Shown: in pieces, positions 1-34,348 of the stretch
Position numbering within the stretch: the stretch's first letter is position 1
Layout: the number at the start of each line of letters is the position of its first letter
IMG/VR virus record: IMGVR_UViG_3300025120_000009
Span: 1-34,348 of that record
Source of the DNA: a virus
Length of the DNA: 34,348 bases
Direction: 5' to 3' (one strand)
Made by a program: the position numbers and the translations under genes
Notes under the pieces: model-generated
The model's database searches: none
What the model was told of the DNA's origin: nothing
The model's input: the letters and a program-made list of their open reading frames with translations, nothing else

Positions 1-127
1 CTCTTTCTACTGAAGCTGTACAAGACATAGTAGGTGCTATGTTCTCAAGTAATACAGAAACAAGAGTAGCTGCTACTTATGATGATACTAATGGAAAAAT
101 TAATGTAGTCGTAGATGATATGACTGC
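1..127. repeat. Terminal direct repeat, left copy
   Basis: Bases 1-127 are identical to 34222-34348. The reading frame of the fibre gene continues through the join (the ATG at 39 corresponds to 34260, which is 426 bases, or 142 codons, after the start at 33834). This is the signature of a circular or circularly permuted molecule assembled past its own start, giving a 34,221-bp unit. A true physical terminal repeat is possible but less likely, because the repeat lies inside a coding sequence. Confidence 0.95.
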
Positions 128-3100
128 TAATGACAATACCACATACTCAGCTGGTACTGGATTAGATTTATCTGGCACTACATTTAGTGTTGATGTATCA
201 GATTTTATGACTAACGGTGTTAATAATAGAGTATTAACTGCTACTGGAACTGACGGAATAAATGCCGAATCAAGTCTTACTTTTTCTGGAACACAATTAA
301 CCAATACTGGAGATATTAAAATAGCTTCTGGTAGCTTAGGTGTAAATACAAATGCTCCAACTGGCGACGGAAGAATAACAGCTACAAGCTATATTACTGC
401 TGGATATGGTACTGGTGGAGTAGCTTTAACTCATAATGACGGATACGGTAATGCAAATGTTACTTTTAATCACGAAGCTGGAACACCAGAACAAAATGGA
501 CAATCTGCGAGAATTGAAGTAAATACTGATGCTACTTCCACAGAGGGATTAATGTATTTTGAAGTGTCAAGTTCAGATGTTACTTCTGGAAGTGCAGTAA
601 GTTTAACAAACGGTTTAACTGTTGCTCACGATTATATTGAAGTTCCAAGTAGAATTAGACATATGGGAGATACAAATACCTATATACAATATGATGCAGA
701 TAGAATTTATTTAGTAGCTGGTGGAACTACAAAGTATGATAGTAATAATGGAAATGTTATAGCTACTGGAGATATATTAGATCAAGATAATATGTCATCA
801 AATAGTGCAACTGCCGTAGCATCACAACAAAGTATTAAAGCGTATGTAGACGCAGAAGTAGCTGGTATTGTTAATTCAGCACCAAGTGCTTTGAATACAT
901 TAGACGAATTAGCAGCAGCTTTAGGAGATGATGCTAACTTCGCAACAACAACATCTACTTCATTAGGAAATAGACTAAGAGTAGATACAGCTTCACAAGG
1001 ATTAACTGGCACACAACAAGCCAATGCGATTACTAACTTGGGTATTACTGCTACCAAAGCAGAATTAAATTATGTAGACGGAGTAACATCAAACATACAA
1101 ACACAATTAAACGGAAAACTATCTACATCTGGTACAGCAGCAAATTCTACACTATTAGGTAATTTAGGACAGGGTAGTTTCCTAAGAAGTGATGCTGTAG
1201 ATACAGCAAGTGGAAAAATTACATTTACAAATGGTATGCAAGACAATGTAAGTAATGTAGGTAGTGTAGGTGGAACTGGATTAGAGGGCGATCAATTAAG
1301 CACGACAGATTGGGCAAATTTACCAGTAGGTTTTGGCGGTATGATGAGAAGTGGAAATCAATCATACGGTAATCCTGGTTCAAATTATTTTCTTTTTCAT
1401 AAAATTGCTAATAGAGATAGTGGTGGTGGCTGGGGTGGTATAGCTGTTGGTTATAATAGTAATGCAGATTTTTATGTAGGACATACTACAGTAAGTAGTT
1501 CTTATGCTACTTGGAGTAAAGTATGGAACGAAGCTAATGACGGAGCTGGTAGTGGTTTAGATGCAGACACATTAGACGGTAGTCACGCATCTGCATTTTT
1601 AACATCAGTACCTAATCATAGTGGGAATTTAATTACAAGTGGTACTATTGCTTCTGCAAGATTAGACGCAGACACAGCACACCTATCTACTACACAAACA
1701 TTTAGTGGAGCTAAAACTTTTAGTGATAGCGTTAGAATAACTGGTAGTACAAAATATTTATATATTGACAATGATGCTGAAAACGAAAGTGGTATATGGC
1801 TTAGAGATAATCAAGATCCGAATGGACAATATGGTAAGATATTGTTTAATAGTAACGGCAGTACAAACGCTTTAAACTTTTATGTTCAGTCTGGAACAGC
1901 TGCTTTACAACTTTCGTCTACCGTATCTACATCTCCAGTTAAAAAAATTACAAGTGGAGATGATTTCGTATTAGGAGAATTAACAAACAATCTCCGTATG
2001 AAAGGTAATGGTACTACTGGATTTAATTTTTTAAACAGTGGCAATGGTTGGGCGCATTTAAATTGTGGTAATCTAGTAGCGGCAGGATCTCTTGATATAG
2101 CTGGAGATATTGATGTAGACGGAACATTAGAAACTGATGCACTTACTATTAACGGAACAACTTCAGTAGCATTTACAAGCTCTGATCATAGCAAATTAGA
2201 CGGAATAGAAGCGTCTGCTACAGCAGATCAAACTGCAGCAGAAATTTTAACTGCTATTAAAACAGTAGACGGAGCAGGTAGTGGATTAGATGCAGATACA
2301 TTAGACGGGATATCAAATTCAGGCTTCGTAAGAAAAGGCAATACTGCAGAAAATACTCCCTCTAGTAGAACAACATTTAATTCATACGACGATATAGAAA
2401 GTGCAAGTGGACATCAAGCGTCATTAGAAATATTTAATGATACAGCTCAAAAAGACGCATTTATGCAATTTCATGTTAGTAGTGATTTTGCTTTATACTT
2501 TGGGTTAGACGGCTCAACTAACGACTTATCAGTTGGTGGTTGGAGTATGGGAAATAATAAATATAGAGTATTTCACGCTGGTAATTCTACTAACATAACT
2601 TCGGTTGGAACTATTGGTACTGGAGTATGGAATGGTACAGCTATAGCAAGTGCATATCTAGACGCAGATACTGCACATTTATCTGGCTCTCAAACATTTT
2701 CTGGTATAAAAACATTTACTGAAGAAGTAAGAATTAATTCTTCTGATAGTGGAGAAAGATTATTTTTTCAATGGCAAGGAACTACCGTAGGAGATATTGG
2801 AACTAATGATGCTACTTGGTTAAGAATTAATCAAAGTACTGCTAAAAATATTTATACACCAAGATATATTAGAGCAGACAATGGATTTTTTGTAGACGGA
2901 GCAACTCAAGGTATTACTGGTGGTGCTTTATTTAGAGCAGCAACTGGTAGTGCAGCAGCTCCAGCATTAAGTTTTGCATCAAGCACAGCTTTAGGATTTT
3001 ATAAAAATGGAGCAAGTTCAATTAGATTTAGTGCAAACAATGCTATTAGAGGAACTTGGGACGGCGACGGATTAGATTTAGATGCTGGTAGTTTAGGAGT

Positions 3101-3491
3101 TAATACTTCTGCTAATGGAACTAATGGTATGATACACGCAACTAATGACATTATTGCTTTCTCATCAGATAAAAGATTAAAAGAGAATATTCGCCCTATA
3201 GAAAATGCTTTAGATAAAGTAAGTAAGCTATCTGGATTTGTTTATAACTGGAACGAACTTGCTAATGAAAAAGCAGAATACGATATGGATAAAGACTATG
3301 TTGGTGTATATGCACAAGATGTTGAAGAAGTACAACCAGAAGCAGTCGATCTTGCTCCATTTGATAATGACGGAAAAGATAACTCCATATCTGGTGAAAA
3401 ATATTTAACAGTAAAATATGACAAGTTAGTTCCATTGTTAATCGAATCTATTAAAGAATTAAAAGCAGAAATAGAAGAGTTGAAAAAATGA
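1..3491 (+). CDS. Tail fibre with C-terminal S74 self-cleaving chaperone (3' part)
   Basis: This is the 3' part of a gene starting at 33834; joined through the terminal repeat it encodes about 1,292 residues. Bases 1-2 finish a codon from the previous part. The body is made of Ser/Thr/Asn/Gly-rich beta-structured modules with recurring blocks such as GSGLDADTLDG (twice) and LDADTAHLS followed by QTFSG-KTF (twice). The last ~109 residues, from base 3162, begin SSDKRLKENI and include VGVYAQDVEEV and a terminal alpha-helical stretch. This matches the peptidase S74 intramolecular chaperone of endosialidase, which trimerises fibres and then cuts itself off at a Ser next to a Lys. The protein is the likely receptor-binding fibre. 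The TGA stop overlaps the next ATG. The ATG at 39 is internal, not the real start. Confidence 0.9.
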   Translation, partial: LSTEAVQDIVGAMFSSNTETRVAATYDDTNGKINVVVDDMTANDNTTYSAGTGLDLSGTTFSVDVSDFMTNGVNNRVLTATGTDGINAESSLTFSGTQLTNTGDIKIASGSLGVNTNAPTGDGRITATSYITAGYGTGGVALTHNDGYGNANVTFNHEAGTPEQNGQSARIEVNTDATSTEGLMYFEVSSSDVTSGSAVSLTNGLTVAHDYIEVPSRIRHMGDTNTYIQYDADRIYLVAGGTTKYDSNNGNVIATGDILDQDNMSSNSATAVASQQSIKAYVDAEVAGIVNSAPSALNTLDELAAALGDDANFATTTSTSLGNRLRVDTASQGLTGTQQANAITNLGITATKAELNYVDGVTSNIQTQLNGKLSTSGTAANSTLLGNLGQGSFLRSDAVDTASGKITFTNGMQDNVSNVGSVGGTGLEGDQLSTTDWANLPVGFGGMMRSGNQSYGNPGSNYFLFHKIANRDSGGGWGGIAVGYNSNADFYVGHTTVSSSYATWSKVWNEANDGAGSGLDADTLDGSHASAFLTSVPNHSGNLITSGTIASARLDADTAHLSTTQTFSGAKTFSDSVRITGSTKYLYIDNDAENESGIWLRDNQDPNGQYGKILFNSNGSTNALNFYVQSGTAALQLSSTVSTSPVKKITSGDDFVLGELTNNLRMKGNGTTGFNFLNSGNGWAHLNCGNLVAAGSLDIAGDIDVDGTLETDALTINGTTSVAFTSSDHSKLDGIEASATADQTAAEILTAIKTVDGAGSGLDADTLDGISNSGFVRKGNTAENTPSSRTTFNSYDDIESASGHQASLEIFNDTAQKDAFMQFHVSSDFALYFGLDGSTNDLSVGGWSMGNNKYRVFHAGNSTNITSVGTIGTGVWNGTAIASAYLDADTAHLSGSQTFSGIKTFTEEVRINSSDSGERLFFQWQGTTVGDIGTNDATWLRINQSTAKNIYTPRYIRADNGFFVDGATQGITGGALFRAATGSAAAPALSFASSTALGFYKNGASSIRFSANNAIRGTWDGDGLDLDAGSLGVNTSANGTNGMIHATNDIIAFSSDKRLKENIRPIENALDKVSKLSGFVYNWNELANEKAEYDMDKDYVGVYAQDVEEVQPEAVDLAPFDNDGKDNSISGEKYLTVKYDKLVPLLIESIKELKAEIEELKK

Positions 3492-4618
3492 CACTTACCT
3501 CATCAGGAACAATAAAGATGAGTGAGATAAGAACCGAACTCGGAGATAGTGGCTCTATATCGCTTAAAGAAGCGTCTGACGGCACTATAGCAACTATTAA
3601 CACTAATAACGCAAGCGCAGATCGTCCAGACGGCTCTGCTCCGCACCAAATGACTGAATTTTATAGTTATAATCATAGTGCTGCTCCAGCAGCAGCTTCT
3701 TTCGGTACTTGGAGCGATACAACTATTAGATTTCTTGGTTCTTCTCCTGGCGACGGAATACAAAATCATAATGTTACTACAAACGCTTTAACTGGAGCTA
3801 ATAGTACAATGGCTTGTGATGACACAGTAACCTCTGGAACTCCAAGAGCTTCTGTTAAGGTTGCTATATCAAACAGCGGAGATCCAGGAGATGCTACTGG
3901 TTCGTTTAGTGGCGGCGGTACAAGTAATAACGGTAGTGGCTATGAGGGCATAGGTGGTAATTCAGCAATAGGCAGCGTTGCATTTAGTGGTAGTGTTACG
4001 GCTTATGTAAAATTTGCTATGTTGCCGCATAATACATTAACAGAATCTTCCAATAGAACTATGAGCTTTACAAACAATAACACTTCAGATACAAATTTGT
4101 CGGTATTTGTCAGCGTTTCAAGTTTTGGTGGCTTCTGTATAGGGGAGGTAGTACCAGTTAATTGTTTAAATTCCTATAAGCACATAGAAGAATTAGAAGA
4201 GGGAGATATGGTAATGTCTTTTAACTTTGAAACTAACTCTGTAGAAGAAGTTCCTATACTGGGGATAGAAAAACCAGAACACGACGATTTAGTTATATAT
4301 AGATTTGTAGGAGAAGAAGATATTGTATACACACACGAAAGAACTATGACTATAAACAGAGGGCTAACAATTACTAAAGATCACCCTATTTACAAAGAGG
4401 ACGGAACTATGGTATGTCTAGATCCTGCTAAAGCTAAAGAACTGTATGGATTGGACGCAGAAGAGATACAAAAAGGAGATAGGATTAGATTTATGGACTC
4501 TATTAAAGAAGTAGATAAATATTTATTAAGTCCTGACTCGCAACAGACTTACACAATACTAACAAAGAATAATAACTTTTACGCAGGTGGCGTTTTAGTA
4601 CACTCAGAGATTTCATAG
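3488..4618 (+). CDS. Fibre-associated structural protein with C-terminal Hint (intein-like) domain
   Basis: A 376-residue protein coupled by ATGA to the fibre gene. Residues 1-210 are a Ser/Gly/Thr-rich virion-type region that opens with TSSGTIKMSEIRTELG, a start often seen in marine phage fibre-region proteins. From Cys217 (GFCIGEVVPVNCL) to the end it looks like a Hint domain: nucleophile-type Cys217, the turn IEELEEGDMVMS, the block-B-like LTITKDHPIY with Thr296 and His299, and a final block with GGVLVHS. The usual terminal Asn of inteins is replaced by Ser373 and only three residues follow, so there is no C-extein. This suggests N-terminal cleavage or ester transfer, as in Hedgehog and bacterial intein-like domains, rather than splicing. 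The substrate is unknown. Confidence 0.75.
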   Translation: MTLTSSGTIKMSEIRTELGDSGSISLKEASDGTIATINTNNASADRPDGSAPHQMTEFYSYNHSAAPAAASFGTWSDTTIRFLGSSPGDGIQNHNVTTNALTGANSTMACDDTVTSGTPRASVKVAISNSGDPGDATGSFSGGGTSNNGSGYEGIGGNSAIGSVAFSGSVTAYVKFAMLPHNTLTESSNRTMSFTNNNTSDTNLSVFVSVSSFGGFCIGEVVPVNCLNSYKHIEELEEGDMVMSFNFETNSVEEVPILGIEKPEHDDLVIYRFVGEEDIVYTHERTMTINRGLTITKDHPIYKEDGTMVCLDPAKAKELYGLDAEEIQKGDRIRFMDSIKEVDKYLLSPDSQQTYTILTKNNNFYAGGVLVHSEIS

Positions 4619-4890
4619 TGGCTATTACATACAGAGGAGTAAGATTTAGAGGTTACAATAAACCAAAAAGAACGCCTGGGCATAAAAAAAAGTCACACGC
4701 AGTATTAGCTAAGTCTGGTAGTAAAATTAAACTAATAAGGTTTGGACAGCAAGGAGTAAGGGGAGCAGGAAAGAATCCTAGGTCAGCAGCAGCTAAAGCT
4801 AGGAGAAGAGCATTTAAAGCACGACACAGAAAAAATATAGCCAGAGGTAAGATGAGTGCTGCTTACTGGGCGAATAAAGTAAAATGGTAA
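4618..4890 (+). CDS. Small basic conserved phage protein
   Basis: A 90-residue protein with a GTG start overlapping the upstream TAG by one base. It is very rich in Lys and Arg and contains SGSKIKLIRFGQQGV and a tail SAAYWANKVKW. I recognise this pattern from small proteins encoded near structural or packaging genes of many tailed phages, but I know of no established role. Charge suggests nucleic-acid contact, perhaps as a minor virion or packaging protein; that is inference. The SD sequence of the following gene comes directly after its stop. Confidence 0.75.
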   Translation: MAITYRGVRFRGYNKPKRTPGHKKKSHAVLAKSGSKIKLIRFGQQGVRGAGKNPRSAAAKARRRAFKARHRKNIARGKMSAAYWANKVKW

Positions 4891-4900
4891 GGAGATAGGC

Positions 4901-5188
4901 ATGGAAGTAGGTAAAGACAGTAAATTTACATTTAGCTTAGAAACATTGATTTCTATGGCGGTTACTATCTTTATGGTAGTAGGTATGTGGTTTACTATAC
5001 AGGCAGACATAAAAGAGGCAAAAGAGTTGCCAGAACCAGAAATAGGTAGAACAGAGTACGATTTAAAGGATCAAATGATTAGAAATACGATTATTGAAAC
5101 TGAAAAAGATGTACAAGAGATTAAAGAACAGCAAAAAGAAATGCGTGAAGATGTAAAGAATATCGAACGTATGATGATGCAGAAATGA
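4901..5188 (+). CDS. Single-TM protein with coiled-coil tail (spanin-like?)
   Basis: A 95-residue protein with SD AAGGAG upstream. One hydrophobic segment (about residues 12-34, LETLISMAVTIFMVVGMWFT) is followed by a charged helix, predicted coiled coil, from about 55 to the end (EKDVQEIKEQQKEMREDVK). An N-terminal anchor plus a coiled coil resembles inner-membrane spanins of the Rz type, and the gene lies upstream of holin and endolysin. No matching small lipoprotein (Rz1) was found, so spanin remains a hypothesis. It could also be another membrane accessory protein. Confidence 0.6.
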   Translation: MEVGKDSKFTFSLETLISMAVTIFMVVGMWFTIQADIKEAKELPEPEIGRTEYDLKDQMIRNTIIETEKDVQEIKEQQKEMREDVKNIERMMMQK

Positions 5189-5197
5189 GGTATAGAG

Positions 5198-5599
5198 ATG
5201 AATTGGTTATATGGTATTACATATTTGGTTGGTATTTGTTTATCATTATCGCCCTTATATGCTCAAAGTAGTCTGAAAGACTTACAGCAGATTCAACTAT
5301 TGAGTCAAGATGAGTGCGTTATAGTTCAAGTAAATGCAGACTGGAACTTTAAGGCGTCGTTAGATTTAAACGGTTTAAAGAACTGTATATGGTTTAATGC
5401 TAGCATAGATAACAAAGAGTATGGTGCGATTATTGCTAAGGAGTGGAAAATAGTTTCTGTTCCAACGATAATTATGTTTGAATATGGCAAGGAAATAAAA
5501 AGATTTGAAGCTGGTCTGTCTTTTAATTTAGATGAAGATAAAATTAAAAAGGGAATCAATGGCGAAATAGATAAAATAATGTTAAGGAGATTTCAATGA
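5198..5599 (+). CDS. Secreted thioredoxin-fold-like protein lacking the CxxC motif
   Basis: A 133-residue protein. Residues 1-22 form a signal peptide ending PLYA, with predicted cleavage before QSS. The mature part shows a thioredoxin-like order: a beta strand VIVQVNADW, then WNFK (49-52) at the place where WCGPC would sit, a strand CIWFNASI, and VSVPTIIMFEYGKEI containing the cis-proline-like Pro89 and a following beta hairpin. The redox cysteines are absent; the two remaining mature Cys (40 and 63) are not in a CxxC. It is therefore probably not an oxidoreductase; a periplasmic binding or folding role is possible. The stop overlaps the start of the next gene, so the two are likely made together. 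Confidence 0.65.
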   Translation: MNWLYGITYLVGICLSLSPLYAQSSLKDLQQIQLLSQDECVIVQVNADWNFKASLDLNGLKNCIWFNASIDNKEYGAIIAKEWKIVSVPTIIMFEYGKEIKRFEAGLSFNLDEDKIKKGINGEIDKIMLRRFQ

Positions 5600-6666
5600 G
5601 AAATTTATTATGCGGGTTATTATTACTTAGTTCTGTGTACGCACAAGACTTTTTTAAATTCAGCACAATATACGGTGCTTATAGTTTTAGTAGTCCAGTA
5701 ACAAAAGAATTACAATATCAAGTATCTGGAGGACAACTCCAAGAGTTGCGAGAAGAGCTAGAAGATCATACCGTTATGACTTTCGGTATTAGAAAGTTAG
5801 CTAGATTTGGCTATGAAAATAAGCCTGAAGTTTGGTATACAGGCAAAGAAGCACCTATCAATGAAAGTGCTGCTATTGGTAACATACCAACTGGTTGGGA
5901 ATATGTTATAGAATATTCTGACCATAGAGAATTTGATGAAAAGTTTAAAAATCAACAGTATATGCTTAGGTATATGGGAAAACATTTTATTGCTAAAATG
6001 AATTACGACTTCAGAGGATTAGAAGATGTTGAATTTGCAGGATTAGATATGCGAGTAAAAAAAGACTTTGGTAATCTTGCTTTATCTTTAGGTATTGCAG
6101 GTAGAAGCCACCCAGCATACTTAGACTTTAGACCTATTGATTTATGGTGGGCAGAACAAGGAATTGACACAGATGAATTTACACCCTTTTGGGATTTTGC
6201 TTATTTCTATGGCTATACAGATGAATTTGTAGAGCAGTTTACGCAATACGGATATAGTTACTTTGATTTTAAATGGTACAACGCAGAAGGCGAGCTTGTT
6301 GCTAACACAGATGACCAATTTTATAAACAAGTATACGGGGAAATTGTAAGAGATTATAATGAGGAATGGGCAAAAGATAAGGGCTATCAAAATGAATTAA
6401 GTTTGTCAGTAGGTGCGGATTACTACAAGTATACACCTAAGAACTGGTTTCACTTCTGGGCAACTGCATACCCCGTAACTAAGGGTATGTCCGATTATTC
6501 ATTTAACTACGATGTAGCGGAAAATGGCATGGATTACGATCTAGGTTTAGTCTATGGCTGGAAACTTACCAAAAAGTTTGGAGTATTTTTAGAGGGAAGA
6601 TACCTTAATATGTACGATGTGCAATCATATGAATCAAAGATTGGATTTAATTGGTTGATTTATTAA
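5596..6666 (+). CDS. Phage-encoded outer-membrane beta-barrel-like protein
   Basis: A 356-residue protein with SD AAGGAG and an overlap with the upstream thioredoxin-like gene. Residues 1-16 are a signal peptide ending SSVYA, with cleavage before QDFF. The mature part has no cysteine, is rich in Tyr, Phe and Trp, and alternates polar and hydrophobic residues in strand-like stretches (for example NLALSLGIAG, ELSLSVGADYYKY, MDYDLGLVYGW, KFGVFLEGRYL). It ends ESKIGFNWLIY with a terminal aromatic residue, the usual barrel-assembly signal of outer-membrane proteins. A role in changing the host surface (superinfection exclusion, receptor masking or outer-membrane disruption during lysis) fits the location beside lysis genes. 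No family is recognised. Confidence 0.65.
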   Translation: MRNLLCGLLLLSSVYAQDFFKFSTIYGAYSFSSPVTKELQYQVSGGQLQELREELEDHTVMTFGIRKLARFGYENKPEVWYTGKEAPINESAAIGNIPTGWEYVIEYSDHREFDEKFKNQQYMLRYMGKHFIAKMNYDFRGLEDVEFAGLDMRVKKDFGNLALSLGIAGRSHPAYLDFRPIDLWWAEQGIDTDEFTPFWDFAYFYGYTDEFVEQFTQYGYSYFDFKWYNAEGELVANTDDQFYKQVYGEIVRDYNEEWAKDKGYQNELSLSVGADYYKYTPKNWFHFWATAYPVTKGMSDYSFNYDVAENGMDYDLGLVYGWKLTKKFGVFLEGRYLNMYDVQSYESKIGFNWLIY

Positions 6667-6707
6667 TATTGCTTATATTACAAAAATAAACATAAAAAAG
6701 GAATATC

Positions 6708-6893
6708 ATGAAACTAGACGAACAACAATCAAAATTAAAAGAACTTGTAGAACAGTTTAATCAGAGCAATGAGCAGATGCAAATGCTGCAAGCAAACAAC
6801 GCTGAATTGCGTATGCAAATAGCAAAGCAACAAGGCATTGTAGAAGCTCTACAATCTATGGATAAAGGTAAAAAAGGAAATGCCAAAACTTAA
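6708..6893 (+). CDS. Short coiled-coil protein
   Basis: A 61-residue protein made almost entirely of Gln/Glu/Lys-rich heptads (KLKELVEQFNQSNEQMQML, then NNAELRMQIAKQQ), predicted as one long coiled coil with a basic tail. SD AAGGA lies before the ATG. It overlaps the holin gene by 14 bases, so it belongs to the lysis cassette; small coiled-coil ORFs of this kind are often found next to phage holins. The function is unknown. Confidence 0.7.
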   Translation: MKLDEQQSKLKELVEQFNQSNEQMQMLQANNAELRMQIAKQQGIVEALQSMDKGKKGNAKT

Positions 6894-7251
6894 TGTAATA
6901 GCAGGTATTATAGATAAGGTTGCAGACAATGTTGATAGATTCACATTGGACAAAGAAGAAAAGGCAAAACTTATTGCTGAAATCAATAAAGCACAGCTCG
7001 AAGTTAATAAAGTCGAAGCTGGACATACTAGTATGTTTGTTGCAGGTTGGCGTCCTTTCGTTGGTTGGACTTGTGGTATAGCATTATGTTACCACTTCGT
7101 TCTACAGCCATTCTTACTATTTCTCTTGTATTCATTTGGTTATCAAGTGGATTTACCAGTATTCGATATGACAACTCTCACGACAATACTTCTGGGTATG
7201 CTAGGTCTTGGGGGAATGCGTTCATTCGAAAAAGTCAAAAAGTCGGCATAA
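6880..7251 (+). CDS. Holin, 3TM family
   Basis: A 123-residue protein. An amphipathic N-terminal region (IDKVADNVDRFTLDKEEKAKL) is followed by the motif AGWRPFVGWTCG and two or three membrane segments (about residues 52-70, 72-85 and 95-112), ending with GMRSFEKVK. The conserved WRP followed by hydrophobic helices matches the holin family with three TM segments (GTA-type holins). It would form membrane lesions that release the endolysin. The stop codon overlaps the start of the endolysin (TAATG), the classic holin-endolysin order. Confidence 0.85.
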   Translation: MPKLNVIAGIIDKVADNVDRFTLDKEEKAKLIAEINKAQLEVNKVEAGHTSMFVAGWRPFVGWTCGIALCYHFVLQPFLLFLLYSFGYQVDLPVFDMTTLTTILLGMLGLGGMRSFEKVKKSA

Positions 7252-7724
7252 TGGAGTTCAATGAAATCATTGAGAAAGTCCTCGAACATGAGGGCGGTTA
7301 TGTCAATGATAAAGACGATTTAGGTGGGGAAACCAAATACGGTATTACTAAAAGATTTTATCCCCATCTTAACATTAAGGATCTAACCAGAGAACAAGCT
7401 AAGGAAATTTACTATAAAGACTATTGGATTCCTTCCAAAGCACAAAAACTTCCAGAAAACCTACGTTATCCATACTTTGATTGTGTAGTCAACACAGGAC
7501 AGCGTAGAGCAGTCAAGATACTACAACAGGCGTGTAACAATAAAAATACTTTTGAAATCAAAGAAGATGGACTTATTGGTGCAGCAACAATCTCGGCTTG
7601 TAAGAAATTAGAAGAAGATAGATTTGTTTCTTATAGAATTTTATTCTATTCTTTGTTAATTTCAGAGAACCCTACACAAGAAAAATTTTGGTATGGGTGG
7701 TACAAAAGAGCCAAAGGAGAGTAA
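7251..7724 (+). CDS. Endolysin, GH108 family muramidase
   Basis: A 157-residue protein. The N-terminal motif HEGGYVND, with the likely catalytic Glu14, is followed by DLGGETKYGITK; this matches glycoside hydrolase family 108 (N-acetylmuramidase). The C-terminal half, with VNTGQRRAVKILQQACN, EDGLIGAATISA and a final FWYGWYKRAK, matches the peptidoglycan-binding part normally fused to it. The ATG at 7251 was chosen because it overlaps the holin stop (TAATG). The longer open frame from 7047 would only add out-of-frame holin sequence. Confidence 0.92.
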   Translation: MEFNEIIEKVLEHEGGYVNDKDDLGGETKYGITKRFYPHLNIKDLTREQAKEIYYKDYWIPSKAQKLPENLRYPYFDCVVNTGQRRAVKILQQACNNKNTFEIKEDGLIGAATISACKKLEEDRFVSYRILFYSLLISENPTQEKFWYGWYKRAKGE

Positions 7725-8705
7725 ATGCCTACATATATAACATCACGAGATCTAAAAGACACTTTTCCAAACCTAGATGAGTTTGATACAAAGAAACCAA
7801 TATACAGTTGGATTGTAGACACAGGAAGCAGATTTGTTTCTCACGACGCTGGTTTAGTTACTCAGCTTTTTGTAGATGGAAAAGATTTAGGTGCAGCACA
7901 ATCATCTTTATCTGCTGTTAATGCAAACGATGAATGGTTTTACGATTCCGCTACAGATGCAGTATATTATTATAATTCTTCTTCTAATCCAGATGATTTA
8001 TTAATGGAAGCTGGGGAAGATTTCACAACATTGAAAAACAGAGTAATGAAAGATGCTAGTAACTATGTAGACTCTAAACTAGATGCTACGTTACCTAGGG
8101 AGCAATTTTTACTAAAAGACGGAACTTATGATTATCTTATTAGACGGCTAACTTCCTTAGTTGCGGCTTTCTTTCTAGTGAAGGGTAAAGACCCAACAAG
8201 CGAAATAGCTGAAGCACTATTTGAAGAAGCCACAATGCACATTGAAGATTTAAACTCAGGAAGAGCAAAGTTGACTTTTCAAAATACTGGAGATGCGTCA
8301 AAAGGTATTGTGCGTAAAGTATCTGTGTCTGGAAGTCTTAATATTGTTGACACTAGAGGGAATTATTACGGTAGTTACGATAGACTTAAGGTTGTTATAA
8401 CTACCGGCGGTGCAATAGGAACTTCAAAATATTCTGTTTATTCTAAAGATACAAACGGTCTAAAAACTAACCTAACGCTACAAGAAGAGGTTATTAATGG
8501 CGACTATCAAGAACTAGCAGGTGGACTTCAAATAAGATTTCAAGGATCTGCTGACAATTCAACTGCGACACAAAACGATGAATGGGAAGTGGAAGTAACT
8601 GGAGCATACGAAGAGGTGGAGAATGCTTCTATGCGTTCCGTTAAAATGACTCGTAAAGATTTCAAACAATTCTATCGAGGTAAGAATGGCAGTCGCATCT
8701 ACTAA
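7725..8705 (+). CDS. Head-tail connector / virion structural protein
   Basis: A 326-residue protein with SD AAAGGAGAG. The N-terminal half is helical with YITSRDLKDTFPNLDEF and a later segment DASNYVDSKLDATLPR and DYLIRRLTSLVAAFFL. This resembles head-tail adaptor proteins of the DUF1320/gp6 type that sit under the portal. The C-terminal half (from about residue 195) is a beta-rich add-on with KVSVSGSLNIVD. It comes after lysis genes and before tail genes, where a connector would be expected. The assignment is by pattern and position. Confidence 0.6.
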   Translation: MPTYITSRDLKDTFPNLDEFDTKKPIYSWIVDTGSRFVSHDAGLVTQLFVDGKDLGAAQSSLSAVNANDEWFYDSATDAVYYYNSSSNPDDLLMEAGEDFTTLKNRVMKDASNYVDSKLDATLPREQFLLKDGTYDYLIRRLTSLVAAFFLVKGKDPTSEIAEALFEEATMHIEDLNSGRAKLTFQNTGDASKGIVRKVSVSGSLNIVDTRGNYYGSYDRLKVVITTGGAIGTSKYSVYSKDTNGLKTNLTLQEEVINGDYQELAGGLQIRFQGSADNSTATQNDEWEVEVTGAYEEVENASMRSVKMTRKDFKQFYRGKNGSRIY

Positions 8706-9105
8706 TGCTTGGAAAGTAGACGTAGAAGAAACTATACAGAGTGCTATAAGAAGCCAATTCAAAGCATCTCTTCCCTTGTTTCGTTCAAAAGATTTTCAAC
8801 AAAGAGGTAATCAATTTGCGATATTGCAAGGAGATGATTCTATATCTAATAATAATATGTTTACAAGACTTTCCGATACGTACAATCTAACATTAAACTT
8901 TTATATGGTAGACCACAAAAGAAATGATAGTACAATTAAAAAGTTTTTTAAAACGGTATCAAGATTGGAAGAAGGTTTGTATTCTTTTTTAGAAATAAAC
9001 CCTTTGTTCAATATAGAGGTATCAACAATAACTTATGAAGATGACAACGATTTTAATGGCTATAGGAAAGCACAGTTTGCTCTTGTAGTGAGGAATGTAA
9101 GATAA
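8686..9105 (+). CDS. Tail completion/terminator-like protein A
   Basis: A 139-residue protein that starts inside the previous gene with SD CGAGG and ends one base into the next. It has a helix (DVEETIQSAIRSQF), the segment SLPLFRSKDFQQRG, and beta-strand stretches TYNLTLNFYMVD and YRKAQFALVV. It shares its layout with the next protein (amphipathic helix, F-A-LP, 'R.IG/RGN', Y-L-L/F-Y, 'SR.E..L'), so the pair look like ancient tandem duplicates. Size and position before the tail tube fit a neck or tail-terminator protein. Confidence 0.55.
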   Translation: MAVASTNAWKVDVEETIQSAIRSQFKASLPLFRSKDFQQRGNQFAILQGDDSISNNNMFTRLSDTYNLTLNFYMVDHKRNDSTIKKFFKTVSRLEEGLYSFLEINPLFNIEVSTITYEDDNDFNGYRKAQFALVVRNVR

Positions 9106-9614
9106 TGGCACTAAGTGTAGAGAATATTACTTACGATAAGATTATGACGCCTTTACGTGATAAATTACGTACAGAGTTCAAGGGAGCATTGCCTATATAC
9201 TTCGACACTAAACATAGGGATATAGGAACAAAGTCATTACGTATTTACCCAACACAACAATCATTGCAAGAAAAACGAACAAACACATATTTAAATTTAT
9301 ATCAAATAGAAATGGACTACGTAGTAAAGACAAATCTAAATAACGAAAAAGCACTTGACGAGATGTATAAAGATGTCAGTAGGATAGAAACTGTTTTATT
9401 TAATAATTCTAACGGCGGTAGCATACCATATTTTTATTCAGCAATGCCTACAATAGATCATAATGTAGACGCAGGAATAGACAATGCGTATGTATCTAGA
9501 ATAACAGTTCCTGTCCTGTATGAAGAGGTTCACGAAAAGTTTGTAAGATTCATTACCTCAAATGATAAATTCTTTGTAACTTCTGATGGTTCTTTTTATA
9601 TTGTAAGGAGTTAA
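9105..9614 (+). CDS. Tail completion/terminator-like protein B (paralogue of A)
   Basis: A 169-residue protein overlapping the previous gene by one base. Corresponding elements with its upstream neighbour are IMTPLRDKLRTEFKGALPIY, then TYLNLYQIEMDYVV, then DVSRIETVLF and SRITVPVLYEEVHE. The similarity is visible only by layout, so it is distant. The role is probably in joining head to tail or closing the tail tube. The stop lies just before the SD of the next gene. Confidence 0.55.
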   Translation: MALSVENITYDKIMTPLRDKLRTEFKGALPIYFDTKHRDIGTKSLRIYPTQQSLQEKRTNTYLNLYQIEMDYVVKTNLNNEKALDEMYKDVSRIETVLFNNSNGGSIPYFYSAMPTIDHNVDAGIDNAYVSRITVPVLYEEVHEKFVRFITSNDKFFVTSDGSFYIVRS

Positions 9615-9616
9615 TT

Positions 9617-9799
9617 ATGGCTAAAATATATAAACTAAAAGAAAAAGTAATGCCTAGAAAACCTAGTTTCATGAAATTGGGTTATTCTGATTGGGCAAAA
9701 TTAAATAGTGGAGAGTCTGTTGAATTAGACCAATTGCCAGAATTAGCAAAAGATTATTTAGAAGAAGTAAATCAAAAAATTAAAAAAGAGGTAAAGTAA
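9617..9799 (+). CDS. Small hypothetical protein of the tail operon
   Basis: A 60-residue protein with SD AAGGAG. It is lysine- and glutamate-rich with the segment SYM-free 'FMKLGYSDWAKLNSGE' followed by a helix LPELAKDYLEEVNQKIKK. It sits between the tail-completion pair and the tail tube gene, with gaps of two bases upstream and one base downstream. I do not recognise a family; many siphoviruses carry a small ORF of unknown role here. Confidence 0.65.
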   Translation: MAKIYKLKEKVMPRKPSFMKLGYSDWAKLNSGESVELDQLPELAKDYLEEVNQKIKKEVK

Positions 9800-9800
9800 A

Positions 9801-10823
9801 ATGGCAAACTTAAAAGCAGCATTTTCTCCAAAAGAATTTGAATTGGCTGTTGCACACGAAGCAACGGTAGGAACAGCAAGTACATCTGTAGGAGATTATA
9901 AATTAATTAATATTGATTCAATAGAAATGCCTTCATTGAATCCACAGCAAGTTTTAGATGTAAGACATGGAGCAGGAAGAACTATGAAAGCAGTAGATAT
10001 GTTTTTGTCTAATAATCTTACAATCAAAGAAATAAGTTTTTCAGGAATTGCAGACGAAACTATTTTACCTAAGTTAGTTAAAAACATTACACAAGATGCA
10101 GATGGTGCTTCTTCTATACCTGTAGGTTACGACCCTGAAGAAATGCAAGTAGGCGGAACTCAAATTGCTGGTAGCACTACTGTTGCAGACTGTGGTACTT
10201 TTAGCGTTCTTTTAAATGTTCCAGAAGCAAACAATTCTATGATGTTTGTTGGTTGTGTTCTAACATCACTAACAATTAGTGGAGATATTTCTGAAGAGTC
10301 AGGAAGAATCAAAATATCAGGAACTTTTAAAACTGGTATGAAACCAGTATTTACCAATAATTTAAATCCATCAAGCACAGCTCATTTTAACACAAATTAT
10401 TTTGTAACTGACTACGAAGGAACAAATGCAGCACAAGTGATTGCTGGTGTGACTTCTCCTATTATGAAGTCATTTAGCTGTACCATAGAAAACGATGCAC
10501 AGTTTATGGGTTTTGACTCATCTGGTAATCATCAAATTATTGGTAGAGCATTTCCTGAGTGCGTTGTAACATTTGAATCAGTTTTAAAATATGACGCAGA
10601 TACAGATGGTTTGGTAGCATCTTTTGAAAGCCAATCTACTGGAACGGTAATTAATACCTTAACTGGTAAAGACGGTGCAACTAGAAATATAGACTTTTCA
10701 ATACCAAAAGCAATAATTACAGATGTAGGTTTTTCAGAAGAAGAAGCTATGTTTATGTCAGTAAGTACAAAAGCAGTTGCTGGTACTGGCAATACAGATC
10801 TTATTGCTATTACAATACAATAA
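9801..10823 (+). CDS. Major tail tube protein
   Basis: A 340-residue protein with SD AGAGG. It begins AAFSPKEFELAVAHEATVG, and has alternating beta strands (NLTIKEISFSGIA, TSLTISGDISEESGRIKISG) typical of tail-tube folds; the region from about 240 to 330 repeats beta-rich elements and may be an added surface domain. It directly precedes the two frameshifted chaperone genes and the tape measure gene, which is the invariable position of the tube protein in siphoviruses. Confidence 0.75.
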   Translation: MANLKAAFSPKEFELAVAHEATVGTASTSVGDYKLINIDSIEMPSLNPQQVLDVRHGAGRTMKAVDMFLSNNLTIKEISFSGIADETILPKLVKNITQDADGASSIPVGYDPEEMQVGGTQIAGSTTVADCGTFSVLLNVPEANNSMMFVGCVLTSLTISGDISEESGRIKISGTFKTGMKPVFTNNLNPSSTAHFNTNYFVTDYEGTNAAQVIAGVTSPIMKSFSCTIENDAQFMGFDSSGNHQIIGRAFPECVVTFESVLKYDADTDGLVASFESQSTGTVINTLTGKDGATRNIDFSIPKAIITDVGFSEEEAMFMSVSTKAVAGTGNTDLIAITIQ

Positions 10824-10837
10824 AACGAGGATAAATA

Positions 10838-11101
10838 ATGTCTAAAAAAATAACGCTTAAGAGTGGCAATAAAGCTACCCTTATAGAAATGTCTGTAGAC
10901 TCTTTTGACAAATGTATGGATTCTGTACGCTTTGAAGAAGTTGATGGACAGTCAATAATTAAAAATCAATTTGCATTAAGTACGCTATGGATTAGAAATG
11001 GTGTGGAAGGTGCAGATGACAAATTTATTAAATCTCTTTCTATAAATGATAGAGTAGAATTACAACTAGCTATTCAGGAACACAATAGCTTGGGGGAATA
11101 G
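10838..11101 (+). CDS. Tail assembly chaperone, short form (G-like)
   Basis: An 87-residue protein preceded by SD CGAGG. It lies between the tail tube and the tape measure genes and ends TAG immediately after a GGGGGAA run. In siphoviruses this position encodes gpG-like chaperones that wrap the tape measure during tail assembly. The following frame stays open across the stop codon in the -1 frame, so a fraction of ribosomes probably produces a fusion with the downstream ORF. Confidence 0.8.
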   Translation: MSKKITLKSGNKATLIEMSVDSFDKCMDSVRFEEVDGQSIIKNQFALSTLWIRNGVEGADDKFIKSLSINDRVELQLAIQEHNSLGE

Positions 11102-11152
11102 AAACCCTCTCACTTGAGTTAAACATATTGATAGATGATTGGTGTGAGGGTT
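11092..11152 (+). promoter_or_regulatory. Programmed -1 frameshift signal for tail chaperones
   Basis: The zero frame reads TTG GGG GAA TAG. The Gly codon GGG (11093-11095) can slip back one base to another GGG (11092-11094) with perfect pairing. A stem follows: AACCCTC t CAC (11103-11113) pairs with GTG t GAGGGTT (11142-11152), ten base pairs around one T-T mismatch, with a 28-base loop. It starts seven bases after the P-site codon, a spacing typical of frameshift stimulators. The -1 frame has no stop from 11095 to 11539. Confidence 0.82.
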
Positions 11153-11541
11153 GCAAATATTCTACCTTTCCATATAAAGCTAAGTTACCTCTTAAAAAGA
11201 ATAACAGCATTCACACCTTTACATCTATGGACGACGTTTGGTACGTTATAAACCTCCTAAAAGAAGAAGTACAGGAACACAACGAAACATCTCAAAAAAA
11301 GTTTCATTTGCATCAAGCTATTAAGTCACATTTACCATTTTTTGCTTGTCCTAATCATTTTATTAACAAAGAATATCAACGAGATATACAAAGATATACC
11401 TATTCAAAGAAGATGAATGTCGCCCCTTACGGTGGATCATATGGAAATCAACCAAAAAAGTGGATTGATAAGTGCAATGTTATAGAAAAAATGTTAAATT
11501 ATGTACAATCAGAACATTATAATAAGATAAAAAATGGCTAA
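11095..11541 (+). CDS. Tail assembly chaperone, frameshift extension (T-like)
   Basis: After -1 slippage at 11095 the frame encodes 148 residues that complete an about 234-residue GT-type fusion. The extension contains DDWCEGCKYS, a Cys pair, and basic C-terminal helices. A stand-alone start (TTG at 11128) exists but has no convincing ribosome site and lies inside the stimulator loop, so fusion is the better explanation. The end overlaps the tape measure start by eight bases. GT-type fusions recruit tube protein to the tape measure during tail assembly. Confidence 0.78.
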   Translation, partial: GIETLSLELNILIDDWCEGCKYSTFPYKAKLPLKKNNSIHTFTSMDDVWYVINLLKEEVQEHNETSQKKFHLHQAIKSHLPFFACPNHFINKEYQRDIQRYTYSKKMNVAPYGGSYGNQPKKWIDKCNVIEKMLNYVQSEHYNKIKNG

Positions 11542-13795
11542 ACAATACGAAATACAATTAAAATTTTCCACTTCAGGAGCTACAGATTTAATAGAAGCTC
11601 TTAAAAATTTAGCTGCTGAACAAAATAAAGTTTCTGCTGCACAGCGAAAATTTAATAATGCAAATCTAAAAGCAGTTACTGCTACTAAAAAATTATTAAT
11701 GGCAGAAGAAAAACATCGTTCTGCTATGACAAAAAATTCTAGACAAATTTCTCTCTTGAATCGTAAAATAGAAAAACTGACTTTTGCTAATAAATTACTA
11801 GGCGTTACAACAGGAAAAGTTGTCAAAGCACAAAATCGTATGCGTATTTCTACTGGTGGATTACAAAGACTTATTGGTTCTATTAGAAATAAAATACTTC
11901 TTGTAACATTTGCATTTGGTGGTATGGCAGCAGGAATTAAAAGTTCCGTTGAAACATCTATGCAATTTGAAGCTGTAAAAGTACGATTAAATTCTATGTT
12001 TGGTTCAGTCAGGAGGGGAGAAGAAGCGTTTAGGAAGTTTAATCAAGTAGCAGCAACTACTCCTTTTACTCTGACAGATGTTGTTGAAGCTGGTGCAGCG
12101 TTAAAAGCGTTTGGTACTAATGCAGAAGAAATGATTAAACCGACTGCTGACTTGGCAGCGTTTATGGGCGTAACTGCGACCGAAGCAGCACAAGCTCTAG
12201 GTAGAGCATTTGCTGGTGGTGCAGGTGCGGCAGACATACTTCGTGAAAGAGGTATTTTACAACTTATTCGTGATACAAAAGGTATTGAAGATTTATCTAA
12301 AATGACATTACCAGATTTTAGGAAAGCATTAGAAGAAACATTGCTTGATCCTAGTGTTGGTATTGCAGGTGCTACTGAAAAACTTTCTAAAACATTAACT
12401 GGTATGGTTTCTAATATGGCAGACGCTTTTACGAGAATGAAAGCTGCTATTGGAGATTTTGTCAATATGAAAGGTATCGTCGAAACGCTTACTGGTGCTT
12501 TTGAAAAATTAGGAGAAAGAATTAGACAAGCAAACGAAACTCCTTTTGAAACATCTATTAGGCACTTGCAAGAAATGGGAGTTGAAACTACAAAGTTAGA
12601 ATTAACTCAAGCGAAAATTATGAAAGGTCGTATGGAAGAGGCTGGTGTTGTTAAAGACTTAAGCCTAATAGAAAAAGAAATGGAAGGTTTTGTAAATAAC
12701 AAAAAAATAGTTTTGTTAGAAATTTCAAGACTACAAACGGATTTATTCAATAAGTCAACCTCGGAAGCTCAATTAAGACAAAGAATATTAGACATAGATG
12801 ATAATATTAATAATACTTCGCAAAAATCTAGCGATGCAAGAAAAAAACAACTAGAAGATGAAAAAGCAAAAATTTTAGTTCAATTGGAAGATATAAACAA
12901 TCAGAGAGATATTTTAGCCCTAATAGATGAACAGATTAAAAATGGCAAAATGACTCAAGATCAAGCTGTTGAATATCAGGCTCTAGTAGCTAAAATACTA
13001 GGTTTAGAAGAGCAGGTTACAACAGAGAAGAAAAAACAAAAAAAATCTACTGAAGAACTTTTTGAATTAAGCAAGGAACAACAAAAGATACTTGACGACG
13101 GAGAAAAATTAAGACTAGAAATGCGAGAGCAATTATTTACACAGCATTTCGATAAAGTTTTTTCAATAGCACAAAAAAGTATAAATGCACAAAAACAAGC
13201 TGAACTTTCCGCTTTAAGAGATACTGATAGGTTTAGAAATGCAAGTGCAGAAGAAAGACAGGATATGGAAAAAGATGCTTTGAAGAAACTTCAAAAGCAA
13301 CAAAATATGGTCTTTAAATTAAATCAAGCTAATGAAATTGTAAAAACAATAATGAGTACAATGGAAACTGCCAATAAAATTAGACTTATGAGAGATGAGT
13401 TAAAAGGACTTGGTACAAAATTAGCAGCTACTCCAGGCGGTCAAGCGGCTTCTATTAGAGCATTTGCAGGAGCAGCAGCTCTATCCGCACAAAGAGGTGT
13501 TGTTATAGCTTCAGGTACAGCACAGGCAGGTTTAATAGCGGGTCAAAAACCTCCCGCTTTTGCTCGTGGTGGATCATTTATTACGGGCGGAGAGCAAATG
13601 ATTACAGTTGGAGATAATCCAGGCGGTAGAGAACGAGTAGACATTACTCCAATATCTAGTCCTGAATTTGGCGATGCAGGTGGAAGTGGTTCTATTAATG
13701 TAAATATTATGGGCAATGTTATTGGTACGCAAGAATTTGTAAGAGATAACTTACTGCCAGAAATTGAAAACTCAATTAAACGAAATCTAGCGTAA
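11534..13795 (+). CDS. Tape measure protein
   Basis: A 753-residue protein. N-terminal coiled-coil (about 15-75), then a hydrophobic stretch (LVTFAFGGMAAGI, ~residues 119-132), then the conserved tape-measure block FEAVKVRLNSMFGS, TPFTLTDVVEAGAALKAFG and AAQALGRAFAGG. A long charged coiled coil follows (about 355-560) and a second hydrophobic region near 640-670. It sets tail length; at roughly 1.5 Angstrom per residue, a standard scaling, the tail would be near 110 nm. It ends in TAATG with the next tail gene. Confidence 0.92.
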   Translation: MAKQYEIQLKFSTSGATDLIEALKNLAAEQNKVSAAQRKFNNANLKAVTATKKLLMAEEKHRSAMTKNSRQISLLNRKIEKLTFANKLLGVTTGKVVKAQNRMRISTGGLQRLIGSIRNKILLVTFAFGGMAAGIKSSVETSMQFEAVKVRLNSMFGSVRRGEEAFRKFNQVAATTPFTLTDVVEAGAALKAFGTNAEEMIKPTADLAAFMGVTATEAAQALGRAFAGGAGAADILRERGILQLIRDTKGIEDLSKMTLPDFRKALEETLLDPSVGIAGATEKLSKTLTGMVSNMADAFTRMKAAIGDFVNMKGIVETLTGAFEKLGERIRQANETPFETSIRHLQEMGVETTKLELTQAKIMKGRMEEAGVVKDLSLIEKEMEGFVNNKKIVLLEISRLQTDLFNKSTSEAQLRQRILDIDDNINNTSQKSSDARKKQLEDEKAKILVQLEDINNQRDILALIDEQIKNGKMTQDQAVEYQALVAKILGLEEQVTTEKKKQKKSTEELFELSKEQQKILDDGEKLRLEMREQLFTQHFDKVFSIAQKSINAQKQAELSALRDTDRFRNASAEERQDMEKDALKKLQKQQNMVFKLNQANEIVKTIMSTMETANKIRLMRDELKGLGTKLAATPGGQAASIRAFAGAAALSAQRGVVIASGTAQAGLIAGQKPPAFARGGSFITGGEQMITVGDNPGGRERVDITPISSPEFGDAGGSGSINVNIMGNVIGTQEFVRDNLLPEIENSIKRNLA

Positions 13796-16035
13796 TGCCT
13801 TTAACCGCTTCAACGAGCTACAAAAATTCACTTACTTCGACAATAAAGGAAGAGTGGATATTTGAGCTAAGAAATAATAACTATGCTGATTCTAATAGCA
13901 ATGGAGAACCAGACAATATAAATCAAGTTATTAGATTGGGTACTGCTGAAGTAGGGAGTGGCAATACGAAATACCATTCGCTTGTTTCCAGCTTACCGCA
14001 AATAAGAGAAAGCATAGACTTGGTAAAATCTATATCTAAGGTTGGTAATATTAGTATTACTTGTGTAAATGGAGCTTTATCCAACCATAGTAACGCTACA
14101 ATTGCAGAAGAAATATATGGCGGTACAAGAAGATATATTAATAGAGATGTTGTTGTTAAGTCAAGAGTTGCTGGACACGAAAATACTGTTTATACTGGTA
14201 GACTTAAGTCGGTTAGATTGCAAAGCCAAGATAGTATAAATATAGAAATAGCAGCAAGAACGCCAATAGACTTTTTAAAAATACCAGAGTATACAAGTAG
14301 TTCAGGTAATTTTTTTCCTATACTTTACGGATCTGGAACACCGCAGACCTCTACTGTTAGTAGCCCACAATTAATGCAATATAGTTCAGCAAAAGTATTC
14401 CCAGTAATGGTAGATAGTTTAAATAATGGACGATATAATTGTTTGGCACACGAAGCAGTAAGCGATGGTAGATTACATTACCCTATAAAAGATTTATATA
14501 GCTCCGATGGATTTCCAGTATTTGTTCCAATGGACGATGTACAAAATACCTCTTTTGACGACTACGAGGGTGCAACTAATGATACAAACAGAAATGTATT
14601 GTTTACAGATTTAGATTTAGAGAGAAGTTATTTAATTCGTCCTATACAAAATATAAACATAACTTTGCCGAATGCAGGTCTTCCGTCTAATACTGGAAAC
14701 TTTTCAGATAGCGACGCATCAACATCTTGTAATTGGAGCTTTACTGCACCTCAAGGAGATAGCTCAGACAGTTTAAAATTTAAAATTAGTGATATAGCAA
14801 AAGAAGAACACGAAATACAAGAGTGTAAATTATATGTAAAATGGGGTGTAACCAATTACTCCGAAACTCCTAATTCAGATATTCAAGCTAGACTTAGAGT
14901 AAAACCAACCTATACTGGATCTAGTAATACAGTTATAATAACAAGTGAGAACAGTAATAGGACTGCTGCGTATTCTCCTGCAATAGATTTATTAAGCACA
15001 GGAACATTTTCAAATGCTAATGGACAAATACCAGATGACGTAGAAATAGAATTTTTAATTACACACAATGTACAAGACAATAACGATAGTGCTGGTAGCT
15101 TAACTATCAATGCTTTTGACTTTTATTTAGAAATAACCACGAAAATTACAGATACAGACAATCTTGCAAATTCAAGTGCAGTTACTGGGATAAAAAAATT
15201 ATATACTGGTGCAGATGGTTTTGATCAATCATTTAACGCTGGAAACGTAGCAACTAATGTAGTGCAAATGCACAGAGATTTAATTCGCAGGTTTGCAGGT
15301 ATAACTGCTACCCCAGAAAACTATTCTTCGCTAGACACAGCAAGAGCTGATTGGACGGTATTTTACTATCTAAATAAACAAAAAGAGTTGTTAAAAATTT
15401 TAGAGAAAGCACAAAAAGAAGGTGGATTCATATTTAGATTTAAAGCTAACGATGGTAGTCCTCAATATATTTACATAGTCAACGATCCTGCAATAGATCA
15501 TACTATATCAAAAAGCGATATAGTAAAGACTAATATCTCCATAACTCCCTTTGACTCACTTATAACCAAAAGAGTTATAAAACATACCAGAAATCCTATC
15601 AACGATGAATTGTTATTTGAAGCAGAGTGTACGGACACAACAAACGATCCAAGAACTAAATATAATGTACAAAGCGATGAAAATATAGCAACTGAGGAAC
15701 TTGAAATATTAAATGGAAATATTGTCAATACGCAAGAAGGTAAAACTATTACAAATACTAATATGGGTTCTGGAAATAAAAATGATGGTTATGCTAATTA
15801 TTATAATTCTATTGAAGGAAATCCGAAGCTGTTGATTGATACGGAAATAATAAATCCTGGAAGTAGTGGAGGAAGTTCTTATTTTTACTTAATGGAAGTT
15901 GGAGATATATGTGCGTTTGATCATACTGACATGACCATAGAACCATTTGGTCAATCCTTTAATGGTAAGAAATTTATTACAACTTCTTTAACCAGAAGTC
16001 CAGGAAGTTTAAAAGTAACTTTGAGAGAGATATAA
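13795..16035 (+). CDS. Large tail-tip / baseplate hub protein
   Basis: A 746-residue protein coupled by TAATG to the tape measure gene. The N-terminal 160 residues (EEWIFELRNNN, SISKVGNISITCVN, TVYTGRLKSVRLQSQDSINIEIAAR) look like a beta-rich tail-hub start. A middle insert (about 300-470, starting near NFSDSDASTSCNWSF) looks like a carbohydrate-binding-type beta domain with EIEFLITHNVQDNND. The C-terminal third (KELLKILEKAQKEGGFIFRFKAND, VGDICAFDHTDM, SPGSLKVTLREI) resembles the end of hub proteins. It probably closes the tail and contacts the fibre. Confidence 0.6.
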   Translation: MPLTASTSYKNSLTSTIKEEWIFELRNNNYADSNSNGEPDNINQVIRLGTAEVGSGNTKYHSLVSSLPQIRESIDLVKSISKVGNISITCVNGALSNHSNATIAEEIYGGTRRYINRDVVVKSRVAGHENTVYTGRLKSVRLQSQDSINIEIAARTPIDFLKIPEYTSSSGNFFPILYGSGTPQTSTVSSPQLMQYSSAKVFPVMVDSLNNGRYNCLAHEAVSDGRLHYPIKDLYSSDGFPVFVPMDDVQNTSFDDYEGATNDTNRNVLFTDLDLERSYLIRPIQNINITLPNAGLPSNTGNFSDSDASTSCNWSFTAPQGDSSDSLKFKISDIAKEEHEIQECKLYVKWGVTNYSETPNSDIQARLRVKPTYTGSSNTVIITSENSNRTAAYSPAIDLLSTGTFSNANGQIPDDVEIEFLITHNVQDNNDSAGSLTINAFDFYLEITTKITDTDNLANSSAVTGIKKLYTGADGFDQSFNAGNVATNVVQMHRDLIRRFAGITATPENYSSLDTARADWTVFYYLNKQKELLKILEKAQKEGGFIFRFKANDGSPQYIYIVNDPAIDHTISKSDIVKTNISITPFDSLITKRVIKHTRNPINDELLFEAECTDTTNDPRTKYNVQSDENIATEELEILNGNIVNTQEGKTITNTNMGSGNKNDGYANYYNSIEGNPKLLIDTEIINPGSSGGSSYFYLMEVGDICAFDHTDMTIEPFGQSFNGKKFITTSLTRSPGSLKVTLREI

Positions 16036-16053
16036 AAAAGGGTAAATTAAATT

Positions 16054-16452
16054 ATGGCAATTACATCAGTAAAATTCGCAACATCTATTGGGGGAGCAAA
16101 TGCTGGAACATACTCTCCTACTCAAAATCCGAACATAGGAACTAGTATTTCAAAAAGCTATGATGGGATCAGAGTTAAGAAATCGTTGGGTGGGGAAACT
16201 TACACTTTTGCCAATCACGAAACATCAAGAAGACAGAGAAAACTAATATATGAAAATATTAGCGAATCTAATAAAAACAAATTGGTAGCTTTATTTGATT
16301 TAGTTAAAGGACAAAAAACTTCTTTTTTTTATAGTGAAGATGGATTTTCTACTAACGGATTTGAAGTTCGCTTTGCAAATAACAAATTACCAGTATCGGA
16401 AACCTCCTATAATGTGTATCGTGTCGAAATCAGTATTGAAGAGCAATTGTAG
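16054..16452 (+). CDS. Distal tail / minor tail protein
   Basis: A 132-residue protein, last gene of the rightward late operon. It is beta-rich and has GGETYTFANHETSRRQRKLI and FDLVKGQKTSFFYSEDGF; the latter pattern of a joint strand-turn is familiar from distal tail and minor tail proteins of siphoviruses. A weak SD (AAAAGGG) lies 14 bases upstream. The 104 bases between its stop and the Dam methylase gene on the other strand hold no hairpin with a T-run, so the operon end has no visible intrinsic terminator. Confidence 0.55.
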   Translation: MAITSVKFATSIGGANAGTYSPTQNPNIGTSISKSYDGIRVKKSLGGETYTFANHETSRRQRKLIYENISESNKNKLVALFDLVKGQKTSFFYSEDGFSTNGFEVRFANNKLPVSETSYNVYRVEISIEEQL

Positions 16453-16556
16453 AAAATTTTTATGCTTAAAATGGCTCTCTAGGGCTATAAACAGACTTTC
16501 GGTATCATATCATAAGCAAAGACGTACTACCTGGCATAAATACCGTAAATAGTGCG

Positions 16557-17057
16557 TTATTCGTTAAGATCCCTTTTTAATTGAGCAAATATGCCTGGAT
16601 CAACACCCCAACCCACTATCATGCTTGGAAATGGAGCAGAATTAGGTAATTTGCCCTCATTGTTGTAAAAAGTTACCCTGCCTTTTATAAAAATAATTTC
16701 TGCTGATTTATAAATGTAGTTATGAAACCATTTAGTATCAGTTCTGGCAGGTAGTAAAGCTACGGTTACACTTCCATTGTCAAAATATTGATCGTAAGCT
16801 CGTTTTATAAATTTGTCCATGCCTCTACTATAGGGCGGATTCATATAGTTTAAACAATACCAGTCGTTTGTTAAGCAGCTAAAATCCTTTGTAAAATAGT
16901 TGTCGCACAGAGCATTGTCATCATCGGCACAAACATCGCACTCAAACTCGTAATAAGAGTCAAGCAGCTCGAATAGTTCGTAGGGTGTATGCCAATCATC
17001 TTTTTCGGATCTAAAAGCTACATCTTGATAAAATCTACCTTCTGCTTTTTTTGCCAT
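16557..17057 (-). CDS. Phage DNA N6-adenine methyltransferase (Dam type)
   Basis: A 166-residue protein preceded by SD AGGAG. It has DDWHTPYELFELL at the N-terminus, a Cys-containing FECDVCADDDNALCDNYFT, and the catalytic motif MNPPYSRG (NPPY). These features match the phage N-6-adenine methyltransferase family (Dam). It is the last gene of the leftward replication operon. It could protect phage DNA from host restriction or mark phage DNA for replication or packaging; the recognition site is not visible from the sequence. Confidence 0.92.
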   Translation of the reverse strand: MAKKAEGRFYQDVAFRSEKDDWHTPYELFELLDSYYEFECDVCADDDNALCDNYFTKDFSCLTNDWYCLNYMNPPYSRGMDKFIKRAYDQYFDNGSVTVALLPARTDTKWFHNYIYKSAEIIFIKGRVTFYNNEGKLPNSAPFPSMIVGWGVDPGIFAQLKRDLNE

Positions 17058-17077
17058 ATTTTTCTCCTATTATATTT

Positions 17078-17214
17078 TTAGGGCAACTAGTAGCCAACTT
17101 TATTTACAAACAATAATCTTATTTAGAGCATAAACAAGGGGTAAGACAGGATTGGTTACCTGCGACACTCCTTCAAATGTCTTAATTTATTGTTGTTTTA
17201 AAATGTTGCCCTAA
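17078..17214 (-). ncRNA. Candidate structured RNA element between two replication-operon genes
   Basis: Ten-base arms TTAGGGCAAC (17078-17087) and GTTGCCCTAA (17205-17214) are perfect inverted repeats enclosing two more nested pairs: AACAATAA (17109-17116) with TTATTGTT (17187-17194), and TAAGACA (17142-17148) with TGTCTTA (17178-17184). A short hairpin CAGG (17147-17150) with CCTG (17159-17162) is an alternative in the centre. It starts four bases after the stop of the preceding gene on the minus strand and ends about 20 bases before the Dam start. No ORF fits. It could be a structured intercistronic RNA, a processing site or a DNA cruciform. Confidence 0.45.
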
Positions 17215-17218
17215 TTTG

Positions 17219-17428
17219 TTAAAATGGTAAATCTTCTGATTTTGGTTTAGGAATAGAAAAAGATAGTCCGTAATATTTCTTACCACCTTTACTTTCATTA
17301 ATCCAAGCGGATACATTATACAATGTTCCATTTACGTTTGCTTGTCCAGTATAGTCTGGGTGCGTGTCTTTTTCTTTTCTGTCGTTTTTAAAAATAGAAC
17401 CTTTGTTTTCTTTGTGTTCGTAAGCCAT
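17219..17428 (-). CDS. Small conserved protein, possibly DNA-binding (DUF736-like)
   Basis: A 69-residue protein. The ATG at 17428 was chosen because it overlaps the upstream stop (TAATG) and has GGAG nine bases ahead; a TTG 15 bases earlier is less likely. The core GSIFKNDRKEKDTHPDYTG followed by YNVSAWINESKGGKKYYGLSF is a pattern I know from small beta-barrel-like proteins in phages and proteobacteria, thought by some to bind single-stranded DNA. In this replication operon that role is plausible, but it is inference. Confidence 0.65.
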   Translation of the reverse strand: MAYEHKENKGSIFKNDRKEKDTHPDYTGQANVNGTLYNVSAWINESKGGKKYYGLSFSIPKPKSEDLPF

Positions 17429-17721
17429 TATTTTAATCTCCAAGTGTATGTTTTTCTTCCTGCTGATCCTAATACCTTTTTATCTGTTTTTACAAGTCTA
17501 TCACGATTTGTTAAATCAGTAATTGCTCTGCGTATAGATGTTAATGGTGTTTGTTCATTAATTGATTCATTGTCAATTAAAAAACCCCAAACATCATTAG
17601 CAGACAGACTATCATTAGGATATGTTTGAAATACTGCCAACGTTAGTTGTGTTTGATTGTCAGCTTTTTCAAAATTTGTTTTTAGCAAATTGCCTGTTTC
17701 GTTTGTTGTATTGTAGTACAT
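17428..17721 (-). CDS. Winged-helix-like protein
   Basis: A 97-residue protein starting MYYNTTNETG with SD AAAGGAGAG directly ahead; an upstream ATG at 17781 would add a hydrophobic stretch but has no ribosome site. The sequence TQLTLAVFQTYPNDSLSANDVWGFL, then TSIRRAITDLTNRDRLVKTD, and a final RKTYTWRLK follows the layout of a winged helix-turn-helix (helix, recognition helix, two-strand wing). It is probably a DNA-binding regulator or accessory replication protein. Confidence 0.65.
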   Translation of the reverse strand: MYYNTTNETGNLLKTNFEKADNQTQLTLAVFQTYPNDSLSANDVWGFLIDNESINEQTPLTSIRRAITDLTNRDRLVKTDKKVLGSAGRKTYTWRLK

Positions 17722-17784
17722 TCCCTCTCCTTTGTTCTTATATTTAAGACAAATTGATATTATTTGTGCGATAATCATCAATAT

Positions 17785-17985
17785 TTAGTCGTCACAATTT
17801 TCACAATGTTTCCAAGTTGGATTAAGTCCAATATATTCTTGTTCGGTTACTTTAGTGGGATTGTTAATTGCTTTCTTGATGTCTAGTGCGACAACTCTTA
17901 TAGCGTGTGGCAATTCCCTAACATAGCGACTTTTAAAGATATACTTCAAGACTTGTTTTTCTTCTTGGTTTATTTTTAACATCAT
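17785..17985 (-). CDS. Small protein with C-terminal CxxC
   Basis: A 66-residue protein coupled by ATGA to the phosphoesterase gene, with SD GAGG. It starts LKINQEEKQVLKYIFKSRYV and ends WKHCENCDD. Two nearby cysteines could form half a zinc site. I do not recognise a family. A 63-base gap separates it from the winged-helix gene. Confidence 0.65.
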   Translation of the reverse strand: MMLKINQEEKQVLKYIFKSRYVRELPHAIRVVALDIKKAINNPTKVTEQEYIGLNPTWKHCENCDD

Positions 17986-19217
17986 ATTGTTACCTCAAAT
18001 ATGGTTTTCTTTGGTTTTAATTTGTTGGACGATTTAGCGTTATAGCTTTCCAATTCTTCATCAATGTCATAACACTCCTCTCCAACGTATTGTAAATCTA
18101 TTTTCATAGCGTCTATATTTTTATCTTCGTGGAAAATATAAATATTCTGACTTGCCCTTCCTGATAGATTTAAACCTTTTTCACTATATTCGTTAGCTCC
18201 AACCAATGAGCTACTTCTACTTGCAATATCTCCTACTCTTGCAGAGTGTATATGTCCAGAGATAATATAGTCTATCTGCACACCCCTACCTGCGTATCTA
18301 CCTTTAATTTGGTTTACGCTTTTTTCGTATTGCGTAGTAAAACTTCCGTTTCCGTGTAATAGCAATAAGTTTTGTCCTGCGACATTAACAACGCATTCGG
18401 TTGGATCATCAACTACGAATTGAACATCTGTTGTTTTAAAATAATGTCTTAAAATCTCAAAGATAACAAAGTCGTAATTGTCTGACGCCATAAAGTCACT
18501 CCAACCCCAGTCTTGTTTTAATCTACTTTCGTTTCCAGTTACACAAGCAACTGATACAGAATAATCTTCCCCAATGTCAAATATGATTTGTTGTAATAAA
18601 TCTACTGCAAGAAATACTGCCTTAGATCTGTTGGTTGACATGTTGAGCATTTCATCTAGTCGTCTATCAGAATTGATTAAATCGCCAGTAATAGCAATTA
18701 AAACATTATCTATATCATAAACCTTAAATATTTCTTTTGCTCTGTTTACGTAATGTTTTAAACGCCTACTAGCAACCTTGAAATCATAATTGTTATGAGG
18801 TAAGGAAACAAGTTCATTAAAATGTGTGTCAGCAATTTGCAGCACTCCCACACTTTTACCTTGTTCGACTTTTTTAAACTTAAAGTCTGAAAAATTCTTG
18901 CTTTGAAGTAACGCTTGTATGTCAAATAATAGATTAGTAATTGCATTTTCATATCTTGCGTGTTCTCTAAACGCCTTTCTTTCTATTCGGTTTACATCTT
19001 GGGCAGATTGTTTTTGTTTTGCAAGTTTGACATTCTCTCTAACAACTTCAACATCATTCAAGGTGGGATTAACTGTTCGTACGCCACAATCTTTACATTT
19101 ATAGCGTTGTTTATACGATCCGTCATAGTTCTTTTGACGGGATTTCTTGATCATGTCCTTACTACCACAATTAGGGCAAGATATTACATACAATCCATCT
19201 TCAGTCAATCTACTCAT
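17982..19217 (-). CDS. Zinc-ribbon metallophosphoesterase
   Basis: A 411-residue protein. Residues 14-44 form a zinc ribbon (CPNC and CKDC), resembling those in transposases and DNA-binding proteins, followed by a basic helical linker. Residues ~124-330 form a calcineurin-like phosphoesterase with QIADTH (Asp130, His132), TGDLI (Asp179), VTGNES (228-230 GNE where most have GNH), LLLHGNG (His288) and SGHIHS (His322, His324). Such proteins are metal-dependent nucleases or phosphatases; in this operon a DNA-processing role similar to SbcD is likely. The start ATG overlaps the stop of the nuclease gene (ATGA). Confidence 0.85.
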   Translation of the reverse strand: MSRLTEDGLYVISCPNCGSKDMIKKSRQKNYDGSYKQRYKCKDCGVRTVNPTLNDVEVVRENVKLAKQKQSAQDVNRIERKAFREHARYENAITNLLFDIQALLQSKNFSDFKFKKVEQGKSVGVLQIADTHFNELVSLPHNNYDFKVASRRLKHYVNRAKEIFKVYDIDNVLIAITGDLINSDRRLDEMLNMSTNRSKAVFLAVDLLQQIIFDIGEDYSVSVACVTGNESRLKQDWGWSDFMASDNYDFVIFEILRHYFKTTDVQFVVDDPTECVVNVAGQNLLLLHGNGSFTTQYEKSVNQIKGRYAGRGVQIDYIISGHIHSARVGDIASRSSSLVGANEYSEKGLNLSGRASQNIYIFHEDKNIDAMKIDLQYVGEECYDIDEELESYNAKSSNKLKPKKTIFEVTI

Positions 19218-19573
19218 TTAGTTATCCTTTTAAATCCATTGCTATTGTTTACTAAATCTAATAAATCCTTAAATTCAAAGCAAACCATTACTTTAGAATG
19301 ATTTTTTGAGAAAACAAGCATAGGTGTTAAGTCCTCTGAATTTTGACACGCTTGTTCGTAGCATTGCCAAATATTAATTCGTTCTACTTTCTTGCACTCA
19401 ACGGAATAAGGGAAAGTATCTCGCCCCGCCTTAGATAATATAATATCCATACCACTCTCGCCCATTACTGCTGTCTTGATGTCATGTTCATTAATCCCCA
19501 ATTTTTCAATAATCATTTCCCTAACTTTGTTCTGGAAATTTCTTCCTTTTGCTTTTGCACTACTTGGTTTCAC
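19214..19573 (-). CDS. PD-(D/E)XK nuclease, Holliday-junction-resolvase-like
   Basis: A 119-residue protein with a GTG start and SD GGGAGG. The pattern KGRNFQNKVREMI, then GESGMDIILS with Asp48-like acid, then PYSVECKKVE (E-x-K) and WQCYEQACQN is the core of PD-(D/E)XK endonucleases. Phage members of this type are often called resolvases. It probably cuts branched DNA made during recombination and replication, clearing DNA before packaging. It shares a 14-base overlap with an unlisted 55-residue ORF upstream. Confidence 0.75.
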   Translation of the reverse strand: MKPSSAKAKGRNFQNKVREMIIEKLGINEHDIKTAVMGESGMDIILSKAGRDTFPYSVECKKVERINIWQCYEQACQNSEDLTPMLVFSKNHSKVMVCFEFKDLLDLVNNSNGFKRITK

Positions 19574-19727
19574 TAAAAACCTCCCTTACTATTTTATCTA
19601 TTAACTCTGAATGTTCTTTTTTTGAAATAAATTTTATGTTTATTCCTTTTATCAAATCTATTACTTTGTTCCATTTTGCAGTATTTTCATGTAACTCTTG
19701 TTGCGTTTTCAATAATAACATGCTCAT
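19560..19727 (-). CDS. Small protein, 55 residues
   Basis: The reverse strand reads an open frame of 55 codons starting ATG at 19727 with ATGA overlap to the stop of the gene before it. The protein (begins SMLLLKTQQELHENTAKW, ends HSELIDKIVREVFSETK) is helical and basic. It overlaps the nuclease gene by 14 bases. Tight coupling and a match to the operon's style make it a real gene. No family is recognised. Confidence 0.65.
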   Translation of the reverse strand: MSMLLLKTQQELHENTAKWNKVIDLIKGINIKFISKKEHSELIDKIVREVFSETK

Positions 19728-19942
19728 TGTTTTTTCCTAGTTTTTGAATAATTCATTTTAATATATTTACCAAAAGGTTTTTGTCTTGCGTAGTGTTGCC
19801 AACTATATCCATGTTCATCTATACATTCTTGAACAAAGTTATACCAATTAGGATCAACAGACAATTCATCTGTTGTCTTGGTCATAAGATAACTTTTTTT
19901 GGTTCTTTCTTTACTTTCGTAATTGTTTTTACGTTCTTTCAT
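19724..19942 (-). CDS. Small basic hypothetical protein
   Basis: A 72-residue, strongly basic protein with SD AGAGG. After a Lys/Arg-rich start (KERKNNYESKERTKKSYL) there is an aromatic-rich patch VDPNWYNFVQECIDEHGYSW and a basic end GKYIKMNYSKTRKKQ. It is positioned between two other small ORFs and overlaps both. It may bind nucleic acid; no family is recognised. Confidence 0.65.
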   Translation of the reverse strand: MKERKNNYESKERTKKSYLMTKTTDELSVDPNWYNFVQECIDEHGYSWQHYARQKPFGKYIKMNYSKTRKKQ

Positions 19943-20105
19943 TTTTCCTCTTTGGTTTTTTTATAAAATTGTTATATTTTTTAAGTTTTGACACAAGTCG
20001 TTGATATTTATTAGTATGAAAGATAATATTATTACGATTAAGTTTACCCTCAATATTTATATCCCACGTTGTATCTATTTTTGGTTTTAGACTTTTACTG
20101 GACAT
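19929..20105 (-). CDS. Small basic protein, 58 residues
   Basis: An open frame of 58 codons starts ATG at 20105, overlapping the upstream stop (TAATG) with a GAGG ribosome site. It encodes SSKSLKPKIDTTWDINIEG followed by RNNIIFHTNKYQRLVSKLK and a basic tail. It ends 14 bases inside the next gene. It fills an otherwise empty 160-base stretch in the operon, so it is very probably real. The function is unknown. Confidence 0.65.
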   Translation of the reverse strand: MSSKSLKPKIDTTWDINIEGKLNRNNIIFHTNKYQRLVSKLKKYNNFIKKPKRKNERT

Positions 20106-20308
20106 TATAAATCCTCATACTCAAAGTCGCAATGATCTTTACAACTAACACATAAACCGTAATGTTCTCCGTCGAACTCGTGAATATTACCTAATCCTGC
20201 TGCTCCACAACAAGTAGATAATAATTCCTTGTCGTCCTCGCATAAACTATTAATGTATGCTATGTTGTCTTGTTCTGTTTGCCTAGATAATTCTGACATC
20301 TTACCCAT
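20105..20308 (-). CDS. Small cysteine-rich zinc-binding protein
   Basis: A 67-residue protein with a strong SD (AAGGAGG) five bases before its ATG, overlapping the previous gene by eight bases. It has LLSTCCGAAGLG and later GLCVSCKDHCDFE, giving CC...CxxC that can hold a zinc ion. Small CC/CxxC proteins like this are common in tailed phages; the function is unknown and may be DNA or protein binding. Confidence 0.75.
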   Translation of the reverse strand: MGKMSELSRQTEQDNIAYINSLCEDDKELLSTCCGAAGLGNIHEFDGEHYGLCVSCKDHCDFEYEDL

Positions 20309-20471
20309 TTTGCCTCCTTGCCATTTGATTTCTTAGTTGTTGTAAAGTTTCTGCAATTTCTTTATCATTATCTACAATACCACAATCAGAATATCCACCT
20401 GCCTCGTCTGAAATATTAGGATTATCTATTAATAGTATTATTGCTTTTTCTAGTGCCTCTATGTAATTCAC
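20301..20471 (-). CDS. Small hypothetical protein
   Basis: A 56-residue protein with a GTG start at 20471 that overlaps the stop of the replication protein (GTGA), with SD AAAGGA. A longer frame from 20507 would only overlap the replication gene. The sequence NYIEALEKAIILLIDNP, then GGYSDCGIVDND and a helix KEIAETLQQLRNQMARR is helical. It is unknown, but the coupling is clear. Confidence 0.65.
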   Translation of the reverse strand: MNYIEALEKAIILLIDNPNISDEAGGYSDCGIVDNDKEIAETLQQLRNQMARRQNG

Positions 20472-21208
20472 TTGTATTCCTTTCTTGGTTGTGTTTGTTC
20501 GTCGCAACAGGATATATACATATCTCTATATGGCGACTTGTCTTTTACCTTATTACAAATCTTACACTCGTATATATAAATTGGTTCTTCTGGCTGCACA
20601 TTTAATACGACTTCATCTTCCCACCTTTCTTGGTTTAAGTAGGTTTCTGGATTAGGTATGTATTGTTGCGTTTGCCATTGATCCGACTGCTTTTGTAATT
20701 CTATATTTTTTAAAATTCTATCAATAGGAAACTTAATAGAGTTAAACTTATCCTCGACTTTTTTCTTTCCTATTTTCTTTGGGTATGCTTTCCAAAATAA
20801 CTCAAAATCTTTGTTTACTTCTTTATTCTTACTTTCTTTCTTTCTTATAATAGGGTTAGGTCTGGGTTGGCTCTGGGTTAGTTTTGAATCGTTGTAGTGT
20901 TGGTATCCGACGAGAATAAGGTGGGTTACCTCTGGGTTAGATTTTACGCTAATCATATTCGTTTTTACTAATTTTTTTAAGAAAGTTCTTAGCTGCTGTC
21001 TTGACATATTATTTCTTTTAGCGAAATTGCGTTGAGAAAATATAATTTCTCCACGACTTATATTTATTACTTGATTGTTCATTAACATTGAAGAGGGCTT
21101 TATACTTGCCCTCATCAACATATCTATCCAACACTTTAAGTATAGTGGATTATCCCATATCCAGTTATCTTGGATCTTGCGGTATAATTTTATAAAAGAA
21201 TTATCCAT
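20468..21208 (-). CDS. Phage replication initiation protein (O-like, winged helix)
   Basis: A 246-residue protein. The N-terminal 100 residues (FIKLYRKIQDNWIWDNPLY, FSQRNFAKRNNMSRQQLRTF) form a winged-helix DNA-binding domain typical of phage replisome organisers. Then FELFWKAYPKKIGKKKVEDK and IPNPETYLNQERWEDE form the C-terminal domain seen in O-like initiators. A zinc-like pair CKIC...SCC ends the protein. It would bind the phage origin and load the host helicase. The ATG at 21208 was chosen (TGATG with the upstream micro-gene); no SD precedes it, so its translation depends on the micro-ORF ribosomes. Confidence 0.82.
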   Translation of the reverse strand: MDNSFIKLYRKIQDNWIWDNPLYLKCWIDMLMRASIKPSSMLMNNQVINISRGEIIFSQRNFAKRNNMSRQQLRTFLKKLVKTNMISVKSNPEVTHLILVGYQHYNDSKLTQSQPRPNPIIRKKESKNKEVNKDFELFWKAYPKKIGKKKVEDKFNSIKFPIDRILKNIELQKQSDQWQTQQYIPNPETYLNQERWEDEVVLNVQPEEPIYIYECKICNKVKDKSPYRDMYISCCDEQTQPRKEYK

Positions 21209-21276
21209 CAATCAAAGACAAATGCAAGTATAACAGATAATCCTAACATGGTTGCTATTAAAACACCTCCGTCCAT
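21208..21276 (-). CDS. Micro-protein: single membrane helix, 22 residues
   Basis: This 22-codon ORF on the reverse strand reads MDGGVLIATMLGLSVILAFV plus FD, one transmembrane helix. Its ATG overlaps the upstream stop (TAATG) and its TGA overlaps the initiator's ATG (TGATG), and the run GGGGGG sits six bases before its start as a ribosome site. It fills the gap exactly and is the only source of ribosomes for the initiator. It may itself act as a membrane peptide or serve mainly as a translational coupler. Confidence 0.6.
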   Translation of the reverse strand: MDGGVLIATMLGLSVILAFVFD

Positions 21277-21827
21277 TACTTACCCCCCATTGCGTTTGTT
21301 AAACTTGTTAGTGCTTTTTCATACACATTGACATTAGATCTAATACCATTACTATTATTCTTTAACCAGTTTCTTGCGTCTTTACTTAATAAACCCTTGT
21401 CTAGTGCTTGTTTTTCAAGTCGGTTAAATTCCTCAATCTGCTTTATGGTTGGCGACTTCATTTGGAAGTCTTCACTTTCTACATCGGAATAAAATGCGTT
21501 TTTACCATATAAGCCTAATAGCTTTAATGTTGCTCTTGCCTTACCTCTTTTCTCAGCCATAGCCCAGAAATATTGGTTTTTGCAATTAGTATCATTTGCC
21601 TCTCCAAAGGTTATTTCATCTATTAAACCAAGGTCATCACTTTCTTGATATGCTCTAATTTTAATAGCTACCGACGGAGATACATCAAGATTATCAGACA
21701 TCTCAAACTTGATGTTTTCTGCCTCTATAATCTTTATCACTCCGTCAAAAGATATGATCTTATTACCTCGCAAAGTCCAAAAATCGCTTTCATCTAGATT
21801 ATACTTTTTAACTAATTGGTCACTCAT
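21276..21827 (-). CDS. Probable single-strand annealing/recombination protein (ERF/Rad52-like)
   Basis: A 183-residue protein. The ATG at 21827 overlaps the upstream stop (ATGA) with SD GGAGG. The order is VSPSVAIKIRAYQE, then FGEANDTNCKNQYFWAMAEKR, then GKARATLKLLGLYGKNAFYS. The motif A-(E/T)KRxKARAxxxLLG is the helix pair seen in ERF/Rad52-like annealing proteins of phages. In this operon it sits before the initiator and a nuclease, as recombinase genes often do. Family assignment is by pattern only. Confidence 0.6.
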   Translation of the reverse strand: MSDQLVKKYNLDESDFWTLRGNKIISFDGVIKIIEAENIKFEMSDNLDVSPSVAIKIRAYQESDDLGLIDEITFGEANDTNCKNQYFWAMAEKRGKARATLKLLGLYGKNAFYSDVESEDFQMKSPTIKQIEEFNRLEKQALDKGLLSKDARNWLKNNSNGIRSNVNVYEKALTSLTNAMGGK

Positions 21828-22024
21828 ACTTCCTCCCATAATTGTTCATAGTTAGTTCCAGTAACATAACATATAGCTAACTTCATGTGCTGCGGAACTT
21901 TGTTTTGTTTTTTCCATTGACTTATAGTCACTTTGTTTACTTCTAAACGTCTAGCTAACCAAGACTGTGTTCTTTCGTTGGTTTGTAGCCAGAGATTTAA
22001 AAGATAAAACTCATTATTATTCAT
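21824..22024 (-). CDS. XRE-family helix-turn-helix regulator
   Basis: A 66-residue protein starting MNNNEFYLLN with SD GGGAG; a start 12 bases earlier lacks a ribosome site. The segment RTQSWLARRLEVNKVTISQWKKQNKVP is a helix-turn-helix of the Cro/CI type, with LARRL as helix two and VTISQWK as the recognition helix. It probably regulates early transcription, perhaps its own leftward promoter. No partner repressor gene is present. Confidence 0.85.
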   Translation of the reverse strand: MNNNEFYLLNLWLQTNERTQSWLARRLEVNKVTISQWKKQNKVPQHMKLAICYVTGTNYEQLWEEV

Positions 22025-22215
22025 TTGCTCTCCCATTTAGTTTCCAAGGCAAGTGAAATTACTTGCTCTTTAGTTAAATAAGTCTGTGTGCGATAGTCAA
22101 AAAAATTTCTATCACTATTATCCTCATTTTCTAAATAATACATTTCTGCAACATTGTTAAGTCGCAAGTGTAGTATCATTGAATTAATCTGTTTATCTGT
22201 GTATTCTTTACTCAT
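22021..22215 (-). CDS. Small hypothetical early protein
   Basis: A 64-residue protein with SD GGAGAGG, coupled by ATGA overlaps on both sides. It contains YTDKQINSMILHLRLNNVAE and TYLTKEQVISLALETKW, both helical, and an acidic middle. No family is recognised. Confidence 0.7.
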   Translation of the reverse strand: MSKEYTDKQINSMILHLRLNNVAEMYYLENEDNSDRNFFDYRTQTYLTKEQVISLALETKWESK

Positions 22216-22580
22216 TTTTCCTCTCCATTCATTTGATTTAACCTATTTTTAATTTCTTGCTTGATCCATTCGTCAAATCCAAAGCAATAACTATTGTTTG
22301 ATCCAATATGAAATATAACTTCTTCGTCTAGTTTCCAGAAGTCGCTTGGCTTAACTCCGTCTGATTCATATAGAGTAGTATATTTCCAGTCATATAAAGT
22401 AATAGGCGTTCCACTTTCAACGTGTTCAAAGAAATACTCCCCACTTACTTTGTAATTATCTGTGTGCTGCGACTTTCCAAAAGCCAATATTAACTCAATA
22501 GGTTTTAACTTTACTTCGCCATAAAGAGAAGTTCCGCCTGTATTAATATTATCATTTAACTTGTATTCGTTCATATCCAT
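22212..22580 (-). CDS. First gene of the replication operon, hypothetical
   Basis: A 122-residue protein, first gene of the leftward operon. The ATG at 22580 fits the SD AAGGA at eight bases, matching two other leftward leaders; the in-frame ATG at 22586 would be only two bases from the SD. It has beta-rich segments with NYKVSGEYFFEHV, LYDWKYTTLYESDG and EWIKQEIKNRL. No family is recognised. Early position suggests a host-takeover or replication-support role. Confidence 0.7.
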   Translation of the reverse strand: MDMNEYKLNDNINTGGTSLYGEVKLKPIELILAFGKSQHTDNYKVSGEYFFEHVESGTPITLYDWKYTTLYESDGVKPSDFWKLDEEVIFHIGSNNSYCFGFDEWIKQEIKNRLNQMNGEEK

Positions 22581-22611
22581 TTTCATTTTCCTTGTTTTGT
22601 TTATAATAAAT

Positions 22612-22679
22612 TTATAGAGGTAACTATGATTTGATTTAACTGATAAGGGTATATGAATAAGATATAGCCACCTCTATAA
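22612..22679 (-). promoter_or_regulatory. Candidate folded 5' leader of the replication operon
   Basis: TTATAGAGGT (22612-22621) and ACCTCTATAA (22670-22679) are perfect 10-base inverted arms, and inside them GGGTATAT (22647-22654) pairs with ATATAGCC (22662-22669) with one mismatch. The element ends 31 bases before the chosen start codon. Its size (68 bases) resembles a tRNA, but no T-loop or anticodon arm is present. It could be a regulatory leader or an operator pair. Confidence 0.4.
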
Positions 22680-22804
22680 TAATTATTAGCTTTGTTCATC
22701 TTATTAAGAGTGGAATTATTTAATCGGCTTTCCACGTTTAAGTCCGAACTAATAATATAATTTTTGATCCTTGTCATTTTGTTTGTTTAGTAAGTTAATA
22801 AATA

Positions 22805-22813
22805 TTATACCAT
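22805..22813 (-). promoter_or_regulatory. Leftward promoter (extended -10) for the replication operon
   Basis: On the minus strand TGGTATAAT is a perfect extended -10 element. The same nine bases ATATGGTAT also occur upstream of the large terminase gene. No clear -35 was found. Transcription would start near 22798 and give a ~215-base leader containing the fold above. Confidence 0.5.
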
Positions 22814-22928
22814 ATTGTAAAGAAAATAATACAAATATTATAAAAAATCTTTTAATTATGAATGTAGTAATATAGATATTAAATTATAATCCTTTCTATG
22901 TTCATATAGAAACCTTGTTTGTTAAAAG

Positions 22929-22962
22929 AAGAGGGGGTTTTAATTAGCCCCCTCTTTTTTTT
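22929..22962. terminator. Strong intrinsic terminator
   Basis: AAGAGGGGG (22929-22937) and CCCCCTCTT (22948-22956) form a perfect 9-base stem with a 10-base loop, followed on the plus strand by eight T (22955-22962). On the minus strand the downstream bases TTCTTTT are also T-rich. It lies two bases after the end of the leftward gene at 22964 and should stop that operon before the next promoter; it may act in both directions. Confidence 0.88.
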
Positions 22963-22963
22963 A

Positions 22964-23146
22964 TTAGCTGCTATGCTGATATTCTTTTTCTAGCTTTTCA
23001 AAGTTGCGAATTATATATATAGTTTCATCTTTTGTTAAATCCGCAGCTAATCTGAAATTTGGATCAAAGGGGTTATAATCCCCAGTATCTCTAATTTCTA
23101 TAAATCTCCAGAATTTTTCTGAAGATACTTTGTTTATTTTGCTCAT
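22964..23146 (-). CDS. Small early protein
   Basis: A 60-residue protein with SD GGGAGAG. It has SSEKFWRFIEIRDTGDYNP and a helix DETIYIIRNFEKLEKEY. Last gene of its operon; the terminator follows directly. No family is recognised. Confidence 0.65.
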   Translation of the reverse strand: MSKINKVSSEKFWRFIEIRDTGDYNPFDPNFRLAADLTKDETIYIIRNFEKLEKEYQHSS

Positions 23147-23147
23147 T

Positions 23148-23303
23148 TTACTCTCCCTGTTTATTTTTGTTTACTCGTTCAATTATAGAAATTGCGTCTT
23201 TAATCGCATTTCTCCATTCTTCTATTTTTTCATAGTTGAATTTTTCATCTAAATAATATAAAACTCCAGATAAATCATTTAGCGAATTAATTAGGTTTTT
23301 CAT
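23148..23303 (-). CDS. Small helical protein, 51 residues
   Basis: Reading the reverse strand from ATG at 23303 gives 51 codons: KNLINSLNDLSGVLYYLDEK, then KIEEWRNAIKDAISIIER and a basic end. Its start lies 17 bases inside the upstream ORF, with SD GGAGG in that gene's codons, and its stop is one base from the next ATG. It is a short helical hairpin-like protein and the function is unknown. Confidence 0.6.
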   Translation of the reverse strand: MKNLINSLNDLSGVLYYLDEKFNYEKIEEWRNAIKDAISIIERVNKNKQGE

Positions 23304-23463
23304 TTTTTCTGTCCTCCAATTTTAGATTTAATATTTCAGAAACTTTTTTTATGAGTATTTTGCAATAATATCTTTCGTCTGTATTCATTCCATTATTTAA
23401 CATATCCATACACCAGAAATATTCAATTGCGTCAATACATTCTTTATTAGTTACTTTTTTCAT
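23287..23463 (-). CDS. Small cysteine-containing protein, 58 residues
   Basis: The open frame from ATG 23463 encodes KKVTNKECIDAIEYFWCMDM, then DERYYCKILIKKVSEIL and a basic end. GGAG lies eight bases ahead, inside the end of the upstream gene. Three Cys (9, 18 and 34) are present but no zinc pattern is obvious. It fills the gap between two ORFs, so it is likely real. Confidence 0.6.
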   Translation of the reverse strand: MKKVTNKECIDAIEYFWCMDMLNNGMNTDERYYCKILIKKVSEILNLKLEDRKNEKPN

Positions 23464-23464
23464 T

Positions 23465-23779
23465 TTAATCTCCGTCCATTAGTTGATATTTTTTCTTGAC
23501 TTGTTCATTTGTTAAATTGTCCAAGTCTACCCATTTACCGCTTTCGTCGTAAACGTCGTCTAGTTCTTCGACATTCCAAGCCGTTCTGTATGTATCTGGT
23601 TCATAGGAATTATTATTTTCGTGCAAAGCCCATTGTCTTTTAGCGTCTGCTTTCCAAATTTCTTCTTTTTCAAAACATGAATCGCAGATATTAATAAAGT
23701 CATTAGTCCACCCTTCATTAATACCTTTTTCACATTCGGAAGACTCGCAGCACTTCGGATATAATTTTATTTTTTGCAT
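23465..23779 (-). CDS. Cysteine-rich early protein, zinc-like
   Basis: A 104-residue protein with SD GGAAGG. It begins KIKLYPKCCESSECEKGINEG and later NICDSCFEKEEIW: CC-x4-C ... CxxC can bind zinc. The C-terminal half is acidic (NVEELDDVYDESGKWVD) and polar. No family is recognised; small cysteine-rich early proteins often interfere with host functions. Confidence 0.65.
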   Translation of the reverse strand: MQKIKLYPKCCESSECEKGINEGWTNDFINICDSCFEKEEIWKADAKRQWALHENNNSYEPDTYRTAWNVEELDDVYDESGKWVDLDNLTNEQVKKKYQLMDGD

Positions 23780-23781
23780 TT

Positions 23782-24039
23782 TTAACCTTCCAAATCCTGC
23801 AAGAATCCGCCAAAATTGGTTTTTTCTATGCTTATTAATACAGCTTGACTATTATTATTAAATTCATATTCGATAAAAACATCTTCTCCGATGAATGAAT
23901 CGAAATTGTGTTTATATCCCAGAATAGAATCTTCTGGCGTTATTACTACCCCATTATTAGTTATTAATTTATACTGGGGATTACCATTTATTGAATTTGG
24001 CAATCTGTTGACGTCTTTTATTATTACTGGTATTTTCAT
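23782..24039 (-). CDS. Small early protein, beta-rich
   Basis: An 85-residue protein with the AAGGA leader shared with other leftward genes. It has PVIIKDVNRLPNSINGNPQYKL and EDVFIEYEFNNNSQAVLISIEK, an OB- or SH3-like beta pattern. A promoter-like TATAAT (24088-24093) lies about 50 bases upstream. No family is recognised. Confidence 0.65.
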   Translation of the reverse strand: MKIPVIIKDVNRLPNSINGNPQYKLITNNGVVITPEDSILGYKHNFDSFIGEDVFIEYEFNNNSQAVLISIEKTNFGGFLQDLEG

Positions 24040-24087
24040 TTTTTATTTTCCTTGTTTTGTTATTAAAAAAAATTCTGGATCAACGGT

Positions 24088-24093
24088 ATTATA
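24088..24093 (-). promoter_or_regulatory. Leftward promoter -10 next to tandem repeats
   Basis: The minus strand reads GGGTATAAT, a good -10, giving a start site near 24081 and a leader of about 42 bases to the gene starting 24039. Two 22-base repeats abut it exactly on the upstream side, in the place of the -35, suggesting a promoter controlled by a repeat-binding activator or repressor. Confidence 0.45.
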
Positions 24094-24137
24094 CCCTTTG
24101 ACATATAATATAAAACCCTGTGACATATAATATAAAA
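24094..24137. repeat. Two tandem 22-base repeats
   Basis: The units at 24094-24115 and 24116-24137 share 21 of 22 bases, with core TGACATATAATATAAAA; the single change is T to G at position 5. No spacer lies between them. The 22-base period is about two helical turns, so both copies face the same side of the DNA. They could be operator/activator sites or iterons. Confidence 0.9.
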
Positions 24138-24207
24138 ATAATATATAGTTTTTTTGAAATTTTTTGGTGTTTTTTTTGGCTTTTTTTCATAGACCCACAT
24201 GTCAGAA

Positions 24208-24221
24208 GGGGAGGGGGGGGG
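24208..24221 (+). other. G4-A-G9 tract (C-run on the leftward transcript)
   Basis: A 14-base purine run of four G, one A and nine G sits in otherwise AT-rich DNA just downstream of a leftward gene. On the transcript it is a C-rich, G-poor stretch, compatible with a Rho loading site; on the other strand it may form a quadruplex. Length slippage or an assembly error is possible. Confidence 0.6.
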
Positions 24222-24226
24222 TTGTC

Positions 24227-24298
24227 TTAAATCCTTTTAATCAATTCCCAGATTATGAGGTTTGCAATTACTAAAGCTGCTAAATTTAAGTATATCAT
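24227..24298 (-). CDS. Micro-protein: single membrane helix, 23 residues
   Basis: The reverse strand reads MIYLNLAALVIANLIIWELI plus KRI and TAA: one transmembrane helix with a positive end. The ATG overlaps the TGA of the upstream gene (ATGA) and GGAGG lies seven bases ahead. It is the second such micro-protein in the genome. The function is unknown; membrane-inhibitor or regulator roles are plausible. Confidence 0.6.
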   Translation of the reverse strand: MIYLNLAALVIANLIIWELIKRI

Positions 24299-24504
24299 TT
24301 TTGAACCTCCGAAGTATAGCTTGTTAATTCTTCTATAAATTCTTCATCGCAATTATCATTGTAGCAGATGTAGAAATGCTCTGGGTATGTTGTTTGGTCT
24401 AAACACAAAACCAGTTCTTCCGTGTTTGAATCCGTGTAGCTCATTTCTGCGACCTTATCAGAACCACAAGAACCGCAAATTAATCTGTCTTCTTCATATT
24501 TCAT
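24295..24504 (-). CDS. Small zinc-ribbon-like protein
   Basis: A 69-residue protein with an AAGGA leader. It has LICGSCGSDKVAEMSY and later YICYNDNCDEEFIEE, giving CxxC ... C-x4-C, a zinc-ribbon pattern, in an acidic context. The terminal codons overlap the start of the membrane micro-protein. No family is recognised. Confidence 0.7.
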   Translation of the reverse strand: MKYEEDRLICGSCGSDKVAEMSYTDSNTEELVLCLDQTTYPEHFYICYNDNCDEEFIEELTSYTSEVQK

Positions 24505-24506
24505 TG

Positions 24507-24531
24507 TTTGTTTTTTCCTTTTATTGTTAGT
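24507..24531 (-). repeat. 25-base gene-junction repeat, copy 1
   Basis: Identical over 25 bases to 24769-24793 (core CCTTTTATTGTTAG). Read on the minus strand it contains the TAA stop of the upstream gene and the AAAAGGA ribosome site of the gene that follows, i.e. the whole junction between two genes. Confidence 0.9.
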
Positions 24532-24766
24532 ATAATTCTAGTTTTGAAAAATCCTGCTCAGGTTGAAAATTTACTTCAAATTGAACATAGGATAAATACT
24601 CTGTATTACTATCAACTATATCTGTAAAGTCTCCACTAATTAGACTAATAATTTCTTCTAGGTTTTGATTTACAAGATTGTCTATTTCTATAGCGTGTTC
24701 TTTTTTTCCGTTCTTAATTTCAATATCGAACGCTGTTTGACTTTGATAAAATCCTTCATATTCCAT
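24527..24766 (-). CDS. Small acidic early protein
   Basis: A 79-residue protein between the two junction repeats. It has EYEGFYQSQTAFDIEIKNGKK followed by an acidic helix DNLVNQNLEEIISLISG and SYVQFEVNFQPEQD. It is acidic and could be an anti-restriction or host-interacting protein, but this is only by composition. No family is recognised. Confidence 0.65.
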   Translation of the reverse strand: MEYEGFYQSQTAFDIEIKNGKKEHAIEIDNLVNQNLEEIISLISGDFTDIVDSNTEYLSYVQFEVNFQPEQDFSKLELY

Positions 24767-24768
24767 AT

Positions 24769-24793
24769 TTTGTTTTTTCCTTTTATTGTTAGT
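24769..24793 (-). repeat. 25-base gene-junction repeat, copy 2
   Basis: Second copy of the junction repeat at 24507-24531; again contains the upstream gene's TAA (24789-24791) and the ribosome site of the downstream gene. Confidence 0.9.
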
Positions 24794-25790
24794 GTATCGG
24801 AGTTACGATAGCAACTCCGTTAAGTTTTTTCATTCCGCAGGCGTGACCTTTACTCGTGCAACTTTGACAAATTCCGCCACAGGCAAACGCCTTTTTAAAA
24901 CCCATATCAAAAGCCTTCTGCCTTAGTTCCTTTTTTTGTTCTTTGGTTAATTCCGTAGGCTTTACTTTTTTACCTAAGTCAATGCCAATAAATTCACCTC
25001 TTACAAAGTCATACTTTGAAAGCGTTTTTTTAAGTGGTTTATAAAGTGGGTGGATTCCAGAACTAAGATTAAGAACAAAATTATCAGGTACATTAACAGC
25101 ACCGTAAACATCTATAAAGTTTTTAAACAAATGCAAACTTTTACTATAAGCATAACTTTGCAGCTGCGGAAACTTATTTAATACATCGAACCAGTTTATC
25201 ATTTTCTCGAGGTTCTGAAAATCTCCATCATTATAAAGTCTAAAATCTATAACATCTTTAGATCCTTTTTTATATTTCGGGCGGTTAAGATTCCATCTCA
25301 ATGCGTCTTCTATAATTTCAAAAGATTCATTTTCCAAAATTCCGTTTGCTATCCATCTGGCGTTAACATTCGGCTGCCTTAATGCTTTCATTGAATAACA
25401 AAAAGTAAGACAAGAACCAGCACCGCCGCAATTTACTTTCGGCATGGTTGACCAGTTCAAGAATTTTAGTTTAGCGTTACCATCTGAAAAAAGCGTAATG
25501 CCGTTTATTTTTCCTTTACCGTCATATAGTTTATAAAGTTCTTTTTTAGGTTCTTTACTAACACAGGCTTTAAGAATTGGAAGTAATTTATCTTGGTACA
25601 CATTTTGAGGTGACCCTGAATATTTCTTTTTTTTGTTTGGGTCTTTGTTACCTTTAAACTCCGACATGGCATTGTGGTTAAAAGGATTTTTATTTAACCA
25701 GCTTTCGATTTCTTCGATACAGGTTTTATAATCTCTGGCTACTACAAGCCCAGACAATTTTAAAACATCTTCTCTTTTTGTTAAGTTCAT
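24789..25790 (-). CDS. Gp88-like cysteine-rich phage protein
   Basis: A 333-residue protein. The ATG at 25790 was chosen because ACAAGGAA lies ahead as in other leftward leaders; an upstream TTG would add 12 residues without a ribosome site. It has NCGGAGSCLTFCYSMKA (Cys121, 127, 131), FRLYNDGDF, and SYAYSKS in the middle, then CGGICQSCTSKGHAC (Cys304, 308, 311, 318). The arrangement (CxxxxxCxxxC, RLxNDGDF, YxYSKS) fits the phage Gp88-type family. Seven ordered cysteines suggest an iron-sulphur or zinc centre. The biochemical role is unknown; it is the largest gene of the early region. Confidence 0.6.
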   Translation of the reverse strand: MNLTKREDVLKLSGLVVARDYKTCIEEIESWLNKNPFNHNAMSEFKGNKDPNKKKKYSGSPQNVYQDKLLPILKACVSKEPKKELYKLYDGKGKINGITLFSDGNAKLKFLNWSTMPKVNCGGAGSCLTFCYSMKALRQPNVNARWIANGILENESFEIIEDALRWNLNRPKYKKGSKDVIDFRLYNDGDFQNLEKMINWFDVLNKFPQLQSYAYSKSLHLFKNFIDVYGAVNVPDNFVLNLSSGIHPLYKPLKKTLSKYDFVRGEFIGIDLGKKVKPTELTKEQKKELRQKAFDMGFKKAFACGGICQSCTSKGHACGMKKLNGVAIVTPIH

Positions 25791-26222
25791 TTTTCGTAAT
25801 TCCTTGTTTGTTTTCATTACATTCAAATGTAAGCATTATTTATTGTTATTCCTAACAATTAGTAGAGATTATTTTAACAGGATTATATGGTTATTACATC
25901 AGCAACACCGCCCCAGTTTTGATAGGAAGGACAAACTTTTTTTATCAAGGTCAAGCAGATTTGATGGGCAAGGGGGATAAACTTAAGACTTACTCGTCCA
26001 TTACTGATCCTTACTAAAATCAAGTAAACGACTAAGTGCATATAAATAGTATTAATTTAATACTCTATATATTAAAATCAAGATTTAAAAAAAATCCCGT
26101 AAACACCTAATAATACAAGACTTACAGAGAAAAATGGAGTTCGTTTTTATTAGTGTTTTCTATTAGATTACCAATCCAAAATTTTGATGGTTTTTTATTA
26201 CTTTTTACCCCTAAATTACCCT
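25791..26222. other. Intergenic region between divergent operons
   Basis: This ~430-base stretch separates the leftward Gp88-like gene from the rightward small-gene operon. It holds a 17-base perfect palindrome (26048-26064), the half-site TTGATA (25919-25924) inverted as TATCAA (25943-25948), and a similar TTGATG (25961-25966). One 17-codon frame (25964-26017) starts ATG GGC AAG but has no ribosome site. No clear promoter with a -35 and -10 was found, although rightward transcription must start here. Confidence 0.6.
26048..26064. promoter_or_regulatory. 17-base perfect palindrome, operator-like
   Basis: AGTATTAA, one central T, then TTAATACT. Odd-length palindromes of this size are typical for HTH-repressor sites, and the genome encodes an XRE-type protein at 21824-22024. 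AT composition makes chance palindromes more likely here, so the call is cautious. Confidence 0.35.
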
Positions 26223-26426
26223 ATGCCTAGATATGATTATCAATGCTTAGAAACAGGTAAGATATTTGAGGTGGAGCAGAAAATGACAGATGATCCACTT
26301 GAAAGATGTACTTGTTGTAAAGAAAGATTCTTGGTAAAAAGGATACCTTCTAAGCCATTATTGGTTATTAATACTCCAGGTTCAATGCCAGATCGTAAAT
26401 TATATAAAGAATTGGAAATAGATTGA
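26223..26426 (+). CDS. FmdB-like zinc-ribbon protein
   Basis: A 67-residue protein. MPRYDYQCLETGKIFEVEQ, then RCTCCKERFLVKRIPSKP is the FmdB-type zinc ribbon, though the first CxxC is reduced to one Cys. The ATG at 26223 fits the family start; the longer frame from 26184 has no match. No SD is visible, so initiation may be leaderless-like or weak. The stop overlaps the next start (TGATG). Confidence 0.65.
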   Translation: MPRYDYQCLETGKIFEVEQKMTDDPLERCTCCKERFLVKRIPSKPLLVINTPGSMPDRKLYKELEID

Positions 26427-26587
26427 TGTTCGATTATTGTTCGTTAGTACAACAGAAATGCTCCTTCGCTGCAAAGCGAGGAGATTTAACTTATTGTGGG
26501 TTACACAAAGCAGCTACACTAGCAGAAAATCGAGTAGATTACATTACAGTTTGTCCAAAAATAAAATTGAAAAAGAGAAAAAGATAA
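26426..26587 (+). CDS. Small cysteine-rich protein, 53 residues
   Basis: The frame from ATG 26426 (TGATG with the gene before it) encodes MFDYCSLVQQKCSFAAKRG, then YCGLHKAATLAENRV and CPKIKLKKRKR. Cys 5, 12, 24 and 43 and a nearby His suggest a zinc site. It ends in TAATG with the next gene. A competing frame starting 26437 runs over most of it but lacks coupling. Confidence 0.65.
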   Translation: MFDYCSLVQQKCSFAAKRGDLTYCGLHKAATLAENRVDYITVCPKIKLKKRKR

Positions 26588-26757
26588 TGGCAAAAAGAGG
26601 ATTATATGCAAACATACACGCAAAGCGTAAAAGAATTAAAAGACAAAAAGCTAGTGGTGCAAAAAAAGTCGAAAGAATGCGTAGTAAGAAAAGTAAATAT
26701 GCACCAACATTAAAACAATTTAAAGCAGCAGCTAAGACTGCAAAAAAAAGGAGATAG
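26587..26757 (+). CDS. Small basic protein (KRGLYANIHAKRKRI family)
   Basis: A 56-residue protein; the ATG overlaps the upstream stop (TAATG). AKRGLYANIHAKRKRIKRQ is a block I recognise from many marine tailed phages, followed by YAPTLKQFKAAAKTAKK. It is very basic and has no known function; DNA binding or packaging is plausible from its position before the small terminase. Confidence 0.8.
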   Translation: MAKRGLYANIHAKRKRIKRQKASGAKKVERMRSKKSKYAPTLKQFKAAAKTAKKRR

Positions 26758-26759
26758 TT

Positions 26760-26837
26760 ATGCCAAGTGGTAAAGGAACATACGGAAAAAAAGTAGGACG
26801 CCCAAAAAAGAAGAAAAAGGGTAAAAAGAAAAAATAG
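26760..26837 (+). CDS. Basic micro-protein, 25 residues
   Basis: ATG at 26760 with a strong SD (AAGGAG) encodes PSGKGTYGKKVGRPKKKKKG and four more lysines, then TAG. GTYGKKVGRPKKK-type peptides occur in other phages next to the KRGLYANIHAKRKRI protein. The stop overlaps the next GTG. It is essentially a poly-lysine DNA-binding-like peptide. Confidence 0.75.
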   Translation: MPSGKGTYGKKVGRPKKKKKGKKKK

Positions 26838-27052
26838 TGTGGGATTTATTTAAAGATAAAAACGAATACAACGAAAAGAACATTATTGGCTTCTTGTCTT
26901 TTGCTCTAATGTGTGTGTTCGGCATCGTGGATTTAGCAATGGGTATTATTGGAATAGAGCTAATGGTAAATGATTATATTTACAATTCGTTCGTTTGGGT
27001 TACTCTCGGATCATTCGGTATTGCGGGAGCAGAAAAAGTCTACAAAAAATGA
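26837..27052 (+). CDS. Two-TM membrane protein, holin-like
   Basis: A 71-residue protein with a GTG start overlapping the upstream TAG. A charged start (DLFKDKNEYNEKN) is followed by TM1 (about 15-37, IIGFLSFALMCVFGIVDLAM) and TM2 (about 48-66, YNSFVWVTLGSFGIAGAEK). The size and two-helix layout fit class II holins. With another holin next to the endolysin gene, it may be a second holin, antiholin or unrelated membrane protein. Confidence 0.6.
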   Translation: MWDLFKDKNEYNEKNIIGFLSFALMCVFGIVDLAMGIIGIELMVNDYIYNSFVWVTLGSFGIAGAEKVYKK

Positions 27053-27192
27053 GAAAGTCAGCATTTAATGACCGCACCAGAAAATCGAACGGTGCTAAAA
27101 AAACTCGACAAGGTAAAAGCACCAATACCAAATACGGTACAAAGAGTTCTAAGAAATACTATAAGAAAAAATATAGAGGTCAAGGCAAATGA
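27049..27192 (+). CDS. Small basic protein, 47 residues
   Basis: The ATG overlaps the stop of the holin-like gene (ATGA). It is strongly basic (RKSAFNDRTRKSNGAKKTRQ, KYYKKKYRGQGK) and overlaps the terminase start (ATGA). Charge and position next to the terminase suggest DNA contact. The longer frame from 26995 lies inside the membrane protein gene and is not supported. Confidence 0.65.
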   Translation: MRKSAFNDRTRKSNGAKKTRQGKSTNTKYGTKSSKKYYKKKYRGQGK

Positions 27193-27857
27193 GCAATATT
27201 GAATTAAAGAAAGCTAATCAACAAACTGCTATTGATTTATTGATTCACAATCCAGATTTGACTAAGAAACAACTTGCAAACGAATTGCAGCTTGGCGAAT
27301 CTACTATACACAGCTGGTTTTCAGATGACCGTTTTGTAGAAATGTACTATAAAAAATACATGGTTTCTTTTAACGCAAAACTCCCCATGGTTTTAAATAG
27401 TATGATAAGAGAAGCTGTTGAGGGGAATGTTCAAGCAGGTCGCTTGGTACTAGAGCATTCTGGTAAGCTAGTTAAAAATATTAATGTAACTGTAGACAGT
27501 CCGTTTGAAAAGTTTTTAAAGGCAGAAGAAATAGACGCTAGTGAAATTATTGACGCCGAAAGCGAAGAGGTTACAGAAATTATAGATACTCTACCAGAAA
27601 GAAATTCAGTAAACGACAAACCTAAGAAACGCAAAATAAAAGAAAAGAAAGCAGTAGAAAGAATAAAAAAAGGGAAAAAACCTTATAGGCAGAAACGCAG
27701 AGAAGATAGAGCTTCAAGGTATGCTTTATTGCAACGAGCTAAGAAAGTAGGGTTAGATCCATTGCCTTCACGTAGACCGACAAACAATGAAAGAAGGAAG
27801 TGGTTAGAACAATTAACAGAATTAGAATCTAAGCAACGCCAAAATCCTCAGGCATAA
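27189..27857 (+). CDS. Terminase small subunit
   Basis: A 222-residue protein. The N-terminus NPDLTKKQLANELQLGESTIHSWFSDDRF is a helix-turn-helix of the type seen in phage small terminases, followed by a helical oligomerisation region (VLNSMIREAVEGNVQAGRLV), an acidic patch and a basic C-terminal tail. It would bind the packaging site and hand DNA to the large subunit. It lies on the plus strand, whereas the large subunit is on the minus strand, and its last 29 bases overlap the end of a convergent gene. Confidence 0.8.
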   Translation: MSNIELKKANQQTAIDLLIHNPDLTKKQLANELQLGESTIHSWFSDDRFVEMYYKKYMVSFNAKLPMVLNSMIREAVEGNVQAGRLVLEHSGKLVKNINVTVDSPFEKFLKAEEIDASEIIDAESEEVTEIIDTLPERNSVNDKPKKRKIKEKKAVERIKKGKKPYRQKRREDRASRYALLQRAKKVGLDPLPSRRPTNNERRKWLEQLTELESKQRQNPQA

Positions 27858-28050
27858 CATCATATTTATCAAATATCTCCGACATCTCCATTGAGATAGT
27901 CAACATCTCTTCGACATCAACACTCTCTTTGTTTACAATTTTACTTGGAGCAACTTTTTGACAAACAAAACCAAGAAGTTCGTTATTGGCTTCTGATACT
28001 TTTCGCAACTCTAGTATCATTTTGTATATTTCTTTTATTAAATCGTTCAT
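27829..28050 (-). CDS. Small hypothetical protein, convergent with small terminase
   Basis: A 73-residue protein coupled (TAATG) to the head-tail gene upstream. It is helical (DLIKEIYKMILELRKVSEANN, then SVDVEEMLTISMEMSEIF) and acidic. Its last 29 bases lie antisense to the small terminase. No family is recognised. Confidence 0.7.
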   Translation of the reverse strand: MNDLIKEIYKMILELRKVSEANNELLGFVCQKVAPSKIVNKESVDVEEMLTISMEMSEIFDKYDVMPEDFGVA

Positions 28051-28583
28051 TAACTTAGTTTACGCATACTAGTTGAAAGATTCCTTAAAAGATCATCTAA
28101 AAAAGAATTTACTTCAGTTTCAATCTTGTTCTCTAGTATTTTATACGCTTCTTCGTCCGAGGTGTAAAAGAACTTTCTTTGAGGTACTTTACCATGCTTT
28201 CCATAAAATCCAGGGAATACTCCATTGCTTCTCTTTATACTTCCTGTGGTTGCAGTTAAATGATTTTCATAATCTTCCAAGGGAGTACCTATGGCGATAG
28301 ACAAATCTTCAAGTACTCTAGATTTCTTAATACTTCCCTTCAATGCACCAGAGTCGTCCATGATACGTTTATTGGGGTTATCTTTAAATTCTTCTTTGTA
28401 TCGCTTGGCTAGTTTTGCGTAGCGTTTTCCAGTTATATCTCTTTCTTTCGTAAAAGTATCCATTACTTTCTTTTTTGCAAAATTAGCTATCTTATTTAAT
28501 CTTCCTGAAAGCAGTTGAGTTACTGTTTTTTTCTGAACTTTGTGAAAGTTGAAATTAACCTTATTCTGTATCTTGATTATCAT
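28050..28583 (-). CDS. Phage virion morphogenesis / head-tail joining protein
   Basis: A 177-residue protein. Its motif RLNKIANFAKKKVMDTFTKE, then GKRYAKLAKRYKE, RIMDDSGALKGSI and YENHLTATTGSIKRS are typical for the gpG/HK97 gp10-type virion morphogenesis family that closes the neck. It begins inside the end of the portal gene (23-base overlap) and sits on the minus strand with portal and large terminase. Confidence 0.75.
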   Translation of the reverse strand: MIIKIQNKVNFNFHKVQKKTVTQLLSGRLNKIANFAKKKVMDTFTKERDITGKRYAKLAKRYKEEFKDNPNKRIMDDSGALKGSIKKSRVLEDLSIAIGTPLEDYENHLTATTGSIKRSNGVFPGFYGKHGKVPQRKFFYTSDEEAYKILENKIETEVNSFLDDLLRNLSTSMRKLS

Positions 28584-29859
28584 CTTCTACCAAATCCAAT
28601 TCATTTACAGACTTATTTTCTTTTATAATCGACTGTGCATCTTTTATGCTTAAGTCTTTATTTTCTTCAGCTAATATTTTAGCTTGTGTCGTTAAGTTAT
28701 GTTTTAATTTGTACTCGTTTAACATAATCTTATCTGGGGTAGTCATTGGATATTCTACTTCCGAGAAGTCTACTTTAAAGTTTTTAGGTTCTGGCAACCC
28801 TAGATTATTCATTTCAGACAAAGCATACTCTATCCTATAGAAATCTTTTTCGTAGTGACGATATAATTCCTTGTCGTCTATAAAATCTTCGTGGCGTTCT
28901 AAGTCTTTAATCATTAGTGATATACCACTAGGTACTTCTCCGCCAGATTGTGCGAAAGTAACAAATAAATGATTATTCAACGCCACTAATTCAATTTGCC
29001 ATTTAATATTTTCAATAACATCTAAAACTCTACCCTCTGGAGATACGATATTATAGTTACTCCCCTCTGGCAAAGTTAAAATTTCATCTGATCCAGCTCT
29101 TACATTAGAATTGTCAGATATAAGTCCAGTTACTACTGGCTGTCCAAACATTTGGAAACGTAGTCCAAGTTGCATTTCAGTCATTGTAATATTAATATGC
29201 TCGTTTGCAGATACTAAGTCAGACGCCCCTTCTACGAAGAAAGAGTCTAGCTGCTCTTCTCTGTGAGTAAACACAAAAGGAAGTATTCCTAAATTATGTT
29301 TTATTTCTTCAAGAACATTTCCATTGTCGTCAAATTTTATACATTTTTCAGAATCCCAATAAGCGTACATAAGATCGTCTGTATCGGATAAATCTGCGTG
29401 TCCGTGCATCATTGGATATACAATAGCTTCAGGTCTGTATGGATTGTCGCCAAAGTATGGCTCAAAATAATAAATAGGACGATATTCGAATTTTTCTTCT
29501 TGCTCATCATACATTACATAGGTAGCCGTAGAACCAAGTAATCGTGTCATTCTTTCCATTTGTTTCATACGAGCATTTTTAACCGATGTTAAATTTAGGT
29601 ATGAGTCGCTAACATTTCTTTTAGCACCAATCGTATATATCTTGGACATACGATTTACGAATTTTTTAACAATATTAGTATTATAGTGAGGAATCTCTTG
29701 GAATGCGTCTGATTTAAAATATCCTTCAATATACTGTTCGGTTAAAGAACCAGAGTAATAGTCTAAAAACTTTCTCACTTCTTCTCTACGAGATTTCGCT
29801 TGTTGTTCTTTAAAATTAGTTAATGAGTCTTGTATAATTTCTTGAGCTGTTAAAACCAT
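28561..29859 (-). CDS. Portal protein
   Basis: A 432-residue protein with SD AAGGA nine bases ahead of ATG 29859. It has RKFLDYYSGSLTEQYI, NIVKKFVNRMSKIYTIGAK, LGILPFVFTHREEQL, NEHINITMTEMQLGLR and SGGEVPSGISLMIKDLERH, all patterns of portal proteins (clip, wing and stem helices in order). The dodecamer forms the DNA entry ring; it follows the large terminase gene by 14 bases, as is usual. Confidence 0.88.
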   Translation of the reverse strand: MVLTAQEIIQDSLTNFKEQQAKSRREEVRKFLDYYSGSLTEQYIEGYFKSDAFQEIPHYNTNIVKKFVNRMSKIYTIGAKRNVSDSYLNLTSVKNARMKQMERMTRLLGSTATYVMYDEQEEKFEYRPIYYFEPYFGDNPYRPEAIVYPMMHGHADLSDTDDLMYAYWDSEKCIKFDDNGNVLEEIKHNLGILPFVFTHREEQLDSFFVEGASDLVSANEHINITMTEMQLGLRFQMFGQPVVTGLISDNSNVRAGSDEILTLPEGSNYNIVSPEGRVLDVIENIKWQIELVALNNHLFVTFAQSGGEVPSGISLMIKDLERHEDFIDDKELYRHYEKDFYRIEYALSEMNNLGLPEPKNFKVDFSEVEYPMTTPDKIMLNEYKLKHNLTTQAKILAEENKDLSIKDAQSIIKENKSVNELDLVEDDNQDTE

Positions 29860-29873
29860 CAAAGTATTCCTTT

Positions 29874-31205
29874 TTATCGTGATATTCTTCCAATGAAGTT
29901 ACTTCTAATTGGAAATCTATTCAATACAAAATATCTAAAAGCATCGCAACCGTGTTCATAGAATCCATCTTTGATTGGATTGTTGGAGATAGCTTTACCT
30001 TCAACTGCTTCTGGAAATCTATATCCTTCAAAATCTTCTGCGATACCTACGCATTTTTTATCGACCTTTATTCTTCTTAAACCGTCCGCATTTTCAAAAA
30101 AACCTCGACAATAACTAACACCAGATTGTATATCTCTAGACAATTTGTCCATTCTATACTCTACGAATATTCCATGTCTACGCAAAATATGAATGTCGCC
30201 TAGTCCAGATTGCCCTTGTACAAAACTACCCGCTGGATCTCCATAATAAGTAATAACTGGATAATTCTTTTTCTTAATCATTTCTGCTAATTTATCAGTA
30301 GGTATATTTCTTTCGTGAATTATTTCATCAATAATATTAATATGTTGATTACCATCTTGCATATATGTTTGAAACCATAATACTGATGGCATTCTAAATC
30401 CGAAGTCCATAGAACAGTATGTCGGTAGGTTGGGATTGTACGGAACTTCGACCATATCTTTTTCTCTGTCAAATGGATAAACACGCCCTTCCATAGAAGT
30501 GAACTTAGCTGCGAACTCTTGGTCAAATAACTCTTTTGACATATTTCTTTTTCTTTCCATCAAGAAAGAATCTTTTTCTCCATCTGGAAATGCGTGTTCG
30601 TTTTCCCAGCTCGGAGATTGTACGCTATACCATTGTGGATCTGTTTGCCCCAACAAGTACAAATCGTATATCCAATTAAACCCTTCTGGAGTAGTAATAA
30701 ATATAGCTTTCCCTTTTCTGTCAATTAACGTAGGAGATAAATACATATCCCAAATCTTTCTAGGCATCTTAGCAGCTTCATCTATAATTAATAAGTCTAC
30801 ACCTTCCCCAACTAATGAATCAGGATTTTCACAAGACATACCTTCTACTGTTGTTCCCCATTTAAATTTTATATATTGTTCTTTTTCGGAAGCCCTATCG
30901 ATATCGTTTGCTTTACCTGCAACCATATCTTTCCACACTTCACGAAACATTAATCGTGACTTTTTATAAGATAGTCCAACAAGCCAAATTTTTTGATTAG
31001 GTTGTGCAGCGTAAAACTCTGCTTCTCTATACGCAGCAGTAGTTTTTCCGTATCTCCTTCCACAGATATTTACAAAATAGGAAGCACCTTCTTTCTCTGG
31101 GAAATGTAATTTACGCTGACCCGCGTGAGGTTCGTAGCTCATATAATCGAACCACTTTTGCTTGAACTCAAACTCTTTAATTTTCTTTGACATTCTGATT
31201 GTCAT
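29874..31205 (-). CDS. Terminase large subunit
   Basis: A 443-residue protein. ATPase motifs: Walker A GRRYGKTT (49-56), Walker B LLIIDEAA (138-145, Asp142 and Glu143) and coupling ITTPEG (170-174). Nuclease motifs: SMDFGF (Asp267), YYGDPAG (Asp323) and HGCDAFRY (Asp421). It cuts and pumps DNA into the capsid. An alternative start four codons in (31193) cannot be excluded; neither has a strong ribosome site. The promoter-like TGGTATTAA lies just upstream. Confidence 0.93.
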   Translation of the reverse strand: MTIRMSKKIKEFEFKQKWFDYMSYEPHAGQRKLHFPEKEGASYFVNICGRRYGKTTAAYREAEFYAAQPNQKIWLVGLSYKKSRLMFREVWKDMVAGKANDIDRASEKEQYIKFKWGTTVEGMSCENPDSLVGEGVDLLIIDEAAKMPRKIWDMYLSPTLIDRKGKAIFITTPEGFNWIYDLYLLGQTDPQWYSVQSPSWENEHAFPDGEKDSFLMERKRNMSKELFDQEFAAKFTSMEGRVYPFDREKDMVEVPYNPNLPTYCSMDFGFRMPSVLWFQTYMQDGNQHINIIDEIIHERNIPTDKLAEMIKKKNYPVITYYGDPAGSFVQGQSGLGDIHILRRHGIFVEYRMDKLSRDIQSGVSYCRGFFENADGLRRIKVDKKCVGIAEDFEGYRFPEAVEGKAISNNPIKDGFYEHGCDAFRYFVLNRFPIRSNFIGRISR

Positions 31206-31260
31206 TAATTTAATTCATAATTAACTTAATACCATATAATAATCCACTTAAGGAGTAAAA
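31206..31260. promoter_or_regulatory. Divergent control region between large terminase and scaffold genes
   Basis: Only 55 bases separate the two divergent genes. The plus strand has TATAAT (31235-31240) and SD AAGGAG before the scaffold start. The minus strand has TGGTATTAA (31226-31234), which with its flank shares ATATGGTAT with the replication promoter at 22805. No good -35 is visible on either side, so a phage-specific factor may be needed. Confidence 0.45.
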
Positions 31261-31812
31261 ATGTCTGAATTAGAACAGAATACAGCAGTAGAGGAAGCTG
31301 TAAAAGATCCTCAAGTCACTCAAGACGAAAAAAAGACAGAACAAGCTGTTCCATATTATCGTTTTCAGGAGCTAGTTAAAGAACGAAATGATCTAAAATC
31401 ACAAGTTCGAGATACTGCAACTGCACAGGAAGAACAGCGTAAAAAGACTTTAGCGGAGCAGGGAGAGTATAAAGCTCTCTTAGTTGAAGAACAAAATAAG
31501 AACAAAGATTTAGAAACCAAGTTTAATGAGGTTAATGAATCTTTTTCAAATTACGTGAATCAAGAAAAAGAATCTTTGCTAAGTAAAATTCCTGAAACGA
31601 AAAGAGAAAAATTTGAAAAGGTAGACGATTTATCTCTTTTGCGTGACATAGCATTAGAATTTGACACAAAGTCAGGTGTTAATGTAGGACAGGTTGAAAA
31701 CCAAGTATCTATTAGTAAGTTTAAAGGAAATCCTTTTAACGAATTAGTAGATCAAAAAAGCCGTAGAGGAACGCATAAAGACTTGATAAGTCATTACCTT
31801 AAGAAAAAATAA
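31261..31812 (+). CDS. Capsid scaffolding protein
   Basis: A 183-residue protein with SD AAGGAG. It is acidic and helical with long coiled-coil heptads (VKERNDLKSQVRDTATAQEE, then VEEQNKNKDLETKFNEVNES) and a basic C-terminus (RGTHKDLISHYLKKK) that often docks to the coat. It lies directly before the major capsid gene, the typical place of scaffold. No protease signature is seen. Confidence 0.8.
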   Translation: MSELEQNTAVEEAVKDPQVTQDEKKTEQAVPYYRFQELVKERNDLKSQVRDTATAQEEQRKKTLAEQGEYKALLVEEQNKNKDLETKFNEVNESFSNYVNQEKESLLSKIPETKREKFEKVDDLSLLRDIALEFDTKSGVNVGQVENQVSISKFKGNPFNELVDQKSRRGTHKDLISHYLKKK

Positions 31813-31842
31813 CATTTTTAAAACTTAAGGAGAGTAAATAAA

Positions 31843-32715
31843 ATGGCAAATGTAACAAAAACAACAGCTGCTGCGTTTATACCAGAGATGTGGAGAGATG
31901 CAATTCTTGATTATGCTGAAAGAAAATTTCAGTTAAGAAATCAGGTATCTGACTTCTCATCAATGTTATCTAACGGTGGCGACATACTTAATATACCAAA
32001 AGTAAAAGAAGAAACTGCTGCAGTAAAAGGATCTGGAGAAAGTAATCCAGTAGCTTATACCGCACAAACAGACACCGTAGTTCAGTTGAATGTAGATCAG
32101 CACTTCTACGAAGCGAAAAGAATCGAGGACATCGTAAGAGTTCAAGAATCTGCTGACTTATTCAATGCTTACGCACAATCAATGGGTTATGCCTTAGCTA
32201 AGAAAGTAGAAAGCTATATCGCTGGAGTAGTTAAAAGTGCTTCTGCTAATAATGTAGGACTAACAGCAGACGACACAATGACGGCTGCACATTTCAGAAC
32301 TGGACTAGAAAAACTTCTAGATGGCGGACATGATTACGCTGACGGGTCTTTCTATATGTATGCTTCCCCTAAATCATATATGTCAATGCTTGGTTTAGGA
32401 GAGTTTACTGAAGCTCAAAAAAGAGGAGATGAACAAAATCCTTTAGCTACTGGTAGAATTATTTCTGCTTATGGCTTACCACTATACGCAAGTACAGATT
32501 GGGACGAGGCAGGAACTTCAACCTCAGAAACTGCATCTATCTTTAGTAGAGATTCAGTTTACTTTGCACAACAAATTTCACCAAGAGTTCAAAGTGCTTA
32601 TGACATTGATCACTTGGCTACATCTGTTGTAGCTGACGTATTATTTGGAGCTGTGTTAGCACAACTTGCAGGTAATGCAGATGCTGGAATTGTTAATTTC
32701 GTAAATGTAGACTAA
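31843..32715 (+). CDS. Major capsid protein
   Basis: A 290-residue protein with SD AAGGAG. It has TKTTAAAFIPEMWRDAILDY, SNGGDILNIPKVKEETAAV, VQLNVDQHFYEAKRIEDIV and SYIAGVVKSA. The order of long helix, spine helix and P-domain-like strands matches HK97-fold coat proteins of the N4/T7-like sequence type without a cleaved N-arm. It follows the scaffold and is followed by a hairpin. Confidence 0.85.
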   Translation: MANVTKTTAAAFIPEMWRDAILDYAERKFQLRNQVSDFSSMLSNGGDILNIPKVKEETAAVKGSGESNPVAYTAQTDTVVQLNVDQHFYEAKRIEDIVRVQESADLFNAYAQSMGYALAKKVESYIAGVVKSASANNVGLTADDTMTAAHFRTGLEKLLDGGHDYADGSFYMYASPKSYMSMLGLGEFTEAQKRGDEQNPLATGRIISAYGLPLYASTDWDEAGTSTSETASIFSRDSVYFAQQISPRVQSAYDIDHLATSVVADVLFGAVLAQLAGNADAGIVNFVNVD

Positions 32716-32726
32716 TAGTTAATTAC

Positions 32727-32750
32727 AGGGAGGTTGAAATATACCTCCCT
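32727..32750 (+). promoter_or_regulatory. Stem-loop after the major capsid gene
   Basis: AGGGAGGT (32727-32734) pairs with ACCTCCCT (32743-32750), and TAGTTA (32716-32721) with TAACTA (32751-32756) outside it. No T-run follows, so it is not a standard terminator; it may stabilise capsid mRNA or attenuate downstream expression. Confidence 0.65.
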
Positions 32751-32771
32751 TAACTAAGGAGATAGACAAAT

Positions 32772-33011
32772 ATGGCTAATTACACATCAACTCATACAGG
32801 AGCAACGGTAGATTCGTCAGTAAGTAAAGTGGACTCAAGTGGAGTTACACAATCTGACCTATCTAAGCTAAATAGCGTTACCGCAACTGCATCAGAGATA
32901 AATCAATTAGACGACAAAACAGTCGGTGGTACAAACAATGATGATATAGTCGATATCGCATCATCACAGGCGTTAAACAATAAGACACTTGAGGGTGGAA
33001 CTTATACATAA
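32772..33011 (+). CDS. Small fibre-type / decoration-like protein
   Basis: A 79-residue Thr/Ser/Asp-rich protein after the capsid gene, with SD AAGGAG. Blocks SKLNSVTATASEINQLDDK, QALNNKTLEGGTYT recall phage fibre repeat units; the C-terminal GGTYT is close to the end of the next protein (DGGTY). Head decoration or a short fibre is possible. The role is not certain. Confidence 0.6.
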   Translation: MANYTSTHTGATVDSSVSKVDSSGVTQSDLSKLNSVTATASEINQLDDKTVGGTNNDDIVDIASSQALNNKTLEGGTYT

Positions 33012-33027
33012 TTTTTAGGAGAATAAA

Positions 33028-33819
33028 ATGGCTAATACAGTCCAAATTAAAAGACATAGTAGTAATACTAACACATCAGCTCCAAGTAGTTTAGCTACTG
33101 GAGAGTTAGCATTAAACCAGGCAAGTAAAAAACTATTTGTCGGTAGACATAACAATAGTAGCGTCGAAGTATTCCACCTACCTACATTACAAGATCTTAC
33201 TTACGGTAATGGATTAAGTGGTACAATAGCTTCTGGAGCAGATAATAATTCTGTTTCTATGGCTTTAGATGTAACTGATTCTAATGTTTTTGCTACAACT
33301 AGTGCTAAAGGACTTGCTTCTTTTTCAAGCGATAACTTTGCAGTAAGTAGTGGAGTGGTAACAATTAAAACTGGCGGTGTGGTAAGAGCAGAGATTGCAA
33401 CTGACGCAATCAATGGCGATAAAATTGCAAACGACGCAGTTGATAGTGAACACTTTGCTGCTGGTAGTATTGACACAGAACACATTGGCGACGATCAAGT
33501 AACTGCCGCTAAAATTGTAGACGGCATTGCCTTAGCTGGTAATTGTAGTTCAGTTGGTAACTTTACAGTTGGTGGAAACTTGGTAGTACAAGGAGATACA
33601 ACTACTTTAAACACAGCTACATTAACAGTTGAAGATAAAGAAGTTATCATTGCGAGTGGAGCATCAGATTCTGCAGGAGCAGACGGTGCAGGAATTAAGG
33701 TAGCAGGAGCAGACGCAAGTATGCTTTACGATCATACTGGAACTCAATGGGAATTTAATAAAGCTATTGAAGCACAGCAGGGTTTTGCAAACACCACTTT
33801 TGACGGTGGAACTTACTAA
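33028..33819 (+). CDS. Fibre protein with Mtd-N-like start
   Basis: A 263-residue protein with SD AGGAG. The N-terminus NTVQIKRHSSNT...LATGELALNQASKKLFVGRH matches the short beta motif (IKR, GEL, LYVG) that opens many phage fibres and is like the Major-tropism-determinant N domain. The middle has the DAINGDKIANDAVDSEHFA fibre repeat and the end DGGTY. It shares its N-terminal motif with the large fibre that follows. Confidence 0.7.
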   Translation: MANTVQIKRHSSNTNTSAPSSLATGELALNQASKKLFVGRHNNSSVEVFHLPTLQDLTYGNGLSGTIASGADNNSVSMALDVTDSNVFATTSAKGLASFSSDNFAVSSGVVTIKTGGVVRAEIATDAINGDKIANDAVDSEHFAAGSIDTEHIGDDQVTAAKIVDGIALAGNCSSVGNFTVGGNLVVQGDTTTLNTATLTVEDKEVIIASGASDSAGADGAGIKVAGADASMLYDHTGTQWEFNKAIEAQQGFANTTFDGGTY

Positions 33820-33833
33820 GTTAGGAGCAGTTA

Positions 33834-34348
33834 ATGTCAAATACTATTAAGATTAAGAGAGGTACTAACCTCTCTAATGCAGGTACACCTGCAGCAGGAG
33901 AGTTAATATACAAAAGCGATACTAACCAACTATATGTTGGCGACGGATCTACTGCAGCTACTGGGCTAAGTCCAATCGGTGGTAGTGCATCAGGAGATAT
34001 TGAGGGTGTAACTGCTGGAGTTGGTTTATCTGGCGGCGGAGGAACTGGAACAGTAACTTTAACGGTAGACTTATCAGAACTTACCGATATGACTCAAGCA
34101 GTCAATAGTTCACAAGACGAATTAATTATATTAGATAACGGTGCAGATAGAAGAAAACTAATCTCTGAAATACCTTTATCCGCTTTTAATAACGACTCTG
34201 GTTTTATTACCACAGACACAACTCTTTCTACTGAAGCTGTACAAGACATAGTAGGTGCTATGTTCTCAAGTAATACAGAAACAAGAGTAGCTGCTACTTA
34301 TGATGATACTAATGGAAAAATTAATGTAGTCGTAGATGATATGACTGC
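33834..34348 (+). CDS. Tail fibre with S74 chaperone (5' part)
   Basis: The 5' part of the 1,292-residue fibre that continues at base 1. SD GGAG lies ahead of ATG 33834. It opens SNTIKIKRGTNLSNAGTPAA then GELIYKSDTNQLYVGDGS, the same Mtd-N-like start as the preceding protein, followed by GVGLSGGGGTGTVTLTVD and DELIILDNGADRRKLIS. The frame is open to the window end and matches 1-127 exactly. Confidence 0.9.
   Translation, partial: MSNTIKIKRGTNLSNAGTPAAGELIYKSDTNQLYVGDGSTAATGLSPIGGSASGDIEGVTAGVGLSGGGGTGTVTLTVDLSELTDMTQAVNSSQDELIILDNGADRRKLISEIPLSAFNNDSGFITTDTTLSTEAVQDIVGAMFSSNTETRVAATYDDTNGKINVVVDDMT
34222..34348. repeat. Terminal direct repeat, right copy
   Basis: Identical to bases 1-127; see the left copy. 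Removing one copy gives a circle of 34,221 bp. Confidence 0.95.

Follow-up and report, generated by a model that had tools for sequence, protein, structure and literature searches.

Gene content of the locus

The window analysed here is a whole viral record of 34,348 bp. It has a 127-bp terminal repeat at its ends and therefore probably represents a complete phage genome, and it encodes phage structural genes as well as a holin and an endolysin. Upstream of the holin gene lie three genes (Table 1), a small one that we call rz for its i-spanin-like layout only, trx for an exported protein of the thioredoxin fold, and omp for a predicted outer-membrane β-barrel protein. A preliminary description of this DNA had reported trx and omp as two overlapping genes for secreted proteins inside the lysis region; rz is a partner that it did not mention. 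Both genes proved to be real ORFs sharing 4 nt (ATGA), each with a Shine-Dalgarno-like motif ahead of it, and signal peptide cleavage between A, G or S and Q is predicted for both products. The assignment to the lysis region is correct for the window, where the holin and endolysin genes follow downstream, but does not extend to all relatives: in some type I and type II relatives (see below) the cassette sits among tail genes, with the tape-measure gene on one side and the next tail gene on the other.

Table 1. Features of the rz-trx-omp locus and the adjoining lysis genes (positions in the window).
Feature	Position	Strand	Remarks
rz-like gene	4901..5188	+	95 aa, one predicted N-terminal TM helix
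Remainder of the rz-like protein			~60 aa, charged helix/coiled coil, conserved motif ELPxPxxxRTEYDLKDxMIR
trx, exported thioredoxin-fold protein	5198..5599	+	133 aa
Signal peptide of Trx	5198..5263	+	predicted from sequence, cleavage between PLYA and Q23
C-terminal tail of Trx, ..IMLRRFQ	5576..5596	+	
omp, predicted outer-membrane β-barrel protein	5596..6666	+	356 aa, 12 predicted strands, terminal Tyr
Signal peptide of Omp	5596..5643	+	predicted from sequence, cleavage between SVYA and Q17
Omp insertion, strands 7/8	6109..6390	+	residues 172-265, ~94 residues
Holin (GTA_holin_3TM)	6880..7251	+	
Endolysin (GH108 + PG_binding_3)	7245..7724	+	

Distribution and evolution of the module

A scan of IMG/VR with omp returned 122 relatives (at least 68% identity among the 80 kept); trx returned 81, an alignment of it 116 and a broader alignment 498, and rz at least 425, the counts from different queries possibly overlapping. 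The type I omp and trx queries thus have more than 80 relatives each, mostly 65-95% identical. Median dN/dS, calculated over hundreds of pairs, is 0.16 for trx and 0.10 for omp (0.10-0.16 over the genes of the module). Low dN/dS together with this number of relatives shows that trx and omp are not chance ORFs.

The module occurs in four subfamilies (types I-IV) and in several gene orders (rz-trx-omp, omp-rz-trx, m15-omp-rz-trx and others), and the set stays together. An rz gene is located within 700 bp of 216 of the 219 distinct trx genes with flanking sequence, and 106 of the 109 distinct omp genes flanked on each side by 3 kb or more possess rz and trx within 6.5 kb (identical genes collapsed in both counts). 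Type I has the order rz-trx-omp, with trx directly upstream of omp in 212/213 loci with room for it (several loci per contig included), so the two genes are kept together; relatives in which they are never adjacent, which would have spoken against the pair, do not characterise the family as a whole. One type I locus contains an extra small TM/coiled-coil ORF between trx and omp (L118:5402-5677). Type II consists of rz-trx only; a barrel gene was found in none of the 17 type II records searched (14-51 kb), whereas the same search found one barrel in each of 22 type I/III records. In type III, omp, rz and trx are found together with an M15 endolysin gene in several orders, the endolysin family being inside the cluster in 74/81 loci, and some loci carry extra copies of rz or trx. 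In type IV, omp-rz-trx lie within 3.5 kb in 53/80 loci, including an Amidase_2 endolysin gene in 16/80; in the others, rz-trx are located farther upstream or the contigs are short.

The proposal that trx and omp act as a pair therefore stands as regards their linkage, but a stand-alone thioredoxin-barrel pair is ruled out, since rz is the constant partner of trx and type II lacks the barrel; for the same reason the two are not "always a pair". In type I, the pairwise distances of the three genes correlate with one another (trx-omp r = 0.77, rz-trx 0.65, rz-omp 0.57) far better than with those of the holin gene (r 0.12-0.31 for the triad, 0.12-0.17 for rz and trx). Together with the dN/dS values, these correlations imply that the triad travels and evolves as a unit under purifying selection. 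Fusion proteins that would prove contact between the partners were absent among 12,710 ORFs (several loci per contig included).

A first scan of genome contigs with the window barrel gave no match. The scan of species genomes with rz revealed two contigs, one labelled as a Bacteroidetes bacterium (L284, genome G040) and one as an Alphaproteobacteria MAG (L283), both carrying omp-rz-trx with a Peptidase_M15 ORF close by. The barrels of these type III loci align with the window barrel over the full length (hhalign probability 99.95, E 1e-37, 31% identity), and 185 IMG/VR relatives of the type III barrel were found. The fourth type was met in genome G542, which belongs to the same taxonomic order as G040, and has at least 541 relatives. 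In tblastn searches of 50,697 annotated phage records, the three type I genes, type III omp and trx and type IV omp and rz had no match; hits to type IV trx were confined to short stretches of ordinary thioredoxins from Streptomyces phages. The module hence recurs in hundreds of marine viral contigs ("marine" being inferred from what is known of the record sets and from the genes present), and these queries found no real relative in the annotated phage records.

The thioredoxin-fold protein

The preliminary description had noted a thioredoxin-like order in the trx product, and this is borne out: WNFK stands in the place of WCGPC, the nucleophile cysteine being replaced by Asn50, VSVPT retains the cis-Pro motif (V88-P89-T90), and CxxC is missing from the mature protein. 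A profile search against PDB matched the protein to solved thioredoxins (E 1.3e-4), and its AlphaFold2 model, although of moderate confidence (pLDDT ~69), has the thioredoxin fold, with Z values of up to 10.7 against solved structures. Trx of types III and IV pass the cut-off of Pfam PF00085; the window Trx alone is below it. The protein resembles PF00085 thioredoxins in fold, profile match, the aromatic residue equivalent to W31 and the cis-Pro, but differs from them in being exported, in the replaced nucleophile, in the lack of CxxC and, in the types that bear a barrel, in its C-terminal aromatic tail. The export signal is not of the lipoprotein kind, as there is no lipobox.

The nucleophile position, which follows a conserved W/F, is occupied by Asn in 155/165 distinct Trx of types I-III (the remainder having Val or Thr or being unscored), and mature Trx relatives of types I-III and of type IV all lack CxxC. 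Judged from the sequences, the catalytic cysteine is lost in all types, mostly in favour of Asn, and a role in redox chemistry or disulfide exchange was rejected because of this loss. Two other cysteines, Cys40 and Cys63, do not vary within types I and II and might be joined in a structural disulfide. A type IV contig encodes, separately from the dead exported protein, an ordinary CGPC thioredoxin without signal peptide (L422:3683-3937, minus strand).

The last four residues of Trx include an aromatic one in 182/187 cases where omp is present and in 0/29 where it is absent. All five exceptions with omp come from loci with further trx copies, and the type I trx L141, which has no omp, carries LRKLK instead of LRRFQ, so that Phe becomes Leu. 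This co-occurrence is suggestive of Trx docking on the barrel, although it is not a proof, as it goes back to few independent events (the type II clade and L141).

The barrel protein

Omp likewise agrees with its earlier description as a protein resembling outer-membrane barrels, without a cysteine in the mature protein and with a terminal Tyr, which is invariant in type I (type III barrels mostly end in TFR/TLK). The AlphaFold2 model, again of moderate confidence (pLDDT ~69), has 12 strands in the order of outer-membrane barrels, and its structural matches were filled by solved proteins of this class (Tsx, Z 15.0; EstA, 14.5; OMPLA, 12.3). Signal peptide, even strand count and C-terminal aromatic residue are all consistent with the predicted location in the outer membrane. 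The best-predicted part of the model is the 94-residue insertion after strand 7, which is predicted from strand parity to face the outside. It is recognisable in the barrels of types I, III and IV, which have much of the insertion and a GIRKLARFxYE segment in common.

No Pfam or NCBIfam family, Lom/Ail or any other outer-membrane family included, matched Omp at E<=1. In predicted strand number and overall fold it is similar to other 12-strand barrels (Tsx, autotransporter translocators, OMPLA), differing from them in the missing Pfam match and the distinct insertion at strands 7/8. Phages are known to encode outer-membrane proteins, e.g., those of the lambda Lom/Ail family and porin morons. 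Like these, omp lies among late phage genes and encodes a predicted outer-membrane barrel; unlike them, it has no Pfam match, its predicted barrel is larger and it belongs to a fixed three-gene module. A host-derived barrel gene can be dismissed, since among 395 genomes of the class of G040 the only homologue is on the phage-like contig of G040 itself.

Host lineages

Gln follows the predicted cleavage site in 98/98 distinct Trx of types I/II and in 64/64 full-length type I barrels, a pattern described for Bacteroidetes (PMC5837995). A Bacteroidia host for the window phage was at first drawn from this rule and was then withdrawn for types I/II, whose use of Shine-Dalgarno sites is strong (33/46 gene starts of the window, 9.5 expected); according to PMC9976891, Bacteroidia ribosomes do not recognise such sites. 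The host of the window phage is therefore probably a different lineage that follows the Gln rule. Types III and IV, which occur in Bacteroidota genomes, have few or no Shine-Dalgarno sites (type III almost none). Shared +1 Gln and differing Shine-Dalgarno use point to the same module in different host lineages.

Comparison with spanins

The module adjoins endolysins of three unrelated families (GH108, M15 and Amidase_2). Two-component spanins (lambda Rz/Rz1, T4 PseT.3/PseT.2; PMC6139136) resemble it in its predicted layout, with an inner-membrane protein that has an N-terminal TM and a periplasmic helical or coiled-coil part and one or more partners directed toward the outer membrane, and in a usual position near endolysin or holin genes. 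The difference lies in the outer part: in place of an outer-membrane lipoprotein the module has a dead thioredoxin and a predicted 12-strand barrel, and its components are three separate genes. None of the six frames of the 34,348-bp record contains a lipobox ORF, so a conventional o- or u-spanin is missing; the window offers neither an outer-membrane lipoprotein with lipobox (o-spanin), the gene of which often lies within or overlaps that of the i-spanin, nor a protein combining a lipoprotein signal with a C-terminal TM (unimolecular spanin). As a positive control, the same scanner detected lipobox ORFs in 36/80 type III, 2/80 type I and 1/45 type II loci. With one predicted N-terminal TM and a charged helical C-terminal part, rz may have the N-in/C-out arrangement of an i-spanin; its matches to PHROG spanins were insignificant (E 0.37). 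In 39/81 type III loci the M15 endolysin gene is followed by a gene for a lipoprotein of ~140 aa (cluster cl7; e.g., L390:3994-4422), a candidate o-spanin with the sequence THVLAVTxEGDTLxLPI and then an Asn/Tyr-rich tail.

Possible function of the module

Among the candidate jobs named in the preliminary description, we tentatively prefer an opening of the outer membrane during lysis, at somewhat less than even confidence, and regard the other two, exclusion of superinfecting phages and masking of receptors, as possible. In our proposal, likewise held with some reserve, the module would bridge the envelope in lysis, taking the role of a spanin with different parts. The three gene products would form one assembly used late in infection, with Rz in the inner membrane and its coiled coil in the periplasm, the catalytically dead thioredoxin-fold protein serving as a periplasmic adaptor that binds Rz, and the aromatic tail of this adaptor docking on the phage-encoded outer-membrane barrel. 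After holin and endolysin had cleared away the peptidoglycan, this bridge of Rz, Trx and barrel would pull together or destabilise both membranes. A three-layer bridge in the last step of lysis fits the endolysin neighbourhood and the absence of a lipobox in the window. The linkage and correlated distances of the three genes and the co-occurrence of aromatic tail and omp also speak for it. Several observations count against it. Some type I/II phages have the cassette in the tail region, a mere lysis anchor would not need a barrel of this size and conservation, and the lipoprotein present in about half of the type III loci could itself be the o-spanin. Moreover, no phage-encoded outer-membrane anchor was found in type II, as these records lack the barrel.

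A further point against lysis comes from type IV, where a gene for a large T9SS-exported protein accompanies the barrel gene in 71/80 loci (cluster cl1, L424-L503; a profile check of the T9SS domain covered one protein, the others being grouped by BLAST with their C-termini read by eye). These proteins (e.g., L422:10205-13186, minus strand) have ~800-1160 aa, a signal peptide and a C-terminal Por_Secre_tail (T9SS sorting) domain, with GCTDPxAxNYDPxANTDDGSC-type repeats in at least one member, and appear to be phage-encoded type IX secretion cargo. Their position beside the barrel gene suggests a surface role, and the main rival to a lysis bridge is accordingly a remodelling of the cell surface, in which the barrel alters the surface of the infected cell and blocks superinfection or re-adsorption of virions while Rz and Trx tether or assemble it. 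The large, conserved and predicted extracellular insertion would suit this function, as would the shifting of the cassette between tail and lysis regions in the manner of a moron. Nevertheless, we consider it rather unlikely: the predicted surface domain belongs to the best-conserved parts, which is not typical of surfaces in an arms race, type II retains rz-trx without any barrel, the linkage to endolysin genes is strong, and PADLOC, which covers known defence families, found no match for the module.

The retention of rz-trx in type II also weighs against an assembly system, i.e., a redox-dead chaperone tethered to the inner membrane by Rz that folds or delivers the barrel or another envelope protein. 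Thioredoxin folds can serve as binding scaffolds without redox chemistry, and the restriction of the aromatic tail to Trx found alongside a barrel would be in line with such a chaperone, but the function of the barrel itself would be left unexplained, and we regard this explanation as improbable. If instead the barrel were a sensor of superinfection or lysis timing from which an outside signal reached the holin through Trx and Rz, much as lysis inhibition works, its conserved, predicted extracellular insertion and the recurrent neighbourhood of lysis genes would be understandable; the poor correlation of rz and trx with the holin gene and the persistence of the triad while holin and endolysin families vary make this quite improbable. 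It is very improbable that the proteins are components of the virion or tail, as the position next to the tape-measure gene in part of types I and II might imply: trx and omp encode signal peptides, rz encodes a TM helix, and the genes are frequently located away from tail genes.

No spanin was found in 91 of 677 phages in a survey (PMC6139136), and for the North Sea flavophages the relevant passages of PMC8776804 name only Ingeline and Nekkels as having (unimolecular) spanins. How phages without recognised spanins open the outer membrane is poorly known, and a bridge formed by the module would be a testable answer. With slightly less confidence, the module might constitute a third architecture for breaching or remodelling the outer membrane by phages, built from a coiled-coil protein in the inner membrane, an adaptor derived from an inactivated thioredoxin and a dedicated barrel, and carried by viral contigs of 34 to >200 kb with hosts of at least two lineages and coupled in one branch to a phage-encoded, T9SS-exported surface protein. 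If true, an inactivated thioredoxin serving as an adaptor in the envelope and a type IX secretion cargo encoded by a phage would be added to the systems known.

Additional observations

By eye, the C-terminal part (CIGEVVPVNCLNS...LVHSEIS) of a tail-region protein of the window (3488-4618) resembles a Hint (hedgehog/intein) domain. The window (26837-27052) also encodes a small conserved TM protein, possibly a second holin, which is found too on the type IV contig mentioned above (L422:13193-13480) and in clusters of type III (cl11) and type IV (cl5); the types have the motif NEKNIIGFxSF...IYNSFVWVTLGxFGI in common.

Follow-up and report, generated by a model that had tools for sequence, protein, structure and literature searches.

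A previously unnamed, covarying RNA domain in the replication operons of uncultivated phages

The window analysed here, a 34,348-nucleotide stretch of viral DNA (IMG/VR record IMGVR_UViG_3300025120_000009, positions 1 to 34,348), carries in a single intergenic gap of its replication operon a 137-base element that is real and is the point from which an unnamed, very strongly covarying RNA family was recovered. That the RNA itself is real is virtually certain, since compensatory changes in its stems exceed those in both shuffled and slid controls. The family, in which shape rather than sequence is preserved, is found here only in uncultivated phages, which we refer to as marine from the kind of samples and the relatives rather than record by record. 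As to function, we infer a cis-acting intercistronic leader controlling the gene downstream of it and transcribed as part of the replication operon, our best reading, to which we give about even odds. Whatever its role, the element marks the edge of a swappable, methyltransferase-rich cassette inside phage replication modules, and provides a short, testable RNA for studying the timing of host-takeover and anti-restriction gene expression in such phages.

Architecture of the element

On the minus strand of the window, an SSB-like gene has its stop codon 4 bases ahead of the element, and AGGAG and the Dam gene come next (Table 1). Read 5' to 3', the order is P1, P2, hairpin A, hairpin B, linker, P2 return, hairpin C and P1 return: a stem closes the whole, a second, AU-rich stem lies within it, and the loops of the three small hairpins hardly vary. 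In P1 the sequence is free and the pairing fixed: it reads TTAGGGCAAC/GTTGCCCTAA in the window and GACGGACAGA/TCTGTCCGTC, TTGGCCTAC/GTAGGCCAA and others in relatives. The arms of P2 also differ in sequence between classes, support being weak within any one class, and we regard this stem as probable.

Table 1. Features of the element and of its flanking genes in the window.
Feature	Position	Strand	Basis or remark
Whole structured RNA element	17078..17214	minus	RNA position 1 = 17214; 137 bases
Upstream gene, SSB-like, C-terminus ..EDLPF	17219..17443	minus	phrog_18154, E 2e-12
Closing stem P1, 5' arm (UUAGGGCAAC)	17205..17214	minus	both-side changes: 8/10 pairs in alignment A3, 9/9 in larger set
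AU-rich stem P2, 5' arm (AACAAUAA)	17187..17194	minus	arms complementary, same place, in most classes (probable stem)
Hairpin A, GACAU...GUGUC	17164..17181	minus	both-side changes in 5/5 pairs (42-sequence alignment)
Hairpin B, GCAGG-UAACCAAU-CCUGU	17146..17163	minus	most conserved part, nearly invariant
Linker CCUU, possible pseudoknot with hairpin A AAGG	17136..17139	minus	90.5% of cells paired, no covariation
AU-rich stem P2, 3' arm (UUAUUGUU)	17109..17116	minus	same basis as 5' arm
Hairpin C, built around UGGCU; its loop may kiss that of hairpin B	17088..17100	minus	consensus fold
Closing stem P1, 3' arm (GUUGCCCUAA)	17078..17087	minus	same covariation as 5' arm
Shine-Dalgarno AGGAG of Dam gene, directly past element	17064..17068	minus	sequence
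Downstream gene, Dam DNA N6-adenine methyltransferase	16557..17057	minus	PF05869, E 4e-32

Hairpin A has an invariant AAGG in its loop (17170-17173) and arms that read GGCAU/GUGUC, GACUG/CAGUC, GGCUG/CAGUC, CGCUU/AAGCG, AUGGC/GUCAU and others in relatives. Hairpin B has the consensus GCAGG-UAAYCAAY-CCUGY, with GUAGG/CCUAC in L165, and the linker is commonly ACCCUUU. Hairpin C, whose loop carries UGGC and of which the window copy keeps three pairs, begins with a C-G, G-C, A-U or U-A pair in different phages. The three hairpin loops probably touch one another: pairing between loops B and C, like that between AAGG and CCUU, is compatible with the alignment (91.4% of cells paired for the former), these pseudoknots being judged by pair counts only, and neither contact is proven, as both are all but constant in sequence. 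In L024, L038, L095 and L165 the minimum-energy fold differs, with other partners for AAGG/CCUU and for the 5' strand of hairpin A; this could reflect a switch with two states, or the limitations of an energy model that is blind to pseudoknots.

Covariation and folding energy

A covariance model built from members of the family (R1) recovers them with E-values down to 2e-27, and also finds members outside its building set (L086, 2.5e-8; L095, 5e-4). In the alignment of 42 distinct sequences fitted to this model, 97.8% of stem cells pair, changes on both sides are seen in 16 of 19 pairs, the covariation score is 0.452 vs 0.118 in shuffles, and none of 500 shuffles reaches any of five measures, while sliding the partners by one column lowers pairing to only 42-44%. 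A MAFFT alignment that was not fitted to the structure (A3) gives much the same picture, with 98.0% of cells paired, a covariation of 0.302 vs 0.096 and again none of 500 shuffles as good, the double-sided changes all falling within the closing stem. When folded unguided by RNAalifold, A3 yields the closing stem and hairpins A and B again, plus a third hairpin, C. A structured RNA is thus strongly supported on both alignments: P1 and hairpin A are kept by compensatory changes, and hairpins B and C are conserved. The first-pass annotation had named the absence of compensatory changes across related phages as the result that would count against it; the opposite was found.

Covariation also confirms the outer stem and identifies the minus strand, on which the genes are read, as the RNA. 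Hairpin A has five pairs, two of which are conserved G-U wobbles (34 of about 41 sequences have GU or UG there), and so is the first pair of hairpin B (GU in 39 of 42). Because these would be A-C mismatches on the opposite strand, the functional molecule is RNA (or single-stranded DNA) of the same sense as the genes. This bears on the idea, raised in the earlier annotation, that a DNA structure is used here in replication. Inverted repeats lying within a replication module do invite such a reading, be it a cruciform or a replication origin, but wobbles conserved on one strand only, the shared direction of element and neighbouring genes and the conserved unpaired loops make it very improbable.

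Within the window, the minus-strand fold is more stable than all of 200 dinucleotide shuffles (z -4.2), and so is the plus-strand fold (200 of 200, z -3.9). The first-pass annotation listed three nested, collinear, perfect inverted repeats; all of them are present, but this description captures the true structure only in part. The 10-base repeat and the 8-base repeat AACAATAA/TTATTGTT are stems of the RNA, their arms being those of P1 and P2 in Table 1. The 7-base inner repeat TAAGACA/TGTCTTA (17142-17148/17178-17184), however, is not conserved across relatives, 66.4% of its cells being paired vs 63.7% in shuffles; it was rejected as a stem, and its 5' arm instead pairs with GTGTC to form hairpin A.

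Relatives and distribution

Pattern scans uncovered about 60 homologous copies on 58 viral contigs (given here L handles), in addition to the window. The first pattern, TTAGGGCAACN{100,130}GTTGCCCTAA, consisted of the 10-base arms only, with a free interior, and matched eight viral contigs, all of which have a homologous element of 133-142 bases just past an SSB-like gene. The conserved core GGAGTGTCGCAGGTAANCAATCC brought out 45 contigs in the viral scan, and looser patterns added the distant members L086, L090 (two copies), L095, L102, L104, L112, L123, L126, L127, L128, L137, L165, L176 and L185. Four wider scans of the viral contigs gave few or no extra members, and because further scans brought none, little of the family should be left to find in that collection at the sensitivity used, which is that of scans keyed on the conserved core that miss copies differing there. 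Among the records searched whole, 29 of 31 hold one copy and two hold two. In 84,980 bacterial and archaeal genomes the 16-base core had 37 matches, none showing the element, and isolated-phage records returned only chance matches of about 20-40 bases. A tblastn search for the phage host with the terminase and exonuclease found only distant relatives, in many phages.

Genomic context and possible function

The element is co-oriented with its neighbours in the copies examined. In most of them an SSB-like gene ending in ..DDLPF stops 4-5 bases 5' of it, a distance that grows to about 70 bases in L010, L041 and L126. Other classes sit in modules for replication/recombination, near genes resembling those for an exonuclease, a Holliday-junction resolvase or DnaB. 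In the L022-L043 group an unrelated gene lies upstream, and in the GroES-associated copies L095 and L137 SSB is not directly upstream. The gene that follows is variable. The next gene is Dam in the window, L014 and L044, a C5 methylase in L012 and an N6/N4 methylase in L027 and L028 (in L030 it is the second gene). L045 has a methyltransferase too, judged by its SPPY motif, in a protein without a Pfam match. Elsewhere the next gene encodes a 48-aa protein, a DUF5681-like protein (L017), a sigma-region-4-like protein (L024) or GroES (L095; after a short ORF in L137). In many loci a swappable cassette, in which DNA methyltransferases (Dam, C5, N6/N4) abound, lies downstream of the element. Related phages have it in the same place, and the L022-L043 group shows such a cassette at another, unrelated site as well.

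Position and orientation favour the leader reading: in most copies the 3' end comes 6-9 bases ahead of the next start codon or directly ahead of the next Shine-Dalgarno. By eye, L086 has a sigma70-like promoter (TTGACT, 17 bases, TAATAT) directly upstream of the element, and no separate terminator was seen between the element and the next gene; both are as expected of a leader. The near-invariant loops suggest recognition by something. One may picture a conserved folded RNA domain carried inside the replication-operon transcript and locked when the loop of hairpin B kisses that of hairpin C and the AAGG of hairpin A pairs with CCUU. With P1 closed, a stable stem would lie within the footprint of an initiating 30S subunit, and translation of the downstream gene would depend on the folding state of the domain, which might respond to a metabolite, to how far infection has progressed, or to a phage protein, the neighbouring SSB for instance. 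It counts against this reading that no alternative structure overlapping the start site was established. Structure and position would also suit a riboswitch-type aptamer in a 5' leader, the associated genes being heterogeneous. The control of Dam levels proposed in the first-pass annotation survives in part: the element does occupy the place expected for a leader of the gene that follows, but that gene is often not Dam, and a Dam-specific device was rejected on this variation among relatives. A SAM or SAH riboswitch, attractive given methyltransferases directly next to the element or one gene further on, was also rejected, since GroES, sigma-like and small genes are misfits; no Rfam SAM/SAH family matches the element. 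Known self-cleaving ribozymes were likewise discarded, none having been recognised and none matching in Rfam.

Arguing against a leader is the finding that the next gene varies in function while the element score stays identical (in L017, L020, L044, L045 and L046), which a stand-alone RNA would explain too, as are the single copy in most records and the few start codons at least 54 bases away. The main rival is a phage RNA that would act in trans, either cleaved out of the replication operon transcript or transcribed from that operon, and would bind a protein (of host or phage), the ribosome or some other RNA; we hold it to be unlikely without dismissing it. It would fit a domain closed as a whole by one stem, usually single-copy and conserved in sequence while the neighbouring gene is swapped, as well as the promoter of L086 and the terminator-like hairpin directly upstream of the element in L038 and L104 (both by eye). 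Against it stand the sense shared with the neighbours, the fact that no terminator was seen before the next gene and, in these compact operons, the tight distance from the 3' end to the next start codon or Shine-Dalgarno.

This spacing falls into distinct classes. Before about eight unrelated genes, only 6-9 bases separate the end of P1 from the ATG and there is no Shine-Dalgarno. In most other copies the start codon lies 14-23 bases away, nearly always with a Shine-Dalgarno, and in a minority it is at least 54 bases off, L038 having none within 260 bases of the element. The comparison is crude, the same test finding a Shine-Dalgarno in only about half of the long ORFs in these contigs. The short class is a concrete case of starts that lack this site and keep a fixed spacing to a folded domain, and it raises the prospect of a ribosome-recruiting RNA akin to a bacterial intergenic IRES, the fold replacing the Shine-Dalgarno and setting the 30S subunit on the start codon. 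The AAGG(AG) in the loop of hairpin A, and the presence of a Shine-Dalgarno before many genes of these phages, would be in keeping with this. However, an ordinary Shine-Dalgarno follows other copies, the window included, AAGG may pair with CCUU instead, and with the crude test absence of the site weighs little; we therefore find this explanation distinctly improbable, if less so than a DNA structure.

The upstream neighbour suggests yet another possibility, namely a structure at the 3' end of the SSB-like gene that processes or protects the mRNA (as an RNase cleavage site or exonuclease barrier), or a site of SSB autoregulation. The start of most copies 4-5 bases (of some, about 70) past the SSB-like stop and the location of other copies in replication/recombination modules speak for it. 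Processing stems, however, need no near-invariant loops, and the copies that follow unrelated genes, or do not directly follow SSB, speak against it; we rate this account as rather improbable. The obvious precedent for feedback is the autoregulatory pseudoknot of T4 gene 32, a small structure 5' of the regulated gene. The resemblance lies in a structured RNA beside a phage SSB gene, whereas the present element is 3' of SSB, not in the leader of the regulated gene, and is conserved even without an SSB neighbour.

Comparison with known RNAs

No Rfam 15 covariance model matches the window element, and its relative in L006 was also negative. Riboswitches of the purine type are three-way junctions with kissing loops; the element resembles them in its closing stem, its junctions and a probable loop-loop contact, but has two junctions, an unrelated sequence and no Rfam match. 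In its way of working, the element may be closest to leader motifs described in phages. The manA RNA (RF01745) is a structured RNA of marine phages found in potential 5' UTRs of varied genes, and the wcaG motif (RF01761) is a marine/cyanophage cis-regulatory candidate associated with exopolysaccharide and high-light genes (PMC2864571). The former shares with the element a closing stem and adjacent hairpins, the last manA hairpin having GGUA..AAYCC around its loop, but the order and number of helices differ. In the window manA gives no match at the gathering score and is absent from matches up to E=10, and R1 finds nothing in loci with manA-like RNAs, which the search pattern had brought up by favouring that hairpin, except one match at chance level. 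Membership in manA was thus rejected, model matches failing in either direction. The wcaG motif differs in its tie to exopolysaccharide and high-light genes, and here too the window element has no Rfam match.

Other observations

A manA-like RNA is present in L174 at 1728-1868 (23.5 bits, below the Rfam cut-off; E 2e-4), where a hairpin of the GGUA..AAYCC type is seen, the search pattern having favoured that hairpin. Similar RNAs occur in L143, L147, L153, L160, L173 and L188. These contigs are from phages and rich in tRNAs, and several also have a tmRNA or a GOLLD RNA. L149, L152, L157, L164, L166, L175 and L184, contigs of 1.2-4.1 kb, contain another kind of structured segment, which is GC-rich, has a comparable GGUAACCAACCC hairpin and in most of them lies near a contig end.

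Several loci carry a second element, about 67 bases long and also an inverted repeat (TGGCAAGA...TCTTGCCA, with a conserved CACRATAAGCGAAAGCAAATATATGAAAAAC inside), which separates the main one from the next start codon (L006 at about 6116-6195 on the minus strand, L127 at 1520-1600, L044 at 10142-10230, and L046). A search of Rfam at this second element returned nothing, and it is possibly another unnamed RNA. Other short hairpin-like blocks, seen by eye, flank the main element in L010 (ACTGCCAgGTGT/ACACtTGGCAGT, about 2057-2126) and lie downstream of it in L104 (AAAGCTGTC/GACAGCTTT). Finally, elsewhere in the window, the small neighbouring genes at 24295-24504 and 24527-24766 (minus strand) have the leader CAATAAAAGGAAAAAACAAA in common and similar starts, suggesting that the pair arose by duplication.
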